DNA of 64,000 nucleotides from assembly GCF_003111685.1 (NCBI RefSeq), contig NZ_CP022189.1, positions 2,000,001 through 2,064,000 on the forward strand, written 5' to 3'. The notes beneath the pieces are model-generated. The model was not told the DNA's origin and ran no database searches. It saw only the letters and a program-made list of their open reading frames with translations. Numbering within the stretch: position 1 is the stretch's first letter; each line of letters starts with the position of its first letter. The DNA comes from Alloyangia pacifica. GTDB lineage: Bacteria; Pseudomonadota; Alphaproteobacteria; Rhodobacterales; Rhodobacteraceae. Positions 1 to 64,000 of this stretch are shown piece by piece. The translations under genes were made by a program, and so were the position numbers.

Positions 1-224
1 GATTCGATTGCGTATCATTTGGATGAAGCTTTCGTGACAGGCCGGCAGTACGGCCCGAACGATGCCCCGGCGCCGCTGCCGCGCCTGAAAACCACGCAGG
101 TGGCCGCGGCTCCGATACCCCCGGGCCGGTCTCGAGCCGGAGCGCCGACCCCGGGGCATTGCCCTCTCCCGGCAAGGATGGTCTATGTCCGGACAAAAGC
201 CCGCACGAGACTGGAATCCGCACC
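1..224. other. window start, no gene called
   Basis: The first 224 bases hold no gene I can support. A plus-strand frame is open from base 1 to 270. Its first 35 or so codons read like ordinary protein, so the 3' end of a gene cut by the window edge is possible. However, that frame would overlap the next gene and its later codons look non-coding. A minus-strand ATG lies at 18 and could begin a divergent gene outside the window. Neither can be decided here. Confidence 0.3.
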
Positions 225-1634
225 GTGCCCACGCGCCTGCCCGTGTCCCCCACGCCCCTCGCCCGCCTGACCGGACTGCTGCTGGGGCTGATCACCTGCC
301 TCGTCGTCGTTCAGGAATGGCATCTCACCGGCCCGCTCAATTTGCTGGTCGTGCCAGCGGTGACGCTGCTGGTGGGCCTGCTGACGCTGCAGGTCGCGCC
401 GGGGCGCCGGCTCTTCGTCGCCCTGGCGGTGCTGCTCGGCTTCGCGCTGATCTGGCGGGTACCGGACTGGCAGGCGGTGCTGCTCAAGGCCTTTCACTCG
501 GCCGCCTTCATCGCTGCCTTCTTTGCCGCGCTCGCCACGCTGCGCAGCGCCGCGCAGCAGGCCCCCTCGATCCGCGCCGCCGGCAACTTCCTCGCGCTGC
601 AACCGCCCGGGCGGCGGTACCTCGCGCTGACCCTCGGCGGACAGGCCTTCGCGTTGCTGCTGAACTACGGCGCCATCGCGCTGCTCGGCAGCCTCGCCAC
701 CGCCGCCGCCCAGGACGAGCCCGATGCCGAGATCCGCAGCCACCGCACCCGCCGCATGCTGCTGGCGATCCAGCGCGGGTTCGTCGCATCGCTGCCTTGG
801 TCGCCCATGTCCTTTTCCGTCGCCATCACCACCGCGCTGATCCCCGGTACGAGCTGGGGCTCGGTGGTGCTGCCCGCGCTTGGCACCTCGGCGCTGATCA
901 CTCTGACCGGCTGGGCACTCGACACGATCTTCAAGCCAAAGCTCTCGCAGCCCGCCGCGCCGCGCGCCGCGCCCAAGGGAAGCTGGGCGCTGATGAGCCC
1001 GCTTCTGGTGCTGCTCGGCCTGTTGGGGGTCTCGGTGCTGGTCCTGCAATCGCTCACTGGCCTGCGGATCATCGCCATCGTCTTGCTTGTCGTGCCGACC
1101 ATGGCCACCTGCTGGGTCCTTTTGCAGAAGCGCGGCGGCGGCGCCCCGCTGCAGAGCCGCGCCGCCGAATTCGTCTTCCGCGAGCTGCCGTCCTACCGCG
1201 GTGAGGTCACCCTTCTGATGATGGCCGGCTTCATCGGCACCGTCGGCGCGCCGCTGCTGGCGCCGCTGGTCAAGGCCTCGGGTTTCCACCCCGAGGACCT
1301 GCCCCCCGCGCTGGTGCTGGTCAGCTTTGTCTGGATCATCCCGCTGCTCGGTCAGCTTGGCATGAACCCCATCCTCGCGGTCACGCTGATCGCACCGCTG
1401 GTGCCGCATGCGGACCAGCTCGGAGTGTCGCCCGAGGTCATCGTCGTCGCGATCACCGCCGGCTGGGCGCTCGGCGGCATCAGCTCGCCCTTCACCGCCA
1501 CCACCCTGCTGATCGGCAGCTTCGGCAACGTCAGCGCCCGCCACGTCGGCCTGCGCTGGAACGGCGGCTACATGCTGTGCCTGCTTGTCCTGCTCTCGGC
1601 TTGGGTTCTCGTCCTCGGCCACCTCCTCAACTGA
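225..1634 (+). CDS. polytopic membrane protein, possible transporter, unrecognised family
   Basis: I do not recognise the family. From the GTG at 225 the protein has 469 residues and about twelve hydrophobic segments, with a cytoplasm-like basic/acidic loop around residues 165-185 (DAEIRSHRTRRM). Two re-entrant-looking stretches, SLPWSPMSFSVAI and GGISSPFTATT, are rich in Ser, Pro and Thr. They recall the unwound substrate loops of ion-transporter-superfamily carriers, but that is only a resemblance. An in-frame ATG at 159 would add 22 residues that look non-coding, so GTG 225 is preferred. The stop lies 32 bases before a dipeptidase gene on the same strand, so the two are probably co-transcribed. 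A role in moving a peptide or amino acid is inference from that neighbour alone. Confidence 0.65.
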   Translation: MPTRLPVSPTPLARLTGLLLGLITCLVVVQEWHLTGPLNLLVVPAVTLLVGLLTLQVAPGRRLFVALAVLLGFALIWRVPDWQAVLLKAFHSAAFIAAFFAALATLRSAAQQAPSIRAAGNFLALQPPGRRYLALTLGGQAFALLLNYGAIALLGSLATAAAQDEPDAEIRSHRTRRMLLAIQRGFVASLPWSPMSFSVAITTALIPGTSWGSVVLPALGTSALITLTGWALDTIFKPKLSQPAAPRAAPKGSWALMSPLLVLLGLLGVSVLVLQSLTGLRIIAIVLLVVPTMATCWVLLQKRGGGAPLQSRAAEFVFRELPSYRGEVTLLMMAGFIGTVGAPLLAPLVKASGFHPEDLPPALVLVSFVWIIPLLGQLGMNPILAVTLIAPLVPHADQLGVSPEVIVVAITAGWALGGISSPFTATTLLIGSFGNVSARHVGLRWNGGYMLCLLVLLSAWVLVLGHLLN

Positions 1635-1666
1635 GCTTCGCCAACTGTACCATTGAAAGTCCTCTC

Positions 1667-2725
1667 ATGACGCATGCGACCACCCCGCCCATCTTCGACG
1701 GCCACAACGATCTCCTGCTGCGCCTGCTGGGCGGCGCGGTCACCGCGAGCGGCGTCGCCAACGGTCTTGGCAGTGGCCACATCGACCTGCCCCGGGCGCA
1801 GCGGGGCGGCTTCGGCGGCGGCTTTTTCGCGATCTTTGTGCCGAGCCCGGCCAAGCCCGGCGACGACCTCGACGCGATGAGCCGCCCGCAGTATGATCTG
1901 CCGTTGCCCGAGATGATCCCCCAGCCCGAGGCGCTCGAGACCACATGGCGCGGGGTCGAGGCCTTTGAAGCACTGGCCGCCGCCGGGGCCATCACCCCCT
2001 GCACCACCGTCGCCGAAATCGAGGCCGCGCTCGGCGGGCCGAAGATGGCGGGGGTGCTGCACCTTGAGGGCGCCGAGGCGATCGGCCCCGATCTCGAAGA
2101 GCTGCACGCGCTTTATGCCCGCGGACTGCGCTCGCTGGGCCCGGTCTGGTCGCGCCCGACGATCTTCGGCAATGGCGTGCCCTTCCGCTACCCCTCCACC
2201 CCCGACACCGGCGACGGGCTCACCGAGGCCGGCAAGCGGCTGGTCAAGGAATGCAACGCGCTCAAGGTGATGATCGATGTGTCTCACCTCAACGAGAAGG
2301 GCATGGACGACGTGGCCGCGCTTTCGGATGCGCCGCTGGTCGCCACCCATTCGAACGCCCATGCGGTGACCACCCACGCCCGCAACCTCACCGACCGGCA
2401 ACTGGCGATGATCGCCGAGAGCGACGGTATGGTCGGCATCAACTTCGCCACCGCCTTCCTGCGCGAGGACGGGCGGATGGGAAGCGACTGCGGCCTCGAC
2501 GTGGTGCTGCGCCATCTGGACCACCTGATCGGCAAGCTCGGCGAGGACCGGGTCGGCTTCGGCTCGGACTTCGACGGCGCGACCGTGCCCGAGGGCATCG
2601 CCGATGTCGCCGGCCTGCCGAACCTGCGCGCCGCGCTCACCGCGCATGGCGTCGACGCCGCGCTGATGGAGAAGCTCTGCCACGGCAACTGGCTGCGCGT
2701 GCTGCGCAAGACCTGGGGCGCCTGA
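1667..2725 (+). CDS. membrane dipeptidase (peptidase family M19)
   Basis: This is a 352-residue zinc hydrolase of the renal dipeptidase family, which cleaves dipeptides and in some members D-amino-acid or beta-lactam substrates. The metal-binding HxD pair is His13/Asp15 (DGHNDLLLR). The expected later signatures follow: HLEGAEAIG with the bridging Glu, DVSHLNEKG and THSNAHAV with metal-binding His residues, and GFGSDFDG near the end. No signal peptide is seen, so the enzyme is probably cytoplasmic. The ATG at 1667 was chosen because the family fold starts within ten residues; the upstream frame is the tail of the previous gene read out of frame. It follows the membrane protein by 32 bases and ends before a bidirectional terminator. 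Confidence 0.93.
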   Translation: MTHATTPPIFDGHNDLLLRLLGGAVTASGVANGLGSGHIDLPRAQRGGFGGGFFAIFVPSPAKPGDDLDAMSRPQYDLPLPEMIPQPEALETTWRGVEAFEALAAAGAITPCTTVAEIEAALGGPKMAGVLHLEGAEAIGPDLEELHALYARGLRSLGPVWSRPTIFGNGVPFRYPSTPDTGDGLTEAGKRLVKECNALKVMIDVSHLNEKGMDDVAALSDAPLVATHSNAHAVTTHARNLTDRQLAMIAESDGMVGINFATAFLREDGRMGSDCGLDVVLRHLDHLIGKLGEDRVGFGSDFDGATVPEGIADVAGLPNLRAALTAHGVDAALMEKLCHGNWLRVLRKTWGA

Positions 2726-2795
2726 GTCGCCGCGCGGCTCACCCGTCTTGCGCGTCAAGACGCCCCCCGGCCCACCCGGACATCGGCCCCTAGCA

Positions 2796-2831
2796 AAAAA
2801 GGCAGGGAAGCGCGTGCTCCCCTGCCTTTTT
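2796..2831. terminator. bidirectional intrinsic terminator
   Basis: A perfect 12-base inverted repeat, AAAAAGGCAGGG at 2796-2807 and CCCTGCCTTTTT at 2820-2831, gives a GC-rich stem with A5 on one side and T5 on the other. It sits between the convergent dipeptidase and fabD genes and can serve both. Confidence 0.85.
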
Positions 2832-2856
2832 CAGCATGTACACGCAGTGCGGGCGG

Positions 2857-3792
2857 TCAGACGGCTTCGAGAGCCGCGGTCACATCGTCCGGCGCGCCGA
2901 CGTTGCGCAGGACGGCGCTGCGCTCGATGCGCTTGACCATGCCCGACAGCGCCTTGCCCGCGCCGATCTCCCAGAACTCGGTCACGCCCTGTGCGACCAT
3001 GTATTCCACCGACTCGCGCCAGCGCACCGAGCCGGTCACCTGCTCGACCAGCAGCGCGCGGATGCGGGCGGGGTCGGTGACGGCCTCGGCGATCACGTTG
3101 GCGACCAGCGGCACGCTCGGCGCGGTGATCTCGACCTGCTCCAGCGCCTCGGCCATGACTTCGGCGGCGGGGGCCATCAGGGCGCAGTGGAAGGGGGCGC
3201 TCACCGGCAGCAGCAGCGCGCGCTTGGCGCCTTTCGCCTTGGCGATATCAAGCGCACGCTCGACCGCGCCCTTGCTGCCCGAGATCACCACCTGCGACGG
3301 ATCGTTGTCATTGGCCGCGGCGCAGACTTCGCCCTGCGCGGCTTCTTCCGCGACAGCACGGGCGCTTGCCAGATCGAGGCCGAGCAGCGCCGCCATGGCG
3401 CCCTCGCCGACCGGGACGGCGGCCTGCATGGCCTTGCCCCGGGTGCGCAGCAGCTTGGCCGCGTCGCCGACGCTCAGCGCGCCGGCGGCGGTCAGCGCCG
3501 AGTATTCCCCCAGCGAATGGCCGGCAACGAAGCGCGCCGCGCCGATCTCGATGCCCTCGGCCTCGAGCGCCCGCATGGCGGCGAGCGAGGTCGCCATCAG
3601 CGCCGGCTGCGCGTTCTCGGTCAGGGTGAGCGTTTCGATCTCGCCCTCCCAGATCAGCGACGAGAGGTTCTCTCCCAGTGCCGAATCCACCTCGTCGAAC
3701 ACGGCTTTTGCCGACGGGTAGGTCTCGGCAAGCGCCTTGCCCATGCCGATGGTCTGCGCCCCCTGACCGGGGAAAATGAAAGCTCGCGTCAT
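2857..3792 (-). CDS. fabD: malonyl-CoA:ACP transacylase
   Basis: This 311-residue cytoplasmic enzyme loads malonyl groups from CoA onto acyl carrier protein to supply fatty acid elongation. The N-terminal FPGQGAQ motif is at residues 7-13. The GHSLGEYSA nucleophile elbow has Ser93, and the catalytic His is His202 (SAPFHCALM). Length matches the family (about 310). The ATG at 3792 was chosen because MTRAFIFPGQG is the standard family start; the upstream extension of the frame has no similarity to the family. It stands alone here rather than next to fabG and acpP, and its transcript ends in the 2796-2831 hairpin. Confidence 0.97.
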   Translation of the reverse strand: MTRAFIFPGQGAQTIGMGKALAETYPSAKAVFDEVDSALGENLSSLIWEGEIETLTLTENAQPALMATSLAAMRALEAEGIEIGAARFVAGHSLGEYSALTAAGALSVGDAAKLLRTRGKAMQAAVPVGEGAMAALLGLDLASARAVAEEAAQGEVCAAANDNDPSQVVISGSKGAVERALDIAKAKGAKRALLLPVSAPFHCALMAPAAEVMAEALEQVEITAPSVPLVANVIAEAVTDPARIRALLVEQVTGSVRWRESVEYMVAQGVTEFWEIGAGKALSGMVKRIERSAVLRNVGAPDDVTAALEAV

Positions 3793-4006
3793 GATCGTCT
3801 CTCCTAAGGCTCTGTCCGCGCTTTGGCGCGCAGTCCTACTCCCAAGCGCAGGTCCGCGCAACGCCCGGCGCTTCCGACGGATCTTTCAGACCCAAATACC
3901 CATAGCGCGCCCGCCAAGGTGACAGCACCTTTGTCAGGCGCCGCATTCGCGCGTATGAGGGGCCCGCGGGGGGTCCACACCCCGCCAACGAGGAGACGCG
4001 ACCGAG

Positions 4007-5230
4007 ATGACCCTGCTTCGACGCACCGTTCTGGCGCTTGCCGCAGCCACTGCCCTGACCCCGACCACCCTGCTTGCCCAAGCGGCGGACACGGCGCCGA
4101 TCAAGATCGGCGAGATCAACCACTTCAAGCGCCTCGCGGCCTTTGCCGAGCCCTACCGCAAGGGTATCGAGCTGGCGGTGTCCGAGATCAACGCGGGCGG
4201 TGGTGTGCTCGGCCGACCGCTGGAGTTCATCTTCCGCGACGACCAGGGCGATCCCGCCGAGGCGGTGCGCATCGCCGAGGAACTGATGACCCGCGATGGC
4301 GCGGTGATGCTCACCGGCACGATCCTCAGCAACGTCGGGCTGGCAATCAGCTCCTTCGCCGCCGAGAAGCATTACGTCTACCTCGCCTCGGAACCGCTGG
4401 CGGACACGCTGGTGTGGGGGTCGGGCAATCCCTACACTTTCCGCCTGCGCACCTCGACCTGGGTGCAGGCGGCGATGCTGGCTGAGCAGGCGGCGAGCAC
4501 CGACGCCATCCGCTATGCCACCATCGCGCCGAACTACGCCTATGGCACCGAGGCGGTGGAGGCCTTCAAAGCCAACCTCAAGCGGCTCAAGCCCGACGTC
4601 GAGTTCGTCGCCGAGCAATGGCCGCCGCTCTTCAACATCGACGCCGGCGCCGAGGCACAGGCGCTGGAACGCGCCAAGCCCGATGCGATCTACAACGTTA
4701 CCTTCGGCACCGACCTTGCAAAACTCGTGCGCGAGGGCACCGACCGCGGGCTCTTCGACGGGCGCGACGTCTATGGCCTGCTGACCGGCGAGCCCGAGTA
4801 CTTGGAGCCGCTCGGCGACGAGGCGCCCGAGGGCTGGTTCGTCACTGGCTACCCCTGGTACGACTTTGCCGAGGATACCCCCGGCGGTGCCTTCGTCGCC
4901 GCCTACGAGGAGAAGTTCGGCGAGACCCCGAAGAACGGCAGCAACGTCGGCTATCTCACCGCACTCTCGGTCGCCGCCGCCATCGAACGCGCCGGCAGCA
5001 CCGAAACCGAGGCAATCCGCGCCGCTTTCGAGGATCTGGAAATCCCCGATACCCCCATCGGCCCCCTGCACTACCGCGCGCTCGACAATCAGTCGACGCT
5101 GGGCGCCTTCGTCGGCACCACGGCGCTCAACGATGCGGGCGAAGGCGTGATGGTGGATTGGTCCTACAAGGACCCCGCGCCCTACATGCCCTCGGACGAC
5201 GAGATCCGCGCCATGCGCCCCGCCGAGTGA
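4007..5230 (+). CDS. HAAT-family ABC transporter substrate-binding protein (LivK/UrtA-like)
   Basis: This is a 407-residue periplasmic binding protein of the branched-chain amino acid type. A Sec signal peptide covers residues 1-26 (RR then a hydrophobic core ending AQA-AD). The mature protein begins with IKIGEINHFK and has the family pattern KGIELAVSEINAGGGVLGR, which is typical of type I periplasmic binding proteins. A GGAG-type ribosome binding site precedes the ATG. It heads an apparent operon with a fused permease, two ATPases and a MarR regulator. Related proteins bind amino acids, urea, amides or aromatic acids, and the sequence does not tell which. Confidence 0.92.
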   Translation: MTLLRRTVLALAAATALTPTTLLAQAADTAPIKIGEINHFKRLAAFAEPYRKGIELAVSEINAGGGVLGRPLEFIFRDDQGDPAEAVRIAEELMTRDGAVMLTGTILSNVGLAISSFAAEKHYVYLASEPLADTLVWGSGNPYTFRLRTSTWVQAAMLAEQAASTDAIRYATIAPNYAYGTEAVEAFKANLKRLKPDVEFVAEQWPPLFNIDAGAEAQALERAKPDAIYNVTFGTDLAKLVREGTDRGLFDGRDVYGLLTGEPEYLEPLGDEAPEGWFVTGYPWYDFAEDTPGGAFVAAYEEKFGETPKNGSNVGYLTALSVAAAIERAGSTETEAIRAAFEDLEIPDTPIGPLHYRALDNQSTLGAFVGTTALNDAGEGVMVDWSYKDPAPYMPSDDEIRAMRPAE

Positions 5231-5391
5231 GCCCGGGCTGAAACATGGGCGGAGAGGCCCTTGCGCCTCTCTGCCTTCCCGCCGTCCTCTGGCGGACCGA
5301 TCTTGCGCCACCGGCAGCCGGCGACCGCTCTGCCCTGGCCGCGCGCCTGTGCCGCCCATATCCCACCTACCGAAAGCCGAGCCTCCGCCCC

Positions 5392-7251
5392 ATGGCCTTC
5401 TACCTCGCCCTGTTCCTGACCGGTCTTGCCAATGCCGCGGCGCTCTTTCTCGTTGCCTCGGGGCTGTCGCTGATCTTTGGCGTTACGCGCATCGTCAACT
5501 TCGCGCATGGCTCCTTCTACATGCTGGGGGCCTTCATCGGGGTCACGTTGATGCAGCTGCTTCCCGGTGCGGTGGGCTTTTGGGGGGCGATCCTGCTGAC
5601 CGGGCTTGCCGTAGGAGGCATCGGTGCGCTGATCGAAATCGTCGTGCTGAGGCGCATCTACCGTGCCCCCGAACTCTTTCAGCTGGTCGCCACCTTCGGG
5701 GTGATCCTGATCATCCAGGATCTGGCGCTGATGATCTGGGGGGCCGAGGACCGGCTCGGCCCGCGCGCGCCCGGCCTGCGCGGCGTCTGGCGCATCTTCG
5801 GCGAACCGGTGCCCAAGTATGACATCGTGCTGATCGCGATCACGCCGATCATCCTGCTGGCGCTTTGGTACCTGATCACCCGTACACGGCTCGGCATCCT
5901 CGTGCGCGCGGCAACGCAGGACCGCGAGATGGTCGGCGCGCTCGGGGTCAACCAGGCGTGGCTCTTCACCGGCGTCTTTGCCCTTGGCTCCGCGCTGGCC
6001 GGATGGGGCGGCGCGCTGCAGCTGCCGAAAGGCGGCGCAGACTTGCTGATGGATTTCAACATCATCGGCGCGGTTTTCGTGGTGGTCGTGATCGGCGGCA
6101 TGGGGAGCTTGCCCGGCGCCTTCATCGCGTCGGTGCTGATCTCGGTGCTCAATGCCTTTGGCGTGGCCTTCGTGCCGCAGTCGACGCTGGTGCTGATGTT
6201 CGTGGTCATGGCGGCGGTGCTGATCGTCCGGCCCTACGGCCTCCTGGGCCGCGAGGAGGTGGCGGGCGAGCACGGGCAGGTTGGCGCGCCGGAGACCCCG
6301 ATCCGCCCCTATGGCGCGGTCGGCATCGCGCTCACCGCCGCGCTCTTGATCCTGCTCGCGGCCCTGCCCGGCGTGGCCGAGCCATTCGTGCTGACCCTGG
6401 TGATCGACATCGTGGTCTTCGCCCTCTTCGCCGCCTCGTTGCATTTCATCCTCGGCACCGGCGGAATGGTGAGCTTCGGCCACGCCGCCTTCTTCGGCGG
6501 CGGCGCCTATGCGGCGGCGCTGCTGGTCTTCCATACCGACACTCCGATGGAGCTGGCTTTCCTCTTCGCGCCGCTCGCCGCCGGTCTTCTGGCGCTGGGG
6601 ATCGGTTGGTTCTGCATCCGTCTCTCGGGGGTCTATTTCGCCATGCTGACGCTGGCTTTCTCGCAGCTCGTCTGGTCGCTGGCCTTCCAGTGGCGCAGCC
6701 TGACGCGTGGCGACGACGGGCTCATCAACATCTGGCCGGCAGACTGGCTGAACGGCCCGCTGCCCTATTACTACTTCACGCTGGCGTTCGGGGTCGGCGG
6801 CATTCTCACCCTGCGGCACATCATCCATTCGCCCTTCGGCTATGCACTGCGTGCCGGGCGCGACAGCCCGCGACAGGCCGAGGCCATGGGCATCAACGTG
6901 CGGCGCGTGCAGCTCGTCGCCTTCGCGATCGCCGGGATGATGGCGGGGCTGGCGGGCGGGCTCTTCGTCTTCTCCAAGGGCTCGGTCTTTCCCACCGAGC
7001 TGGAGATCGCCAAGAGCTTCGACGCGCTGATCGTGGTCTTCCTTGGCGGGGTAAAGACCTTGGCCGGCGGCGTGGTCGGCGCGAGCTTCCTGACCTCGGT
7101 CGAGCATTGGCTCACCCGGCTGGAGTACTGGCGTCTGCTGCTGGGGCTGGTCATCATTGCCGTGGTCATTCTGATGCCCGAGGGCATCGTCGGGACCCTG
7201 CGGCGGCTGGCGCTGCGCTTCCGGTCCTCGGACGAGGAGGCGGAGCGATGA
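5392..7251 (+). CDS. fused LivH-LivM-type ABC permease
   Basis: This is a 619-residue membrane protein that joins the two permeases of a HAAT importer in one chain. Residues 1 to about 285 match LivH (GLSLIFGVTRIVNFAHGSFYMLGA, and later GGMGSLPGAFIAS). Residues from about 305 match LivM (LGTGGMVSFGHAAFFGGGAYAAALL, then AMGINVRRVQLVAFAIAG). A short charged linker (LLGREEVAGEHGQ) lies between them. Separate genes of about 290 and 330 residues are usual, so the length itself shows the fusion. The ATG at 5392 starts directly before the first membrane helix; the longer open frame upstream is intergenic. Its stop overlaps the start of the next ATPase gene (ATGA). Confidence 0.93.
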   Translation: MAFYLALFLTGLANAAALFLVASGLSLIFGVTRIVNFAHGSFYMLGAFIGVTLMQLLPGAVGFWGAILLTGLAVGGIGALIEIVVLRRIYRAPELFQLVATFGVILIIQDLALMIWGAEDRLGPRAPGLRGVWRIFGEPVPKYDIVLIAITPIILLALWYLITRTRLGILVRAATQDREMVGALGVNQAWLFTGVFALGSALAGWGGALQLPKGGADLLMDFNIIGAVFVVVVIGGMGSLPGAFIASVLISVLNAFGVAFVPQSTLVLMFVVMAAVLIVRPYGLLGREEVAGEHGQVGAPETPIRPYGAVGIALTAALLILLAALPGVAEPFVLTLVIDIVVFALFAASLHFILGTGGMVSFGHAAFFGGGAYAAALLVFHTDTPMELAFLFAPLAAGLLALGIGWFCIRLSGVYFAMLTLAFSQLVWSLAFQWRSLTRGDDGLINIWPADWLNGPLPYYYFTLAFGVGGILTLRHIIHSPFGYALRAGRDSPRQAEAMGINVRRVQLVAFAIAGMMAGLAGGLFVFSKGSVFPTELEIAKSFDALIVVFLGGVKTLAGGVVGASFLTSVEHWLTRLEYWRLLLGLVIIAVVILMPEGIVGTLRRLALRFRSSDEEAER

Positions 7252-8018
7252 CAGAGATCCTGCGCGCCGACAACCTGCGCAAGAGCTACGACGGCTTCCT
7301 CGCCGTGGACGGGGTCAGCTTCTCGGTCCGCGAGGGCGAACTGAAGGCCCTCATCGGCCCCAACGGCGCCGGCAAGTCCACCTGCTTCAACATGCTCACC
7401 GGGCAGCTCAAGCCTACGACGGGCGAGGTCTATCTGCGCGGCACCAAAATCACCGGCAAGCCGCCGCGGGACATCTGGCGAATGGGCGTCGGGCGCACTT
7501 TCCAGATCACCGGCACCTATCGCTCGATGAGCGTTGTCGAGAACGTCCAGATGGCCCTGATCAGTCACCACCGGCGGCTCTTCTCCTTCGGGCCACGGGC
7601 GTGGAAACTCTACCGCGAGGACGCGCTGGAGGTCCTGCGCACCGTCTCGCTGGCAGATCAGGCCGACCGCCCCTGCTCGGTGCTGGCCTATGGCGATCTC
7701 AAGCGGCTCGAGCTGGCCATCGCGCTCTGCCACCGCCCGCGTCTGTTGCTGATGGACGAGCCGACGGCGGGCATGGCCCCTTCGGCGCGGATCGACCTCA
7801 TGCAGCTGGTGGCGGATATCGTGCGCGAACAGGGGCTCTCGGTGCTCTTTACCGAGCATGACATGGACGTGGTCTTTGCCCATGCGCATCACATAATGGT
7901 GCTGAACCGGGGCAAGCTGATCGCCGATGGCACCGCCGAGCAGGTGCGCAGCGATCCGAGCGTGCAGGAGGTCTACCTGGGTGGCGGGACGCTCTTCAAG
8001 GAGGCCGGCGATGCTTGA
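7248..8018 (+). CDS. HAAT ABC transporter ATP-binding protein, LivG-like
   Basis: This is a 256-residue ATPase. The Walker A is GPNGAGKST near residue 38 and the Walker B is LLLMDEPTAGM. The H-loop is in TEHDMDVVF. The signature is the degenerate LAYGDLKRLELA, where canonical ABC proteins have LSGGQ; this LSYGDQRRLE-like form is normal for LivG. A C-terminal tail (VQEVYLGGGTLF) is also family-typical. Its ATG overlaps the permease stop, and its own end overlaps the next ATPase by eight bases, so the three are translationally coupled. Confidence 0.94.
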   Translation: MTEILRADNLRKSYDGFLAVDGVSFSVREGELKALIGPNGAGKSTCFNMLTGQLKPTTGEVYLRGTKITGKPPRDIWRMGVGRTFQITGTYRSMSVVENVQMALISHHRRLFSFGPRAWKLYREDALEVLRTVSLADQADRPCSVLAYGDLKRLELAIALCHRPRLLLMDEPTAGMAPSARIDLMQLVADIVREQGLSVLFTEHDMDVVFAHAHHIMVLNRGKLIADGTAEQVRSDPSVQEVYLGGGTLFKEAGDA

Positions 8019-8712
8019 CGTTTCCGAGATCCACAGCTTCTACGGCAAGGCGCATATCCTGGGCGGGCTGAGCTTTTCCGTAGCGCGCGGCGAGGTGGTC
8101 GCGCTGCTCGGGCGCAACGGCGCGGGCAAGTCCACAACGCTGAAATCGGTGATGCAACTGCTGCCGCCGCGCGCGGGCTCGGTGACTTTCGAAGGGCGCG
8201 AGCTGGTCGGCCTGCCCGCCTACCGCGTCGCCAAGTCGGGGATCGGCTATGTGCCCGAGGACCGGCGGGTCTTTTCGGACCTCACCGTGCTCGAGAACCT
8301 CGAGGTCGGCCGCCAGCCCAAGCGCGACGGGGCGCCGCATTGGACCGTCGAGCAACTCTTCGAGCTCTTTCCAAACCTCGCGGAGCGGCGGCACAACCGC
8401 GGCAAGCACATGTCGGGCGGCGAACAGCAGATGCTCACCATCGCCCGCACGCTGATGGGCAACCCGGCGCTGCTGTTGCTCGACGAGCCCTCCGAGGGCA
8501 TCGCCCCGGTGATCGTCGAGCAGATGGCGCGCAGCATCCTCAGGCTCAAGGCCGAGGGGCTGACGGTGCTCATCTCGGAACAGAACCTGCATTTCGCCCG
8601 CGCCGTCGCCGACCGGGCGATCATACTCGAGAGCGGTCGGAAAAAGTTCGACGGCAGCTTCGGAACGCTCGAAAAGCAGCCGGAAATCCGGGACGCCTAC
8701 CTGTCGGTCTAG
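8011..8712 (+). CDS. HAAT ABC transporter ATP-binding protein, LivF-like
   Basis: This is the second ATPase of the importer, 233 residues. It has Walker A GRNGAGKST, the LivF-typical GIGYVPEDRRVF segment, signature MSGGEQQML and Walker B LLLLDEPSEGI, followed by ISEQNLHFA. The start was placed at the ATG at 8011, eight bases inside livG, because the family begins MLxVxxIHxFYG. With the binding protein, fused permease and LivG-like ATPase it completes a full importer. Confidence 0.94.
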   Translation: MLDVSEIHSFYGKAHILGGLSFSVARGEVVALLGRNGAGKSTTLKSVMQLLPPRAGSVTFEGRELVGLPAYRVAKSGIGYVPEDRRVFSDLTVLENLEVGRQPKRDGAPHWTVEQLFELFPNLAERRHNRGKHMSGGEQQMLTIARTLMGNPALLLLDEPSEGIAPVIVEQMARSILRLKAEGLTVLISEQNLHFARAVADRAIILESGRKKFDGSFGTLEKQPEIRDAYLSV

Positions 8713-8794
8713 AATTGACGCCAAGTAGCGCCACATCGGCGTTGCGATGCGGCGCCGGGCGCCCTACCTCTTTCAAGGAGGAAGGAGCGCACCA

Positions 8795-9244
8795 ATGGCC
8801 GACACGCCCAAAGCCCGCACCAGCGACGAGCATGGCTACCAGCTGCACGAGCAGGTGGGCTTCCTGCTGCGCAAGGCCTACCAGCGCAATTGCACGATCT
8901 TCTCGGACAAGATCGACGGCGCCCTGACACCGATGCAGTTCTCCATCCTGCACCGGCTGGCCGAGGACGGACCGATGTCGCAGAACATGCTGGGTCGCTC
9001 GGTGGCCATGGACGGGGCGACGACGAAAGGCGTGGTCGACCGGCTTGGCGCGCGCGGCCTGCTGCGCACCGAGCGCGACCCCACGGACCGGCGCCGGCAT
9101 CTCGTCTCGCTCACCCCCGAGGGCGTGGCGCTGGTGGACAGCGCGACATATGCAGCCATCGAGGTCAGCGCCGACATGCTCGACCCGCTGAACAAGCGCG
9201 AGCGCCAGACCCTGATCCGCCTGCTTGGCAAGATCGCCACGTGA
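8795..9244 (+). CDS. MarR-family transcriptional regulator
   Basis: This is a 149-residue winged-helix regulator. Residues 45-110 carry the MarR DNA-binding core (LTPMQFSILHRLAEDGPMSQNMLGRSVAMD, then the wing RTERDPTDRRRHLVSLT). The ATG at 8795 follows a strong AAGGAGGAAGGAG purine tract at 8775-8787. It lies 82 bases after the importer's last gene on the same strand, so it may be the importer's own regulator, sensing the imported ligand. MarR proteins of this subgroup often respond to aromatic acids or their CoA esters, but no ligand can be read here. It converges with the RND pump gene and is not placed to control it divergently. Confidence 0.88.
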   Translation: MADTPKARTSDEHGYQLHEQVGFLLRKAYQRNCTIFSDKIDGALTPMQFSILHRLAEDGPMSQNMLGRSVAMDGATTKGVVDRLGARGLLRTERDPTDRRRHLVSLTPEGVALVDSATYAAIEVSADMLDPLNKRERQTLIRLLGKIAT

Positions 9245-9272
9245 CAGGGACGTGCCGCCGCGCCCGGCAGCG

Positions 9273-12200
9273 TCAGGCCGTGGCCTTGCCACCCTTCACC
9301 CGGCGCACCAGGAGCATGACCAGCACGTAGAAGCCCGGAACCAGGAAGATGCCGATGGCGGTCGAGGCGATCATCCCGCCGATCACCCCGACGCCGATGG
9401 CGTTCTGCGCCCCCGCCCCCGCGCCGCTGGCCGTGGCCAGAGGCACCACCCCGAGGATGAAGGTCAGCGCGGTCATGAGGATCGGCCGCAGGCGCAGCTG
9501 CGCCGCCTCCTTGGCGGCCTGCGCGATGCTCCGCCCCTGCCGCCTCAGGTCCTCGGCGAACTCGACGATCAGGATCGCGTTGCGCGCAGAAAGGCCGATC
9601 GTCGTCAGGATGCCGACCTTGAAGTAGACGTCGTTCGACTGGCCGAACCAATAGGCCGCCAGCAGCGCCCCAAACAGGCCGACCGGCACCGACAGCATCA
9701 CCGAGAAGGGGATCGCCCAGCTTTCGTAAAGCGCCGCCAGCGCAAGGAACACCACGAGCCCAGAGATCGCGTAGAGCAGTGGCGCCTGCGCGCCCGACTG
9801 CTGCTCCTGGTATGACAGCCCCGTCCAGGCCAGCCCGTAGCCGCCGTCCATGCCGTTGACCAACTCCTGCATGACGGTCATCGCGACGCCCGAGCTGACA
9901 TCGGCGCTCGGCGAGCCCGAGACCTCGATCGCCTGCGTCGCCGAGTAGCGCTGAAGGCGCGGGGCGACGGGCTCCCATTCGGTTTTCATGAAAGCCGAGA
10001 AGGGCACCATCTCGCCCTCCGCGTTCCTGGCGTACCACGCCATGATGTTCTCGGGTTGCATGCGGTGCTCGGCATCGGCCTGCACAATGACCGGGCGAAG
10101 CTCCGAGCCGAGGACGAAGTCGTTCACCTCGCTGCCCGAGAAGATCACCGAGAGCATCGCATTGATCTCCGACAGCGTGAGCCCGAAGCTCTCGGCCTTC
10201 TCGCGGTCGATGGAGATGCGCAGCGCGCTCTCGTTCTCGGTGCCCGAGACCCGGACGTTGGCGATCTCGGGCCGCGCGGCGGCGAGCGCTTCGAGCCGGT
10301 CGGCGGCATCCTGCAGCGCCTCGACACCGTTGCCCGCCTGATCGACGAGGTAGAACGAGAAGCCGCCGGTGTTGCCGAGGCCGCGGATCGCGGGCGGCTG
10401 CATCACCATGATCTGTCCGGCGCGGCTCGAAGCAAAGGCCGCGGTGGCCCGCGCCGCCACGGCGTTGGCCGAGAGCTCGGGCTTGTCCTGCCGCAGCGCG
10501 AAGTCGCGCAGTTTCACGAAGACCATGGCGCGGTTCTGCCCCGAGCCGCCAAAGCCGAAACCCAGCGAGGCGAAGGTGCTTTCGACCGCCTCGCTCTCTT
10601 GGTTCAGCAGGTAATCCTCGACCTGCTCCAGCGTGGCCTTCGTCTGCTGCGTCGTCGCGCCTTCGGTGAGGTTGATGATCGTCATCAACACGCCCTGGTC
10701 CTCGGCAGGAATGAAGGAGGAGGTCAGCCGCTCGTTGACCACCCACGCCCCGCCAAGCGCCGCCGCCAGCACCAGCAGAACCAGCGCGGGCATCTTCAGC
10801 GACCAGTCGACGACGCGTCCGTAGCCCTCGGTGACCTTGCCGAGCCCGGCGTTGAACCAGCGCGCCGGGGGGAATTTCGCCGGACCGTGCGCGGGTTTCA
10901 GCAGCCGCGCCGACATGGGCGGCGAAAGGATGATCGCCATGATCAGCGAGATCGCCATGGCCGCGACCATGGTGATCGAGAACTGCCGATAGATCACCCC
11001 GGTGGATCCGCCGAAGAAGGCCATCGGCAGGAAAACCGCCGCCAGCACCACGTTGATCCCGACGAGCGCCGAGGTGATCTGGCTCATCGAGCGTTTCGTC
11101 GCCTCGAAGGCCGAGAGCTTCTCTTCCTCCATCAGGCGCTCGACGTTCTCGACCACCACGATGGCGTCATCCACGAGCAAACCGATGGCCAGCACCATGG
11201 CGAACATGGTCAGCGTGTTGATCGAATAGCCCGCGACCATCAGCACCCCGAAAGTCCCGAGCAGCACCACCGGCACGGCGATGAGCGGCACCAGCGTGGC
11301 GCGCCAGCTCTGCAGGAAGATCAGCAGAACCGCGAGCACCAGCACGATCGCCTCGAAGAGCGTGTGATAAACCTGCTCGATCGACAGCTCGACGAAGGGC
11401 GAGGTGTCATAGGCGGTGCGGAACTCCACCCCCTCGGGCAGCGCGGCGCTCAGCCGGTCCAGCTGCGCGCGCACGGCGGCGGCGGTGTCCACGGCGTTGG
11501 CGCCAGTTTCGAGGTTCACCCCGAAGCCCGAGGCGTTGAGCCCGTTGAAGCGCGAGTCCCCGCCGTAGCTCTCCTGCCCGATCTCGACCCGCGCTACGTC
11601 GCCGAGCCGCACCACCCCACCCTCTTCCGAAGAGCGCAGCAGGATGGACTCGAATTCATCCACGGTGGTCAGCTGGCTCTGGGCGGTGATGGTCGCGGTG
11701 AACTGCTGGCCCCTGGTGGTGGGCTGCTCCCCGAGCGCGCCGACCGAGACGGTGGAGTTCTGCGCCGAGACCGCGCTCATCACATCCGAGGGGGTGAGCT
11801 GGTAGCGCGCCAGCGACAGCGGATCGAGCCAGATGCGCATGGCATAGCCCGAGCCGAAGCTCTGCACGCCGCCGACGCCCTCGGTGCGCTCGATCGGCCC
11901 TTCGACCGTGGTGGACATGATGTCGCCCAGCTCGACCGTGCTGTAGGTGCCGGTGGTGTCGACCAGCGCGCCGACCATGAGGATCGACGAGGAGGACCGC
12001 GAAACGCTCACCCCCTGGCTCTGCACCGCGTTCGGCAGGCGACCCTCGACCTGGCTGATCTTGGACTGCGCCTCGTTCTGGGCGTCCACCGGATCGACGC
12101 TCTCGTCGAAGGTGATCTCGATCGAGGCCCGCCCCTTGGACGAGCTGGAGGTCATGTAGAGCATGCCTTCGAGGCCGGTCATCGCGTCCTCGATCTCGCG

Positions 12201-12386
12201 AGTCACCGAGTTCTGCACCGCCTCGGCGGTGGCGCCGCTGTAGCTGGCCGAGACCCGCACCGTGGTGGGGGCGATGTCAGGATACTGGCTGACCGGCAGG
12301 GTGACCACGGCCAAGGCCCCCGCCAGCATGGTGAGGATCGCCAGCACCCAGGCAAAGACCGGGCGCGCAATAAAGAAATTTCCCAT
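9273..12386 (-). CDS. RND efflux pump, HAE1 (AcrB/MexB-like) family
   Basis: This is a 1037-residue inner-membrane pump using the proton gradient to export drugs and other amphiphiles. It begins MGNFFIARPVFAWVLAI, the classic HAE1 start, followed by LPVSQYPDIAPTTV. The paired proton-relay aspartates are in GLLVDDAIVVVENVER of helix 4. There are two large periplasmic loops and twelve predicted helices, and full length. The ATG at 12386 is preferred over an upstream in-frame ATG at 12434, which would lie inside the adaptor gene. It follows the adaptor gene by four bases. No outer-membrane factor gene is nearby, so it likely borrows a TolC encoded elsewhere. Confidence 0.95.
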   Translation of the reverse strand: MGNFFIARPVFAWVLAILTMLAGALAVVTLPVSQYPDIAPTTVRVSASYSGATAEAVQNSVTREIEDAMTGLEGMLYMTSSSSKGRASIEITFDESVDPVDAQNEAQSKISQVEGRLPNAVQSQGVSVSRSSSSILMVGALVDTTGTYSTVELGDIMSTTVEGPIERTEGVGGVQSFGSGYAMRIWLDPLSLARYQLTPSDVMSAVSAQNSTVSVGALGEQPTTRGQQFTATITAQSQLTTVDEFESILLRSSEEGGVVRLGDVARVEIGQESYGGDSRFNGLNASGFGVNLETGANAVDTAAAVRAQLDRLSAALPEGVEFRTAYDTSPFVELSIEQVYHTLFEAIVLVLAVLLIFLQSWRATLVPLIAVPVVLLGTFGVLMVAGYSINTLTMFAMVLAIGLLVDDAIVVVENVERLMEEEKLSAFEATKRSMSQITSALVGINVVLAAVFLPMAFFGGSTGVIYRQFSITMVAAMAISLIMAIILSPPMSARLLKPAHGPAKFPPARWFNAGLGKVTEGYGRVVDWSLKMPALVLLVLAAALGGAWVVNERLTSSFIPAEDQGVLMTIINLTEGATTQQTKATLEQVEDYLLNQESEAVESTFASLGFGFGGSGQNRAMVFVKLRDFALRQDKPELSANAVAARATAAFASSRAGQIMVMQPPAIRGLGNTGGFSFYLVDQAGNGVEALQDAADRLEALAAARPEIANVRVSGTENESALRISIDREKAESFGLTLSEINAMLSVIFSGSEVNDFVLGSELRPVIVQADAEHRMQPENIMAWYARNAEGEMVPFSAFMKTEWEPVAPRLQRYSATQAIEVSGSPSADVSSGVAMTVMQELVNGMDGGYGLAWTGLSYQEQQSGAQAPLLYAISGLVVFLALAALYESWAIPFSVMLSVPVGLFGALLAAYWFGQSNDVYFKVGILTTIGLSARNAILIVEFAEDLRRQGRSIAQAAKEAAQLRLRPILMTALTFILGVVPLATASGAGAGAQNAIGVGVIGGMIASTAIGIFLVPGFYVLVMLLVRRVKGGKATA

Positions 12387-12390
12387 GCCG

Positions 12391-13617
12391 TCAGCCCTTT
12401 GCCCGCGTATCCGCAGCGGGCTCGGGCGCGGCACCGAAGCTGTCGGGCCTCCCGTCGGCGCGGGTGACCACGCCGGTTTCGGAAATCACCACATCGATGG
12501 GGCTGACCGCAGCGCCGCGCTGCAGGTTGCGCAGCCCATCGACGATGAGCTGCTCGCCGATCTCGACGCCCTCGGTGACGATCCAGGCGTTGTTGTAGCT
12601 GCCCTGCGCCGCCAGGGTCCGCTTCTCGGCCTTGCCATCGGCAGCGACGAAGGCGGTCAGCGTGCCGTCCAAGGCGCGCGAGGTGGCGCCTTGCGGCACG
12701 AGGATCGAGGGGGTGGTGCCGAAGGTCAGCTTCACCCGCAGGAACTGCCCCGGAAGGATGCCGCGCCTCGGGTTGTCGAAGCGCAGCCGGATGACCGAAG
12801 TGCCGGTCGTGGTCGAAACACTCACCGGGGGCGACACGAAGGTGCCCTGCCCCTCGAACATCGAACCAGTCTCAAGTTCCAGTTCGGCCTCGATCCGCGC
12901 GCCGCGGTTCAGCGAGCCCTGGGCGAGCCGCTCTCGGGTCTGCTGCACCCGGGTGATGGATTCCTGCACGTCGACATAAATCGGGTCGATCCGCGTGACA
13001 GTGGTCAACGCGCCCTCCTGGTTGGCGGTCACCAGATCGCCGACCGAGACCTCGGGCAGCACGGCAATGCCATCGATGGGGCTGGTGATCTCGGTGCGCT
13101 CGAGGTCGAGCCTGGCGAGCTCCAGCGCTGCCTGCGCCGCGCTCAGCGTCGCCTTGGCCTGCATCACGTCGACCTCGGCGGCGTCCACGTCGGCGGCGGT
13201 CACCCCGGTGCCGACCAGCTTCTGATAGCGTGACAGCGTCGTCCCCGCGCTGCGTAGCGCCGCCTCGGCGCCCGCCACATCCGCTTCGGCGGCATCGACA
13301 TCGGCCTGATAGGTGTCACCGTCGATGCGGAAGAGCACCTCGCCCTTGGTCACGTCGCTGCCCGGCTCATAGAGAATTTCGGAAATCACCCCCGAAACGC
13401 GCGGCCGGATTGCCACCTCCTCGAAGGCGGTGGAGCGCCCCGGCAGGGTCACCGAATAGGGCACGTCGCTGGCCTCGAGCGTGATCACTCCGACCTCGCG
13501 CGCCGCGCGCGCGGCCGGAGGGGCGTCCTGGGCATGCAGCAGCTCGGCCTGTGGGAGGGTCAGCGCAAAGGCTGCGACAAGGACGCGGATGGTCCGGGGG
13601 GTGCGGCTCGACGCCAT
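12391..13617 (-). CDS. RND efflux periplasmic adaptor (AcrA/MexA-like)
   Basis: This is a 408-residue membrane-fusion protein that bridges the RND pump to an outer-membrane channel. A signal peptide occupies residues 1 to about 26 (VLVAAFALTLPQAELLHAQ), but no lipobox Cys is seen, unlike AcrA. Then come the beta-barrel/lipoyl halves (VAIRPRVSGVISEILYEPGSDVTKG and ITSPIDGIAVLPEVSVGDLV) split by a helical hairpin (residues 100-150, Ala/Asp/Glu-rich coiled coil). The ATG at 13617 has a GAAGGAGAAG ribosome binding site directly upstream. It is the first gene of the pump operon. Confidence 0.94.
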   Translation of the reverse strand: MASSRTPRTIRVLVAAFALTLPQAELLHAQDAPPAARAAREVGVITLEASDVPYSVTLPGRSTAFEEVAIRPRVSGVISEILYEPGSDVTKGEVLFRIDGDTYQADVDAAEADVAGAEAALRSAGTTLSRYQKLVGTGVTAADVDAAEVDVMQAKATLSAAQAALELARLDLERTEITSPIDGIAVLPEVSVGDLVTANQEGALTTVTRIDPIYVDVQESITRVQQTRERLAQGSLNRGARIEAELELETGSMFEGQGTFVSPPVSVSTTTGTSVIRLRFDNPRRGILPGQFLRVKLTFGTTPSILVPQGATSRALDGTLTAFVAADGKAEKRTLAAQGSYNNAWIVTEGVEIGEQLIVDGLRNLQRGAAVSPIDVVISETGVVTRADGRPDSFGAAPEPAADTRAKG

Positions 13618-13759
13618 CTTCTTCTCCTTCGGTCGGACGCGCGGGCGATCGCCGCCCGCGCGAACCCTTGATACGCAGCAACGGTGACTTTCCGTCTCGA
13701 CATTTGGAGAACATCGTCTGACCTTTTCGTGACCGCGAGCCGGAAGGCTCAAGCCAAGG

Positions 13760-13788
13760 AAAAAGGGGCGTGCCGCAGCCTGCCCCTT
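13760..13788 (-). terminator. intrinsic terminator after opgC
   Basis: AAGGGGC (13763-13769) and GCCCCTT (13782-13788) pair around a 12-base loop. Read on the minus strand the stem runs into five U residues (A-run at 13760-13764). It lies 24 bases beyond the opgC stop and ends the opg operon before the efflux promoter region. Confidence 0.8.
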
Positions 13789-13811
13789 CTCCTGGTCATG
13801 AGTGCCGGTCC

Positions 13812-15044
13812 TCAGCTCACCCGACGTTGATCGGGCTTTGCGACGAGCCCTCCCGGCGACTGTATCTCGCGCCGCACCGGTTTGCGCGACTGGGCCATCC
13901 AGGCGATAACAAGCATGATCACGACGCCCAGCGGCGGCAGACCCCAGCCCATCCAGGCCGACAGCGGGTTGCCCGCCATGATCACCTGGAAGGCCAGCGC
14001 GACGATGGTGCCGGTGCAGAAGACCAGCAGCCCCTGCTGGCCCAGCAGCCGCAGCGGTGCAGCCGCCTTGCTCGCGCAGAAGCGTGTCACGGCGGGCAGG
14101 CACGAGAGCACATAGGCCAGCGCCAGGATATTCAGAAGCCGCGGCAGGGCGACGAATGTCTTGTCGTGGGTGGTCAGGTGGAACGGGATCCCCGCCTGGT
14201 AGAGCCGCGCCATCTGATGATTGATCACCGCGCCGAACTCGGGGATGAACTTCCAGGCCACCACCAGACCGCAGAAACCCAGGCTTGCCCAGAAGAGCGG
14301 ACGGGAAACCGGCACAAAGCGCTCGCCCCGGCGCATGGCAAGGCCAGTCAGCATGCCGATGGCGAAGAGCAGCTCCCAGCTGATCGGGTTGAAGAACCAG
14401 CCGCCGGGGTTGGGGAAGTTGGGCAGGTTAAGGCGCCAGAGACCCGCGGCCATCCAGATCGCCAGCGCGGTCCAGAGCAGCGCTTTGGGCTTCCAGAGCC
14501 CCAGCAGCAGCATCGCCGGCGCGAAGAAGAGCAGCACCGAATAGGCCGGCAAGATGTTCACGTAGCCAAGCTGGTGGGTCAGAGCGGCAATGCCGAAGAG
14601 CGACTCCTCGGGGTTGGAGAACACCTGCCGCAGGTTGATCGTCTCGAGCAGCTCGGGAAGGTTGTAGATCCCCGCCCCCGCCGAGAATATGGCAATCGCC
14701 CAGACCGTCATGAAGATATGGGCCAGGTAGAGCGTCCAGCTCCGCTTCCAGACGGGCAGCACGCCGTTCAACAGCCCGTGCTCGGCGCGCGCCTCGGGCG
14801 TTAGTCGCCCGGAATAGGCCAGGGCCGCGGCGAGGCCGGACATGATGAAGAACGCTTCGGCGGCATCCGAATGGGTGAAGTTGCGGATCGTCAGGTACTC
14901 GTAAGGGTTCCCCGGCACGTGATCGATGAAGATCATGATCAGCGCCAGCCCGCGGAAGGCGTCGATGCGTGCATCGCGCGGACGCCGCGCGGGCGGTGTC
15001 TTCGTGCCAGGAAAGGAGACGAGCTTGTGTTCAGGCTGCTGCAT
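13812..15044 (-). CDS. opgC: OpgC-family glucan succinyltransferase
   Basis: This is a 410-residue membrane protein of the OpgC/acyltransferase-3-like family, about ten helices. In Rhodobacter sphaeroides OpgC adds succinyl groups to osmoregulated periplasmic glucans. The N-terminal signature RDARIDAFRGLALIMIFIDHVPG carries the conserved Arg and His-Asp seen in the family. WELLFAIGMLTG and THDKTFVALPRLLNILALAY are also family-typical. The ATG at 15044 lies 14 bases inside the end of opgH, so the two are translationally coupled. It is the last gene of opgGIHC and is followed by an intrinsic terminator. Confidence 0.92.
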   Translation of the reverse strand: MQQPEHKLVSFPGTKTPPARRPRDARIDAFRGLALIMIFIDHVPGNPYEYLTIRNFTHSDAAEAFFIMSGLAAALAYSGRLTPEARAEHGLLNGVLPVWKRSWTLYLAHIFMTVWAIAIFSAGAGIYNLPELLETINLRQVFSNPEESLFGIAALTHQLGYVNILPAYSVLLFFAPAMLLLGLWKPKALLWTALAIWMAAGLWRLNLPNFPNPGGWFFNPISWELLFAIGMLTGLAMRRGERFVPVSRPLFWASLGFCGLVVAWKFIPEFGAVINHQMARLYQAGIPFHLTTHDKTFVALPRLLNILALAYVLSCLPAVTRFCASKAAAPLRLLGQQGLLVFCTGTIVALAFQVIMAGNPLSAWMGWGLPPLGVVIMLVIAWMAQSRKPVRREIQSPGGLVAKPDQRRVS

Positions 15045-16839
15045 GCTGTGCGCCCCTTCCGAGACCGGGTTCCGGCAGGGGGGCCTGCGGCGTCCCGCTC
15101 CAGCGGGCGTGAATTTCGCGGTAGCTGCGCACCACCGGCGCGGGGGCGAGCTCATCGGGAGTGATGAAAAGACTGTGGGTCAACGGGCGCGACGTCCAGG
15201 AGATCAGAACCGGTGCGAAGAGCATCGGCAGGCAGACCGGCAGCAGCCAGGGCACCAGATCGGGCGACAGCCAGGCCGTAACCGCCAGAGCCACGGCACC
15301 GGTCGCGGTGATCCAGAGGCCCGCGCGAATGCCCTGCACCAAGGTCAACTGTCCCTCGCCGCGCTGGCTGGAGGGCCAGCCGCCGTCACGGCCGGAAAGC
15401 ACCTGAAGCACGGCCTTGGTCTGGTACATCAGCATCAAGGGCGCGATGAGTGAGGTCAGCGCGACCTCGGTGATCACCGACCAGAAGGCCCGCATCCCGC
15501 CTCCGAACCCGCCGACCCGGCGGGTCAGGACGCTTTCGATGAGGATCGCGAACTTGGGCATGATGAGCAGGCCGAAAATCCCGATCATCAGGGCGATCAT
15601 CTCCTTGGTCCGATCGCTCGGAAAGACCGGAAACAGCAGGTGCGGCTCGGGGAAGTAATCGGGCGGTGGCGCGGTCACCGCGGCGATCACCGAGGCCACG
15701 AGGAAGCCGAACCAAAGCAGCGACACGAGATACGAGAAGATGCCCAGCACGAAGACGAAGCGGCTCCAGGGCGCGAGGCCCGGCGCCGTCAGCAGCCGGA
15801 TGTGCTGCAGATTGCCCTGACACCAGCGGCGGTCGCGCTTGGCAAAGGACAGAAGGTTCTCGGGGCCTTCCTCGAAGGAGCCGTCGATACCGCCATCCAC
15901 CTCGACCTTCCAGCCCGCGCGGGCTAGCAGCGCCGCCTCGACGTAGTCATGGCTGAGGATATGCCCGCCGAAGGGCGGCTTGCCCTGCAATTCGGGCAGA
16001 CCGCAGCTCTCGGCGAAGGCTTGCACCCGCACGATGGCGTTGTGACCCCAGAACGGTCCGGTCGCCCCCTGCATGCGGGCCAGCCCGCGAGTGAAGACCG
16101 GGCCATGGAAAGCAGCGGCGAACTGCATGGCGCGGCCGAAGAAGCTGCGCCCGCCGACGATGCGCGGAAGGGTCTGCAGCAGGCCGATCTGAGTGTCGGC
16201 CTGCATCCGTGCGATCATCTGACGGATGGCGGCACCCTCCATCAGGCTGTCCGCGTCGAGGATCACAGCCAGTTCGTAGGCGCCGCCGGAGCGGCGGAAG
16301 AAATCCTCGATATTGCCCGCCTTGCGACCACGGTTGTCCTCGCGGCGGCGGTAGAAGATGCGCCCATGCCCACCGGTCTCTTCGAGCAGACGCACGAAGG
16401 TGCGGCGCTCTTCTTCTGCCGCGGCGTCGTCACGGGTGTCCGACAGAATGGCAACGTCCGCCGTCACCCCTGCCGCCAGGATCGATGAGTCCATTGCGGC
16501 GATGCGCGCGAAGGTGGCCACCGGGTCCTCGTTGCAAATTGGCACGAGCACCGCGGTGCGCGGCTGCGGCATCTGCACCTGCATCTGCATCTGCATCTCG
16601 CGCGTCCCGCGCCGGCTCAGCGGCGCAAGCCCGGTGAGCGCCAGCGCAGCCCCCCAAGCCAGCCAGGCGGTGGTGACCAGGATCAGCCCGGCGCGCACGA
16701 AGTCAAAAGGTTCGACCCCGTCCTGCAGGGCAACCTCAAGCAATAGACCTGTCGCTACCCCCGCCGCGACGAGCGCGAAGGCCGCAGAGAAAAGACGGGT
16801 GGCCACAGTCATGCGGCTGGGCGAGGGCAAGACCGGCAT
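15031..16839 (-). CDS. opgH: periplasmic glucan glucosyltransferase OpgH
   Basis: This is a 602-residue inner-membrane GT2 enzyme that polymerises UDP-glucose into the beta-linked backbone of osmoregulated periplasmic glucans. The catalytic domain opens with TAVLVPICNEDP. It continues with FYRRREDNRGRKAGNIEDF, the DAD of VILDADSLMEG, GPFWGHNAIVRV, and the RDRRWCQGN acceptor motif. Helices flank it on both sides. It is shorter at the N terminus than the 847-residue E. coli protein. Residues 82-90 are the in-frame repeat MQMQMQVQM, encoded by a hexanucleotide microsatellite. The start is ATG 16839 or 16812; the former is listed. It follows opgI by ten bases. Confidence 0.95.
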   Translation of the reverse strand: MPVLPSPSRMTVATRLFSAAFALVAAGVATGLLLEVALQDGVEPFDFVRAGLILVTTAWLAWGAALALTGLAPLSRRGTREMQMQMQVQMPQPRTAVLVPICNEDPVATFARIAAMDSSILAAGVTADVAILSDTRDDAAAEEERRTFVRLLEETGGHGRIFYRRREDNRGRKAGNIEDFFRRSGGAYELAVILDADSLMEGAAIRQMIARMQADTQIGLLQTLPRIVGGRSFFGRAMQFAAAFHGPVFTRGLARMQGATGPFWGHNAIVRVQAFAESCGLPELQGKPPFGGHILSHDYVEAALLARAGWKVEVDGGIDGSFEEGPENLLSFAKRDRRWCQGNLQHIRLLTAPGLAPWSRFVFVLGIFSYLVSLLWFGFLVASVIAAVTAPPPDYFPEPHLLFPVFPSDRTKEMIALMIGIFGLLIMPKFAILIESVLTRRVGGFGGGMRAFWSVITEVALTSLIAPLMLMYQTKAVLQVLSGRDGGWPSSQRGEGQLTLVQGIRAGLWITATGAVALAVTAWLSPDLVPWLLPVCLPMLFAPVLISWTSRPLTHSLFITPDELAPAPVVRSYREIHARWSGTPQAPLPEPGLGRGAQHAAA

Positions 16840-16849
16840 GCGCAGGTCC

Positions 16850-17032
16850 TCAGGCTCTCTGGCCGGGCATCAATATGCGCGCAATCATCTCTCCCAGCGA
16901 CACGCGCTCGGCGCGCGGTGCCTCGATTTCCTGCCGCGGCATGTCCATCGGCGCCTCGGGCGGAGCCCAATGCGGCATTTCGATAGCGCGAGCCTCGGCG
17001 ACGTGCAGTTCCTTCATCGGTTCAGCATTCAT
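16850..17032 (-). CDS. opgI: small OpgI-like protein between opgG and opgH
   Basis: This is a 60-residue soluble-looking protein, rich in Glu, Pro, Met and Ala, ending in SLGEMIARILMPGQRA. Its ATG overlaps the opgG stop (ATGA, 17029-17032) and it ends ten bases before opgH. Both its position and its coupling are as expected for a real gene rather than a chance frame. Rhodobacter sphaeroides has a small gene, opgI, in exactly this slot of its opgGIHC operon, and the symbol is given for that reason. Its biochemical role is not known to me. One thought is that it supplies part of the cytoplasmic N-terminal region missing from this short OpgH, which is inference. Confidence 0.75.
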   Translation of the reverse strand: MNAEPMKELHVAEARAIEMPHWAPPEAPMDMPRQEIEAPRAERVSLGEMIARILMPGQRA

Positions 17033-18657
17033 TCCTTCACCCATTGATAAGTCCAGGTTTCGGTAAGCATACGACCATACCCTTTGAGCCCCGCCTTGAG
17101 TTCGGCGACCGCGCCGTCCGGCGCGTCGACTTCCAGAACAAGACGCCATGTCTCGGTCCCCGAGATTCGGCTCACTACCGCTTCGGCAATCTCAGCGTTG
17201 GCGGCACTTACTTGTGGTTCAACTTCGGCGCCAGCGGGAAGTTCCCCCAAAGTGCCGCCTTCGAAATCGATGACGAATTTCCGCCGATCGGTGTCCTGCT
17301 CGACCCCAGATATGCCGCCCCTGCCAACCCGCGTGCGCACCACGCGGGCCCGGTCGACGGCCCCGTCGCCCACCGGGGTCATGCCCCAATGCAGGTGATA
17401 GGAAAATTCCAGCGCATCCCCGGCCTTGGTCTCGGCCTTGGGGATCCAGAAAGCGACGATATTGTCGTTGGCCTCCAGATCCGAAGGGATCTCGACCAGC
17501 CGCACCGAGCCCTCGCCCCAATCGCCGATCGGCTCCACCAGCAGCGTCGGGCGCTTCTCGTAATGGGCCTGGGCGTCGAGGTAATGCTCGAACTCGCGAG
17601 TCCGCTGTACCAGCCCGAAGCGCACCGGGCTGAGCGCGCCGAAGTAGGAACTTGCCAGCCGCGGCGGGTTGTTGAGCGGGCGGAAGAAGGTCTCGCCGCC
17701 CTGGGTGGTCAGCATCAGCGCTTCGCTGTCGTGCACCGCAGGGCGGAAATCGTCGAAGTCACCCATGTCCGGCCCGCCGAAAAGGAACATCGAGGTGAGC
17801 GGCGCAATGCCGAGCTGCTGGATGTCATTGCGCAAGAAGAGCCGCGCGGTCACGTCGATCTGCGTGTCCTCGCCGGGGCGGATCACGAAGCGGTAGGCGC
17901 CGGTGATCGAGGCACTGCCAAGCGCCGCGTAGACGGTCATGTGCTCGGCGCCCGGGCCGGGGCGTTCGAGCCAGAACTCGTTGAACCGCGGGAATTCCTC
18001 GGCCCCCGACAGACCGGTGTTCACCGCCAGCCCGCGGGCGCTGAGCCCGTAGGTGTTGTCGCGTCCGAGCGCGCGGAAATAGCTCGCGCCGAGGAAGGCC
18101 ACCAGCTCGTCGAAGGTGTCGGCGCGGTTCAGCGGGTTGTGCAGCCGGAAGCCGGCGACGCCCGGCATCTCGGCATTTTCGGGGATCGGTGTCTCGACCG
18201 AGGAATAGTCGAAATCCGCGGTCGAGAAATGCATCAGCCGCGACTCGCCGTTGACCACCTCATGCAGGCGCACAGGCTGCTTGAACAGCCAGCCGAGGTG
18301 GAAGGCATGCAGCCGGAACGTGTCGTCCGGCAGATCCGCCCAACGGGCCTTGTCGGGATCGAACCGGATGCGCTGGTAGCCGTCGTAGTCGAGCTCGGCA
18401 AGGAAGCCCTCGACCTGCTCGGGTTCCAGCGGGGGCGCTTTCGCGGCCTCGGCCATCTGCGCCGAGAGGATGTCGAAGGAAAAGGGGGTTGTCTCGCTCT
18501 GGGTCTGCTCGTCGGGGGCCGCGTTGGTGCCTTCTTCGGTCGTCTCCTGCGCGTCAAGGGACGTCGCGCTCAGAAGCGCGGGAACGGCGGCGGAGCCGGC
18601 AAGCTGGGCCAGGAACTGGCGTCGGTTTTGACGCGCCACGAACGCGCGTCCGGACAC
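17029..18657 (-). CDS. opgG: glucan biosynthesis protein OpgG/OpgD
   Basis: This periplasmic protein of about 540 residues is needed for osmoregulated periplasmic glucan backbone synthesis. The leader contains RQNRRQFLAQLAGSAAVPALLS, a twin-arginine-type signal as in OpgD. The mature part has the family features PFSFDILSAQMAEAA, the beta-sandwich core (YFRALGRDNTYGLSARGLAVNTG, then EEFPRFNEFWLERPGP), and a C-terminal Ig-like domain ending ETWTYQWVKE. No ATG fits the start. GTG codons at 18657 and 18639 both precede the twin arginine, neither with a strong ribosome binding site, so the exact start is uncertain. It is the first gene of opgGIHC. Confidence 0.92.
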   Translation of the reverse strand: MSGRAFVARQNRRQFLAQLAGSAAVPALLSATSLDAQETTEEGTNAAPDEQTQSETTPFSFDILSAQMAEAAKAPPLEPEQVEGFLAELDYDGYQRIRFDPDKARWADLPDDTFRLHAFHLGWLFKQPVRLHEVVNGESRLMHFSTADFDYSSVETPIPENAEMPGVAGFRLHNPLNRADTFDELVAFLGASYFRALGRDNTYGLSARGLAVNTGLSGAEEFPRFNEFWLERPGPGAEHMTVYAALGSASITGAYRFVIRPGEDTQIDVTARLFLRNDIQQLGIAPLTSMFLFGGPDMGDFDDFRPAVHDSEALMLTTQGGETFFRPLNNPPRLASSYFGALSPVRFGLVQRTREFEHYLDAQAHYEKRPTLLVEPIGDWGEGSVRLVEIPSDLEANDNIVAFWIPKAETKAGDALEFSYHLHWGMTPVGDGAVDRARVVRTRVGRGGISGVEQDTDRRKFVIDFEGGTLGELPAGAEVEPQVSAANAEIAEAVVSRISGTETWRLVLEVDAPDGAVAELKAGLKGYGRMLTETWTYQWVKE

Positions 18658-18772
18658 AACAGGACTAGAGATCGGATACTTCCGCAAATGTCTGCTCCAA
18701 GGGGTGGTACTGGGCGGGAATCTGATAGCGAGTACGGGAAAGACAACACCCCGTAATCTAAGGGGTTCCCTA

Positions 18773-18788
18773 CAAAAGCGGGCTTTTG
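18773..18788 (-). terminator. hairpin, possible terminator of the amidase/racemase operon
   Basis: CAAAAGC (18773-18779) and GCTTTTG (18782-18788) form a perfect seven-base stem. It lies 80 bases past the racemase stop and upstream of opgG. On the minus strand the stem ends in TTTTG, a short U-tract. It could equally be part of the opgG promoter or leader. Confidence 0.45.
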
Positions 18789-18867
18789 CTGCGCGGCGGC
18801 AAGACTCTGCCGAATCTCCGCTCATGCTGCGCTTTCGAAGGCAATCCACTGGCGGATTGCCGCAGAT

Positions 18868-19524
18868 TCAGGCGGTTGGCAAGCGGAGTCTCGCTCGCAA
18901 TTCAACTGCTGCGCGTAAAATAGGCGAAACAAGAATACAGGGTGCGTGATCAGCGAGTCGATCGGCCGCCTCGCCCAACGGCCCCCCTCCGATGATCACC
19001 GCCTCGGCGCCGTCGCCATGCGCGCGTATCGCGGCATAAAGCAATGCGTTGTCTAGCTTTTTGGGATCTTCAGACAGCGCGATCGGGTCCCCCTCGGCAA
19101 GGTAGGTCCCAAGATAGCGCCCGTCGGGAGCGGCACTGTTCATCAATCGATCAATGCTTGTTTCCAGTGCAGGCGTATGGGTGACCACGGCAAAGGCGCG
19201 GCCTCCTTTTGCTGCCGCACGGGCCGCGGCGGCGCCAATGCCGATTACGGGAACCTGCAACCTCGCAGCCAGCGCCACCTGCCCCGGATCGCCAAAGGCC
19301 GAGACGATGACCCCGGCGCACTCCGGTGCAATCTCTGCCGCCGCGACATAGGCGGCGGCCTCGGCCAGCGCCTCGGGATCGGTGATCAGCGGCGGCCCCC
19401 CTGGCGCGGTCCAGCCGCGCACCCCCGGCAGCACCCGCCCCGCGATGGCGCACATGGCGCGGGTGGTGTCGGCGTTGCTGTTGGGATTGATCAGCAGGAT
19501 CGAAGGGACGCCCGTGTCAATCAA
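18868..19524 (-). CDS. Asp/Glu/hydantoin racemase family protein
   Basis: This 218-residue protein of the cofactor-independent aspartate/glutamate/hydantoin racemase fold begins SILLINPNSNADTT. The first catalytic-site Cys expected in VSAFGDPG-type segments is not in that loop; Cys occurs instead as APECAGVIVSAFGDPG. The second-half signature IIGGGPLGEAADRL has Gly-Gly-Gly where active racemases usually carry a Cys (GCAG-like). The second Cys may therefore be missing, and another reaction such as an isomerase or ligand-binding role is possible. The start is placed at TTG 19524, which overlaps the preceding stop as TTGATTGA. It is the last gene of a probable eight-gene operon. Confidence 0.78.
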   Translation of the reverse strand: MIDTGVPSILLINPNSNADTTRAMCAIAGRVLPGVRGWTAPGGPPLITDPEALAEAAAYVAAAEIAPECAGVIVSAFGDPGQVALAARLQVPVIGIGAAAARAAAKGGRAFAVVTHTPALETSIDRLMNSAAPDGRYLGTYLAEGDPIALSEDPKKLDNALLYAAIRAHGDGAEAVIIGGGPLGEAADRLADHAPCILVSPILRAAVELRARLRLPTA

Positions 19525-19978
19525 GCTCGACCGTCGCCTCGATCTCGACCAGCGCGTTCGCGGGCAACGACGTGACGTTGACGGCGGTGCGGGCGTGTCG
19601 CCCAGCCTCGCCCCAGAGATCGATGAAGAGCTGCGAGGCGCCATTGACGATCAACGGCCCGTCGCCATAGCCCGGCGGCGCGGCGACAAAGCCACCCAGC
19701 CGCACCACGCTCCGAACCCGGTCGAGCGAGCCCGCGACCGCCTTGATCGAGTAGAGCAGGTTCAGCGCGCACATCCGCGCCGCCGCCTGCCCCAATTTCA
19801 CGTCGAAGCCTTGTGGCACCGGGCCGAAGTACTTCGGCACACCCTCCCACTCGCAGATCTGCCCCGAAAGGAACAGAAGGTTGCCGCTGATCTTGCCGGG
19901 AAGGAACAGCGCGCGCGAGGGAGCCGAGGGCGGCAGGGCCAGGCCCATCCCGGCAAGCTTGCGTTCGATTTCTTCCAT
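19517..19978 (-). CDS. RidA/YjgF-family protein
   Basis: This 153-residue member of the RidA superfamily folds as trimers that bind or hydrolyse imines, enamines or carbamate-type intermediates. Recognisable elements are LFLSGQICEWEG, a QAAARMCALNLLYSIKAVAG helix and the C-terminal RTAVNVTSLPANALVEIEATVE. The Arg of RTAVxVxxLP is the usual substrate-binding residue. The N terminus (MEEIERKLAGMGLALPP) is longer than in RidA itself and resembles the YjgF-like proteins found in catabolic operons. It sits between the amidase (gap 11 bases) and the racemase-like gene (overlap 8 bases), which points to work on a nitrogen-containing intermediate. Confidence 0.87.
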   Translation of the reverse strand: MEEIERKLAGMGLALPPSAPSRALFLPGKISGNLLFLSGQICEWEGVPKYFGPVPQGFDVKLGQAAARMCALNLLYSIKAVAGSLDRVRSVVRLGGFVAAPPGYGDGPLIVNGASQLFIDLWGEAGRHARTAVNVTSLPANALVEIEATVELD

Positions 19979-19989
19979 GGAACTCTCCG

Positions 19990-21174
19990 TCAGGCCGGAA
20001 CCGCGAAACCGGCGGCGATGCGGCAGGCCAGCGAGATCAGCGACAGGTCCGAGCCGCGCGGCCCGATCAACGACAGGCCGTAGGGTGCCCCGCCCAGCCT
20101 GCCCGCCGGGAAGACCACCTGCGGCAGACCCGACAGGCCCGCGACGCAAAGCAGCCGCGCGCAGTCGTGCCGGAACCCGTCGAACAGCTCCAGCGGCGGG
20201 TCGAGCCGGAACGGCGCGTCATGCACCGCCGGGGCGAGGATCACGCCCGACTGACCCAGCAGCGCTTCGACATGCGCGGTGAAGGCGCGCCGCGCCGCCT
20301 GCCCGCCCGCGATCTCGGCCTCGGTCAGCGCCTCGGCAGCGTCGGCGCGCTGGTCGATCCCGCGCGCCAGGGGCATGCCGCTCTGGCGGATGAAGGGCAG
20401 CACCCAGTTGCGCGCATCGGCGCCGAGGGTGCGCAGGAAAGCGGTGTAAGCGGCATCGACCCCGTCGGGATAAACGCGAACCTCGCGGGCCGGAAGCTCT
20501 CCGAACCTCGCCTCCCAAAGGGCCAGCGCCTCTGGCCCGAGCTGCGCCAGCATGTCGATCGGACGCAGGAACTCCGGCACCTCGGGCAGCGGCGCGGAGC
20601 TGCCGTCCAGCAGCACAGACATCGCCCGCAGCAGCGTCTCTCCGTCACGCGCGAAGAGCCCGCAGGTGTCGTAGCTTGCGGCCAGCGGCTGCGCGAGATC
20701 GAGCGGGATGCGCCCATGGGTCGGGCGGATCCCCCAGATGCCGCAGAAACTGGCCGGCGCACGGACCGAGCCGCCGGTGTCCGAACCGATGGCGATGTCG
20801 GCGAGCCCCCCGGCCACCGCGACGGCCGAGCCCGAGGATGAACCGCCGGGGATGCGGTCCGGCGCGGCGGGGTTCACCGGCGTGCCGAAGTGCATGTTCA
20901 TCCCGTACATCGACCAGGCCAGCTCGTCGGTGTGGGTCTTGCCGACGAAGCGCGCGCCCGCATCGAGTAATCTTTGCGCCGCCGGCGCGGTGGCGGCGCG
21001 CACCGGGCTCGCCGCCAGCCGCAGCGGGCAGCCCGATCCGGTGCGGTAGCCCGCCACGTCGAAGATGTCCTTCACCGCGATCGTGAGATCGGCCAGCGGC
21101 CCGTCCTCGGCGCTCTCCACCTGAACCGGCTCGTAGGGCATGAAGCAGCGGTAGGGGTCGTGCTCGATCAACAT
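19990..21174 (-). CDS. amidase signature family hydrolase
   Basis: This is a 394-residue amidase. The Ser-cisSer-Lys triad is visible: Lys in LTIAVKDIFDVAGYRT (near residue 35), the Gly-Ser-rich loop GGSSSGSAVAVAGG, and SDTGGSVRAPASFCG holding the nucleophile. HDPYRCFMPYE at the start replaces the long N-terminal region of GatA. It is shorter than GatA (about 490), so a catabolic amidase is more likely than the tRNA amidotransferase. It lies ten bases after a peptide-type ABC ATPase gene and just before RidA and racemase-like genes. The substrate is probably an amide imported by that transporter (inference). Confidence 0.92.
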   Translation of the reverse strand: MLIEHDPYRCFMPYEPVQVESAEDGPLADLTIAVKDIFDVAGYRTGSGCPLRLAASPVRAATAPAAQRLLDAGARFVGKTHTDELAWSMYGMNMHFGTPVNPAAPDRIPGGSSSGSAVAVAGGLADIAIGSDTGGSVRAPASFCGIWGIRPTHGRIPLDLAQPLAASYDTCGLFARDGETLLRAMSVLLDGSSAPLPEVPEFLRPIDMLAQLGPEALALWEARFGELPAREVRVYPDGVDAAYTAFLRTLGADARNWVLPFIRQSGMPLARGIDQRADAAEALTEAEIAGGQAARRAFTAHVEALLGQSGVILAPAVHDAPFRLDPPLELFDGFRHDCARLLCVAGLSGLPQVVFPAGRLGGAPYGLSLIGPRGSDLSLISLACRIAAGFAVPA

Positions 21175-21184
21175 GGCTTTCCCG

Positions 21185-22162
21185 TCACTCCGCCGCCACG
21201 GCGGGCGCGGCCTTCACGCAGGCCACGCGTCGGCGCGGCGCGGGGGCGAAGACCGGCGGCAGCGCGGCGCGGCACTCGGCGGTGGCATGGGCGCAGCGCG
21301 GCGCAAAGGAGCAGCTGTCCGGCTTGGTCTCGAGCGAGGGCGGCGCGCCGGGGATGGCGTTGAGCCGTGCACCGCGCGCGACGTCGTGCAGGTTCGCCGC
21401 CAAGAGGCCCTGCGTATAGGGATGCTGCGCCGACTTGATGATCTCCGAGGTCGTCCCTTCCTCGACGATCTGTCCGGCGTACATCACGGCCACGCGCTCG
21501 GAGATCTCCACCGCCACGCCGATGTCATGGGTGACAAAGATCACCCCCATGCCGAACTCCTTCTGCAATTCGCGCAGCAGCAGCAGGATCTGGATCTGCA
21601 CCGTGGCATCGAGCGCCGTCGTCGGCTCGTCGGCCAGCAGCAGCCGAGGCCGGCACGCCAGCGCGAGGGCGATCATGACCCGCTGGCGCATGCCCCCCGA
21701 CAGCTCGTGCGGGTAGTTGTGCAGCCGCCGGTTGGCCGAGGGAATGCGCACCCGGTCGAGCATGTCGAGCGCGGTCGACATGGCGTCGGCCTTGCTGACC
21801 CCCTTGTGGCGCATGACGGACTCGGCGATCTGGTGACCGACGGTGTAGACCGGATCGAGCGCCAGCGCCGGCTCCTGAAACACCATCGAGACCTCGCCGC
21901 CCCGGTACTTCTGCAGCTTCCTGCCGGACAGGCTCAGCACGTCGGTGCCGTTGACCTCGATCTTGCCTTCGATCTCGGTGCGCTTCGGCGGCAGGAGCCC
22001 CAAAAGCGCCTTCAGCGTCACCGATTTGCCCGACCCGGACTCGCCCAGCAGCGCCAGCGTCTCGCCCTGCTCCATGCCCAGCGAGACGTCGTTGAGCGCA
22101 TGCACCGTGCGCTTGCCCCTGAAGCGCAGCGTGAGGTTCTGGATGTCGAGCAGCTTTGTCAT
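21185..22162 (-). CDS. peptide-type ABC transporter ATP-binding protein, DppD/OppD-like
   Basis: This is a 325-residue ATPase. Walker A is GESGSGKSV, and the Q-loop region is VFQEPALALDPVYTVG, typical of the D subunit. Signature LSGGMRQRV, Walker [13 protein letters not shown] and H-loop THDIGVA follow. The C-terminal oligopeptide-transporter domain carries the Cys cluster CSFAPRCAHATAEC, which in relatives binds an iron-sulfur cluster. The ATG at 22162 starts just before the TKLLDIQNLTL strand. Confidence 0.94.
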   Translation of the reverse strand: MTKLLDIQNLTLRFRGKRTVHALNDVSLGMEQGETLALLGESGSGKSVTLKALLGLLPPKRTEIEGKIEVNGTDVLSLSGRKLQKYRGGEVSMVFQEPALALDPVYTVGHQIAESVMRHKGVSKADAMSTALDMLDRVRIPSANRRLHNYPHELSGGMRQRVMIALALACRPRLLLADEPTTALDATVQIQILLLLRELQKEFGMGVIFVTHDIGVAVEISERVAVMYAGQIVEEGTTSEIIKSAQHPYTQGLLAANLHDVARGARLNAIPGAPPSLETKPDSCSFAPRCAHATAECRAALPPVFAPAPRRRVACVKAAPAVAAE

Positions 22163-22256
22163 TTGCCCTCCTCCGGCTGGGTCTGGGGGGTGGGGGCGGA
22201 TTGCGGCGCGGTCCAGAAGACCTCGCGCGCTTTCGTCGTGCGGCATCCCGAGAGGA

Positions 22257-23330
22257 TCATTGCGGCACCCCCTGCCCGGCTTTCGGGTGGCCGGAGGTTG
22301 CGTCATGCAGGTGGCAGGCCGTCAGGTGTTCGGCCTTTCCCGCGAGTCCCATCAGCTTTGGCACCTTGCTCTTGCACACCTCGCTGACAAAGCGGCAGCG
22401 GGTGTGGAAGCGGCAGCCCTTGGGCGGGTCGATCGGGTTCGGCGGATCCCCGGCCAGCGGCGGCTCCTGAGTGCGGTTGTCGGGATCCATCGAGGGCATC
22501 GCCGAGAACAGCGAGCGGGTGTAGGGATGCGCCTGGCTCTCCCAGATGCTGTCCACCGGCGCGACCTCGACCACCTCGCCGAGATACATGACAAGGATGC
22601 GGTCAGAAATGTAGCGCACCACGTTCAGGTCGTGGCTGATGAAGATATAGGTCAGCCCGAACTCGCGGCGCAGGTCCGACAGCAGGTTCAGCACCTGCGC
22701 CTCGACCGATTTGTCGAGCGCAGACACGGCCTCGTCCAGCACCACCAGCCGCGGCGACATGGCGAGCGCGCGGGCGATGTTCACCCGCTGGCGCTGGCCG
22801 CCGGAGAGCTCGTGCGGGTAGCGGTGGGCGAAACGGTCGGGATCGAGCCCGACGCGCGCCATCAGGCTGCGCGCCCGTCCGTTGGGATCGTCGAGCCCCT
22901 GCACCTTGGCGCCGAAGGCTACGCTGTCCTCGATGGTCAGCCGTGGGTTGAGCGAGGCATAGCTGTCCTGAAAGACCATCTGCACATCCTTGCGCAGGTC
23001 CTTCAGCGACAGCCGCTCGCCCAGCCCCTGCCCGTCGAAGATGATCTCGCCCTTGTCCTTCTCGATGAGGCCGATGAGCAGCCGCGCGGTGGTCGACTTG
23101 CCGCAACCTGACTCGCCGACGATGCCGAGCGTCTCGCCCTTCTTCACCTCGAAGGACACGCCGTCCACCGCCTGCACCATGGCCTGTGTACGGCCAAGGA
23201 TGCCGCCTCGGACGGGGAAGTGCTTTTGCAGGCCCTTGACGATGACCAGAGGCTGCGCCGGCCCGCCCTTGTCGCGGCTCGCGGGGGCAGCGGTCCTGGG
23301 TTTGATAGCAGACAGGTCAGTCACGGACAT
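22257..23330 (-). CDS. peptide-type ABC transporter ATP-binding protein, DppF/OppF-like
   Basis: This is a 357-residue ATPase of the F type. It has the F-specific HFPVRGGILGR entry and Walker A GESGCGKST. The F-type Q-loop is VFQDSYASLNPRLT. Signature LSGGQRQRV and Walker B LVVLDEAVSALD follow, where Ala replaces the usual Pro of DEP. The C-terminal Cys motif is CRFHTRCRFVSEVC. Its start overlaps the permease stop by 14 bases. The following DppD-like gene begins 94 bases later. Confidence 0.94.
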   Translation of the reverse strand: MSVTDLSAIKPRTAAPASRDKGGPAQPLVIVKGLQKHFPVRGGILGRTQAMVQAVDGVSFEVKKGETLGIVGESGCGKSTTARLLIGLIEKDKGEIIFDGQGLGERLSLKDLRKDVQMVFQDSYASLNPRLTIEDSVAFGAKVQGLDDPNGRARSLMARVGLDPDRFAHRYPHELSGGQRQRVNIARALAMSPRLVVLDEAVSALDKSVEAQVLNLLSDLRREFGLTYIFISHDLNVVRYISDRILVMYLGEVVEVAPVDSIWESQAHPYTRSLFSAMPSMDPDNRTQEPPLAGDPPNPIDPPKGCRFHTRCRFVSEVCKSKVPKLMGLAGKAEHLTACHLHDATSGHPKAGQGVPQ

Positions 23331-24204
23331 TCATCGCACTCCTCAGGCCGTCGCTCAGCAGGTTGAGACAGAGCGACGTGACAAAGATCATCACCCCCGG
23401 CAGCGCCGAGAGCCACGGGTTGATGTAGATGGCCGAGCGCAGCGTGTTCAGCATCAGCCCCCATTCGGGCTCGGGCGGGCGCACGCCGATGCCGAGGAAC
23501 GACAGGCCCGCGGCAAGGATCATGCACACGCTCGTCAGCGAGGTGGCATAGACGAAGATCGGCGACAGCACGTTTCCGATCACATGCACGCGGATCACCG
23601 TCAGCGCGTTCGCCCCGGTGGCCCGCGCGGCGTCGATGTAGTCGAGCGCGCGCACCCCCGAGGTCACCGCCTCGGCGACGCGGGTGATCGGCGGGATGAA
23701 GACGATGGTCAGCGACACGAGGGAGTTGACGATCCCCGCCCCCAGCGCCCCCGAGATGGCGATCGCCAAGAGCACCGAGGGGAAGGCGAAGAAGACATCC
23801 ACGATGCGCATGATGATGGTGTTGGTCATGCCGCCGACATAGCCCGCGACGATCCCCAGCGCGGAGCCGATGAAGAAGGCCAGCACCACCGGCATCAGCC
23901 CGATGAAGAGCGTCAGCCGCCCGCCGTAGATCAGCCGCGCCAGCATGTCCCGGCCCTGTTCGTCGGTGCCCAAAAGGTGCCCCTCGCTGCCGAGCGGTTT
24001 CAAGCGGGCGATCATCGAGCCCTTGTAGGGGTCGGCAAGACCAAGCCAGGGCGCGAAGATCGCCGAGAGGATCAGCGCCAGCACCACCGCGAGGCAGATC
24101 ATCGAGACCGGGTCGCGCACCACTCGTGCGCCCACCCCGGCCCAGTAGCCCTGCGGTTTCTCGGCCCTGACGTCCTGCATGGTGTCGGTTTCGGCAAGAG
24201 CCAT
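23317..24204 (-). CDS. peptide-type ABC transporter permease, DppC-like
   Basis: This is a 295-residue inner-membrane permease with six helices. It carries LGTDEQGRDMLARLIYGGRLTL, the hallmark segment of DppC/OppC N-terminal periplasmic loops. The EAA coupling motif is DYIDAARATGANALTVIRVHVI, and GIGVRPPEPEWGLML occurs near the end. It starts three bases after the DppB-like gene and its end overlaps the DppF-like gene. Confidence 0.94.
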   Translation of the reverse strand: MALAETDTMQDVRAEKPQGYWAGVGARVVRDPVSMICLAVVLALILSAIFAPWLGLADPYKGSMIARLKPLGSEGHLLGTDEQGRDMLARLIYGGRLTLFIGLMPVVLAFFIGSALGIVAGYVGGMTNTIIMRIVDVFFAFPSVLLAIAISGALGAGIVNSLVSLTIVFIPPITRVAEAVTSGVRALDYIDAARATGANALTVIRVHVIGNVLSPIFVYATSLTSVCMILAAGLSFLGIGVRPPEPEWGLMLNTLRSAIYINPWLSALPGVMIFVTSLCLNLLSDGLRSAMNVRD

Positions 24205-24207
24205 GGG

Positions 24208-25161
24208 TCAGCTCCTCTTGATGCGCGGATCGATCGCGGCCTGCGCCACGTCGACGATGAGGTTCATCGCCACGAAGAACAGGGCGAGGATCAGGATCGT
24301 GCCCTGCAACAGCGGCAGGTCACGCTGGAAGATGGCGTTCGACAGCAGGAACCCCGAGCCTGGCCAGTTGAACACGGTCTCAATGAGGATCGAGCCGCCC
24401 AGCAGGTAGCCCAGCTGCAGCCCCATGACCGACAGCGCCGTGGCGGCGGCGTTGCGCGCCACGTGGCGCAGCACGTCGCCGCGGCTCATGCCCTTGGCAT
24501 AAAGCGCCTGCACGAAGTCCTGCGTCAGGATGTCTCCGGCGAGCGCGCGCACGGTGCGGGCGACGATGCCGATGGGCACCACGGCCAGCGTGACCGCGGG
24601 CAGGATCAGGTGGCGCATGTGCAGCCAGTCCCATTCCCAGCTCTGCGAGCCGCCCGGCCCGGCGCCCATCGAGGGCAGCCAGCCGAGGTTCACGGAAAAG
24701 ATGATGACCAGCACGATGCCGAGCCAGTAGTTCGGCACCGACACGCCGGTGATCGACAGCGCGGTGACCGCGCGATCCAGCAGCGTGTCGCGGAAATAGC
24801 CCGCGAGAAAGCCGAGGAAAATGCCGATGGGAAAGGCGATGACCGCAGCCGAGACCGCCAGCAGCAGCGAGTTCTGCACCGCGCCGAAGACCTCCTGCGC
24901 GACCGGGCGACCGGTGGCGATGGACTTGCCCATGTCGCCCTGCACGAGGTTGCCGATCCAGATCGCGTATTGGATGGGCAGCGGTTTATCGAGCCCATAG
25001 GCCGCGCGCATGGCGGCCTGTTCTTCGGCGGTGGCGTCGACGGGCATGATGGCTGTGAGCGGATCGCCGGGGGCGATCTGCACCAGCAGGAAACAGATGA
25101 CCGACACCCCGAAGGCCACGGGCAGCACGAGGATGAGGCGGCGGAGAAAGTAGCTGAGCAC
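24208..25161 (-). CDS. peptide-type ABC transporter permease, DppB-like
   Basis: This is a 317-residue permease beginning MLSYFLRRLILVLPVAFGVSVICF, the standard DppB start. It goes on with APGDPLTAIMPVDATAEEQAAM, the typical first periplasmic loop. The EAA motif is DFVQALYAKGMSRGDVLRHVARN. It pairs with the DppC-like protein to form the membrane channel and lies 70 bases after the binding-protein gene. Confidence 0.94.
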   Translation of the reverse strand: MLSYFLRRLILVLPVAFGVSVICFLLVQIAPGDPLTAIMPVDATAEEQAAMRAAYGLDKPLPIQYAIWIGNLVQGDMGKSIATGRPVAQEVFGAVQNSLLLAVSAAVIAFPIGIFLGFLAGYFRDTLLDRAVTALSITGVSVPNYWLGIVLVIIFSVNLGWLPSMGAGPGGSQSWEWDWLHMRHLILPAVTLAVVPIGIVARTVRALAGDILTQDFVQALYAKGMSRGDVLRHVARNAAATALSVMGLQLGYLLGGSILIETVFNWPGSGFLLSNAIFQRDLPLLQGTILILALFFVAMNLIVDVAQAAIDPRIKRS

Positions 25162-25231
25162 GGGTGGTGGTCCCTGGCTGGAAGTGATCCCCGCCGCAGC
25201 GCGCGCGGCGGGGGATGGGCCTGGCGGGGCC

Positions 25232-26830
25232 TTACTCTTCGATCGTGATCGACGAGAAGTTCTGGTACCAGTTCTGGGCCTGAACGAAGCCCTTCACCTT
25301 CGGCGCCATGGCGCGCGGGGCGACGTCATGGGTGACCATCAGGAAGAGTGCGTCATCGACGTATTTCTCATGCGTCTTGCGCAGCACCTCGTCCTGAGCC
25401 TCGGGGTCGAAGGTCGTCTTGATCTGCGAGAAAAGCTCCTGCATCTCGGGGTCGCTGTAGTGGCCCCAGTTGGTGCCGTTCGGTGCGATCAGGTTCTCGT
25501 CGAGGTGCCGGATCAGGCCGGTGAACGGGTCCTGAATGAAGTAGGTGAAGTTGATCGACATAGCGCCGTCGACCGCGGGATCGGCCGCGCCGGCACGCCA
25601 CAGGTTGATCATCTGGTTCCACTCGACGACCATGAACTCGACGTCGATCCAGATCTCGGCAAGGCTCTGCTGGACATATTCGTTCATCGGCAGCGGCAGC
25701 ATCTGGCCCGAACCCGAGGGCGAGATCAGCGCCTTGACCTTCAGGTGGTTGTCGGGACCGTAGCCCGCTTCTTCCATCAGCGCCTTGGCGGCCTCGAGGT
25801 CATATTTCACCTCGAAGCTCGGATTGCCGAACCACTGCGAACTCGGCGGCAGGAAGCCCTTGGCCGGAACCATGAGCCCGCCCAGCAGCGGCATCATGCC
25901 CTCGCGGTCGATGGCGAGGTTGGCGGCCTTGCGCACACGGATGTCGTTCCAGGGCGAGCCCTCGAGGCGCGACAGGTGCCAGGTCCAGTTGTGCGGATAG
26001 GCATTCGAGGAGATGACGAAACCGTTGCCTTCCATCGCCGGGATGGTGTCGGGCGCCGGGGCCTCGATCCAGTCGACCTGCCCCGAGAGCAGCGCGGCAG
26101 AGCGGGCGTTGGGCTCGGGCAGCGGGATCAGCACCATCTTGTCGAGCTTGGGGATGCGGGTCTCGTCCCAGTAATCGGCAAAGGGCACCATCTCGGCGCG
26201 CTCGCGCGGCACGAAGGTCTCGAGCTTCCAGGGGCCGGTGCCCGAGGGGCTGCCCGCAACCTTCTCCCAGTCCTTGTCCATGGCTTCCCAGTTGGCCTTG
26301 GACGACATCAGGATCCAGGTCATCTGGTAAGGCAACGTGGCGTCGGGCTCCTTGGTGGTGATCACCAGCGTGTAGTCGTCCACCGCTTCGTATGAGGCCA
26401 CGGCGGGGATGCGCGACTTGCCCTGCGCCGCCTGGCGCGGGTCATACTGCTCGGAGCTCTCGTCGAGGATCTTGTCGAGGTTCCACACCACGTCGGCGGC
26501 GGTGAAGGGCGCACCGTCGTGGAAGGTCACCCCCTCGCGCAGCTTGAAGGTCCACTTGGTCTTGTCCTCGGCGTCCACCGACCACTCGGTGGCGAGGCCA
26601 GGGATCAACACCGACGGCTTGTCGGCGCTGGTGAGATCCCATTCGATCAGCGAGTCATAGACGGTGTAGCCCATGAAGCGCATGCCCTCGCCGCCCTGGT
26701 CGGTCTGACCGGTGGTGAGAGGGATGTCGGCCGCGGTCATGCCGACGCGCAGCGTGCCCTGCGCCAGTGCGGCACCGGCCATGGTGGCAGCGACGGCGAG
26801 CGCCGCGATACCTGCTTTCAGACGAAGCAT
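25232..26830 (-). CDS. peptide-type ABC transporter substrate-binding protein (SBP family 5)
   Basis: This 532-residue periplasmic binding protein is the first gene of the importer operon. A Sec signal peptide covers residues 1-23 (AGIAALAVAATMAGAALAQ). The SBP_bac_5 core is clear: DKTKWTFKLREGVTFHDGAPFTAADVVWNLD, then VRKAANLAIDREGM. Family-5 proteins bind dipeptides, oligopeptides, glutathione, opines or amides. The amidase, RidA and racemase genes downstream argue for an amide or modified amino acid rather than a plain peptide, as inference. The ATG at 26830 has GGAGG upstream (minus strand). Confidence 0.94.
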   Translation of the reverse strand: MLRLKAGIAALAVAATMAGAALAQGTLRVGMTAADIPLTTGQTDQGGEGMRFMGYTVYDSLIEWDLTSADKPSVLIPGLATEWSVDAEDKTKWTFKLREGVTFHDGAPFTAADVVWNLDKILDESSEQYDPRQAAQGKSRIPAVASYEAVDDYTLVITTKEPDATLPYQMTWILMSSKANWEAMDKDWEKVAGSPSGTGPWKLETFVPRERAEMVPFADYWDETRIPKLDKMVLIPLPEPNARSAALLSGQVDWIEAPAPDTIPAMEGNGFVISSNAYPHNWTWHLSRLEGSPWNDIRVRKAANLAIDREGMMPLLGGLMVPAKGFLPPSSQWFGNPSFEVKYDLEAAKALMEEAGYGPDNHLKVKALISPSGSGQMLPLPMNEYVQQSLAEIWIDVEFMVVEWNQMINLWRAGAADPAVDGAMSINFTYFIQDPFTGLIRHLDENLIAPNGTNWGHYSDPEMQELFSQIKTTFDPEAQDEVLRKTHEKYVDDALFLMVTHDVAPRAMAPKVKGFVQAQNWYQNFSSITIEE

Positions 26831-27193
26831 TGGAACCTCCGAGATTTCCCTGTTGCACGGCCCGGCTTTTCTGTGCTGCCGGTCCCCGGATCATTTGACG
26901 CGACCACCCGGGCTTTTTGCAGTGGCCGTGGCGGTTCAGGGCAAAGCGACCGCCAACAATTGCAAAAGTCGCCCACAAAAAATGCAAACAAACCCCGCGC
27001 GCTCAGGAAAAGGGCGGCGCGAAATCGTATTTGTACGAATAAACTCGCCTCTGCCGATCGAAGGAACCCGTTGCGGATTAGCCTCACGCCATGGTGGAAC
27101 GTCACAGGTTCTGCTCGCGTAAACTTTGGGAATGGGGCAGAAGACGGCTAATTATCAGTCATATGCGTCCCGGAAGCCGAAAGACGATAGCGA
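26831..27193. other. divergent intergenic region, 363 bases
   Basis: This gap separates the divergent peptide-importer operon and the GH8 operon, so it must hold both promoters. It is less GC-rich than the genes and holds short A-runs (around 26975). A small inverted repeat TCGTA-tttg-TACGA lies at 27025-27038. No coding region is supported. Confidence 0.6.
27126..27154 (+). promoter_or_regulatory. possible promoter of the GH8-HlyD-GT2 operon
   Basis: TTGGGA at 27126-27131 and TAATTA at 27149-27154 are separated by 17 bases, 40 bases before the GTG start. The match to consensus is modest and was found by eye. Confidence 0.3.
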
Positions 27194-28222
27194 GTGATCA
27201 ACAGACGCCAAATGATGTCCGGAGCCGCAGCCCTGCTTGCGACCGGGCTCCCGGCCGAGGCCGCCCCCCTGGATCCGGGGCAATGCTGGCGCTTCTGGCG
27301 CGCGCGGTTCGTTCAGCCCGACGGGCGCGTGGTGGATGATCTGCAGAACGCCACGAGCCACTCCGAGGGTCAGGGATACGGGCTTCTGCTGGCACAGGCC
27401 CATGGCGACGAGCGCACCTTCCGCAATATCGAGGAATGGACCGACCACAACTTGGCCATTCGCCAGGACAACCTCATGGCGTGGCAGTGGATTCCGCGCC
27501 GGCGCGACAATATCGACGACTGGCACAATGCCACCGATGGCGACCTGTTCCGGGCCTGGGCGCTGCTGCGCGCCGCGCGGGACAGCGGTTGGTGGGAATA
27601 CCGCGACAAGGCCATCGCCATTGCCCGCGACATCTCGGCACTCTGCCTTGCGCCCGATCCGCGCGCACCCGGGGAGTTGCTGCTCAAGCCCGGCGCCGAA
27701 TCCCGCGCCACCCCCGAGAGGGTGCTCTTCAACCCTTCCTACATCATGCCTCGCGCCCTGCGCGAGCTGGGCTACGCCGCCGACGACGACCGGCTGATCC
27801 GCGCCGCCGATCACTGCGAAACGGTGCTCGCCGAACTCTCGCGCGAGCCGGTGATGCCCGACTGGATCGACGTGACGCCGGGCGGCTTCGCCCCCCCGCA
27901 GGAACACGAGCTGCGCTCAAGCTATGACGCGCTGCGCATTCCACTCTACCTCGGCTGGTCCGAGCGCAATGGCAATCCGGCAGTGAGCCATGTGCTTGAC
28001 CGGCTGGAAAGCGCGGGCGCGCCGGGTAAGCTCGCGGTGAGCGTCGATGCCGCCGGAGGCCTCCGGGACCTTTCCGACCATGCGGGCTACCTCGCGATCC
28101 TCGCCCTCGGCCGCTGCGGCCCGCTCCCCGAGATCACCACGCAGGATACGGCGCAATCCTACTATCCTGCCACCCTGCAGCTTCTTGCCCACCTCGCCAA
28201 AAGAGAACAACGTCACTGCTGA
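27194..28222 (+). CDS. glycoside hydrolase family 8 endoglucanase (BcsZ-like)
   Basis: This is a 342-residue secreted or periplasmic beta-glucanase. The start is GTG 27194 followed by INRRQMMSGAAALLATG, a twin-arginine-like export signal ending near residue 23. The GH8 acid is Glu58 in TSHSEGQGYGLLLA, and NATDGDLFRAWALL follows (Asp115/Asp117). The conserved RSSYDALRIPLYLGW has Asp245. BcsZ-type enzymes trim or edit nascent cellulose-like polymer during secretion. It stands first in a locus with an HlyD-like protein and a GT2 synthase, 139 bases before the former, so it probably edits that product rather than feeding on external cellulose. Confidence 0.92.
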   Translation: MINRRQMMSGAAALLATGLPAEAAPLDPGQCWRFWRARFVQPDGRVVDDLQNATSHSEGQGYGLLLAQAHGDERTFRNIEEWTDHNLAIRQDNLMAWQWIPRRRDNIDDWHNATDGDLFRAWALLRAARDSGWWEYRDKAIAIARDISALCLAPDPRAPGELLLKPGAESRATPERVLFNPSYIMPRALRELGYAADDDRLIRAADHCETVLAELSREPVMPDWIDVTPGGFAPPQEHELRSSYDALRIPLYLGWSERNGNPAVSHVLDRLESAGAPGKLAVSVDAAGGLRDLSDHAGYLAILALGRCGPLPEITTQDTAQSYYPATLQLLAHLAKREQRHC

Positions 28223-28361
28223 CCGCCCTGTTCGGGCCACAATCCGACGCTAGGAAACCGGCGGCGCGCACCGGCGGTCAATGGGCCGTGCAACTGCTTG
28301 CACCTCGGAGAGGGCTGCGGTGTTATGCCCTTGAAGCAGGCACAAAAAATACGAGCAGGAC

Positions 28362-29531
28362 ATGAAGTACACCCGCCTCATCATCGGCATCGCCGCCATT
28401 CTTGTCACGCTCTGGGTCATCATCGGTGAACAGATGACCGCTGCCAGCGCCAACGCCGTGGTCAACGCGCCGGTCGCGACACTGCGCAGCCCGATCGCCG
28501 GAACCCTCGAACTGCAGGCCCATGCACTTGGCGCGCGCCTTTCGCAAAACGAGCTGCTCGCAACGGTGACCGACACGCGCGCCGACACGACGCGCCTCGC
28601 CGACCTGCAACTCGAGCTCGAAACGCTGGACGCCGGGATCAACCGCATTCAGGCGCAGATCGCAGCGCTCAGCAGGGAGCGCGACACGCTGCTGCAGCGC
28701 AGCGAGACTTTCACAAAGGCGCGCCTCGCCGAGCTTGAGGCCGAGCTTGCCGAAGCGCGGATCCGGCGAGACCTCCTGCAGCGCGGCGACGCCTACGCAA
28801 GCGCCGCCCCCGGTGGCGAGGCAACCTTCGATGAAAGCGGTCGCGCCGGCACGCCGCACGCCTCTGCCCTTGCGCTCTCGCATGCCCGCGAGCGGGTCGA
28901 GACCCTGCAGATCGCGCGCGACGCCCTGCAGCAGGGGGTCTTCCTTGGCGACGGCTACAACGACGCCCCCTTCTCCGAACAGCGCCGGATCCAGCTCGAC
29001 GCGCAAATCGCCGAGCTTGGGCTCGCCCGCATCGAGGCGAGCGCAAAAACGGCGGCGCTCGAACGCCGCATCACCCGCGCCCGCCAGACGCAGGGCCTCG
29101 AGTCGCGCAGCGAGCTGCGCGCGCCCGCCGCCGATATGCTCTATTGGGAGACCCTCCAGGCCGATGCTGTCACCGTGCAGCGCGGCGATCCGCTGATCCG
29201 GGTCGTGGACTGCGGGCAGAGCATCATCACCCTGTCGGTGACCGAGCGCGTCTTCAACACGCTGCGCGTCGGTCAGGACGCCAGCTTCCGCTTCACCGGC
29301 CAGTCCCACGTCTATCCCGCCACCGTGGGGCGGCTCGCGGGAAGCGGCGCGCGCAGCATCTATGCCAATCTCGCCGTCGCACCGAGCGAAAAGCACCTCG
29401 AGCGCTTCGACGTCACCCTGCTGGCACCCGACCTTAACGCCGACCCTGAGCTCGGCTGCGCCATCGGACGCACCGGGCGCGCCTTCTTCGACGGCCGTCC
29501 GCTCGACCTCTTCCGCCACTGGTTCAACTGA
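28362..29531 (+). CDS. HlyD-like membrane-fusion protein (BgsB-like)
   Basis: This is a 389-residue protein with one N-terminal membrane helix (residues 5-22, LIIGIAAILVTLWVIIGEQ). A biotinyl-lipoyl half follows (APVATLRSPIAGTLELQ), then a long helical hairpin (residues 70-245, Leu/Ala/Glu/Arg coiled coil), a second lipoyl half (LRAPAADMLYWETLQADAVTVQRGDPL) and a beta-barrel region. It ends two bases before the GT2 start. A GT2 synthase of about 660 residues preceded by a membrane-fusion protein of about 400 is the arrangement of bgsB-bgsA, which makes a mixed-linkage beta-glucan in Sinorhizobium meliloti. The product assignment is inference. Confidence 0.82.
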   Translation: MKYTRLIIGIAAILVTLWVIIGEQMTAASANAVVNAPVATLRSPIAGTLELQAHALGARLSQNELLATVTDTRADTTRLADLQLELETLDAGINRIQAQIAALSRERDTLLQRSETFTKARLAELEAELAEARIRRDLLQRGDAYASAAPGGEATFDESGRAGTPHASALALSHARERVETLQIARDALQQGVFLGDGYNDAPFSEQRRIQLDAQIAELGLARIEASAKTAALERRITRARQTQGLESRSELRAPAADMLYWETLQADAVTVQRGDPLIRVVDCGQSIITLSVTERVFNTLRVGQDASFRFTGQSHVYPATVGRLAGSGARSIYANLAVAPSEKHLERFDVTLLAPDLNADPELGCAIGRTGRAFFDGRPLDLFRHWFN

Positions 29532-29532
29532 C

Positions 29533-31512
29533 GTGGCGCCCTTCCCGCACCTTGGCGAGCTCGGCTCGAGCAGTGCCTACCTTCTGCTGGTGGCGGGGGT
29601 TGGGCTCGTGCTGCCCTTCGTCGTCAACCCAGACCGGACCCGCGCCCGCGCGCTGCTCTTCGGAGTCGCCGGCATCTTCGCGATCCGCTACGCCTGGTGG
29701 CGCGGCACCGAGACGCTGGCGCCTCCGGGACTGACCATCGACGCGGTGATGAGCTACGCGCTCTACGCGCTCGAGTTGCTCACCCTCGTCGGCTCGCTCA
29801 GTGCCTTTCTCATCCTCGCCCGCGTCAAGCAACGCGGCGCCGAGGCAACGGAGCACCTCGGCTGGTGGGGCGAGGCCGAACCCAAGGTGGCGGTGATGAT
29901 CGCCACCTACAACGAGGATCGCGATATTCTCGAGCGCACGATCATCGGCGCCAAGTCGCTGCGGCACAGCAACACGGAAGTCATCATCCTCGATGACAAC
30001 CGGCGGGACTGGCTGCGCGACTACTGCATCGAGCAAAAGGTGCGCTACATGCGCCGGCCCGACAACAAGGGCTCGAAGGCCGGCAACATCAACCACGCGC
30101 TTGATCGGCTCGCCGAGGATCCCGAGCCGCCGCAGTTCATTGCCGTGCTCGACGCGGATTTCGTGCCGCACCGGGGCTTCCTGTCGCGCTCCTTGGCGCT
30201 GTTCCACGATCCGACCGTGGGGCTGGTGCAGACCCCCCAGCATTTCTTCAACGCGGACCCGATCCAGCACAACCTCGGGCTCAGCGCCTCCTATCCCGAT
30301 GAGCAGCGCTTTTTCTTCGACCACATGCAGGCCTCGCGCGATGCCTGGGACATCGCCTTTTGCTGCGGCACCTCGTCGGTCTGCCGCTGGGAGGCGGTGC
30401 GCAGCATCGGCGGCTTCCCGACCGAGAGCATCACCGAGGACTTCATGCTCACCATCGCGCTGCAGAACGAAGGCTGGCGCTCGATTTATCTCAACGAGCC
30501 GCTGACCGAGGGGCTCGCGCCGGAGGGGCTCAAGGAGTACGTCACCCAACGCGCCCGCTGGTGCCTTGGACTGATGCAGATCGCCCGCTCCTCGCTCGGC
30601 CCCTTCTCGAAGTCGAACCTGCGCCTGCGCGACCGCTGGAGCGTGATCGACTCGGTGTTCTTCTGGACCACGAGTTTCCCCTTTCGCATCGCCGCAGTGA
30701 TCTTTCCGCTGCTCTACTGGTTCTTCGGCATCACCGTCGTCGACGCGCGGCTGGCCGACGTGCTGGTCTACTTCGGGCCCTACTACGTCTGGGTGACCAT
30801 GGTGATGAACCTGATGTCACGGGGTCTGATGATCCCGGTGATCCACGAGGTCGGCCAGCTGATCGCCGCAATCCCGATCACCCGCGCCGCCTATACCGGG
30901 CTGCTGCGCCCCAAGGGCCACAAGTTCTCCGTCACCGCCAAGGGTGGCGACCGCTCGCGCGTGGTGGTGCAGTGGCGATTGATGATGCCTTTCGCGATCG
31001 CCCTGGGGCTCAGCATCGTCGGGCTGTGCCTCGGCATCTTCAGCGACAGATTCGCGATGAACGATGCCGGCGACGGCAAATGGGTCATCCTGTTCTGGAC
31101 GCTCTACAACGTGGTCGTTCTGGCGGTGACCTGCTTCACTTGCGTCGAGCTTCCGCGCTCGGAAACCCATATGGCCGACAAGCCCGAGCGGGTCACCTTC
31201 AGCGCGGGCGGCGAGACCCAGGAGCTCTGGCTGTCCTCGCTGACGCTCGACACCGCCCGGCTACGCGGCAAGCCCTACCCGCCTCAGACGCGGGGCGTGC
31301 TGCACCTGCCCGACGTCGGCAACCTCGAGGCCTATGTGATTGCGCCCACCACCGACGGCGCGCGGCTGCAGCTCGTGCCGACCGAGGAGCAGCGAGAGGC
31401 GCTCTTCGTGCGCTTCTACGCCGAGGGCGACGCGCCGGGGGTGGTCAGCACCCGCGTCTCGGCGGTGCTCTCCGACATCGCACGCCGCGTCAGCTTCGGC
31501 CTGCCCGGCTGA
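29533..31512 (+). CDS. GT2 processive beta-glucan synthase (BgsA/BcsA-like)
   Basis: This is a 659-residue inner-membrane glycosyltransferase. The GT-A domain runs from about residue 115. It has DDN at 154-156, the DAD of VLDADF at 207-209, TED at 301-303 and the processive QRARW motif at 339-343. Helices lie on both sides. The C-terminal cytoplasmic domain (from about 545) sits where cellulose synthases have PilZ, but lacks a clear RxxxR plus D/NxSxxG pair (it reads ERVTF and SSLTLDTARLRG). In S. meliloti BgsA a non-PilZ C-terminal region binds c-di-GMP, and the same may hold here. GTG 29533 was chosen because it begins right after the HlyD stop; the upstream extension overlaps that gene. 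A cellulose or curdlan product is the alternative. Confidence 0.88.
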   Translation: MAPFPHLGELGSSSAYLLLVAGVGLVLPFVVNPDRTRARALLFGVAGIFAIRYAWWRGTETLAPPGLTIDAVMSYALYALELLTLVGSLSAFLILARVKQRGAEATEHLGWWGEAEPKVAVMIATYNEDRDILERTIIGAKSLRHSNTEVIILDDNRRDWLRDYCIEQKVRYMRRPDNKGSKAGNINHALDRLAEDPEPPQFIAVLDADFVPHRGFLSRSLALFHDPTVGLVQTPQHFFNADPIQHNLGLSASYPDEQRFFFDHMQASRDAWDIAFCCGTSSVCRWEAVRSIGGFPTESITEDFMLTIALQNEGWRSIYLNEPLTEGLAPEGLKEYVTQRARWCLGLMQIARSSLGPFSKSNLRLRDRWSVIDSVFFWTTSFPFRIAAVIFPLLYWFFGITVVDARLADVLVYFGPYYVWVTMVMNLMSRGLMIPVIHEVGQLIAAIPITRAAYTGLLRPKGHKFSVTAKGGDRSRVVVQWRLMMPFAIALGLSIVGLCLGIFSDRFAMNDAGDGKWVILFWTLYNVVVLAVTCFTCVELPRSETHMADKPERVTFSAGGETQELWLSSLTLDTARLRGKPYPPQTRGVLHLPDVGNLEAYVIAPTTDGARLQLVPTEEQREALFVRFYAEGDAPGVVSTRVSAVLSDIARRVSFGLPG

Positions 31513-31531
31513 GCACGGCTGGCGGGGAACC

Positions 31532-32101
31532 TCAGAAGGTGTTCACCGAGAAGCCGATGAAGAACTCCTCGGACTCGAAGCGGTAGCCGGCGCGGAAGCT
31601 CACCGGCCCGTCATAATGCTTGGTCACCGCCAGCGTCGTGTCGCTGTAGCTGTCGCTGCCGCCGGTCGAAAGCTCTGTGCCAAAACCCGTTTCTCCCCAA
31701 CCGCTTGAGGCCAGCAGGAACCAGCTGTTGTCGATGCTGTTGACCTCGGCGAGGTAGTAGAACGACCCCCAGTCGGTGGCCATCCAGCGATCGAGCGAGG
31801 CGCGTACCCCCAGCTCGTAGCTGTCTTCCTCGCCATCCTTGAAGACAGCGCCCAGGGCCGGGCCGACCTTGAAGTTGGCGCCGAAGGGCGTGTCGAAACC
31901 GTAGAGCACGCTGCCGACCACCGAATAGCCGCCGTCCCAATGGCTCACGATGCCGCCGTAGTTGAGCCGATCCCGGGTCACGGCCAGCACCGCACCGGCA
32001 GTGGTATTGGCCTGTTCGATCTGCACGAAGGTGCCATCGGCAAGCGCGGCTAGCGGGCTGATGGCAAGCGCTGCCGCGCCGAGGGAGGCGGTGATCTTCA
32101 T
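31532..32101 (-). CDS. small outer-membrane beta-barrel-like protein
   Basis: This is a 189-residue protein with a Sec signal peptide (residues 1-22, ending ALA-DG). The rest alternates polar and hydrophobic residues with many Gly, Tyr, Trp and Ser, and it ends in Phe (GFSVNTF). All of this suits a small outer-membrane barrel of 8 to 10 strands. It converges with the GT2 gene, with only 19 bases between stops. It is tempting as an exit pore for the glucan, but it is on the other strand and not in that operon. No family was recognised. Confidence 0.75.
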   Translation of the reverse strand: MKITASLGAAALAISPLAALADGTFVQIEQANTTAGAVLAVTRDRLNYGGIVSHWDGGYSVVGSVLYGFDTPFGANFKVGPALGAVFKDGEEDSYELGVRASLDRWMATDWGSFYYLAEVNSIDNSWFLLASSGWGETGFGTELSTGGSDSYSDTTLAVTKHYDGPVSFRAGYRFESEEFFIGFSVNTF

Positions 32102-32244
32102 GGCTGGGTCCGTTTTCCTGAAACTGCTCCCCGGATCTGTGCCCGGCTTGACGCGAGCTTTGCAAGGCAAGCCCGCCGATGCAAGAGGCGGGGGAGACAG
32201 CCGCGGCGCGTGACCCGCCTGCACTGGTCGCCGCGCAATTGCAG

Positions 32245-32269
32245 AGGGGCGGAGGTTTCCCCCGCCCCT
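32245..32269 (-). terminator. hairpin after pcaF
   Basis: AGGGGCGG (32245-32252) and CCGCCCCT (32262-32269) pair perfectly. The hairpin lies about 85 bases beyond the pcaF stop and upstream of the barrel gene. There is no U-tract, so termination is only probable. Confidence 0.5.
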
Positions 32270-32300
32270 TGCGAGCTCTCTCGAACTCGGGTCGCTCCGC

Positions 32301-32370
32301 TCACGCGCCTTCGAGCACAGTCGGGATCACGCGCCTTCGAGCGCAGTCGGGATCACGCGCCTTCGAGCGC
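32301..32370. repeat. 26-base tandem repeat made from the 3' end of pcaF
   Basis: Copies start at 32301, 32327 and 32353. The first two are 26 bases long and differ at one base. The third is the last 18 bases of the pcaF coding sequence plus stop, after which the match ends. The final codons of the gene therefore appear to have been duplicated twice into the downstream spacer. Confidence 0.85.
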
Positions 32371-33546
32371 GATCGCAATCCCCTGGCCGACGCCAATGCA
32401 CATGGTCGCCAGCGCCTTCTGGCCTGCCTTCAGCTCCAGCGCGGCAGTGCCGGTGATGCGCGCGCCCGACATGCCGAGCGGATGGCCAAGCGCGATGGCG
32501 CCGCCGTTGGGGTTCACCCGCGCGTCATCATCGGCGATGCCGAGGTCGCGCAGCGTGGCGAGCCCCTGCGAGGCAAAGGCCTCGTTCAGCTCGATCACGT
32601 CGAAGGCGTCCTGCGTCAGACCCAGCCGCGCCATCAGCTTCTTCGAGGCCGGCGCAGGACCGAAGCCCATGATGCGCGGCTCGACACCCGCCGTAGCGCC
32701 GCCAATAATGCGCGCGATCGGTGTCAGCCCGTGCGCCTTCACCGCCGCTTCCGAAGCGACGATGAGCGCCGCGGCGCCGTCGTTCACCCCCGAGGCGTTG
32801 CCCGCGGTCACCGACCCGCCCTCGCGGAAGGGCGTCGGCAGCTTGGCGAGCTTCTCGAGCGAGGTCTGGCGCGGGTGCTCGTCGGTATCGACGACCAGCG
32901 GATCGCCCTTGCGCTGCGGGATGGTCACCGGGGTGATCTCCTGCGCAAGGCGGCCATTGACCTGCGCGGCAGCGGCCTTCTCCTGCGAGCGCATCGCGAA
33001 GGCATCCTGATCCTCGCGCGAGATGCCGAACTCTTCGGCGACGTTCTCGCCGGTCTCGGGCATGCTATCCACGCCGTATTGCGCCTTCAGCGCCTTGTTG
33101 ACGAAGCGCCAGCCGATGGTGGTGTCGTAGATCTCGGCGTTGCGCGAAAAGGCCGAAGTGGCCTTCGGCAGGACGAAGGGCGCGCGGCTCATGCTCTCGA
33201 CACCGCCCGCGATCGCCAGCTCGATCTCGCCCGCCTTGATGGCGCGCGCCGCCGCGATGATCGCGTCCATGCCCGAGCCGCACAGGCGGTTGAGCGTGGT
33301 GCCCGGCACGGAGACCGGCAGACCCGCCAGCAGCGCCGACATGCGCGCGACGTTGCGGTTGTCTTCGCCCGCCTGGTTGGCGCAGCCAAAGTAGACCTCG
33401 TCCACCGCCGACCAGTCGATGTCGTGCTTGGCCATCAGCGCCTTCAGCGGGATGGCCCCCAGATCGTCGGCGCGCACCGACGAGAGCGCGCCGCCGAAAC
33501 GGCCGATGGGCGTGCGGATGTAGGAACAGATATAGGCGTCGGTCAT
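32353..33546 (-). CDS. pcaF: 3-oxoadipyl-CoA thiolase (acetyl-CoA acyltransferase)
   Basis: This is a 397-residue thiolase. It cleaves 3-oxoadipyl-CoA into succinyl-CoA and acetyl-CoA, the last step of the beta-ketoadipate pathway. The acyl-enzyme Cys is Cys89 (NRLCGSG). The His of GGAIALGHPLGMSGAR and the second Cys of CIGVGQG complete the site. Sequence alone does not exclude an acetoacetyl-CoA thiolase. It is called pcaF because it lies one base after the CoA-transferase pair pcaIJ and near a divergent IclR regulator. The end of the coding region is duplicated downstream. Confidence 0.9.
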   Translation of the reverse strand: MTDAYICSYIRTPIGRFGGALSSVRADDLGAIPLKALMAKHDIDWSAVDEVYFGCANQAGEDNRNVARMSALLAGLPVSVPGTTLNRLCGSGMDAIIAAARAIKAGEIELAIAGGVESMSRAPFVLPKATSAFSRNAEIYDTTIGWRFVNKALKAQYGVDSMPETGENVAEEFGISREDQDAFAMRSQEKAAAAQVNGRLAQEITPVTIPQRKGDPLVVDTDEHPRQTSLEKLAKLPTPFREGGSVTAGNASGVNDGAAALIVASEAAVKAHGLTPIARIIGGATAGVEPRIMGFGPAPASKKLMARLGLTQDAFDVIELNEAFASQGLATLRDLGIADDDARVNPNGGAIALGHPLGMSGARITGTAALELKAGQKALATMCIGVGQGIAIALEGA

Positions 33547-33547
33547 C

Positions 33548-34243
33548 TCAGAGCTCCGGGCAGATCAGGTCGGCGACCTCGCCCTCGACATGCAGCGGGG
33601 CACCGGTGATGGCCTGCAGCTCGTCAAAGGAAATGGCGGGGATCTTCTCGCGCAGGACGAACTTGCCGCCCTCCACGTCGACCACGGCCAGCGAGGTGTA
33701 GATGCGGGTGACGCAGCCCACGCCGGTCAGCGGCAGGGTGCAGCTGGCGACCAGCTTCGGCGCGCCCTTTTTGGTCACGTGGTCGGTCAGCACCGCCACG
33801 CGCTTGGCGCTCTGCACCAGATCCATCGCGCCGCCGACGGCCGGCACGCCGCCCCGGCCCGTGGACCAGTTGGCAAGATCGCCGGTTTGCGCGATCTCGT
33901 AGGCGCCGAGGATGGCCACATCGAGGTGGCCGCCGCGCACCATGGCGAAGCTGTCGGCATGGTGGAAGAAGGCCGTGCCAGGCTTGATGGTGATCGCCTT
34001 CTTGCCGGCGTTGATGCAGTCCCAGTCCTCCTCGCCCGGCTTCGGCGCCTCGCCGAAGTCGAGCACGCCGTTCTCGGTGTGGAAGATCGCCTGCTTGCCC
34101 TCGGGTTGGAACTTGGCGACCATCTCCGGGAAGCCGATGCCGAGGTTGACGTAGGCGCCGTCCTCGATGTCCTGCGCCGCGCGCCAGGCGATCTGGGCGT
34201 TGCTGAGCTTGATGCTGTCGATGTCGGTCATGGTCTCACTCAT
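33548..34243 (-). CDS. pcaJ: 3-oxoadipate CoA-transferase subunit B
   Basis: This is a 231-residue beta subunit. With PcaI it moves CoA from succinyl-CoA to 3-oxoadipate. The catalytic Glu is in HTENGVLDFG, and GIGFPEMVAKF is the family start. The ATG at 34243 overlaps the pcaI stop (ATGA); an internal ATG four codons on is possible. It lies one base before pcaF, so the three are one operon. Confidence 0.92.
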   Translation of the reverse strand: MSETMTDIDSIKLSNAQIAWRAAQDIEDGAYVNLGIGFPEMVAKFQPEGKQAIFHTENGVLDFGEAPKPGEEDWDCINAGKKAITIKPGTAFFHHADSFAMVRGGHLDVAILGAYEIAQTGDLANWSTGRGGVPAVGGAMDLVQSAKRVAVLTDHVTKKGAPKLVASCTLPLTGVGCVTRIYTSLAVVDVEGGKFVLREKIPAISFDELQAITGAPLHVEGEVADLICPEL

Positions 34244-34947
34244 GGGTAGACGGCCTCCGCCCGGTTCAGCTCTTCTTCCTGTGCGGGCTTTGCCACCTCG
34301 ACCACCGAGCCGACGAAGATGCCCGGGGTGATGACGTGCTCGGGATCGATCCCGCCCAGCTCGACCACTTTGCTCGCCTGCACGATGGTGTGCGTCGCGG
34401 CCATGGCCATCACCGGGTTGAAGTTGCGCGCCGCCATCCGGTAGGTCAGGTTGCCGTGCGGATCGGCCAGCTCGGCCTTGATCAGCGCGTAATCGGCCTT
34501 GAGCCAGCGCTCGCGGACGTAATGCTTGCCTTCGAACTCCTCGGTGGGTTTGCCCTCGGCCAGCTCGGTGCCGTAGCTCGTCGCGGTGTAGAAGGCGGGG
34601 ATGCCCGCGCCGCCTGCGCGGATGCGCTCGGCGAGCGTGCCCTGCGGCACCAGCTCAAGCTCGATCTCTCCGGCCAAGTAGGCTTCGGTAAAGACCCGCG
34701 GGTCGGCAGACCGCGGGAAGGAGCAGATCAGCTTCTTCACCCGCTTCTGTTCGATCAGCGCCGCAAGTCCGACGTGGCCGTTGCCGGCGTTGTTGTTGAC
34801 GACGGTCAGGTCCTTGGCGCCGTGGTCGATCAGTGCGTGGATCAGCTCGATCGGCGCGCCGGAGCCGCCGAAGCCGCCGATCATCACGGTCGCGCCGTCG
34901 GGAATGACCGAGACGGCCTCCGCGACGCTGGCGATGGTCTTGTCCAT
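34240..34947 (-). CDS. pcaI: 3-oxoadipate CoA-transferase subunit A
   Basis: This is a 235-residue alpha subunit of the same transferase. Recognised by MDKTIASVAEAVSVIPDGATVMIGGFGGSG-type start (the Gly-rich CoA-transferase family I motif), NNAGNGHVGLAAL and SFPRSADPRVF. It is the first gene of pcaIJF and is transcribed away from the IclR gene, with 119 bases between starts. A succinyl-CoA:3-ketoacid transferase is the main alternative. Confidence 0.92.
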   Translation of the reverse strand: MDKTIASVAEAVSVIPDGATVMIGGFGGSGAPIELIHALIDHGAKDLTVVNNNAGNGHVGLAALIEQKRVKKLICSFPRSADPRVFTEAYLAGEIELELVPQGTLAERIRAGGAGIPAFYTATSYGTELAEGKPTEEFEGKHYVRERWLKADYALIKAELADPHGNLTYRMAARNFNPVMAMAATHTIVQASKVVELGGIDPEHVITPGIFVGSVVEVAKPAQEEELNRAEAVYP

Positions 34948-35020
34948 GAAATCCTCCTGTGGGCGCGGATCGCCCTCGACGCCTGAAATATGACTTGGAC
35001 CTCACAGGAGCCACGCATTT

Positions 35021-35078
35021 CGTGCGCATCTTGACATTTGTTCACATTCCGCGAGAAATCGTGCGCATGTTGAACAAA
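35021..35078. promoter_or_regulatory. putative IclR operator between pcaI and its regulator
   Basis: Two 14-base direct repeats, CGTGCGCATcTTGA at 35021-35034 and CGTGCGCATgTTGA at 35060-35073, differ at one base. Between and overlapping them is the inverted pair TTTGTTCA (35037-35044) and TGAACAAA (35071-35078). The second repeat covers the regulator's start codon. IclR-type regulators of pca genes bind repeated sequences in such divergent spacers. Confidence 0.6.
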
Positions 35079-35828
35079 CCGACCGATTTCATCGCCTCGC
35101 TGGCAAAGGGGCTGCAGGTGATCGAGAGCTTCCGCGCCGAAACCCCGCGGCTGTCGATCGCGCAGGTGGCCGAGAAGACCGGGCTCGACCGCGCCACCGC
35201 GCGGCGCTGCCTGCTGACCCTGCACCGGCTGGGCTATGCCGATTACGACGGCAAGTTCTTCCAGCTCACGCCGCGCATCTTGCGGCTCGGCATGGGGGCG
35301 CTGGCCGCCCTGCCCCTGCCGCAACTGGTGCAGCCCTGGCTCGACCAGCTGTCGGAGCAGATCGGCCAGTCGAGCAGCGTGTCGATCCTCGACGAGACCG
35401 AGATCGTCTACCTCGCCCGCGCCGCGCAGCGCCGGGTGATGAGCATCGGGCTGATGCCCGGCTCGCGGCTGCCCGCCCATTGCACGTCGATGGGGCGGGT
35501 GCTCCTCGCTGCCCTGCCCGAGGCCGAGATGCTGGCGCTGCTCGAACGCTCGGATCTCACCCCGCGCACGCCGCGCGCCCTGACGGACCCGGCCGAGATC
35601 GCCGCGCGCATCGCGCAGGTTCGGGACCAGGGCTTCGCGATCATCGACCAGGAGGTCGAGATGGGGCTGCGCTCCATCGCGGTGCCGCTCTACAACGTCC
35701 ACGGGCAGGTGGTGGCGGCGCTGAACACCGGGCTGCCCGCCACGCAGGCCGAACCCGAGGAACTGGCGCGCGACTATCTTCCGGCGCTTCTGAAGGTGCA
35801 GGCCGGGCTGCGGCGGGTGCTGCACTGA
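35067..35828 (+). CDS. pcaR: IclR-family regulator of the pca genes
   Basis: This is a 253-residue IclR protein with an N-terminal winged helix (residues 10-70: IASLAKGLQVIESF, then LSIAQVAEKTGLDRATARRCLLTLHRLGY). The C-terminal ligand-binding domain carries GSRLPAHCTSMGRVLLAALP and AVPLYNVHGQVVAALNTG. PcaR, PcaU and PobR regulators have this layout and respond to beta-ketoadipate or 4-hydroxybenzoate. It is divergent from pcaIJF. The ATG at 35067 is the start that fits the PcaR N terminus; the frame extends upstream without family similarity. Confidence 0.85.
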   Translation: MLNKPTDFIASLAKGLQVIESFRAETPRLSIAQVAEKTGLDRATARRCLLTLHRLGYADYDGKFFQLTPRILRLGMGALAALPLPQLVQPWLDQLSEQIGQSSSVSILDETEIVYLARAAQRRVMSIGLMPGSRLPAHCTSMGRVLLAALPEAEMLALLERSDLTPRTPRALTDPAEIAARIAQVRDQGFAIIDQEVEMGLRSIAVPLYNVHGQVVAALNTGLPATQAEPEELARDYLPALLKVQAGLRRVLH

Positions 35829-35872
35829 CCCAGCGCCAGGCCATCGACCAGGCAACGCGAACTGCCGGCACG

Positions 35873-35900
35873 AAAAAGGGGCGAGGTTTCCCCCGCGCCC
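35873..35900 (-). terminator. intrinsic terminator of the hflK-hflC-Deg operon
   Basis: GGGCG (35879-35883) pairs with CGCCC (35896-35900), extended by GG/CC after one mismatch. On the minus strand the stem runs into five U residues (A-run 35873-35877). It also separates the convergent pcaR transcript. Confidence 0.72.
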
Positions 35901-35930
35901 ATTTCATGAGTGGTCCTGTGGAACCGAGGT

Positions 35931-37406
35931 TCAGTTGTCCTCGAAGGTCAGCGCCACGAAGCGCGGGTCGCCGCCACGGCGCACCAGCAGCAGGATCGAC
36001 TTGCGGCCAGCATCCTTGGCTTCGGTGATCTTGGTCTCGAGGTCCTCGATGCTCAGCACCTCGGCCTGACCGGCCTCGGTGATCACGTCGCCCGACCGCA
36101 GGCCCTTCTCGTAGGCTTTCGACGCGGGATCGACATCGGTCACCGCAAGACCCTTGGCGCTGTCCGCAAGGCCCAGTTCGCCGCGCAGCTCGCTGGTGAG
36201 CGGCGAGAGCGTCAGGCCCATGAGGTCCTTCGTTGCCGGGGACTCGGGGGTGGCTTGCTCTTGCGAGGCGGGGACCGCTTCGGCGGTGTCCTCGCGCAGG
36301 CCGAGGGTGACCAGCAGCGTCTCGGTGTTGCCGTTGCGGTTGACCACCACGCGGACCGACTTGCCGACCTCGGTATTGCCGACGATGCGCACGAGCTGGC
36401 GAGTGTCGGTGACCGGCTTGCCGTCGAAGGAAACGATCACGTCACCCGACTTCATCCCGGCGTCCATCGCAGGGCCCTCGGGCACGTCCGAGACCATGGC
36501 ACCCTCGGCGTTGGCAAGGCCAAGCGCCTCGGCCATGTCCGGGGTCACGTCCTGGATTCGCACGCCCAGCCAGCCGCGACGGGTTTCGCCGAACTGCTTG
36601 AGCTGGTCGACCACCTTGGTCACCACGTTCGACGCCATCGAGAAGCCGATGCCGATCGAGCCGCCGTTGGGCGAGAGGATCGCGGTGTTCACCCCGATCA
36701 CGTCGCCGTTCATGTTGAACAGCGGGCCGCCCGAGTTGCCCCGGTTGATGGCGGCGTCGGTCTGGATGTAGTCGTCATAGCTGCCCGAAAGCGCACGGTT
36801 GCGGGCCGAGACGATGCCGGCCGAGACCGAAAAGCCCTGCCCAAGCGGGTTGCCCATGGCCATGACCCAGTCGCCGACCTTGGCATCGTCCGAATTACCG
36901 AACTTCACGAAGGGCAGCGGCTCGTCTGCCTCGACCTTCAGCAGGGCGATGTCGGTGTTGGGATCGGTGCCGACCAGCGTCGCGTCCAGCTCCTTGCCGG
37001 AGAAGAACTCGATGGTGATCTCGTCAGCGCCCTCGATGACGTGGTTGTTGGTGACGATGTAGCCGTCCTCCGAGACCACGAAGCCCGAGCCAAGCGCCGA
37101 CGAGCGGCGCGGGCGGTCGCCATCGGGGCCGCCGTTCGGGTTCTGGAACTCGCGGAAGAAATCCTCGAAAGGCGAGCCTTCGGGCACGATGCCCTGCGGG
37201 CCGGTGCGTCCGGCGACCATGGTCGAGGTGGTGATGTTCACCACAGCCGGGCTGACCCGCTCGGCGAGCGGTGCAAAGCTGGACGGGGCACTCTGCGCCT
37301 CGGCCATGAGCGTTTGCGAGACGATCATGAACATCGAGACGGTGGCCAGCCAGAACAGGCGCACCGGGCTCGATCCCTCCGTCACTGCAAGGTTTTGTGG
37401 TTTCAC
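35931..37406 (-). CDS. degP: Do/Deg-family periplasmic serine protease
   Basis: This is a 491-residue periplasmic protease-chaperone for misfolded envelope proteins. A signal-anchor covers residues 15-38 (RLFWLATVSMFMIVSQTLMAEAQS). The catalytic triad is His122 (TNNHVIEG), Asp152 (NTDIALLK) and Ser225 (GNSGGPLF). Two PDZ domains follow (about 275-370 and 400-490). The start is GTG 37406, which has an AGAAGGAG ribosome binding site; the upstream frame has none. It follows hflK-hflC-DUF2065, a grouping that pairs membrane-protease control with a periplasmic protease. The upstream spacer carries a TTTCAAGC tandem repeat. Confidence 0.95.
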   Translation of the reverse strand: MKPQNLAVTEGSSPVRLFWLATVSMFMIVSQTLMAEAQSAPSSFAPLAERVSPAVVNITTSTMVAGRTGPQGIVPEGSPFEDFFREFQNPNGGPDGDRPRRSSALGSGFVVSEDGYIVTNNHVIEGADEITIEFFSGKELDATLVGTDPNTDIALLKVEADEPLPFVKFGNSDDAKVGDWVMAMGNPLGQGFSVSAGIVSARNRALSGSYDDYIQTDAAINRGNSGGPLFNMNGDVIGVNTAILSPNGGSIGIGFSMASNVVTKVVDQLKQFGETRRGWLGVRIQDVTPDMAEALGLANAEGAMVSDVPEGPAMDAGMKSGDVIVSFDGKPVTDTRQLVRIVGNTEVGKSVRVVVNRNGNTETLLVTLGLREDTAEAVPASQEQATPESPATKDLMGLTLSPLTSELRGELGLADSAKGLAVTDVDPASKAYEKGLRSGDVITEAGQAEVLSIEDLETKITEAKDAGRKSILLLVRRGGDPRFVALTFEDN

Positions 37407-37513
37407 AGGGAACTCCTTCTGTTCGGCGGCTGCTGCACGGCCCCCGCGCGGCAACTCTGCCTCCTCATGAACAAGCGTAACATAGGAGCTTTTTCCGACC
37501 ACCAAAGAAAAGG

Positions 37514-37529
37514 TTTCAAGCTTTCAAGC
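37514..37529 (-). promoter_or_regulatory. tandem TTTCAAGC upstream of the Deg protease
   Basis: TTTCAAGC occurs twice without a gap (37514-37521, 37522-37529). On the minus strand this reads GCTTGAAA twice, resembling the CTTGAAA minus-35 box of RpoH promoters. No convincing minus-10 at the right distance was found, so heat-shock control is only suggested. Confidence 0.35.
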
Positions 37530-37614
37530 CCATGTGACATGCGAGTGAAAAACCATCCGTGCAGAAATGCAATCCGGTGGAACCTTGCGTAGCCCACAGC
37601 TCGATGCGTGGGCG

Positions 37615-37815
37615 TCACCCGCCGAAACGCCGCGAGATCCAAAGCAGAAGCACGCCTGTAATAATTGTCACCAGCCCGAGCGTCCGGCGTGTCTCCAGCG
37701 GCATCTGCCGCAGAGCCTCGAGCATGCGCTCGACAAGCGAAGGGGCCAGTGCGTACACCAGCCCCTCGATCACGAGGACCAGAGCGATCCCCGTCAGTAT
37801 GTCCGTCACCGTCAC
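37615..37815 (-). CDS. DUF2065 family small membrane protein (YjeT-like)
   Basis: This is a 66-residue protein with two hydrophobic helices. The N-terminal half, DILTGIALVLVIEGLVYALAP, is the DUF2065 signature, then LVERMLEALRQMP and a second helix ending ISRRFGG. Its ATG overlaps the hflC stop (ATGA), so it is translated with hflC. DUF2065 proteins usually lie beside hflC; their function is not established. Confidence 0.9.
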   Translation of the reverse strand: MTVTDILTGIALVLVIEGLVYALAPSLVERMLEALRQMPLETRRTLGLVTIITGVLLLWISRRFGG

Positions 37816-38840
37816 TCGGTCGCGGTTCCGCTGGCACCCGTGGCGCCCGGACCCGTGGCGCCCGGACCCGTGGTGCTCGGACCCTCGGCGCTGGTCTCTG
37901 CATTGCCCGAAGTGGTGGGGCTGGCATCCGCGCCGTCCGCGGGCGCGGCGGACGCCGCCGGCAGGTCGATCTCACCTTGCGACTTGAAGTATTCGAAGAA
38001 CTCACCCTTCGGGGTCATGACCATCGAGGAATTGCCCGAACCGAGCGATGTCTCATAGGCCTGCAGCGACCGGTAGAAGGCAAAGAACTCCGGGTCCGCG
38101 CCATAGGCCTCGGCAAAGATGCCGTTGCGCTCGGCGTCGGCCTCACCGCGGATGATGTCGCCGTCCCGGTTGGCTTCCGACTGGGTTTCCACCACGGTCC
38201 GGTCGGCCAGCGCGCGCACGCGCTGCGCGGCCTCGTTACCACGGGCGATCTCGTCGGCGGCTTCGCGTTCGCGCTCGGCGCGCATCCGGGCGAAGGTCGC
38301 GTCGAGGTTCTGCGACGGCAGGTTGGTCTGCTTGAGACGCACGTCCACCACGTCGAGACCCAGCGACAGCGCCTGCTGGCGTGCCTGGTCGCGGATGCGG
38401 TTGGTAAGGCCGCGGCGATCCGTCGAGAGGATCACGTCCGAAGTCACCTGATCGGCACCCAGGACTTCGCGGATCTGTGCGTTGAGGATGCCGGAAAGGC
38501 GGTCCTCGGCGGTGCGCAGACCGCCCACGCCGACGGCCTGGCGGAAGCGGACCACATCGGAGATGCGGTAGCGCGCGAAGGCATCCACCACGAGGCGGCG
38601 GTCATCCGACGGCGTGACCTCGATGGTCTCGGTGTCGAGCGACAGGATGCGGTCGTCGTATTTCACCACTTCCTGGATGAGCGGGATCTTGAACGCCAGA
38701 CCCGGCTCTTCCTTGACCGATTTGATCTGGCCGAACTGCATCACCAGCGCCTTCTCGCGCTCGTCCACGACGAAGATCGACGACAGGGCGATCACCGCAA
38801 GGACGACGATGACGGGCAGCACATAAGTCGACTTGCGCAT
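37812..38840 (-). CDS. hflC: FtsH modulator HflC
   Basis: This is a 342-residue SPFH/prohibitin-family protein that, with HflK, forms a membrane cage around FtsH and modulates its proteolysis. An N-terminal helix (residues 6-26, VLPVIVVLAVIALSSIFVV) anchors it. The SPFH domain has EREKALVMQFGQI, and QALSLGLDVVDVRLKQTNLP is typical of HflC, followed by a coiled coil rich in Arg, Glu and Ala. The C-terminal 50 residues are a low-complexity Gly-Pro-Ala-Thr tail encoded by a 15-base tandem repeat. It starts one base after hflK. Confidence 0.95.
   Translation of the reverse strand: MRKSTYVLPVIVVLAVIALSSIFVVDEREKALVMQFGQIKSVKEEPGLAFKIPLIQEVVKYDDRILSLDTETIEVTPSDDRRLVVDAFARYRISDVVRFRQAVGVGGLRTAEDRLSGILNAQIREVLGADQVTSDVILSTDRRGLTNRIRDQARQQALSLGLDVVDVRLKQTNLPSQNLDATFARMRAEREREAADEIARGNEAAQRVRALADRTVVETQSEANRDGDIIRGEADAERNGIFAEAYGADPEFFAFYRSLQAYETSLGSGNSSMVMTPKGEFFEYFKSQGEIDLPAASAAPADGADASPTTSGNAETSAEGPSTTGPGATGPGATGASGTATE
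37837..37881. repeat. 15-base tandem repeat in the 3' end of hflC
   Basis: Three adjacent 15-base units (starts 37837, 37852, 37867). The first two are identical (CCCGTGGCGCCCGGA) and the third has two changes. They encode five-residue Gly-Pro-Gly-Ala-Thr-type units in the HflC tail. Because the unit is a multiple of three, copy-number change would stay in frame. Confidence 0.85.
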
Positions 38841-38841
38841 G

Positions 38842-39987
38842 TCAGTTGCCTCCTTCGGTGGTGGTTCGCGAGCTGTTGAGCTGTTTCAGCGGCAGGTATG
38901 GCACGACGCCGCCCTCGCCGGTCAGACCCTCGTCGAGGATGGTCTTGTCGACGCCTCGCAGCACCTTCTCCATCGTCTCGATATAGAGACGGCGGCGGGT
39001 GACCTCGGGCGCCTTGGCGTATTCCTCGCGCACGGCCGAGAAGCGGCTGGCTTCACCCAGCGCCTCGTTGACCACGCGGGCGCGGTAGCCTTCGGCCTGC
39101 TCGCGGATCTGCGCGGCTTCACCGCGGGCCTCGGCGACGACGCGGTTGGCATAGGCGTCTGCCTGGCGCTCGAGCCGGTCACGTTCCTGCTCCGCGGCCT
39201 GCACTTCGCGGAAGGCGTCGATCACCTCGCGCGGCGGGTCGGCCTGGTCGAGGTTGATCCGCACGATGTTGATGCCGCTCTCGTACTCGTCGAGCGTCGC
39301 CTGGATCTGCTCGCGCGCGGTATCGGCAATGATGCCGCGGTCGCGGTTGAGGATCGGCGCGAGGTTGCTGGCCGCGATGATCTCGCGCATCACCGCTTCC
39401 GACACCGCCTGCACGGTCAGCTGCGGGTCGCGGATGTTGAACAGCAGTTTCGCCGGGTCGTTGATGTTCCAGACCACCTGGAACTCGATGTCGACGATGT
39501 TCGCGTCGGTGGTCAGCATCAGGCTGTCCGCCGGATCGCGGCCATTGCCAATGGTTTCGGTACGCTCGGAGGTCACATTGACCACCTCATGCGTCACGAA
39601 AGGCCAGGGCGCAAAGTTCAAACCGGGGTTGCCGGTCGAGGAATACTTGCCGAGGAAAAGTTCCACCGACTGTTCCTCGGGACGCACGGTGTAGAAACTC
39701 ATCCACGCCCAGACGCCAATCGCCGCCAGTGCTGCGATGGCCACGGTGCCACGGTTCAGTTTCGGCCCACCCGAGCCGCCGCTGGTACCACCGGTGCCAC
39801 CACCGCCGCCGCGCCCGCCCATCAGCACGCGCAGCCGCTCCTGGCCCTTCTTCATCAGCTCGTCAATCTCGGGGATCTGCGGATCGTCGGGGCGCTTGCC
39901 CCCGTTTCCGCCGCCGCCACCGCTCGGGGGCCGGCCTCCGCCTTGATTGCCACCGCCGCCCCAGGGGCCGCCGCCGTGTCCTGCCAT
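38842..39987 (-). CDS. hflK: FtsH modulator HflK
   Basis: This is a 381-residue partner of HflC. The first 70 residues are Gly- and Pro-rich (MAGHGGGPWGGGGNQGGG) as in HflK proteins. A membrane helix follows near residue 85 (GTVAIAALAAIGVWAWMSFYTV). The SPFH domain has EEQSVELFLGKY, and later comes the AEARGEAAQIREQAEGYRARVVNEALGEA coiled coil. It has a GGAAGGA ribosome binding site and is the first gene of the hflK-hflC-DUF2065-Deg run. Confidence 0.95.
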   Translation of the reverse strand: MAGHGGGPWGGGGNQGGGRPPSGGGGGNGGKRPDDPQIPEIDELMKKGQERLRVLMGGRGGGGGTGGTSGGSGGPKLNRGTVAIAALAAIGVWAWMSFYTVRPEEQSVELFLGKYSSTGNPGLNFAPWPFVTHEVVNVTSERTETIGNGRDPADSLMLTTDANIVDIEFQVVWNINDPAKLLFNIRDPQLTVQAVSEAVMREIIAASNLAPILNRDRGIIADTAREQIQATLDEYESGINIVRINLDQADPPREVIDAFREVQAAEQERDRLERQADAYANRVVAEARGEAAQIREQAEGYRARVVNEALGEASRFSAVREEYAKAPEVTRRRLYIETMEKVLRGVDKTILDEGLTGEGGVVPYLPLKQLNSSRTTTEGGN

Positions 39988-40050
39988 TAGGTTCCTTCCC
40001 TCTCACTCACTTGTCCGTGTCTCCCCTACCTGTGCATTAAGCCCGCAGAT

Positions 40051-41508
40051 TCAAGCGCTGCGCACCGGGTTCCGCATCGTGACCATCTCTTCGGCCATGG
40101 TGGGGTGCACCGCCACGGTGCGATCGAAATCTTCCTTGGTCGCGCCCATCTTCACCGCGATGCCCGCCAACTGGATCATCTCGCCCGCATTCGGTGCGAC
40201 GATGTGACAGCCCAGCACCTTGCGCGTCTCCTTGGAGACGACGAGCTTCATCATCACCCGGTCGGGACGCCCGGCAAAGGCCGTCTGCATCGGACGGAAG
40301 GAGGTCGCATAGACCTCGATCGGCTCCTGCTCGGCGGCGTCTTCCTCCGAGAGGCCGACGGTGCCGAACTCGGGCTGCGTGAAGACCGCCGAGGGGATCA
40401 GCTCGTGATCGACCTTGGTGGGGTTGTCCTTGAAGACGGTCTCGACAAAGGCCATGCCCTCGCGGATCGCCACGGGCGTCAGGTTCACCCGGTCGGTGAC
40501 GTCGCCGATGGCGTAGATCGAGGGCACCGCGGTGGCGCTGTAGTCATCCACCACGATCTCGCCCTTGCGGCCGAGCGTCACCCCGACCTCCTCGAGACCC
40601 ATGTCATCGGTGTTGGGCGCGCGGCCGGTCGCAAAGAAGACCTGATCGTAGATCTTCGTGTCGCCGTTGGTGCCCTTGACCAGGATCGGCCCCTCGCCCG
40701 GAGTGCCGCCGCTGTGGTCGGCCAGCATCTCCTGCATCGAGGCGCCCATCGAGACGCCTGCCTCGGACTTGCCCTCGAGGTCCTCGTCGATGGCCCGGCG
40801 CATCTCGACGATGTCGGTGCCGCAATGCAGCTGCACGCCGTTCTCGATCATGCTTTCGGCGATCAGCCCGCGGGCCTGCTCGTCGAAGCCGCGCAGGATC
40901 TGCGCGCCGCGGTAGTATTGCGTCACCTCGACCCCCAGCCCGTTGAGAATGCAGGCAAATTCGCACGCGATATAGCCGCCGCCGACGATCAGGATCGATT
41001 TCGGCAGGGTCTCTAGGTGGAAGATGTCATCCGACACCAGCCCCAGCTCCGCATTGGGGATCTCGGGGCGCACCGGACGGCCGCCGGTAGCGATGAGGAT
41101 ATGTTTCGCGGTGAACGTCTCGCCGGTCGACAGCTCGACCGTATGCGCGTCCTTCACCTTGGCCCGCGCGTCATAGGAGGTGACGCCGGAGTTCTTCAGC
41201 AGGTTGCGATAGATGCCCTCGAGCCGGTCGAGCTCTGCGTTCAGCCGCTGCTGGAAGTTCCCCCAGTCGAAGCTGCCCGCCTCGATGTCCCAGCCGTAGC
41301 CTTTGGCGTCCTCAGCGACGGTGCCGTATTCCGACGCGAAGACCATCAGCTTCTTGGGCACGCAGCCGCGGATGACGCAGGTGCCGCCATAGCGGTCTTC
41401 CTCGGCCAGAGCCACCTTGGCCCCTGCCTCGCCGGCGGCCACACGCGCCGCCCGAACGCCACCGGAGCCACCGCCGATGACAAAAAGATCGTAGTCAAAA
41501 TCGCTCAT
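40051..41508 (-). CDS. gor: glutathione-disulfide reductase
   Basis: This is a 485-residue flavoenzyme that uses NADPH to reduce oxidised glutathione. The FAD site is VIGGGSGG at the start, the redox pair is GGTCVIRGCVPKK, the NADPH fold is ILIVGGGYIACEF, and the catalytic C-terminal His is in AVHPTMAEE. An insertion of about 30 residues (from DEDLEGKSEAGVSM to TPGEGP) separates two strands of the NADPH domain, so it is longer than the usual 450. The ATG at 41508 begins the protein just before the FAD motif; the longer upstream frame overlaps the rpiA terminator. Confidence 0.94.
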   Translation of the reverse strand: MSDFDYDLFVIGGGSGGVRAARVAAGEAGAKVALAEEDRYGGTCVIRGCVPKKLMVFASEYGTVAEDAKGYGWDIEAGSFDWGNFQQRLNAELDRLEGIYRNLLKNSGVTSYDARAKVKDAHTVELSTGETFTAKHILIATGGRPVRPEIPNAELGLVSDDIFHLETLPKSILIVGGGYIACEFACILNGLGVEVTQYYRGAQILRGFDEQARGLIAESMIENGVQLHCGTDIVEMRRAIDEDLEGKSEAGVSMGASMQEMLADHSGGTPGEGPILVKGTNGDTKIYDQVFFATGRAPNTDDMGLEEVGVTLGRKGEIVVDDYSATAVPSIYAIGDVTDRVNLTPVAIREGMAFVETVFKDNPTKVDHELIPSAVFTQPEFGTVGLSEEDAAEQEPIEVYATSFRPMQTAFAGRPDRVMMKLVVSKETRKVLGCHIVAPNAGEMIQLAGIAVKMGATKEDFDRTVAVHPTMAEEMVTMRNPVRSA

Positions 41509-41633
41509 GGCTCGCCTCTTGGTCAGTTGGCCGAGAGATAGACCACAGGCCGCCGCGGAAGGCCAGAGGCGGCGGATCTTGGCCTTGAGTGCGTGCGATG
41601 ATTCTGGGCGATTTGATCTTGCTGCGCCACGCG

Positions 41634-41658
41634 AAAAAGGCCGCCCAAGCGGGCGGCC
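41634..41658 (-). terminator. intrinsic terminator after rpiA
   Basis: GGCCGCCC (41639-41646) and GGGCGGCC (41651-41658) form a perfect eight-base stem with a four-base loop. On the minus strand it is followed by five U residues (A-run 41634-41638). It lies 27 bases past the rpiA stop. Confidence 0.9.
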
Positions 41659-41684
41659 TCTCATCCTTGCGAGCGGTAGCGCCC

Positions 41685-42455
41685 TTAGAGGCCCGCCGCC
41701 TCGCCCAGGTCGACCTCGGTCACGCTGACCTCGCCGCCGGCACCGTCGCGCAGCTCGGCCCGGCCGTCCTCGAAGCCGATCACCACCTTGTTGCAGATGC
41801 CGAGGAAGAGGCCGTTCTCCACCACGCCGGGGATCTGGTTCAGCGCCAGCGACAGCGCCTTCGCGTCGCCGATCCGCTTGAGGTGCAGATCGAGCACGTG
41901 GTTGCCCTCGTCGGTGAGGAAGGGCGCGTCCCCGGCCATGCGCAGCGTGGTCTCGCGGCCATCGACGTCCATCTCCGCAAGCACCCGCTCGACCAGCGTC
42001 CGGGTCGAGGCACCGCCGAAGCGGATCACTTCCAGCGGCAGCGGGAAGGCCCCGAGCGTCGCCACGTCCTTGGCCGCATCGGCGATGACGATCATCTGGT
42101 CCGAGGCGCTGGCCACGATCTTCTCCTGCAGGTGCGCGCCGCCCCCGCCCTTGATCAGGTTGAGATTGGGGTCGAACTCGTCGGCGCCGTCGATGGTCAG
42201 ATCGAGCCAGCCCGCCTCGTCGAGGCTGATCACCTCGATGCCGACCTGCCGCGCCAGCTCGGCGGTGCGGGTCGAGGTCGGCACGGCGCGGATCTTCAGA
42301 CCCTCGTCGCGCACCCGGCGGCCAAGGTATTTCACCAGCCAGGCGGCGGTCGATCCGGTGCCGAGACCGACGCGCATGCCGTCCTCGACGAAATCGGCGG
42401 CGCGGCGGGAGGCCACGAATTTTGCAATATCGGTCGGCGAGAGCTCTGCGGTCAT
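41685..42455 (-). CDS. rpiA: ribose-5-phosphate isomerase A
   Basis: This is a 256-residue enzyme interconverting ribose 5-phosphate and ribulose 5-phosphate in the pentose phosphate pathway. Motifs are GLGTGSTAAWLVKYLG, TIDGADEFDPNLNLIKGGGGAHLQEKIVA with the catalytic Asp/Glu/Lys set, and GNHVLDLHL. Length is normal. The ATG at 42455 fits the family start (MTAELSPTDIAKFVASRRAADFV). It is a single-gene unit ending at a strong terminator and divergent from serine dehydratase. Confidence 0.96.
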   Translation of the reverse strand: MTAELSPTDIAKFVASRRAADFVEDGMRVGLGTGSTAAWLVKYLGRRVRDEGLKIRAVPTSTRTAELARQVGIEVISLDEAGWLDLTIDGADEFDPNLNLIKGGGGAHLQEKIVASASDQMIVIADAAKDVATLGAFPLPLEVIRFGGASTRTLVERVLAEMDVDGRETTLRMAGDAPFLTDEGNHVLDLHLKRIGDAKALSLALNQIPGVVENGLFLGICNKVVIGFEDGRAELRDGAGGEVSVTEVDLGEAAGL

Positions 42456-42638
42456 CGCTGCGATTCCCCTTCTTCGGATGTCGCGGCGCTTATAGGATGA
42501 TCGCGCGCGGCGGCGATAGGCAAAACTCCCGGACCGCCGCAGCGTTTTCCTTCGCTGAAATGCCGCAATTCTCCATGTGATCCGGCGACGAGAGAGTCTA
42601 GGGTCCGGCGCAACCCCAGCGCAGAGTCGAGGCCCTAC

Positions 42639-44012
42639 ATGTTTCTTTCCGTGTTCGAGATGTTCAAGGTCGGCATCGGCCCGTCGTCCTCGCACACCAT
42701 GGGGCCGATGGTGGCCGCGGCCCGCTTTCTCGACCGGCTGCGCGCCGCGCCTTTCGCCGCCGCCGGTCTGCGCGGCTCGCTGCACGGCTCGCTGGCCTTC
42801 ACCGGCGTCGGCCATGCCACCGACCGCGCCACGATCCTCGGCCTCGCCGGCTTCGAACCCGAGAGCTACGATGCCGAGGCGGCCGAAGCGGCGCTGGCCG
42901 AGATCGACAAGACCGGCATGGTCCACCCAGAGGGCCTCGCGCCGCTGAAGTTCTCGCCGAAGACCGACCTGCGCTTCGACTACGACCGCGCCCTGCCCGG
43001 CCATGCCAACGGCATGATCCTCATGGCCACCGACGCGCAGGGCGACGTCATCCTGCAGGAGACCTATTACTCCGTCGGCGGCGGCTTCGTGCTGACCGAG
43101 GACGAGCTCAGCTCGGGCGAGGACAAGGACCACGGCCCCGCCGTGCCCTTCCCCTTCAAGAGCGCCGCAGAGATGCTAGCGATGGCCGAGACCTCGGGCC
43201 TCGGCATCGCCGAGATGAAGCGCCGCAACGAGCTTTCACGCCGCCCCGCCGCCGAGCTTGACGCCGGGTTGCTGCGCATCTCCGAGGTGATGATGAATTG
43301 CCTCGACCGCGGCCTCGAGGGCGGCGGCATCCTTCCGGGCGGGCTCAACGTCAAGCGCCGCGCCGGCAACATCCACGAGCAGCTACAGGCCGAGCGCGGC
43401 CGCAACCTCACCGCGCCGCATGTGATCAACGACTGGATGAGCTGCTACGCGATGGCGGTGAACGAGGAAAACGCCGCCGGCGGACAGGTGGTCACCGCGC
43501 CGACCAACGGTGCCGCCGGGGTGGTGCCGGCGGTCATGCGCTACTGGCTCGACTTCGTGCCCGGCGCGACCTCCGCGCGCATCCCCGAGTTCCTGCTCAC
43601 CGCCGCCGCCATCGGCGGGCTGGTGAAATACAACGCGTCGATCTCCGGCGCCGAGGCGGGCTGTCAGGCCGAGGTCGGCAGCGCCTCGGCGATGGCCGCC
43701 GCCGGGCTCTGCGCCGTGATGGGCGGCACCCCGGCGCAGATCGAGAATGCCGCCGAGATCGCGCTCGAGCATCACCTCGGCATGACCTGCGATCCGGTGA
43801 AGGGCCTCGTGCAGGTCCCCTGCATCGAGCGCAACGGCCTCGGCGCGATCAAGGCGGTCTCGGCGGCCTCGCTTTCAATGCGCGGCGATGGCACGCATCT
43901 CGTGTCGCTCGACGCCTGCATCGAAACCATGCGCCAGACCGGTCGCGACATGGGGCACGAGTACAAGGAAACCTCGCTTGGCGGCCTCGCGGTGAACGTG
44001 CCGAACTGCTGA
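42639..44012 (+). CDS. sdaA: L-serine ammonia-lyase, iron-sulfur dependent
   Basis: This 457-residue enzyme deaminates L-serine to pyruvate and ammonia. The N-terminal beta domain carries [21 protein letters not shown], the family hallmark. The C-terminal alpha domain has [14 protein letters not shown] and the Cys ligands of the 4Fe-4S cluster ([22 protein letters not shown] and [14 protein letters not shown]). Fused alpha and beta parts and length match the one-chain SdaA type. It converges with a GNAT gene, with only ten bases between stops. Confidence 0.95.
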
Positions 44013-44022
44013 GCCGGAGCCG

Positions 44023-44550
44023 CTAGGCCGCCCGCACCCCCAACCGGTACATGAACAGCGTTGCATCGCGCCGCGCCGTGCCCTCGGGCGCCAGCGCGTA
44101 CTCCGGAATCTCCCCTGCCGGCAGGAACCCGCAGGACGCATAGAGCTGCTGCGCCGCGTCCCCGGTGCGCGTGTCGAGCGTGATCAGATCGCGCCCCAGC
44201 CCCTCGGCCCGGTCAAGCAGCGCCGCAACCAGCGCCCGCGCCAGCCCCCGGCGGCGGTACTCGGGATGCACCAGCATCTTCGAGATCTCCGCCCGGTGCG
44301 TCTGGTTCGGCATCCCCGCCAGCGCCAGCGAGACCGTACCAACCATGCGCCCTCCGTCGAAGGCGCCAAAGAGGATGCGCCCGCCGCTCTCGATTTCGGG
44401 AATGAGCCCCTCCCAGAAGCGCAGCGCCGCATCCATGCCAAAGGGCATCACGAAGCCGACGCTCGCGCCGTCCGCCACGCAGGCACAAAGGACGTCCGCA
44501 AGATCCCGCAAATGGGCGCGGCTCCCGGATGCGGGAATCTCGCGGATCAT
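44023..44550 (-). CDS. GNAT-family N-acetyltransferase
   Basis: This is a 175-residue acetyltransferase with the acetyl-CoA loop in HPEYRRRGLARALVAALLDRAE (the RRRGLA pyrophosphate-binding turn). The preceding strand is ISKMLV, and the C-terminal part is LYASCGFLPAGEIPEYA. The substrate is unknown. Its ATG overlaps the stop of the XRE-cupin regulator (ATGA), so the two are co-translated and the regulator may control it. Confidence 0.9.
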   Translation of the reverse strand: MIREIPASGSRAHLRDLADVLCACVADGASVGFVMPFGMDAALRFWEGLIPEIESGGRILFGAFDGGRMVGTVSLALAGMPNQTHRAEISKMLVHPEYRRRGLARALVAALLDRAEGLGRDLITLDTRTGDAAQQLYASCGFLPAGEIPEYALAPEGTARRDATLFMYRLGVRAA

Positions 44551-45143
44551 GGCGTCACCAGCACCAGCACGTATTGCGCCGGTTTCTTCTTGCTGAGCGC
44601 GGTGAAGCGCGTCGGCCCCTCCAGCCGGTAGCGCAGCGTGTCGCCCGCTACCAGATCATGGGCCACCCCCTCGACCTCGACCCGCAGCTTGCCGGACAGC
44701 ATGTGCAGGTGATGCTCGAGCCCCGGCACCGGCGCGGCGTCATAGGCGATCTCCGCCCCCGGCTGCAGCCCGCAGCGCAGCATCTCGGCGGCAAGCCCCG
44801 TGGCGGCGGGCGAGATCACCCGGCGGGTGAAGCCGGTGGCTTCGTCGCTCCATTCCGGCTGCTCGGCGGGGGGGACATGCGCGGTGAACCCCTCCTCCAC
44901 CATGGCCATCAGCCGCGACATGCTGAGCGCGTAGGCCAGGCACAGCTTGCCCAGCACCTCGGCGGTGGGGCTGGTCTCACCCTTCTCGAAGCGCGACAGG
45001 GCGGCCCGCGAGATGCCGCTGCGCTCGGCCAGCTGGTCGAGCGTCAGCCCGGCCTCGGCGCGCAGCGCAGCAAGCCGCCGCGCCAGCCGCGCGGTCAGAT
45101 CGCCCAAGGGCGCGGGCAGGGTTTTTTCCGACAAGGCATCCAT
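44547..45143 (-). CDS. XRE-type regulator with C-terminal cupin
   Basis: This is a 198-residue regulator. Residues 15-75 form a helix-turn-helix (LAALRAEAGLTLDQLAERSGISRAALSRFEKGETSPTA), and residues 110-190 form a small cupin (EIAYDAAPVPGLEHHLHMLSGKLRVEVEGVAHDLVAGDTLRY) that probably senses a small ligand. This layout is that of PuuR/SutR-type repressors. It is translationally coupled to the GNAT gene, suggesting an amine or amino-acid response that ends in acetylation; that is inference. Confidence 0.9.
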   Translation of the reverse strand: MDALSEKTLPAPLGDLTARLARRLAALRAEAGLTLDQLAERSGISRAALSRFEKGETSPTAEVLGKLCLAYALSMSRLMAMVEEGFTAHVPPAEQPEWSDEATGFTRRVISPAATGLAAEMLRCGLQPGAEIAYDAAPVPGLEHHLHMLSGKLRVEVEGVAHDLVAGDTLRYRLEGPTRFTALSKKKPAQYVLVLVTP

Positions 45144-45211
45144 AGGGGAGTCTCCGGGGTTCTCTCTATAAAGGGAAATATTCCCGATTTAGGCCCACAG
45201 CGCAAGCCCGC

Positions 45212-46456
45212 TCACACCTGCGCCTTCTCCCGCCCCGCCGACAGCGATTTCACCGGCCCCGAGGCGATCACCTCGCCGCTCTCGGCAAAGCGGTCGTGGT
45301 ACTGCTCGACCTTCGACAGATCGTAGAGATAGTTGACCATCGCCCCGCCTGACTGCCGCACGCCGTTTTCCGATAAGTCGGCCCCCGCGTGCACCGCCTG
45401 CACCATGGCGCCATTGCCGAGATGGAAGCGCGCCACCGGATCGCGCGGGCGACCGTCGCCGCGCTTGGCGGTCAGCAGGTAATGCGCCGCGAGCTGGGTC
45501 ATGCGCTTGGCATCCTGCGGATCGTAAGCCACCCCCTGCTCTTCCAGCCAGCGCACCAGCCCGGGGATCGGCGACAGCGTCACGAAGGTCTTCAGCCCCG
45601 GCAGGGTGCTGGCGAGATCCGACGCCACCTGCTTGATCAGCGAATTGCCAAAGGAAATCCCCGCCAGTCCTGGCTGGCAGTTGGAGATCGAGTAGAACAC
45701 CGCGGTATCGGCACCGGCTTCCTCCAGCGGCACGCGCCCCTCCTCGAGCAAGGCCTGGATCGAGCCCGGCACGCCGCGGGTCAGCGCCACCTCGACAAAG
45801 ATCAGCGGCTCGTCGGGCATCGCGGGATGGAAGAAGGCAAAGCAGCGCCGGTCGGGCGGCGCGAGCCGGCGGCGCAGGTCGTCCCAGCTCTGGATCGCAT
45901 GCACCGCCTCGTAGGCGATGATTTTTTCGAGCACATGCGCCGGGCTCTCCCAACTGATTGGCCGCAGCACCAGGAACCCCCGGTTGAACCAGCTCTTGAA
46001 CAGGTGCCGGAAATCCTCGTCCAGCGCTTCGAGCTCGGGCTCGCCACGGCCATGCCGCAGCAGATCGGCGCGCATGCGCACCAGCCGTTCGGTCGCCCCG
46101 GGCACCATGTTGAGCCGACGCAGAAGCTCGGCCCGCGGCGGCTCGGCGGCGGCCATGAAGGCGCGGTAGCTGCGCCCCGAGGGTTCGGCCTCATAGGCCG
46201 CGAGAGCCGCACGCACCGCCTCGGCATCGACGTTGAGTGCGGCGAGCCCGTGAAAGGCGACGAGCTTCTCCTCGCCGGACATGCCGTCGTAGCGCTGCAG
46301 CACGTGCCGCGCCAGCGTCGCCGCGACGGTCTCGCTGCGCGCCTCCAGAAGCTCCGTCACCAGTTCCGGCAGCGCCCGCGGATCACGCCGGAGCCGCGGC
46401 ACCGCCCCGGCGCGGCGATCAAAGATCGTGCTGAGCAAATCGGCGAAAAGACTCAT
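45212..46456 (-). CDS. malonyl-CoA decarboxylase
   Basis: This 414-residue enzyme converts malonyl-CoA to acetyl-CoA and CO2. The helical N-terminal domain (residues 1-115) and the GNAT-fold catalytic domain are both present. The catalytic Ser is within FYSISNCQPGL (Ser256 or Ser258) and the His is in RFHLGNGA (His345), as in the human enzyme. WFNRGFLVLRPISWESPAHVLEKIIAYEAVH is a strong family match. The ATG at 46456 fits the usual start. No malonate transporter or malonyl-CoA synthetase gene adjoins it, so here it may simply adjust malonyl-CoA levels. Confidence 0.93.
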   Translation of the reverse strand: MSLFADLLSTIFDRRAGAVPRLRRDPRALPELVTELLEARSETVAATLARHVLQRYDGMSGEEKLVAFHGLAALNVDAEAVRAALAAYEAEPSGRSYRAFMAAAEPPRAELLRRLNMVPGATERLVRMRADLLRHGRGEPELEALDEDFRHLFKSWFNRGFLVLRPISWESPAHVLEKIIAYEAVHAIQSWDDLRRRLAPPDRRCFAFFHPAMPDEPLIFVEVALTRGVPGSIQALLEEGRVPLEEAGADTAVFYSISNCQPGLAGISFGNSLIKQVASDLASTLPGLKTFVTLSPIPGLVRWLEEQGVAYDPQDAKRMTQLAAHYLLTAKRGDGRPRDPVARFHLGNGAMVQAVHAGADLSENGVRQSGGAMVNYLYDLSKVEQYHDRFAESGEVIASGPVKSLSAGREKAQV

Positions 46457-46823
46457 GCGAACTCCTTTCCCGGCGCCGCGCGCCCACTCTCGCCCAAGGG
46501 TGCGCAGCCCCGGTCCGCCTGACAAGCCTGTTCGCGCCAACGCCTCCGATCCGCGCGATATTCCCCGCTTTCGTCCAGCCCCCTTTGTTCTAGGGCCAAA
46601 TATCCCGGGGAGCCCGCGCAGCGAAGTGGCGCAGGGTGCCGTTACGCCGGGGCGCCAGCCCGCGGAAGAATGCCCACTGCCTAGGCATCTGCCCCGCCTC
46701 TGCCTGCCGCTTGGGCAAAAATCCCCCCTCCAGCGGCGCGGGCAATTGCCACGAATCGGCGCGCTCCTTACCGCTTGGTAAAAAATTCACAAAACACCCA
46801 CAGGGATGGAAAAGGACAGACGG
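46457..46823. other. divergent intergenic region with three palindromes
   Basis: This 367-base spacer separates malonyl-CoA decarboxylase from the divergent BMP importer operon. No gene is supported. It holds TGCCTAGGCA (46678-46687), GGCAATTGCC (46741-46750) and TTACC-gctt-GGTAA (46768-46781), all perfect palindromes lying in the half next to the importer. Confidence 0.65.
46768..46781 (+). promoter_or_regulatory. inverted repeat, possible operator of the BMP operon
   Basis: TTACC and GGTAA are perfectly inverted around a four-base centre, 43 bases before the ATG. With the two palindromes upstream it is a candidate repressor site. As a hairpin with a following A-run it would not act as a forward terminator. 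Confidence 0.4.
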
Positions 46824-47849
46824 ATGGCAATCGACACAACGGCCGGGAGGCTGACCCGGCGCGGACTGCTGAAAACCACCGGCGGGCTCGCCGCGCTCGC
46901 CAGCACCGGGCTCGCAGGCAAGCTGATGGCGCAGGAGCCGATCAGCGTCGCCGGCATCTACACCGTGCCGGTCGAGCAGCAATGGGTGAGCCGCATCCAC
47001 GTCGCTGCCGAAGCGGCCAAGGCGGCGGGGCTGATCAGCTACACCTACTCCGAGAACACCGCCAACACCGACTACCCCCGCGTCATGCGTGAATATGCCG
47101 AGAGCGGCGCGCAGCTCATCGTCGGCGAGATCTTCGGCGTCGAGCAGGAGGCCCGCGAGGTCGTGCTCGACTACCCGGACACGGCCTTCCTGCTGGGTTC
47201 GTCCTTCCTGCCCGACGAGGCCTACCCGAACCTCGGCGTTTTCGACAACTACATCCAGGATGCTTCGTACCTGTCGGGCATCATCGCCGGCGCGATGAGC
47301 GAGACCGGCAACATCGGCATGGTCGGCGGCTTCCCGATCCCCGAGGTGAACCGCCTCATGCACGCCTTCATGGCCGGCGTGCGCGAGGTCAAACCCGAAG
47401 CGACCTTCCAGGTCAGCTTCATCGGCTCCTGGTTCGATCCGCCCAAGGCCAAGGAAACCGCCTTCGCGATGATCGAAAACGGCGCCGACATGCTCTACGC
47501 CGAGCGCTTCGGCGTGTCGGACGCGGCGCAGGAAAAGGGCGTGCTGGCGATCGGCAACGTCATCGACACGCAGGCCGACTACCCCGAGACCGTGGTCGCC
47601 TCGGCGCTCTGGGACTTCGGCCCGACGCTGGCGGCGGCGCTGGAGAAGGTGGCGAGCGGCAGCTTCTCTGCCGAGAACTACGGCATCTATTCGTTCATGA
47701 AGGAAGGCGGCTGCGCGCTCGCCCCGCTCGGCACCTTCGAGGGCAAGGTCCCGCAGGAGGCGCTTGATCTGGTGGCCGAGAAGGAAGCGGCGATCAAGGA
47801 CGGGTCCTTCACCGTCGAGATCAACGACGAAGAGCCCAAGTCCTCGTGA
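46824..47849 (+). CDS. BMP-family ABC transporter substrate-binding protein
   Basis: This is a 341-residue lipoprotein-like/periplasmic binding protein of the basic membrane protein (PnrA, Med) family, which binds nucleosides or bases. The leader contains LTRRGLLKTTGGLAALASTG, a twin-arginine signal. The core has AGIYTVPVEQQWVSRIH, DYPDTAFLLGSSF, YLSGIIAGAMSETGNIGMVGG and DTQADYPETVVASALWD. The ATG at 46824 has AAAGGA seven bases upstream; the ATG at 46806 lacks one. It is the first gene of an importer-deaminase operon. Confidence 0.93.
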   Translation: MAIDTTAGRLTRRGLLKTTGGLAALASTGLAGKLMAQEPISVAGIYTVPVEQQWVSRIHVAAEAAKAAGLISYTYSENTANTDYPRVMREYAESGAQLIVGEIFGVEQEAREVVLDYPDTAFLLGSSFLPDEAYPNLGVFDNYIQDASYLSGIIAGAMSETGNIGMVGGFPIPEVNRLMHAFMAGVREVKPEATFQVSFIGSWFDPPKAKETAFAMIENGADMLYAERFGVSDAAQEKGVLAIGNVIDTQADYPETVVASALWDFGPTLAAALEKVASGSFSAENYGIYSFMKEGGCALAPLGTFEGKVPQEALDLVAEKEAAIKDGSFTVEINDEEPKSS

Positions 47850-47871
47850 GGGCGCGGCTGAGGACCCGGCA

Positions 47872-49410
47872 ATGACCAGGACCAAGGAGGCGCAGGACAT
47901 CGTCCTGCGCCTTTCCGGCATCACCAAGCGCTTCGGCGCGCTGACCGCCAATGACACCATCAGTTTTACGCTGGCGCGCGGCGAGGTCGTGGCGCTGCTC
48001 GGCGAGAACGGCGCCGGCAAGACCACGCTGATGAACATCCTCTTCGGCCATTACACCGCCGACGCGGGCAGCGTCGAAGTCTTCGGCCAGCCCCTGCCCC
48101 CCGGCCTGCCCGGCGCGGCGCTGGCGGCGGGCGTGGGCATGGTGCACCAGCATTTCACCCTCGCCGGCAATATGACCGTGCTCGAGAACATCCTGCTCGG
48201 CACCGCGCCGCTCTGGTCGCCCGGCCTCGGCCGCGCGGCGGCCCGGCGGCGGGTGCAGCAGCTCTCCCGCGATTTCGGCCTGTCGGTGCACCCCGATGCC
48301 CGCGTCGCGACCCTCTCGGTGGGCGAGCGGCAGCGGGTCGAGATCCTCAAGGCCCTCTACCGCGACGCCCGCATCCTCATCCTCGACGAGCCCACCGCCG
48401 TGCTCACCCCGCAGGAAAGCGACGCGCTCTTCGAAACGCTGCGCAAGGCGGTGGCGCAGGGGCTTTCGGTGATCTTCATCTCGCACAAGCTGCACGAGGT
48501 CATGGCGGTCTCGTCGCGCGTGCTGGTCCTCCGCCATGGCAAGCTCGTCGGCGAGGTGGCGACTGCCAAGACCGACCGCCACCAGCTCGCCGAGATGATG
48601 GTCGGCGCCGAGATCACCCCGCCCGCCCCCGCCGAAGCCCGTCCCGGCGCGACGCTTCTGCAGCTCAAACAGGTCTTCACCCCCGCCCGCGGCAACCGCA
48701 CCGGGCTGCGCGGCGTCGACCTTGAGCTGAAGGCCGGGCAGATCCTCGGCCTCGCCGGGGTCTCCGGCAATGGCCAGGGCGCGCTCGCCGACCTGCTCTC
48801 GGGTCTCGAGGCGCCCAGCGCGGGGATCATGGAACTGGCGGGCAAGCAGATCACGGACTGGACCCCCCGAGGCGCGCTCGACGCCCGCATCGGCCGCATC
48901 CCCGAGGACCGGCACAGGACCGGCACCATCGCCGATTTCACCCTTGCCGAGAACGCCGTGCTCGAGCGCTACGCTGAGTCTCCGATGGCGCGCCGCGGCT
49001 GGATGGACTGGTCCGCCGCCCGCCGCGCCGCCGAAGATATCATCAAGATCTACGACGTCCGCTGCCCCGGCCCCGAGACTCGCATCCGCCTGCTCTCGGG
49101 CGGCAACATGCAAAAGCTCATTCTTGGCCGGGTGCTCGAAGCGCAGCCCATGATCATCCTCGCCAATCAGCCCGTGCGGGGCCTCGACATCGGCGCGGTC
49201 ACCTACGTGCAGGAGCGTCTCATCGCCGCCCGCGACGCCGGCGCCGCCGTGCTGCTGATCTCCGAGGATCTCGACGAGGTGCTGATCCTCTCCGACGTGG
49301 TCCGGGTGATCTGCGAAGGCCGCCTCTCGCCGGAGTTCCCGCGCGGCAGCAAGACCCCCGCCGAGCTGGGCCAATGGATGGCCGGACAGGGATTCGACGA
49401 TGCCGCCTGA
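47872..49410 (+). CDS. BMP-type ABC transporter ATP-binding protein, two domains
   Basis: This is a 512-residue double ATPase. The first half has Walker A GENGAGKTT, signature LSVGERQRVEILKAL and Walker B ILILDEPTAVLTP. The second half has a degenerate Walker A (GVSGNGQGALADL), signature LSGGNMQKLIL and ANQPVRGLDIGAV in place of DEPxxGLD. This asymmetry is standard in the sugar/nucleoside class of importers. The ATG at 47872 starts just before the VLRLSGITKRFG strand, 22 bases after the binding protein. Confidence 0.95.
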   Translation: MTRTKEAQDIVLRLSGITKRFGALTANDTISFTLARGEVVALLGENGAGKTTLMNILFGHYTADAGSVEVFGQPLPPGLPGAALAAGVGMVHQHFTLAGNMTVLENILLGTAPLWSPGLGRAAARRRVQQLSRDFGLSVHPDARVATLSVGERQRVEILKALYRDARILILDEPTAVLTPQESDALFETLRKAVAQGLSVIFISHKLHEVMAVSSRVLVLRHGKLVGEVATAKTDRHQLAEMMVGAEITPPAPAEARPGATLLQLKQVFTPARGNRTGLRGVDLELKAGQILGLAGVSGNGQGALADLLSGLEAPSAGIMELAGKQITDWTPRGALDARIGRIPEDRHRTGTIADFTLAENAVLERYAESPMARRGWMDWSAARRAAEDIIKIYDVRCPGPETRIRLLSGGNMQKLILGRVLEAQPMIILANQPVRGLDIGAVTYVQERLIAARDAGAAVLLISEDLDEVLILSDVVRVICEGRLSPEFPRGSKTPAELGQWMAGQGFDDAA

Positions 49411-49526
49411 AATCCACCCTGACCTCACAGGCTCCCTCCGCCCTTCTTCTCTTCGTAAGTACGCACATCCCGCGCCCTCCACCTGCGCCGCACGCGGGGC
49501 AGAGTCACAGCCCGCCAGAGCCCCCC

Positions 49527-50573
49527 ATGCGCCTTGATCCCATAACCGCCCCTTCGCCAGCCCGCAGATTCGGCCTGCCCGCATTGGCACTCGGCGCCAC
49601 GGTGCTCGTCGCCATGGGGCTGGCCCTCATCGCCGGGGCCGACCCGCTCGCCACGCTTGGCCTCATCGCCCGCGGCGCCGCCGGCTCGAAGTTCGCGCTT
49701 CTTGAGACGCTCAACCGCGCCACGCCGCTCATTTTCACCGGGCTCGCGGTCTCGGTCGCCTTCCGCGCCAAGCTCTGGAACATCGGCGCCGAGGCGCAGC
49801 TTTACGCGGGCGCGCTTCTCACCGTGATCATCGGCACGCAATTCGGCCTGCCCGGCCCGCTCGCCCTGCCGCTCATGGCACTCGCCGCGGTGCTGGCGGG
49901 GGCGCTGGTGCTGCTCGGGCCGGTGCTGCTGAAGACCCGGCTCGGTGTCGACGAGGTGGTCACAACCTTGCTGCTCAACTTCATCATGGCGCTGTTCATC
50001 TCCTACCTGCTCGAGGGCCCGCTGAAGGACCCGATAGGCATGGGCTGGCCGAAGTCCTCGGCCCTGCCGCGCGATGCCCGCCTGCCGCGGATCGTCGAGG
50101 GGCTGCGGCTGCACTGGGGGTTCGGTCTGGCGCTGATCTCGGCGGCGGCCGTCTGGGTCATGCAGACCCGCACCACGCTCGGCTACGAAATCCGCGCCAC
50201 CGGCCTCAACCCCGAGGCGGCGCGCTTCGCCGGCATTCCGGTCGGCAGGGTGCTGGTCAAGACCGCGCTGATCTCCGGCGGGCTGGCGGCGCTGGCGGGC
50301 TTTTCCGAGGTGGCGGGGCTGAAGGGCAACCTCACCGCCGATCTCTCGCCCGGCTTCGGCTACACCGGCATCGTCGTCGCCATGCTGGCGCTCTTGCACC
50401 CCCTTGGGGTCATCGTCTCGGCGCTCTTCGTGGCGGGGATCTTCGTAGGTGCCGACAGCATGTCGCGCGCCGCGGGGGTCCCGACCTATATCGCCGACAT
50501 CCTCTTGGCCGCCGCGCTGCTCTTCATGGTGCTGGCGATCCTTCTGACAAGGTTCCGGGTGGTGCGCGGATGA
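49527..50573 (+). CDS. BMP-type ABC transporter permease 1
   Basis: This is a 348-residue permease with about ten helices. Recognised by RATPLIFTGLAVSVAFRAKLWNIGAEAQLY, the hallmark of nucleoside-importer permeases (YufP/BmpC class), and by GVDEVVTTLLLNFIMALFISYLLEGPLKDP. The ATG at 49527 begins just before the first basic stretch. It overlaps the next permease gene by four bases. Confidence 0.94.
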   Translation: MRLDPITAPSPARRFGLPALALGATVLVAMGLALIAGADPLATLGLIARGAAGSKFALLETLNRATPLIFTGLAVSVAFRAKLWNIGAEAQLYAGALLTVIIGTQFGLPGPLALPLMALAAVLAGALVLLGPVLLKTRLGVDEVVTTLLLNFIMALFISYLLEGPLKDPIGMGWPKSSALPRDARLPRIVEGLRLHWGFGLALISAAAVWVMQTRTTLGYEIRATGLNPEAARFAGIPVGRVLVKTALISGGLAALAGFSEVAGLKGNLTADLSPGFGYTGIVVAMLALLHPLGVIVSALFVAGIFVGADSMSRAAGVPTYIADILLAAALLFMVLAILLTRFRVVRG

Positions 50574-51517
50574 CCGAGATCGTCGATATCCTCCTCTCCG
50601 CCAGCTTCTGGGCCGCGGTGCTGCGCATCGCCTCGCCGCTGATCTTCGCCACGCTCGGAGAGCTGATCTGCGAGCGCGCCGGCGTTCTGAACCTCGGCAT
50701 CGAGGGCATCATGGTCTTCGGCGCCTTCGCCGGCTGGATGGCGGTCTACGCGGGGCTCGGGCTCTGGCCCGGGGTGCTGGTGGCGCTGCTGGCGGGCATG
50801 GCCTTTGGTGCGCTCCACGCGCTGCTGACGGTGCCCTTCGGCCTGTCGCAACACGTCGTCGGGCTCGGCATCACCATGCTGGCCACATCCTCGGCCTATT
50901 ACGCCTACCGCCTCGCCCTGCCCGAGGTCACCAGCCCGCCGCGCATCACGCCCTTCCAGCCTCTGCACATCCCGGGGCTCTCGGACATCCCCTGGCTCGG
51001 GCAGGCGCTCTTTTCGCAGACCGCGCTCACCTGGGCGGCCTTCGGTTGCGTGGCCGTCGTGGCGTTGGTGCTCTACCGCACGCCGCTCGGCCTCGCGGTA
51101 CGCGCGGCAGGCGAGAGCCCGCAGGCGGTCGAAGCACAGGGCCTCTCTGTCACCGCGATCCGCATGGGCGCCGTCATCGTCGGCTCGGGCCTCATGGCCG
51201 TGGGCGGCGCCTTCCTGACCATGTCGGCCTTCTCGTCCTTCTTCTTCGAGATGGTCAACGGCCGCGGCTGGATCTGCATCGCGCTGGTGGTCTTCGGCGC
51301 GTGGAAGCCGGGCAAGGCGCTCCTCGGCGCGTTGCTGTTCGCCGGCTTCGACGCGCTGCAGATCCGCCTTCAGCAGACGCCCATGGGACAGTTCGTGCCG
51401 TATCAGGTCTTCCTGATGATCCCCTATGTGCTGTCGATCCTCGCCCTCATCCTCATGTCGCGCCGGGCCGAGGTGCCCGCAGCGCTGATGACCCCCTTCA
51501 ACAGCGGAGAGCGCTGA
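50570..51517 (+). CDS. BMP-type ABC transporter permease 2
   Basis: This is a 315-residue second permease (YufQ/BmpD class). It has RIASPLIFATLGELICERAGVLNLGIEGIMVFGAF, the family signature, and LSQHVVGLGITMLATSSAYYAY. It starts in an ATGA overlap with permease 1 and ends immediately before the deaminase ATG, so the operon is compact. Confidence 0.94.
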   Translation: MTEIVDILLSASFWAAVLRIASPLIFATLGELICERAGVLNLGIEGIMVFGAFAGWMAVYAGLGLWPGVLVALLAGMAFGALHALLTVPFGLSQHVVGLGITMLATSSAYYAYRLALPEVTSPPRITPFQPLHIPGLSDIPWLGQALFSQTALTWAAFGCVAVVALVLYRTPLGLAVRAAGESPQAVEAQGLSVTAIRMGAVIVGSGLMAVGGAFLTMSAFSSFFFEMVNGRGWICIALVVFGAWKPGKALLGALLFAGFDALQIRLQQTPMGQFVPYQVFLMIPYVLSILALILMSRRAEVPAALMTPFNSGER

Positions 51518-52804
51518 ATGGCCACTTTCGACATCCTCGTCACCGGCGGCACCCTGCCGGACGGCACCATTGCCGATATCGGCATCACCAAGGGCCGCAT
51601 CACCGCCATCGGCGACCTGACCGGCTCCGAGGCGGGCGAGACCATCGATGCCGCGGGCAACCTCGTCTCGCCGCCCTTCGTCGATCCGCATTTCCACATG
51701 GATGCGACGCTCAGCTACGGCACCCCGCGGATCAATGCCTCGGGCACCCTGCTCGAGGGCATCAACCTCTGGGGCGAGCTGCGCGAAGAGGCGACGGTCG
51801 ACGAGATGGTCAGCCGCGCGCTGGAATATTGCGACTGGGCCGTCTCTCTGGGCCTGCTGGCGATCCGCAGCCATGTGGACACCACGCCTGATCACCTCAA
51901 CACCGTCACCGCCATGCTCGAGGTGCAGGAGCGGGTAAAGCCCTACCTTGACCTGCAGCTCGTCGCCTTTCCGCAGGACGGCTTCCTGCGCAGCGCCACG
52001 GGGCGCGAGAACCTGATCCGCGCGCTCGACATGGGCGTCGGCGTGGTCGGCGGCATCCCCCATTTCGAGCGGACCATGGCGGACGGCGCCGCATCGCTGA
52101 AGGAGCTTTGCGAGATCGCCGCCGAGCGCGGCCTGCTGGTCGACATCCATTGCGACGAGACCGACGACCCCCTGTCGCGTCACATCGAGGCATTGGCCTT
52201 CGAGACCCAGCGGCTCGGGCTGCAGGGGCGCGTGGCGGGCAGCCACCTCACCTCGATGCACTCCATGGACAACTATTACGTGTCAAAGCTCCTACCGCTG
52301 ATCGTGGAAGCGGAAATCTCCGCCATTCCCAACCCGCTGATCAACATCACCCTGCAGGGGCGGCATGATACCTACCCCAAGCGCCGGGGCCTCACCCGGG
52401 TCAAGGAGATGCAGGCCATGGGCATTCGCGTCGGCTGGGGGCAGGACTGCGTGCGCGACCCGTGGTACTCGCTCGGCACCGGCGACATGCTGGACGTCGC
52501 CTTCATGGGGCTGCACGTGGCGCAGATGACCTCGCCGCAGGAGATGGCCCGCTGCTTCACCATGGTGACCGAGGAGAACGCGAAGATCCTGCATCTGGAG
52601 GACTACGGGCTGGCCGAGGGCAACATGGCCTCGTTGGTGGTTCTGGATGCGGGGGATCCCATCGAGGCGCTGCGGCTGCGGCCCGACCGGCTCTGCGTGA
52701 TATCCAAGGGCAAGGTGGTGTCGCAGCAGGCCCGCAACGACGCAAAGCTCGCCCTCCCCGGCCGTCCCGGCAGCGTGCGGCGGCGGCACAAGGTAAAGTC
52801 CTGA
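51518..52804 (+). CDS. CodA-family cytosine deaminase-like amidohydrolase
   Basis: This is a 428-residue metal-dependent deaminase. Metal ligands line up with E. coli CodA at a constant offset of three: His58/His60 (DPHFHMD), His211 and Glu214 (HCDET), His243 (SHLTSMHS) and Asp310 (GQDCVRDPW). Gln153 matches CodA Gln156, which contacts cytosine. Residue 311 is Cys where E. coli has Asp314, a residue known to set substrate preference, so cytosine may not be the best substrate. Isoguanine, a modified pyrimidine or an AtzC-like triazine are alternatives. It starts one base after the permease stop, so the imported base is probably deaminated at once. Confidence 0.9.
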   Translation: MATFDILVTGGTLPDGTIADIGITKGRITAIGDLTGSEAGETIDAAGNLVSPPFVDPHFHMDATLSYGTPRINASGTLLEGINLWGELREEATVDEMVSRALEYCDWAVSLGLLAIRSHVDTTPDHLNTVTAMLEVQERVKPYLDLQLVAFPQDGFLRSATGRENLIRALDMGVGVVGGIPHFERTMADGAASLKELCEIAAERGLLVDIHCDETDDPLSRHIEALAFETQRLGLQGRVAGSHLTSMHSMDNYYVSKLLPLIVEAEISAIPNPLINITLQGRHDTYPKRRGLTRVKEMQAMGIRVGWGQDCVRDPWYSLGTGDMLDVAFMGLHVAQMTSPQEMARCFTMVTEENAKILHLEDYGLAEGNMASLVVLDAGDPIEALRLRPDRLCVISKGKVVSQQARNDAKLALPGRPGSVRRRHKVKS

Positions 52805-52822
52805 GCGCAGCCGGAACAATTC

Positions 52823-52842
52823 GCTGTCCCTGCGGGGACAGC
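52823..52842. terminator. hairpin downstream of tRNA-Glu copy 1
   Basis: GCTGTCCC (52823-52830) and GGGACAGC (52835-52842) form a perfect eight-base stem with loop TGCG. It lies downstream of the minus-strand tRNA and of the convergent deaminase. The flank is T-rich (GGTTTTC) only on the plus side. Confidence 0.55.
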
Positions 52843-52950
52843 GGTTTTCACGGACACCAAGGCCAAGCCGGGAACGCGAGAATGTCCCGCGAAACGCGCG
52901 TGCCCTTGGCGGTGCCAATCGCTGCCTTGTTCATGCTGTATTGAGAGAAA

Positions 52951-53025
52951 TGGCAGCCCGTAGGGGAATCGAACCCCTCTTTCCAGGTTGAAAACCTGGC
53001 GTCCTAACCGATAGACGAACGGGCC
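52951..53025 (-). tRNA. tRNA-Glu (anticodon TTC), copy 1
   Basis: This is 75 bases including encoded CCA (TGG at 52951-52953). The acceptor arm GGCCCGT pairs with ACGGGCT, with one G-U at the first pair. The anticodon arm is CCAGG-TTTTCAA-CCTGG with anticodon TTC (complement of 52990-52992). The T arm is AGGGG-TTCGATT-CCCCT. Confidence 0.97.
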
Positions 53026-53111
53026 ATTGCAACGCGGCCACCGAAACTATCGACCCGGTGGAGAGGCTGTTGCGAACCTCATGAACCCCAGCTGACCCGG
53101 TCTCTGACCCC

Positions 53112-53147
53112 GGTTTTGCCTGTCCCCGCGGGGACAGAAACAAAACC
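53112..53147. terminator. nested hairpin downstream of tRNA-Glu copy 2
   Basis: TGTCCCCGCGGGGACA at 53121-53136 is a perfect 16-base palindrome. Around it GGTTTTG (53112-53118) pairs with CAAAACC (53141-53147). It lies between the two tRNA genes, just after copy 2 on the minus strand. It shares the TGTCCC-GGGACA core with the hairpin after copy 1. Confidence 0.6.
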
Positions 53148-53149
53148 AG

Positions 53150-53224
53150 TGGCAGCCCGTAGGGGAATCGAACCCCTCTTTCCAGGTTGAAAACCTGGCG
53201 TCCTAACCGATAGACGAACGGGCC
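53150..53224 (-). tRNA. tRNA-Glu (anticodon TTC), copy 2
   Basis: This is identical over all 75 bases to copy 1, with encoded CCA (53150-53152) and anticodon complement at 53189-53191. It is transcribed first, from the promoter-like sequence at 53244-53272. The gap to copy 1 is 124 bases. Confidence 0.97.
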
Positions 53225-53243
53225 GTGCCGGCTGGTGAGGGGC

Positions 53244-53272
53244 GTTCTAGTCAAAGCTCCGACCCCTTGCAA
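53244..53272 (-). promoter_or_regulatory. promoter of tRNA-Glu copy 2
   Basis: On the minus strand TTGCAA (53272-53267) and TAGAAC (53249-53244) are 17 bases apart, 20 bases before the tRNA 5' end. Spacing and position fit a sigma-70-type promoter. Confidence 0.55.
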
Positions 53273-53355
53273 GCGGAATTTTGCGGTTTTTTCACCCATC
53301 CGTGACTTTTTCTCAAGACACTGATGTAAAATGATAAATACCCAAGAGAATCCAC

Positions 53356-55101
53356 TTACCCAGCGGCAGGCGCAGCATCCTCCAGGCGCATCTGCACCGA
53401 GCGCCGCCCGTTCCACTCGTTGATCTCGAAGCGCCCGGCGAGGTGGAATCGTCCGCCCTTGTGCTGGCTCAGTGCCTGGCCCATCGGCGTGTCGAAGGCA
53501 CCAAAGCAGATGGCGTCGATCTTCGCCCCGAGCCCGTCCCCGGCGGTGATCTTGAGGTGCCCGGTCCCGACCTCCTTGGCAAAGAGGATCTGCGCGTCGG
53601 GCATGGCAAAGCGCGGACCCGGCGCCCCCGCACCGAACGGCCCCGCCTGTTCCAGCCGGTCGCAGAGGTCGGTGCTGGCCACCCCCGGCATCATCAGCCC
53701 GTCGAGCCGCAGGTCGGCCGCGCCGCCCTGCCCCGCGCCCTGCTTTGCGAGAAGCTCGGCAAGACGCGCCATCGCCGGTTCCAGCTTGTCCTCGGCCACG
53801 GTGAGACCCGCGGCCATCTTGTGCCCGCCGCCCTTGATCAGCAGCCCCTCGGCGGCGAGCTTCTGGATGCTCGCGCCCAGATCGACACCCGAGACCGATC
53901 GCCCCGAGCCCTTGCCCTCGCCGCCCTCGAAGCCGATGACGACGGAGGGGCGGTTGGTCATCTCCTTGAGGCGCGAGGCGACGATGCCCACCACGCCCGG
54001 ATGCCAGCCCTCGCCCGCCGCCCAGACCAGCGGCGCGTCGAGCCCGCGGTCCTCGGCCTGGGCGATTGCCGAGGCGCGCACCGCCTCCTCGACCTCGCGC
54101 CGCTCGGAGTTCAGCTTGTCGAGCCGCTCGGCCAGCGCCTCTGCCTCGTGCCGGTCGCGGGTGGCGAGCAGCCTCGCGCCAAGGTCGGCCTGGCCGATCC
54201 GCCCGCCGGCGTTGATCCGCGGCCCCAGCACGTAGCCCAGGTGGTAGGAGCTCGGCGCGGTATCGAGCCGCGCCACGTCCGACAGCGCCACCAGGCCGGG
54301 CCGCGCGCGCCGCGCCATGACCTGCAGCCCGGAGCGCACGAAAGCGCGGTTCACCCCGCGCAGGGGCGCCACGTCGGCGACGGTGGCCAGCGCCACGAGA
54401 TCGAGCAGCGACATGAGGTCCGGGCCCTTGGCCCCGGCCTCGCGGATCTGCCGCCCGCAATCGACCAGCACCATGAAGACCACGGCAGCCGCGCAGAGAT
54501 GCGCCAGCGCGCCGTCCTCGTCCTGCCGGTTGGGGTTCACGACGGCGACGCAGTCGGGCAGCGTCTCGCCGCCGAGGTGGTGATCGAGCACCACCACATC
54601 CGCGCCCGAGGCCGCGGCGATGGGGTCGTGCGAGAGCGTGCCGCAGTCGACGCAGATGATCAGGTCATGCGCCGAGGCGAGCTGCTGCATGGCGGGCACG
54701 TTGGGGCCATAACCCTCGTCGATGCGGTCGGGCACGTAGAGCGTCGCCTCGAGGCCGAGCTGGCGCAGCCAGTCGATCAGCAGCGCCGCCGAGCTTCCGC
54801 CGTCGACGTCGTAATCGGCGAAGATGGCGATGCGCTCGCGGCTGCGCACCGCCTGAAGGATGCGGCCAGACGCTTTCTCCATGTCGCGCATCACCCGTGG
54901 GTCGGGCATCAGGTCGCGCAGCTTGGGATCGAGGAACCCCGGCACTTCCTCGCCCGGCACGCCGAGCCGCGCCAGCACCGCGCAGAGCGGCCGCGGCAGG
55001 TGGGTGGCCTGCGCCAGCGCCTCGGCCTGCCGCTCGACCTCGACCGCCGGACCGACCCAGCGCCGCCCGGTCAGCGACTGCTCCACACCCAGATAGCTCA
55101 T
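53356..55101 (-). CDS. recJ: single-stranded-DNA exonuclease RecJ
   Basis: This is a 581-residue 5'-to-3' exonuclease used in recombination and mismatch repair. The DHH phosphoesterase motifs are FADYDVDG (Asp96, Asp98, Asp100), VDCGT (motif II) and LDHHLGG (Asp173-His175). The DHHA1 domain has LGPRINAGGRIGQADLGA and, later, VIGFEGGEGKGSGRS and GGHKMAAGL. A C-terminal OB-like region ends the protein. Length is normal. It lies downstream of hom and glpX on the same strand, a neighbourhood common in this family. Confidence 0.96.
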   Translation of the reverse strand: MSYLGVEQSLTGRRWVGPAVEVERQAEALAQATHLPRPLCAVLARLGVPGEEVPGFLDPKLRDLMPDPRVMRDMEKASGRILQAVRSRERIAIFADYDVDGGSSAALLIDWLRQLGLEATLYVPDRIDEGYGPNVPAMQQLASAHDLIICVDCGTLSHDPIAAASGADVVVLDHHLGGETLPDCVAVVNPNRQDEDGALAHLCAAAVVFMVLVDCGRQIREAGAKGPDLMSLLDLVALATVADVAPLRGVNRAFVRSGLQVMARRARPGLVALSDVARLDTAPSSYHLGYVLGPRINAGGRIGQADLGARLLATRDRHEAEALAERLDKLNSERREVEEAVRASAIAQAEDRGLDAPLVWAAGEGWHPGVVGIVASRLKEMTNRPSVVIGFEGGEGKGSGRSVSGVDLGASIQKLAAEGLLIKGGGHKMAAGLTVAEDKLEPAMARLAELLAKQGAGQGGAADLRLDGLMMPGVASTDLCDRLEQAGPFGAGAPGPRFAMPDAQILFAKEVGTGHLKITAGDGLGAKIDAICFGAFDTPMGQALSQHKGGRFHLAGRFEINEWNGRRSVQMRLEDAAPAAG

Positions 55102-55325
55102 GCGCCCCTCGCGTTTCTTCTTTGCCTCGAACCGCCCCCTCCTAGCGTGAAACGTCGCGGAACGGAACGGGCCTCCCCTGCCCGGCGCCGCGCGTGCGCA
55201 GAGCGCACAATCTGCCTATCTGCAAAGAGAAGACACCGGGGCCGTGAAACGCGGAAGGGGCCCGCGCGATGCAAGCCCCTCCTTCACTTTCCAAAGACGC
55301 AAATCCGGCAACAGCCGCCCCGCGT

Positions 55326-56294
55326 TTAGCCCTCGAAGGGGTTGCGGTACTGCACGCGGCGCACCGAGCCGGTCTTCGAACGCATCAGGATGGTCTCGGT
55401 CTCGATCCAGCCCGGCGAGCGCTTGATGCCCGAGAGAATCGAGCCGTTGGTCACCCCGGTGGCGGCGAAGATCACGTCGGCGGTGACCAGCTCGTCGCGG
55501 GCGTAGATCTTGTCGAGATCGGTGATGCCGGCCTTGGCGGCGCGGCCGCGCTCGTCGTCGTTGCGGAACAGCAGACGGCCGTACATCTGGCCGCCCATGC
55601 ACTTCAGTGCCGCCGCCGCGAGCACGCCCTCGGGCGCGCCGCCCGAGCCCATGTACATGTCGATGCCGGTGATGTCGGGCTCGGCGCAATGCATCACGCC
55701 GGCGACGTCGCCGTCGGTGATCAGCCGGATGCCGGCGCCGGTGGCGCGGACCTCGGCGATCAGCTCTTCGTGGCGCGGACGCTCGAGGATGCAGACGGTG
55801 ATGTCGGTCATCGCGCAGCCCTTGGCCTCGGCCAGCGCCGCGACGCGCTCGGAGGGAGTCATGTCGAGCGTCACCACGCCCTGAGCAAAGCCCGGGCCGA
55901 TCGCCAGCTTGTCCATGTAGACGTCGGGCGCGTGCAGCATCGAGCCGCGCGGGCCCATGGCGATGACGGTCAGCGCGTTCGGCATGTCCTTGGCGGTCAG
56001 CGTGGTGCCTTCGAGCGGGTCGAGCGCAATGTCGACGCCCGGGCCGTTGCCGGTGCCCACTTCCTCGCCGATGTAGAGCATCGGTGCCTCGTCGCGCTCG
56101 CCCTCGCCGATCACCACGACGCCCGCGATATCCAGAAGGTTGAGCTGTTCGCGCATGGCGTTCACCGCCGCCTGGTCCGCGGCTTTCTCGTCGCCGCGGC
56201 CGATCAGGCTGGCAGAGGCGATGGCGGCCTGTTCGGCGACCCGGGCGAGGCCCAGGGAAAGCATACGATCATTGAAATCGACGGGAGCGGACAT
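55326..56294 (-). CDS. glpX: fructose-1,6-bisphosphatase, class II
   Basis: This 322-residue metal-dependent phosphatase works in gluconeogenesis and the Calvin-type pathways. VIGEGERDEAPML (residues 61-73) and the metal-binding DPLEGT (92-97) are the class II signatures. LITDGDVAGV and YMGSGGAPEG also match. It follows hom by about 150 bases, with a strong hairpin between them. A weak stem with AGGGGC/GCCCCT lies beyond its stop near 55256-55280. Confidence 0.96.
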   Translation of the reverse strand: MSAPVDFNDRMLSLGLARVAEQAAIASASLIGRGDEKAADQAAVNAMREQLNLLDIAGVVVIGEGERDEAPMLYIGEEVGTGNGPGVDIALDPLEGTTLTAKDMPNALTVIAMGPRGSMLHAPDVYMDKLAIGPGFAQGVVTLDMTPSERVAALAEAKGCAMTDITVCILERPRHEELIAEVRATGAGIRLITDGDVAGVMHCAEPDITGIDMYMGSGGAPEGVLAAAALKCMGGQMYGRLLFRNDDERGRAAKAGITDLDKIYARDELVTADVIFAATGVTNGSILSGIKRSPGWIETETILMRSKTGSVRRVQYRNPFEG

Positions 56295-56373
56295 GGAGAC
56301 TTCCTTGAAAAATTTGACGCTTGGAAAGGGTGTAGCGCGCGCGGTCCGACGAGAGCAAGGCCGCTGGCGCTAA

Positions 56374-56403
56374 CCGTCCCCGCGCAGCACGGCGCGGGGA
56401 CGG
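56374..56403 (-). terminator. strong hairpin after hom
   Basis: CCGTCCCCGCGC (56374-56385) and GCGCGGGGACGG (56392-56403) form a perfect 12-base stem with a six-base loop. It lies 40 bases past the hom stop. Only a short TTA follows on the minus strand, so it may be a pausing or transcript-stabilising element as much as a terminator. Confidence 0.65.
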
Positions 56404-56442
56404 AGAGATGCCGGAAGGGGGCAAAGCAGGGCGGCGCGCGCC

Positions 56443-57735
56443 TCAGACCGCCTCGATGCGCAGCGCCACCGGGGTGCCATGCACCACACCGGTGGCGGCC
56501 ATGGCCGCCAGCGCCGAATCGAGCGCTTCGCGGGTGGTCTTGTGGGTGACGATCAGCACCGGGGCGGTGTCCGCGGTGGCGGACTGGCCGTACTGGCGCA
56601 GGCGGTTGATCGACACGCCCGCCTCGCCGAGCGCCGCGGCGACCTTGGCGAGCGCGCCGGGCCGGTCGGCCAGCGCCATGCGCAGGTAATAGGGCGCGGG
56701 GGTGGTCGCCTTGGCCGGGACCGCCCGCAGCAGGCTCGAGGCCGGGGCGCCGAAGGTCGACAGCCGCGTGCCGCGTGCCACGTCCATCACGTCGCCCATC
56801 ACCGCCGAAGCGGTCGGCCCCTCGCCGGCGCCGGCGCCGCGCAGCACGATCTGGCCAACCTCGTCGCCCTCGATCACCACCATGTTGGTGCCGCCATCGA
56901 GCTGACCAAGCGGGGAGGAAGCGGGCACGAGGCTCGGCGCCATGGATTGTTCGAGCCCGCGCTCGGTCATCCGCGACACGCCCAGCAGCTTGATGCGGTA
57001 GCCCATGTCGGCGGCCTGGCGGATGTCCTCGATCGAGACCCGGCCGATGCCCTCGAGCTCGACCGCATCGAAGGCGACCTGGGTGCCATAGGCGATGGAC
57101 GACAGAAGCGAGAGCTTGTGGCCAGCGTCGATGCCGCCCACGTCGAGCTCGGGATCGGCCTCGAGATAGCCCAGCCCGTCTGCCTCGGAGAAGGCTTCCT
57201 GGTAAGACAGGCCCGCGTTCTCCATCCGCGTGAGGATGTAGTTGCAGGTGCCGTTCATCACGCCCATGACGCGGGTAATGCGGTTGGCCGAAAGACCCTC
57301 GGTCAGCGCCTTGATTACCGGGATGCCGCCCGCAACGGCGGCCTCGAAGCGCAGCACCGCGCCGGTGCTGTCGGCCAGTTCGGCCAACGCCTGCCCGTGG
57401 TGGGCCAGCAGCGCCTTGTTGGCCGTGACGACGTCCTTGCCGAGTTTCAGCGCGGCCTCGGTGGCGGCTTTGGCAGGTCCGTCGGAGCCACCCATCAGCT
57501 CGACCAGCACGTCGATGTCGTCGCGCTTGGCAAGGGCGACGGGGTCGTCCTCCCAGGCATAATCGGCCAGCGAGACGCCGCGGTCCTTGTCCCGGTTGCG
57601 CGCCGAGACCGCCGAGATGACGATTTCGCGGCCAGAGCGGGCGCCGAGCAGCGCCGCCTTTTGTTGCACGATCTTGACGACGCCGGCACCAACGGTGCCA
57701 AGGCCCGCAATCCCCAGGCGCAGAGGTTCAGACAT
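56443..57735 (-). CDS. hom: homoserine dehydrogenase
   Basis: This 430-residue enzyme reduces aspartate semialdehyde to homoserine for threonine and methionine synthesis. The NAD(P) fold is GIAGLGTVGAGVV (Gly11, Gly13, Gly16). The catalytic domain has VMNGTCNYILTRME and EADPELDVGGIDAGHKLSLL. A C-terminal ACT domain (about 350-425, YYLRMALADRPGALAKVAAALGE) indicates feedback control by threonine. No aspartokinase domain is fused. It is the first gene of the hom-glpX-recJ run. Confidence 0.96.
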   Translation of the reverse strand: MSEPLRLGIAGLGTVGAGVVKIVQQKAALLGARSGREIVISAVSARNRDKDRGVSLADYAWEDDPVALAKRDDIDVLVELMGGSDGPAKAATEAALKLGKDVVTANKALLAHHGQALAELADSTGAVLRFEAAVAGGIPVIKALTEGLSANRITRVMGVMNGTCNYILTRMENAGLSYQEAFSEADGLGYLEADPELDVGGIDAGHKLSLLSSIAYGTQVAFDAVELEGIGRVSIEDIRQAADMGYRIKLLGVSRMTERGLEQSMAPSLVPASSPLGQLDGGTNMVVIEGDEVGQIVLRGAGAGEGPTASAVMGDVMDVARGTRLSTFGAPASSLLRAVPAKATTPAPYYLRMALADRPGALAKVAAALGEAGVSINRLRQYGQSATADTAPVLIVTHKTTREALDSALAAMAATGVVHGTPVALRIEAV

Positions 57736-57865
57736 TTGCGGGATCCTTCTTCTTCGGTGTCTTCAGGTGATTTGGTCGCCGTTGCCTTAGCCGTATCGCG
57801 GCGCGGGTGCAACGTCGCGGAAGGGCGCGGCAGCGCCCGCAAGGCAGCGCCGTGGCCGCCCGGCT

Positions 57866-58168
57866 TTACGCGCCCGGAACCTCGGGGAAGGTGACGCCGC
57901 CGTCCATGCGCCTGCGGGTGCCCTCGTCCACCACATCGCCCTGCTGCAGCGCGGCGGCGCGGCGGCGCAGCGCCTCGGCACGGGTGTCCAGGTCCGCGGC
58001 CATCTCGGGCTGGGTCCGCGCCGGCGGCTGGCCCTCGAGCAGCCCCGAGAGCGGCACCAGCCGGGGCCAGGGCGCGCGGGCGACGCCGGGGCTCTGCGAG
58101 CCGTCGAACTCGGGGAAGTTGGTGCAGGCGCCCGTCAGGGCAAGGAAGGTCAGGAGCACGAGGCGCAT
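57866..58168 (-). CDS. small hypothetical lipoprotein
   Basis: This is a 100-residue protein with a short lipoprotein signal: basic Arg, a hydrophobic core and LTGAC with the lipidated Cys at 15. The mature part (TNFPEFDGSQSPGVARAPWPRLVPLSGLL) is Pro-rich, then a charged helix (DLDTRAEALRRRAAALQQGD). No family is recognised. The ATG at 58168 is the only start that gives the lipobox. It is divergent from the TetR gene, with 129 bases between starts. Confidence 0.75.
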   Translation of the reverse strand: MRLVLLTFLALTGACTNFPEFDGSQSPGVARAPWPRLVPLSGLLEGQPPARTQPEMAADLDTRAEALRRRAAALQQGDVVDEGTRRRMDGGVTFPEVPGA

Positions 58169-58266
58169 GGGATGTTCGGGTCGCTTTCCGGGCCGGTGTC
58201 GCGGCAAACTGTGCCCGTCTTGCCGCAAGCGCCGCGGCAGGGCAAGGGCGGCGCGCGGCGCGCTTG

Positions 58267-58286
58267 ATCTGAACGCACGTTCAGAT
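58267..58286. promoter_or_regulatory. putative TetR operator
   Basis: ATCTGAACG (58267-58275) and CGTTCAGAT (58278-58286) are perfectly inverted around CA. The 20-base palindrome ends 11 bases before the TetR start codon and sits in the spacer shared with the divergent lipoprotein gene, ideal for autoregulation. Confidence 0.75.
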
Positions 58287-58297
58287 ACACAAGAGAA

Positions 58298-58888
58298 ATG
58301 GCCCGTACCGCAGGATCGCATTCCGACATCACCGGGCCGCGGATCCGCGAGGCGGCGCTGCGGCTCTTTGCCAAGCACGGCTATGCCGCCGTCTCGATGC
58401 GCCGGATCGCGTCGGAGGTCGGCGTGCAGGCGGGGGCGCTCTACAATTACATCCCCGACAAGCAGGCCCTGCTCTTCTCGCTGCTCAAGGGCCATATGGA
58501 CGAGCTTCTGGAGGCCTGGGAGGCCGAGCCGCATGCCGCCGATCCGCTGGCCCGGCTCGAGGCCTTTGTGCGCTTTCACATCCGCTTCACCCTGCGGCGC
58601 GCGGAATCGATCTTCATCTCCTACATGGAGCTGCGCAACCTCGAGCCGGAGAACTTCGCGCAGATCGAGGCGCTGCGCAGACGCTACGAAGGGGTGCTTG
58701 AGCAGATCCTGCGCGACGGACAGGCGGCGGGTCAGCTTTCGGTGCCCGACACGCGGATCGCCGCCTTTGCGCTGATCGGCATGCTGACCGGGGTGAACAC
58801 CTGGTACCGCGAAGGCGGGCGGCTCTCCGAGCAGGAGGTCGCCGCGCTCTACTGGGACATGGCGCGCAAGGCGGTGGGCGCGGCCTAG
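58298..58888 (+). CDS. TetR-family transcriptional regulator
   Basis: This is a 196-residue repressor-type protein. The N-terminal helix-turn-helix covers residues 12-58 (REAALRLFAKHGYAAVSMRRIASEVGVQAGALYNYIPDKQALL). The C-terminal ligand-binding part has no specific hallmark I can name. A 20-base palindrome immediately upstream is its likely operator. It converges with the cytochrome c gene and diverges from the lipoprotein gene. The ligand and target regulon are unknown. Confidence 0.92.
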   Translation: MARTAGSHSDITGPRIREAALRLFAKHGYAAVSMRRIASEVGVQAGALYNYIPDKQALLFSLLKGHMDELLEAWEAEPHAADPLARLEAFVRFHIRFTLRRAESIFISYMELRNLEPENFAQIEALRRRYEGVLEQILRDGQAAGQLSVPDTRIAAFALIGMLTGVNTWYREGGRLSEQEVAALYWDMARKAVGAA

Positions 58889-58890
58889 GC

Positions 58891-58921
58891 GCCGCGCCGG
58901 ACGCCCTGCAAGGGGCGCGGC
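58891..58921. terminator. hairpin between TetR and cytochrome c genes
   Basis: GCCGCGCC (58891-58898) and GGCGCGGC (58914-58921) pair perfectly between two convergent genes 34 bases apart. There is no U-tract on either side. Confidence 0.5.
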
Positions 58922-58922
58922 C

Positions 58923-59351
58923 TCAGTCGGTGACCTGAATCGACTCGAGGTATTCCATCAACGCCACCATCTTGCGCGGCGTCGGCGTCAGGATGCCGTC
59001 GCCGGTGTCGAGCGGCACTTCCTCGCCCTTCAGCAATTCGCCGAATTCCGGCATGCCCGGCCCCTCCATATCGGAGCGCGCGTAGCCATCGATCATCGAG
59101 AGAACCTCGGCGCGGGGGAACTCGCCGCCGCGGCGCGCGGCAATATGGGTGAGATCGGCGGGGGTAATCCCGAGATCCGCCGCAAGCGGCCCGTTGCCGA
59201 CCGCCGTGGTGCCATGGCAGGACGCGCAATAGTCCATGAACAGCGCCTGGCCGTCCGCCGCTTCGGGCATGGAGGCCTCCATACAGGCCCCAAGGCCCAG
59301 CAGCCCCGCCGCGGAGATCGCCCAGATCCCGCCCTTCATCACCGTGTTCAT
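58923..59351 (-). CDS. c-type cytochrome, probable lipoprotein
   Basis: This is a 142-residue protein with a signal ending in LGLGAC (lipidated Cys23). One haem site is CASCH (residues 42-46), with the distal Met probably in MPEFGELL. The fold is the small class I type (MDYCASCHGTTAVGNGPLAADLGITPADLTHIAARRGGEF). This kind is close to cytochrome c domains that ride with oxidases or dehydrogenases, but no partner is beside it. The ATG at 59351 was chosen because it gives the signal peptide. Confidence 0.9.
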   Translation of the reverse strand: MNTVMKGGIWAISAAGLLGLGACMEASMPEAADGQALFMDYCASCHGTTAVGNGPLAADLGITPADLTHIAARRGGEFPRAEVLSMIDGYARSDMEGPGMPEFGELLKGEEVPLDTGDGILTPTPRKMVALMEYLESIQVTD

Positions 59352-59556
59352 TGCGCGTGCTCCCTCAACATGTCGTCCGGGGCCGGGCCCGGCCTTGCAG
59401 CGCGGTTGTCCCTGTCCCCTTTCCCCTGTGTCGCCCGGCACCGCGGACGGATCAACCCCGGATCAGACCCGAGGACATTCCAGTGCCCGGTTTCGACGGT
59501 GACATTCACCGCAGGTCGCGCCAATGTCGCGCCGACAGCGAAGACGGAGTCCGCAA

Positions 59557-59988
59557 ATGCCCACTCAAGCCCTGATCATGCTCGCCGCCGGGATCGGCAT
59601 ACCGGTGCTCGCCGCGCTCAATTCGCGGCTCGGTGTCTGGATGGGCTCGCCCGCGGCAGCGGCGGTGATCCTCTTCTGCGTTGCGTTGTGTGCCAGCCTG
59701 ATCGTGCTTGTCTCGCTCGACGTCCGCCCCCTCGCGCGGGCGGCGGATGCCCCGAAGTCCCTGTTCCTTGCCGGGCTCTTCGTCGCCTTCTACGTGCTCA
59801 GCGTCACCTATGTCGCCCCGACCTTCGGGGTCGGGCGAGCGGTGTTCTTCGTGCTGCTGGGGCAGCTCATCAGCGCCGCGGCGATCGACCATTTCGGGCT
59901 TTTCGGCGTGATCGCCACACCGATCAGCGCGCGGCGCGGGCTGGGGCTGGCGATGATGGCGGCCGGCGTCTTCCTCGCGCAGCGCTGA
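59557..59988 (+). CDS. YdcZ/DUF606-like DMT-superfamily membrane protein
   Basis: This is a 143-residue protein with about five helices. It matches the small YdcZ-type half-transporters of the drug/metabolite superfamily: AAGIGIPVLAALNSRLGVWMGSPAAAAVILFCVAL and FVAFYVLSVTYVAPTFGVGRAVFFVLLGQLISAAAIDHFG. Members work as dimers or paired genes, but only one copy is present here. A GGAG site precedes the ATG at 59557. The substrate is unknown. Confidence 0.87.
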   Translation: MPTQALIMLAAGIGIPVLAALNSRLGVWMGSPAAAAVILFCVALCASLIVLVSLDVRPLARAADAPKSLFLAGLFVAFYVLSVTYVAPTFGVGRAVFFVLLGQLISAAAIDHFGLFGVIATPISARRGLGLAMMAAGVFLAQR

Positions 59989-60013
59989 GGCCCTGCGTCA
60001 GGCCGCGCCTCAG
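59985..60013. terminator. hairpin spanning two convergent stops
   Basis: CTGAGGC (59985-59991) and GCCTCAG (60007-60013) form a seven-base stem. It contains the stop codons of both the YdcZ-like gene and the RTX gene. No U-tract follows. Confidence 0.35.
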
Positions 60014-60855
60014 GCCGCCGCGCCGAGGAAGGCGACGCTGTCCGAGGTGATCGGCGCGCTGCGGCCGACCAACGTCACCGAGGCACCATTGTCCAGCGTG
60101 ACCACCAGTCCCGACGGGCCGGCGACCTGCGAGACGATCTCGGGGGCGATGTCGCCCTCGTAGGTGAAGACGACCATGTCCTCGGCCTCGTCGAAATCCT
60201 CGATGACCGCGCCGTCGGCGAGCACGAAGCGGTCGGCCCCTGCCCCACCGAGACCGAGGTCGCCGGCGCCAAGCGTCAGCGTGTCGTCGCCGCTGCCGCC
60301 GATGAGCAGGTCGGCCTCGCCGTCGTCGCCCTCCGCGTCCGAGCCCCAGAGCAGGTCATCGCCCGAGCCGCCCATCACCGTGTCGGCACCTGCGCCACCG
60401 GCGATCGTGTCGCCGCCGCTGCCGCCCTCGGCGTAATCCGCGCCGCCGCCCGCGTCGATGCTGTCGGAGCCCGCAAACCCGTAGATCACATCGCCTCCAG
60501 CGCCGCCGAAAAGCGTGTCGCCGGTCTCGCTGCCCGAGAGCGTGTCGTCGCCGTCGTTGCCGATGATCGTGTGGGTGTCGATGCCGGAGGTGTCCTCCTC
60601 GGCGGTGGCGCCGGGCGTTTCGGTCTCCGCCTCGCCCGTGATGTCCTCGGGGGTGCCGTCGCCCGTTCCCTCTTCGGTCGCGGGATCCGCGTCGTCCTCC
60701 TCGATGGGGAGAATCATGTCTTCGCCGCCGGTCTCGATTTCGTCCACCGCGAGAGCGTCCGAGGCGTCCTCATCGTCACCGCTCTTGTCGAAGGGAAACG
60801 CGGCAACGGCGAAAGGCAGGAGCGCCGTGAGCGCGATGAGGAATTCGAGGGGCAT
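60010..60855 (-). CDS. small RTX calcium-binding repeat protein
   Basis: This is a 281-residue protein. An N-terminal hydrophobic segment (residues 5-22, FLIALTALLPFAVAAF) is followed by a very acidic linker (residues 24-90). At least six RTX-type nonapeptides (GGxGxDxUx: GNDGDDTLS, GGAGGDVIY, GGSGGDTIA, GGAGADTVM, GGSGDDLLW, GGSGDDTLT) form a calcium-bound beta-roll. The C-terminal part DRFVLADGAVIEDFDEAEDMVVF is the usual RTX-linked module. There is no enzymatic domain and no adjacent type I secretion genes. It is a membrane-anchored or secreted calcium-binding protein of unknown role. Confidence 0.88.
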   Translation of the reverse strand: MPLEFLIALTALLPFAVAAFPFDKSGDDEDASDALAVDEIETGGEDMILPIEEDDADPATEEGTGDGTPEDITGEAETETPGATAEEDTSGIDTHTIIGNDGDDTLSGSETGDTLFGGAGGDVIYGFAGSDSIDAGGGADYAEGGSGGDTIAGGAGADTVMGGSGDDLLWGSDAEGDDGEADLLIGGSGDDTLTLGAGDLGLGGAGADRFVLADGAVIEDFDEAEDMVVFTYEGDIAPEIVSQVAGPSGLVVTLDNGASVTLVGRSAPITSDSVAFLGAAA

Positions 60856-60981
60856 GGGGGCGTCCGGGGAGGTGCAGGGTCATGAGGCGTTTCGCCCGGA
60901 CCCTGCCGCCGGAGTGTGACGAAAATCTGGCGCGGTCGCGGCCCTGCCGGGGTCTTCCTGAGAAACGCCCGGCGGCCGCGC

Positions 60982-61665
60982 TCAGAGCGCGACCAGCCGC
61001 CCCTCGCGCAGCTCGACCTGCCGGTCCATGCGGCCCGCCAGCTCGAGATTGTGCGTGGCGATGAGCGCCGAGAGACCTGTCTCACGCACCAGCGTCATCA
61101 GCGCGCCGAAGACGCGGTCCGAAGTCGCCGGATCGAGGTTGCCCGTCGGTTCGTCCGCCAGCAGCAGCTTCGGCGCATTGGCCATGGCGCGGCAGAAGGC
61201 GACGCGCTGCTGCTCGCCGCCGGACATGGCCGCCGGACGATGCGCGGCGCGGCCTTCGAGCTCGACCGACGCCAGAAGCTGGCGCGCCCGGGCCGCGGCC
61301 TCTTTTGGCGGCACGCCGTTGGCGAGTTGCGGCAGGGTGATGTTCTCGAGCGCGGTGAACTCGGGCAGCAGGTGGTGAAACTGGTAGACAAAGCCCACCT
61401 CCTGCCGGCGCACGATGGTGCGGCGGCGGTCGGACTTGCCGCCGAGCACCTCGCCCGCGATCGCCACCTCGCCCGCGTCGGCGGTGTCGAGCAGACCGGC
61501 GATGTGCAGCAGCGTCGACTTGCCCGCGCCCGAGGGGGCGACCAGCGCCACCACCTCGCCGCGGCCGACCTGCAGCTCGGCGCCGCGCAGCACCTGCACC
61601 TCGTTGGGCTTGCCGCGGTTGTAGAACTTCTCGATGCCCGAGAGGCGCAGGACGGGATCACTCAT
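60982..61665 (-). CDS. lolD: lipoprotein-releasing ABC ATPase LolD
   Basis: This 227-residue ATPase powers extraction of outer-membrane lipoproteins from the inner membrane. It has Walker [10 protein letters not shown], the LolD-typical [17 protein letters not shown], signature [14 protein letters not shown] and Walker [12 protein letters not shown]. Its ATG lies eight bases inside the permease gene, so the two are coupled. FtsE- or MacB-type ATPases are excluded by the QFHHLLPEF segment. Confidence 0.95.
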
Positions 61666-62944
61666 AGCGCAGCGCCTCCACGGGGTTCATGCGCGCGGCA
61701 CGGCGCGCGGGGAAGATGGTCACGATGAAGCTGAGGCCGAGCGAGAGCGCCATGGCGGCGAAGACGTCGGCCCATTGCAGCTTGGCGGGAAGCGAATAGA
61801 TGCCGCGCACCGCCGGATCCCAGACGCCGCCGCCCGCGACGTAGTTCACGAAGGAGAAGATCGGGTCGATGTAGATGGCGAAAAGGCAGCCGAGGATCAC
61901 CCCGAGGATCGTGCCGATCACCCCGGTGAAGGCGCCGCAGATGAAGAAGACCCGCAGCACCGAACCCTCGGTGAGCCCCATGGTGCGCAGGATGCCGATG
62001 TCGCGGCCCTTGTTCTTGACCAGCATGATGAGGCCGGAAACGATGTTCATCGTGGCGATGAGGACCAGCACCGAGAGGATCACGAACATCACGTTGTCCT
62101 CCACCTCGAGCGCACGCAGGAAGCCGCCCGAGGCGTCCTGCCATGTCCAGACCAGCGCGCCCTGCCCGGCGGCCTGCTGGATCGCCGTGGCCATGCTGTC
62201 GACGGCTTCGGGGTCGTCCACCATCACCTCGAGCTCATCCGCCGCGCCTTCGCGGTTGAAGTAGAGCTGCGCCTCCTCGAAGGGCATGTAGGCGCGGGTC
62301 CGGTCGATGTCGTAGCGCCCGGCGGTGAACACCCAGACCACCTCGTAGGCCTTGACCCGGGGGGAAATGCCGAAGGCCGTCTTCACCCCGTCGGGCGAGA
62401 TGAGTTTCACCTGATCGCCCACATCCACCCCCAGCTCGCGCGCCACGCCCGAGCCGAGCGCGATGCCACTCCCGAAGCGCGAGAGATCGCCGCGCCCGGT
62501 CTCGGGATCGACGACACGGCGGATGCCCTGCAGGTCCTCGCCCGAGATGCCGAAGACCTCGACCCCGGCATTGCGGCCGTTGGCATTGGCCATGACCTGC
62601 CCCTTGACCAGCGGCGCGGCCCGTTCGACGCCGGGCACCTCGGCCACGGCTTTCGCTCGGTCTGCATAGTCCTCGAAGGTGCGCAGGGTGCGGCCCTCGT
62701 CGTCGACACGGGCCGAAGAGTAGACCGTCACATGGGCGTTGGAGCCGAGGATCGTGTCGACGAACTCGGCCCTGAAGCCCGAGCGCACCGAGAGCGTGGC
62801 AATCAGCGCGAAGACCGCGAGCGTGATGCCGATGAGGCTGATCCAGGTCATCACGCTGACGCCGCCCTCGGCGCGCCGGGCACGCAGGTAGCGCCAGGCG
62901 ATCATCCATTCGAAGGGGGCAAAGGGCGGCGGGGTACGGGCCAT
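61658..62944 (-). CDS. lipoprotein-releasing ABC permease, LolC/LolE family
   Basis: This is a 428-residue permease. There is one helix near residue 30 ([18 protein letters not shown]), a large periplasmic domain (residues 50-260) and three helices at the C terminus ([37 protein letters not shown], the FtsX fold). [14 protein letters not shown] at the start is the family hallmark. Only one permease gene adjoins lolD, so it probably works as a homodimer rather than a LolC-LolE pair. The ATG at 62944 fits the family start; the frame upstream is intergenic and beyond. Confidence 0.94.
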
Positions 62945-63133
62945 GGGCACTCTTTCAGGGTCAGCTTGTCGCGCGCGAACCTGACCGCAACCCCCGGCGG
63001 GGTCAATCCCTCGCCGCCCGGCCCTACGGTGCTGTGACCGGGGCGCCCGTGTGGCGCGGGGCGCGGGATCGCGGCGGGTGGCGGCTGTGCCCGGCCTATT
63101 GCCAGAGCTATTGCGCTGCGGCATATCTCCGCC

Positions 63134-64000
63134 ATGACTGGACCTCGCTACACCCCGCTCGTCGCCTCGCTTCCCGAGACCGTGCCCTTCGTCGGCCCGG
63201 AAACCCAGGAGCGCGAGCGCGGCGCCCCGTTCCGCGCCCGCATCGGTGCCAACGAGAACGTTTTCGGCCCCTCGCCCCGCGCGATCGAGGCAATGCAGCG
63301 CGAGGCCTCGGAGATCTGGAAATACGGCGACTCGACCAGCTATGAGCTGCGTCATGCCATCGCCGCCGAGCATGGTGTCGCGCCCGAGAACGTCATGGTC
63401 GGCGAGGGCATCGACGGGCTTCTCGGCTACCTCGTGCGGCTGGTGGTGGCGCAGGGCGATGCGGTGGTGACCTCGGACGGCGCCTATCCGACCTTCAACT
63501 ACCACGTGGCCGGCTTCGGCGGGGTGCTGCACAAGGTGCCCTACAAGGATGACGCCGAGGACCTGCCCGCGCTGCTGGCCAAAGCCGCCGAGGTGGATGC
63601 CAAGCTCGTCTACTTCGCCAACCCCGACAACCCGATGGGCTCGTGGAAGCCGGGTGCGGAGATCGCGGCGCAGCTCGGCACCGTGCCCGAGGGCACGCTG
63701 CTGGTGCTCGACGAGGCCTATGTGGAGTTCGCCCCCGAGGGCACCGCGCCCGAGATCGACATCGAGGATCCGCGGGTGATCCGCTTCCGCACCTTCTCCA
63801 AGGCTTACGGCATGGCGGGCGCGCGGGTCGGCTACGCGCTGGCGGCGGCGCCGCTCATTCGCGCCTTCGACAAGATCCGCAACCATTTCGGCATGAACCG
63901 TGCGGCGCAGGCCGGGGCCCTCGCGGGGCTGCAGGACCGGGACTGGCTGGAGCAGACCATCGAGAAGGTCGCCGCCGCGCGGGCGCGCATCGCCGCCATC
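63134..64000 (+). CDS. HisC-like PLP-dependent aminotransferase, partial
   Basis: The window holds 289 residues and then cuts the gene. It is a fold-type I aminotransferase close to histidinol-phosphate aminotransferase. The PLP Lys is Lys223 in TFSKAYGMAGARVGY. Asn163 (ANPDNPMG), Asp193 and Tyr196 (VLDEAY) and Arg231 fit the class. The N terminus is RIGANENVFGPSP. An aromatic or other amino-acid transaminase is the alternative, and no other his gene is beside it. It is divergent from the Lol permease, with 189 bases between starts. Confidence 0.88.
   Translation, partial: MTGPRYTPLVASLPETVPFVGPETQERERGAPFRARIGANENVFGPSPRAIEAMQREASEIWKYGDSTSYELRHAIAAEHGVAPENVMVGEGIDGLLGYLVRLVVAQGDAVVTSDGAYPTFNYHVAGFGGVLHKVPYKDDAEDLPALLAKAAEVDAKLVYFANPDNPMGSWKPGAEIAAQLGTVPEGTLLVLDEAYVEFAPEGTAPEIDIEDPRVIRFRTFSKAYGMAGARVGYALAAAPLIRAFDKIRNHFGMNRAAQAGALAGLQDRDWLEQTIEKVAAARARIAAI

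Follow-up and report, generated by a model that had tools for sequence, protein, structure and literature searches.

A GH8-HlyD-GT2 locus in Alloyangia pacifica: a BcsB-less synthase whose PilZ-fold tail lacks the c-di-GMP motifs, and a co-occurring dCache protein

The locus and its gene products

Within the window, the 64,000-nucleotide stretch of the Alloyangia pacifica genome analysed here, gene calls and Pfam matches place genes for a GH8 endoglucanase, an HlyD-type membrane-fusion protein and a processive GT2 synthase in one run on the forward strand (Table 1). A sequence-only reading had described the same GH8 protein with an HlyD of 389 and a GT2 of 659 residues, and this is confirmed. 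A single base separates the HlyD stop codon from the GTG start of the GT2 gene. The neighbouring genes examined encode an oligopeptide ABC transporter to one side of the run and, to the opposite side, CoA transferases, a thiolase and an IclR regulator. An Rfam search for known RNA among the genes, covering 26600 to 32600, gave no match at the gathering score.

Table 1. Positions of the features discussed, numbered along the window except for the dCache gene
Feature	Position	Strand	Support
GH8 endoglucanase, BcsZ/XcsC-like, 342 aa	27194..28222	+	PF01270, 137.1 bits (cut-off 24)
HlyD-type membrane-fusion protein, 389 aa	28362..29531	+	PF13437, 39.1 bits (cut-off 22.2)
GT2 synthase, processive, of beta-glucan type, 659 aa with GTG start	29533..31512	+	PF13641, 87.5 bits
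GT2 gating-loop motif FSVTAK, residues 465-470	30925..30942	+	Sequence and alignment
GT2 C-terminal tail (residues 541-659), of PilZ fold, ligand site altered	31153..31509	+	
Small beta-barrel, 189 aa, KdgM/NanC-like fold, divergent gene	31532..32101	-	
dCache gene, unlinked to the GT2 run	G000:C1:1431971-1433023		

The genomes named below come from one scan in which 80 of 572 relatives were kept. The three-gene order, which the sequence-only reading proposed to look for elsewhere, occurs on one strand in 21 of these 80 loci and on a Sulfitobacter plasmid, and is therefore more than chance. A tblastn search finds an HlyD homologue in 79 of the 80; the exception, L069, starts inside GT2. By the same method, at E≤1e-5 for nine of the 11 query proteins, GH8 is absent from 52 loci and the barrel from 51, some flanks being short.

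The GH8 protein retains SEGQGYG, NATDGD and SSYDALR and has, as judged by eye, a signal-like N-terminus. By sequence the closest solved structures are the endoglucanases 1wzz and 6vc5, and identity to each of the two bcs GH8 proteins of the host genome is 43%. HlyD has a single N-terminal hydrophobic stretch, again judged by eye, and we propose it as a candidate periplasmic conduit. The divergent gene downstream of GT2, missed by the sequence-only reading, encodes a 12-stranded protein ending in Phe. It has no Pfam match at E≤1, and its barrel fold is like that of the KdgM/NanC porins. We propose this barrel as a candidate outer-membrane exit for the polymer; it may be the missing exit of HlyD-type glucan systems and is a candidate for how the products of HlyD-linked glucan synthases pass the outer membrane.

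Two bcsB genes are present in the genome, each within its own bcsA-bcsB-GH8-TPR run away from the locus. BcsB matches are confined to these runs, with none adjacent to GT2, and a partner bcsB elsewhere is rejected on that basis, in line with the sequence-only reading. The BcsAB(Z) cellulose synthase differs in having BcsB, the c-di-GMP motifs and Arg580, all absent from the window system.

On the excerpted description in PMC12430437, the trio of GH8, HlyD and GT2 is by itself not new. Cyanobacterial Xcs systems (XcsA-XcsB-XcsC, with TolC) combine a BcsB-less synthase, an HlyD-like protein and an endoglucanase, in some species in one operon, and so match the present set by description. The trio alone therefore does not make this a new secretion variant. 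In a curdlan (CrdASC)-like locus, L019, so called because of its gene sizes and a single primer site with two mismatches, an HlyD-like protein likewise precedes a GT2 that is similar in size and not of the BcsB-linked kind. The second published primer has no match in L019 within three mismatches. The L019 synthase is 33% identical to the window GT2, no GH8 or dCache match is found in L019, and a search of the window with its CrdC-like protein gives no match (best E 1.7).

The synthase and its C-terminal tail

GT2 contains DD, DAD, QTPQ, TED, QRARW and FSVTAK. With 367.5 bits it falls short of the NCBIfam CelA cut-off of 699.1 bits, and it lies outside the BcsA clade in our trees. The best structural matches are BcsA chains, with 622-631 residues of the GT2 model aligned to 4p00, 5ej1 and 4hg6 as opposed to 467-483 for plant chains. 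The last aligned residue is likewise listed near 650 for the plant synthases 6wlb, 7d5k and 8dqk. The switch tyrosine of plant CslF6, taken from an excerpted account and compared by eye only, was dropped as a guide to linkage. The sequence-only reading is supported as regards a processive synthase of beta-glucan type that is BcsB-less, linked to HlyD, accompanied by a GH8 of its own and placed outside the BcsA clade; neither a place inside BcsA with a true PilZ domain nor a partner bcsB was found.

The GT2 alignment comprises 109 rows including the window. It omits L001, L004, L005, L007, L010, L011, L124 and L129, rows shorter than 590 aa (L069) and the identical rows L101, L102, L103, L104, L106, L109 and L113. 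The mean majority share is 0.84 in the GT domain, 0.75 in the membrane part that follows and 0.58 in the tail. The window GT2 is nearest to those of L021 and L022. The wide window clade forms one group in a quick tree (support 97). In a careful, smaller tree it does not, with a single clade not rejected (p 0.42).

Pfam finds no PilZ domain (PF07238) at E≤1 in GT2, nor any in the whole genome. In the AlphaFold2 model, residues 552-629 form a six-stranded barrel followed by a C-terminal helix, which is the PilZ fold, with the caveat that the input alignment included PilZ-intact sisters and may have nudged the model towards it. The structural alignment with 4p00 spans 631 residues, the last at 655. 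Comparison of the tail with those of the PilZ-intact sister group by hhalign gives 96%, against less than 0.1% for control stretches of HlyD and dCache. The window-clade tail gives 65% with a 700-aa group and 0.2% with BcsA. Such negatives mean little, since the intact Bradyrhizobium PilZ tails are also unlinked to those of BcsA (below 0.1%). The domain had been described as non-PilZ, a label that misleads, as the PilZ fold is there and its c-di-GMP motifs are not.

Both RxxxR and [DN]xSxxG are absent from the tail, with Glu544/Ala548 and SLTLDT in their places. The position of the BcsA latch, Arg580, is occupied by Glu in 66 of 66 orthologues (Glu544 here) and by Arg in 25 of 25 PilZ-intact rows, a reversal of charge, and the partner Glu371 is conserved as Glu throughout the 109 rows. 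With R. sphaeroides BcsA outside the alignment, the positions of Arg580 and Arg584 were located by gap-free counting from the conserved Glu; the BcsA rows other than the genome's own have Arg at both places in four of four cases. From residue 541 on, 21 positions are at least 85% conserved in the 66 rows, so the tail is not simply decaying. Judged by alignment and model, it is a predicted PilZ-fold domain that has lost its c-di-GMP motifs. Given this loss and the change of Arg580 to Glu, c-di-GMP would no longer work by freeing that latch. Motif loss is no proof of binding loss, because the BgsA tail has no PilZ motifs and yet binds c-di-GMP with a KD of 0.23 μM (PMC5567048). The hhalign comparison of two BgsA tails with intact PilZ tails is weak (20 and 41%) and we therefore do not claim the BgsA tail as PilZ. 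A precedent is RiGT2, which in the excerpted text of PMC10374906 requires its PilZ domain, though c-di-GMP binding was not detected.

The sister synthases of Bradyrhizobium (L017, L088-L100), 42-45% identical to the window GT2 and with HlyD nearby, differ in keeping Arg580 and a true PilZ domain (scanned in L017, with 47.5 bits), and the dCache gene is absent from their flanks.

A dCache protein with the distribution of the synthase

Unlinked to the GT2 run, and also missed by the sequence-only reading, is a gene for a dCache-TM-HAMP protein that ends after a HAMP-like stretch and has no output domain (hereafter the stub). Among 394 family genomes GT2 orthologues occur in 21 and the dCache protein in 21, the same 21. 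Orthologues of GT2 were called at identity of at least 57% and at least 844 bits, the next best match scoring 330, and the dCache protein at E≤1e-20 irrespective of linkage; in these two scans the top 3 and the top 5 first-look candidates of each genome were scored, and in a further scan the top 8. The two genes are 0.6 Mb apart here and on different contigs in G149, and both are kept in each case. Most of the co-occurrence involves linked genes that may travel together, and unlinked cases are few.

In loci with full flanks the dCache gene is present in 36 of 39 with a GT2 at least 57% identical to that of the window, in six of six at 47-57% and in two of two from Azospirillum, as against none of nine with a PilZ-intact GT2. 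Genome-wide, 13 searched genomes with a PilZ-intact GT2 include six with a dCache profile match (E≤1e-20): three are dCache-GGDEF proteins, and the other three are stubs, each of them next to an additional GT2 that is PilZ-degenerate. Three genomes (L059, L070 and L082) have GT2 and no strong dCache match. The L082 contig stops just past GT2, and HlyD of L059 and L070 has 222 and 301 aa.

All six longer dCache relatives scanned (L153, L155-L159) carry the GGDEF output that the stub lacks and are diguanylate cyclases. Their dCache domains are related to that of the stub, and the Azospirillum stubs share a group with five of these proteins (98/98). To judge by these sequences, the dCache protein looks like a diguanylate cyclase that has lost its GGDEF part. 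A single clade of stubs is neither shown nor rejected (p 0.21), and the stub tree disagrees with that of GT2, the dCache protein of this genome grouping with those of L014, L029, L042, L045, L067 and L027.

A PRxExH motif in the GT2 tail was considered as a docking site for the dCache protein and rejected. It is not simply such a site, because L059 and L070 keep Glu544 and His546 without a dCache protein; the 47-57% group, conversely, has the dCache gene and not the motif.

Control of the synthase

In textbook accounts the switch of bacterial cellulose synthases is c-di-GMP, working by way of PilZ. We give roughly even odds to the reading that the locus encodes a linear beta-glucan secretion system in which this switch has been replaced by the dCache sensor. 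GT2 would polymerise UDP-glucose and thread the resulting chain through a membrane channel of its own, HlyD would stand in for BcsB and carry it through the periplasm, GH8 would trim it and the KdgM-like barrel, where present, would be its way out. In the ancestral synthase the PilZ tail would have kept the gating loop closed as long as no c-di-GMP was bound. In the window clade, with the fold retained, RxxxR and DxSxxG lost and the latch arginine turned into an invariant Glu, control has probably passed to the stub, which would act by contacting the synthase or HlyD directly. It is possible, if on balance doubtful, that a c-di-GMP pathway has here collapsed to contact, with no cyclase domain left in the sender (dCache-GGDEF) and, in the receiver (the PilZ tail), the c-di-GMP site gone and the latch charge reversed, so that a periplasmic ligand would gate a synthase of the cellulose superfamily across the membrane without a second messenger. 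If true, there would be a second means of turning on such enzymes, and a clade with the fold kept, the latch charge opposite and a cyclase-like sensor without cyclase domain makes the question directly testable.

The sequence-only reading took kinship with BgsA as ground for a c-di-GMP-activated mixed-linkage glucan. On that account c-di-GMP would bind to the tail in some manner other than that of PilZ, and the polymer made would be the S. meliloti beta-glucan with alternating 1,3/1,4 links. The bgsBA genes of S. meliloti and R. etli do pair HlyD directly with a GT2 of about 660 aa, BgsA is 34-37% identical to the window GT2 and also without PilZ by Pfam, and the genome has five GGDEF matches. 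The places of BgsA Asp608, Tyr633 and Arg656 are mostly kept as Asp, Tyr and Arg (63, 56 and 63 of 66 window-clade rows). However, that of Arg599 is a gap in all 66 and that of His615 never His. Moreover, one clade of GT2 and BgsA is rejected by the AU test (p 4e-75 with 18 window-side rows, p-AU 2e-12 for a narrower group of 13), and BgsA groups elsewhere, with a PilZ-intact group (99/99). Trees and residues together rule out GT2 as a member of BgsA, and the flanks of L018 and L020 have no GH8, barrel or dCache match within 4 kb. We regard this account as improbable. The earlier reading stands as to a BcsB-less, HlyD-linked system and fails on the BgsA kinship.

A synthase made constitutive by loss of the latch, with control purely transcriptional and the dCache protein regulating, for example, export or adhesion, is very unlikely in view of the conservation of the tail, even though, according to PMC5567048, BcsA with the R580A change shows constitutive activity and L059 and L070, with HlyD proteins of 222 and 301 aa, manage without a strong dCache match. 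An alphaproteobacterial counterpart of Xcs, making plain beta-1,4-glucan with GH8 as the XcsC equivalent and the dCache protein as a co-inherited, non-gating accessory, is rather unlikely. It is consistent with the three protein kinds of PMC12430437, as far as excerpted there, with the endoglucanases closest to GH8 and with BcsA chains as best structural matches of GT2. On the same description XcsA carries a PilZ domain, whereas both motifs are gone here and a dCache protein and KdgM-like barrel accompany the set. The identical distribution over 21 genomes and the retention of the unlinked dCache gene are also hard to explain if that protein has no function.

Gene set and distribution of the locus

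The GH8, HlyD and GT2 genes lie on the plus strand where the sequence-only reading had placed them, separated by 139 bases (GH8-HlyD) and by a single base (HlyD-GT2). An oligopeptide ABC transporter flanks the locus on one side, a thiolase/CoA-transferase set on the other. The same reading saw no obvious PilZ domain in the synthase, and a profile search agrees; the GT2 has no Pfam PilZ match, nor does the whole genome at E ≤ 1. Five GGDEF matches occur in the genome. Two other bcsA-bcsB-GH8-TPR runs are found elsewhere in it and, as the bcsB genes sit in these runs, the BcsB of this organism belongs to other synthases. In both cellulose synthases of the genome (L130 and L131, at G000:C1 about 793000-801000 and C3 about 119000-126000) the second PilZ motif is likewise missing, and leucine occupies the position of BcsA Arg580. 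On sequence grounds, PilZ control may be absent from all three synthases of the genome. A periplasmic-glucan set is located near the locus.

Genes of the locus and of the nearby periplasmic-glucan set, in window positions
Feature	Position	Strand	Remarks
GH8	27194-28222	+	keeps SEGQGYG, NATDGD, SSYDALR
HlyD	28362-29531	+	between GH8 and GT2
GT2	29533-31512	+	processive motifs DD, DAD, QTPQ, TED, QRARW, FSVTAK
Barrel gene	31532-32101	divergent	189 aa, predicted 12-stranded barrel
Periplasmic-glucan set, whole	12391-18849	-	
MdoG	17029-18849	-	periplasmic-glucan set
GT2	15031-16839	-	periplasmic-glucan set
OpgC	13812-15155	-	periplasmic-glucan set
HlyD-type protein	12391-14103	-	periplasmic-glucan set

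A search for the three-gene order, suggested by the sequence-only reading, reveals that it recurs. In a scan of named genomes, from which the best 80 of 572 relatives were kept, 21 of the 80 loci, plus the window, have the three genes co-oriented in the order GH8-HlyD-GT2, and the same order is present on a plasmid of Sulfitobacter indolifex. The trio is of a known kind. GH8 is mainly a Rhodobacterales feature since, in the 39 full-flank loci with a GT2 of at least 57% identity, it occurs in 17 of the 29 from Rhodobacterales and in none of the 10 from Hyphomicrobiales. There is one weak GH8 match in Caenispirillum (L068).

Relation of the synthase to BgsA

Kinship with the S. meliloti glucan synthase BgsA had been proposed from the sequence. 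In trees built from the catalytic and membrane regions only, leaving the tail aside, the window GT2 group is separate from BcsA and also from BgsA; the placement outside BcsA stands, the kinship with BgsA is not supported. A clade that unites the 18 window-side rows with BgsA has a log-likelihood 109 lower and is rejected (p-AU 4e-75), as is one that unites a narrower 13 rows with it (p-AU 2e-12). The 18 rows by themselves are not rejected as one clade (p 0.42). BgsA falls instead with PilZ-intact, HlyD-linked GT2s of the window's family (99/99). Binding of c-di-GMP by BgsA requires Arg599 and His615, according to PMC5567048. With the residue numbering verified on the BgsA sequence L018, the Arg599 position is a gap in 66/66 window-clade rows and the His615 position is histidine in 0/66. 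The AU test and these two positions rule out the GT2 being BgsA.

The HlyD-linked GT2s with which BgsA groups are roughly 700 residues long (L121-L123) and have intact PilZ motifs, and the domain through which BgsA binds c-di-GMP may accordingly derive from a PilZ. BgsA also provides the main weakness of the mechanism proposed below, since its tail, although without PilZ motifs, still binds c-di-GMP.

A dCache stub as proposed partner of the synthase

Most relatives have a nearby gene for a dCache domain flanked by two membrane stretches, which ends after a HAMP-like stub; three of these stubs were scanned with Pfam and none has an output domain. Among full-flank loci the gene is present in 36/39 with GT2 identity of at least 57%, in 6/6 at 47-57% and in 2/2 from Azospirillum, and in 0/9 PilZ-intact loci below 46.5%. 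The window holds no dCache match. The gene of the source genome is 0.6 Mb off, amongst unrelated neighbours (G000:C1:1431971-1433023, E 1.5e-89).

In a family scan of 394 genomes, about one per genus, GT2 orthologues occur in 21 and a dCache protein (E ≤ 1e-20, the weakest match among them 7e-52) in the identical 21. The probability of such agreement, all sets of 21 taken as equally likely, is 3e-35, a value that is too extreme, since linked genes tend to move as a unit. Most informative for co-retention are the unlinked cases, namely the source genome and G149, in which the dCache gene adjoins the barrel gene with GH8-HlyD-GT2 on a different contig. In the genome of L021 the dCache gene lies beyond the 6-kb flanks. 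Counting against control by dCache are L059, L070 and L082, together with a stub tree that disagrees with the GT2 tree for the window and with the two or three stubs found in some genomes (G144, G159 and G229). L059 and L070 form a branch with a GT2, a shortened HlyD (222 and 301 aa, respectively) and no strong dCache match in their genomes; in L082, also without a match, the contig stops just past the GT2.

The closest longer relatives of the stub among those scanned are diguanylate cyclases, 6/6 being dCache-GGDEF proteins (L153, L155-L159), and five of the six cluster with the Azospirillum stubs (98/98). Both Azospirillum GT2s have an intact PilZ domain with a stub adjacent, an arrangement that fits an intermediate step. 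Taken together, sender (cyclase) and receiver (synthase tail) both appear to have shed the portions that deal with c-di-GMP. The stubs may share a single origin; a tree test does not reject it (p 0.21), nor does the tree show it. Among 13 genomes that carry a PilZ-intact GT2 and were searched with the dCache profile, six have a match at E ≤ 1e-20; three of these matches are stubs, each adjoining a second GT2 with a PilZ-degenerate tail, and three are proteins of 573-597 residues carrying GGDEF. A natural control pair is offered by three Bradyrhizobium genomes (L150-L152), each of which has two HlyD-GT2 synthases related to one another: the PilZ-intact one lacks a dCache neighbour, the PilZ-degenerate one has it.

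Proposed mechanism and the barrel

The synthase would extrude a linear beta-glucan, HlyD would carry it across the periplasm, GH8 would trim it and the barrel, where present, would release it. The c-di-GMP latch of the synthase would be gone. The dCache protein would sense something periplasmic and, because it carries no output domain, would most simply act through contact with the synthase or HlyD. There is precedent for a needed PilZ tail in RiGT2, in which, as reported in PMC10374906, the tail is essential though c-di-GMP binding was undetected. The trio is no novelty; for the charge-reversed latch and the co-retained dCache protein, searches of open-licence PMC papers brought up no description.

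The barrel model has a pLDDT of 90.8, and the last residue is Phe or Tyr in all 25 aligned sequences, including that of the window. The top Foldseek match is KdgM (E 6.4e-4), and VIA-align scores are 17.3 for VhGalP, 16.6 for PcoB, 16.4 for KdgM and 15.9 for NanC, the next being 14.3. Most of these proteins are porins for oligosaccharides, PcoB being an exception, and such a role is therefore only suggested by the model. A homologue is present at the loci of 29 of the 80 best-scoring relatives and in 12 of the 394 family genomes, 11 of them within the 21 with the GT2. In the twelfth, G291, the one genome of the family scan that has the barrel but lacks a GT2 orthologue, the barrel gene sits beside a gene for a different kind of GT2-family protein, 661 aa long (L146:7895-10541).
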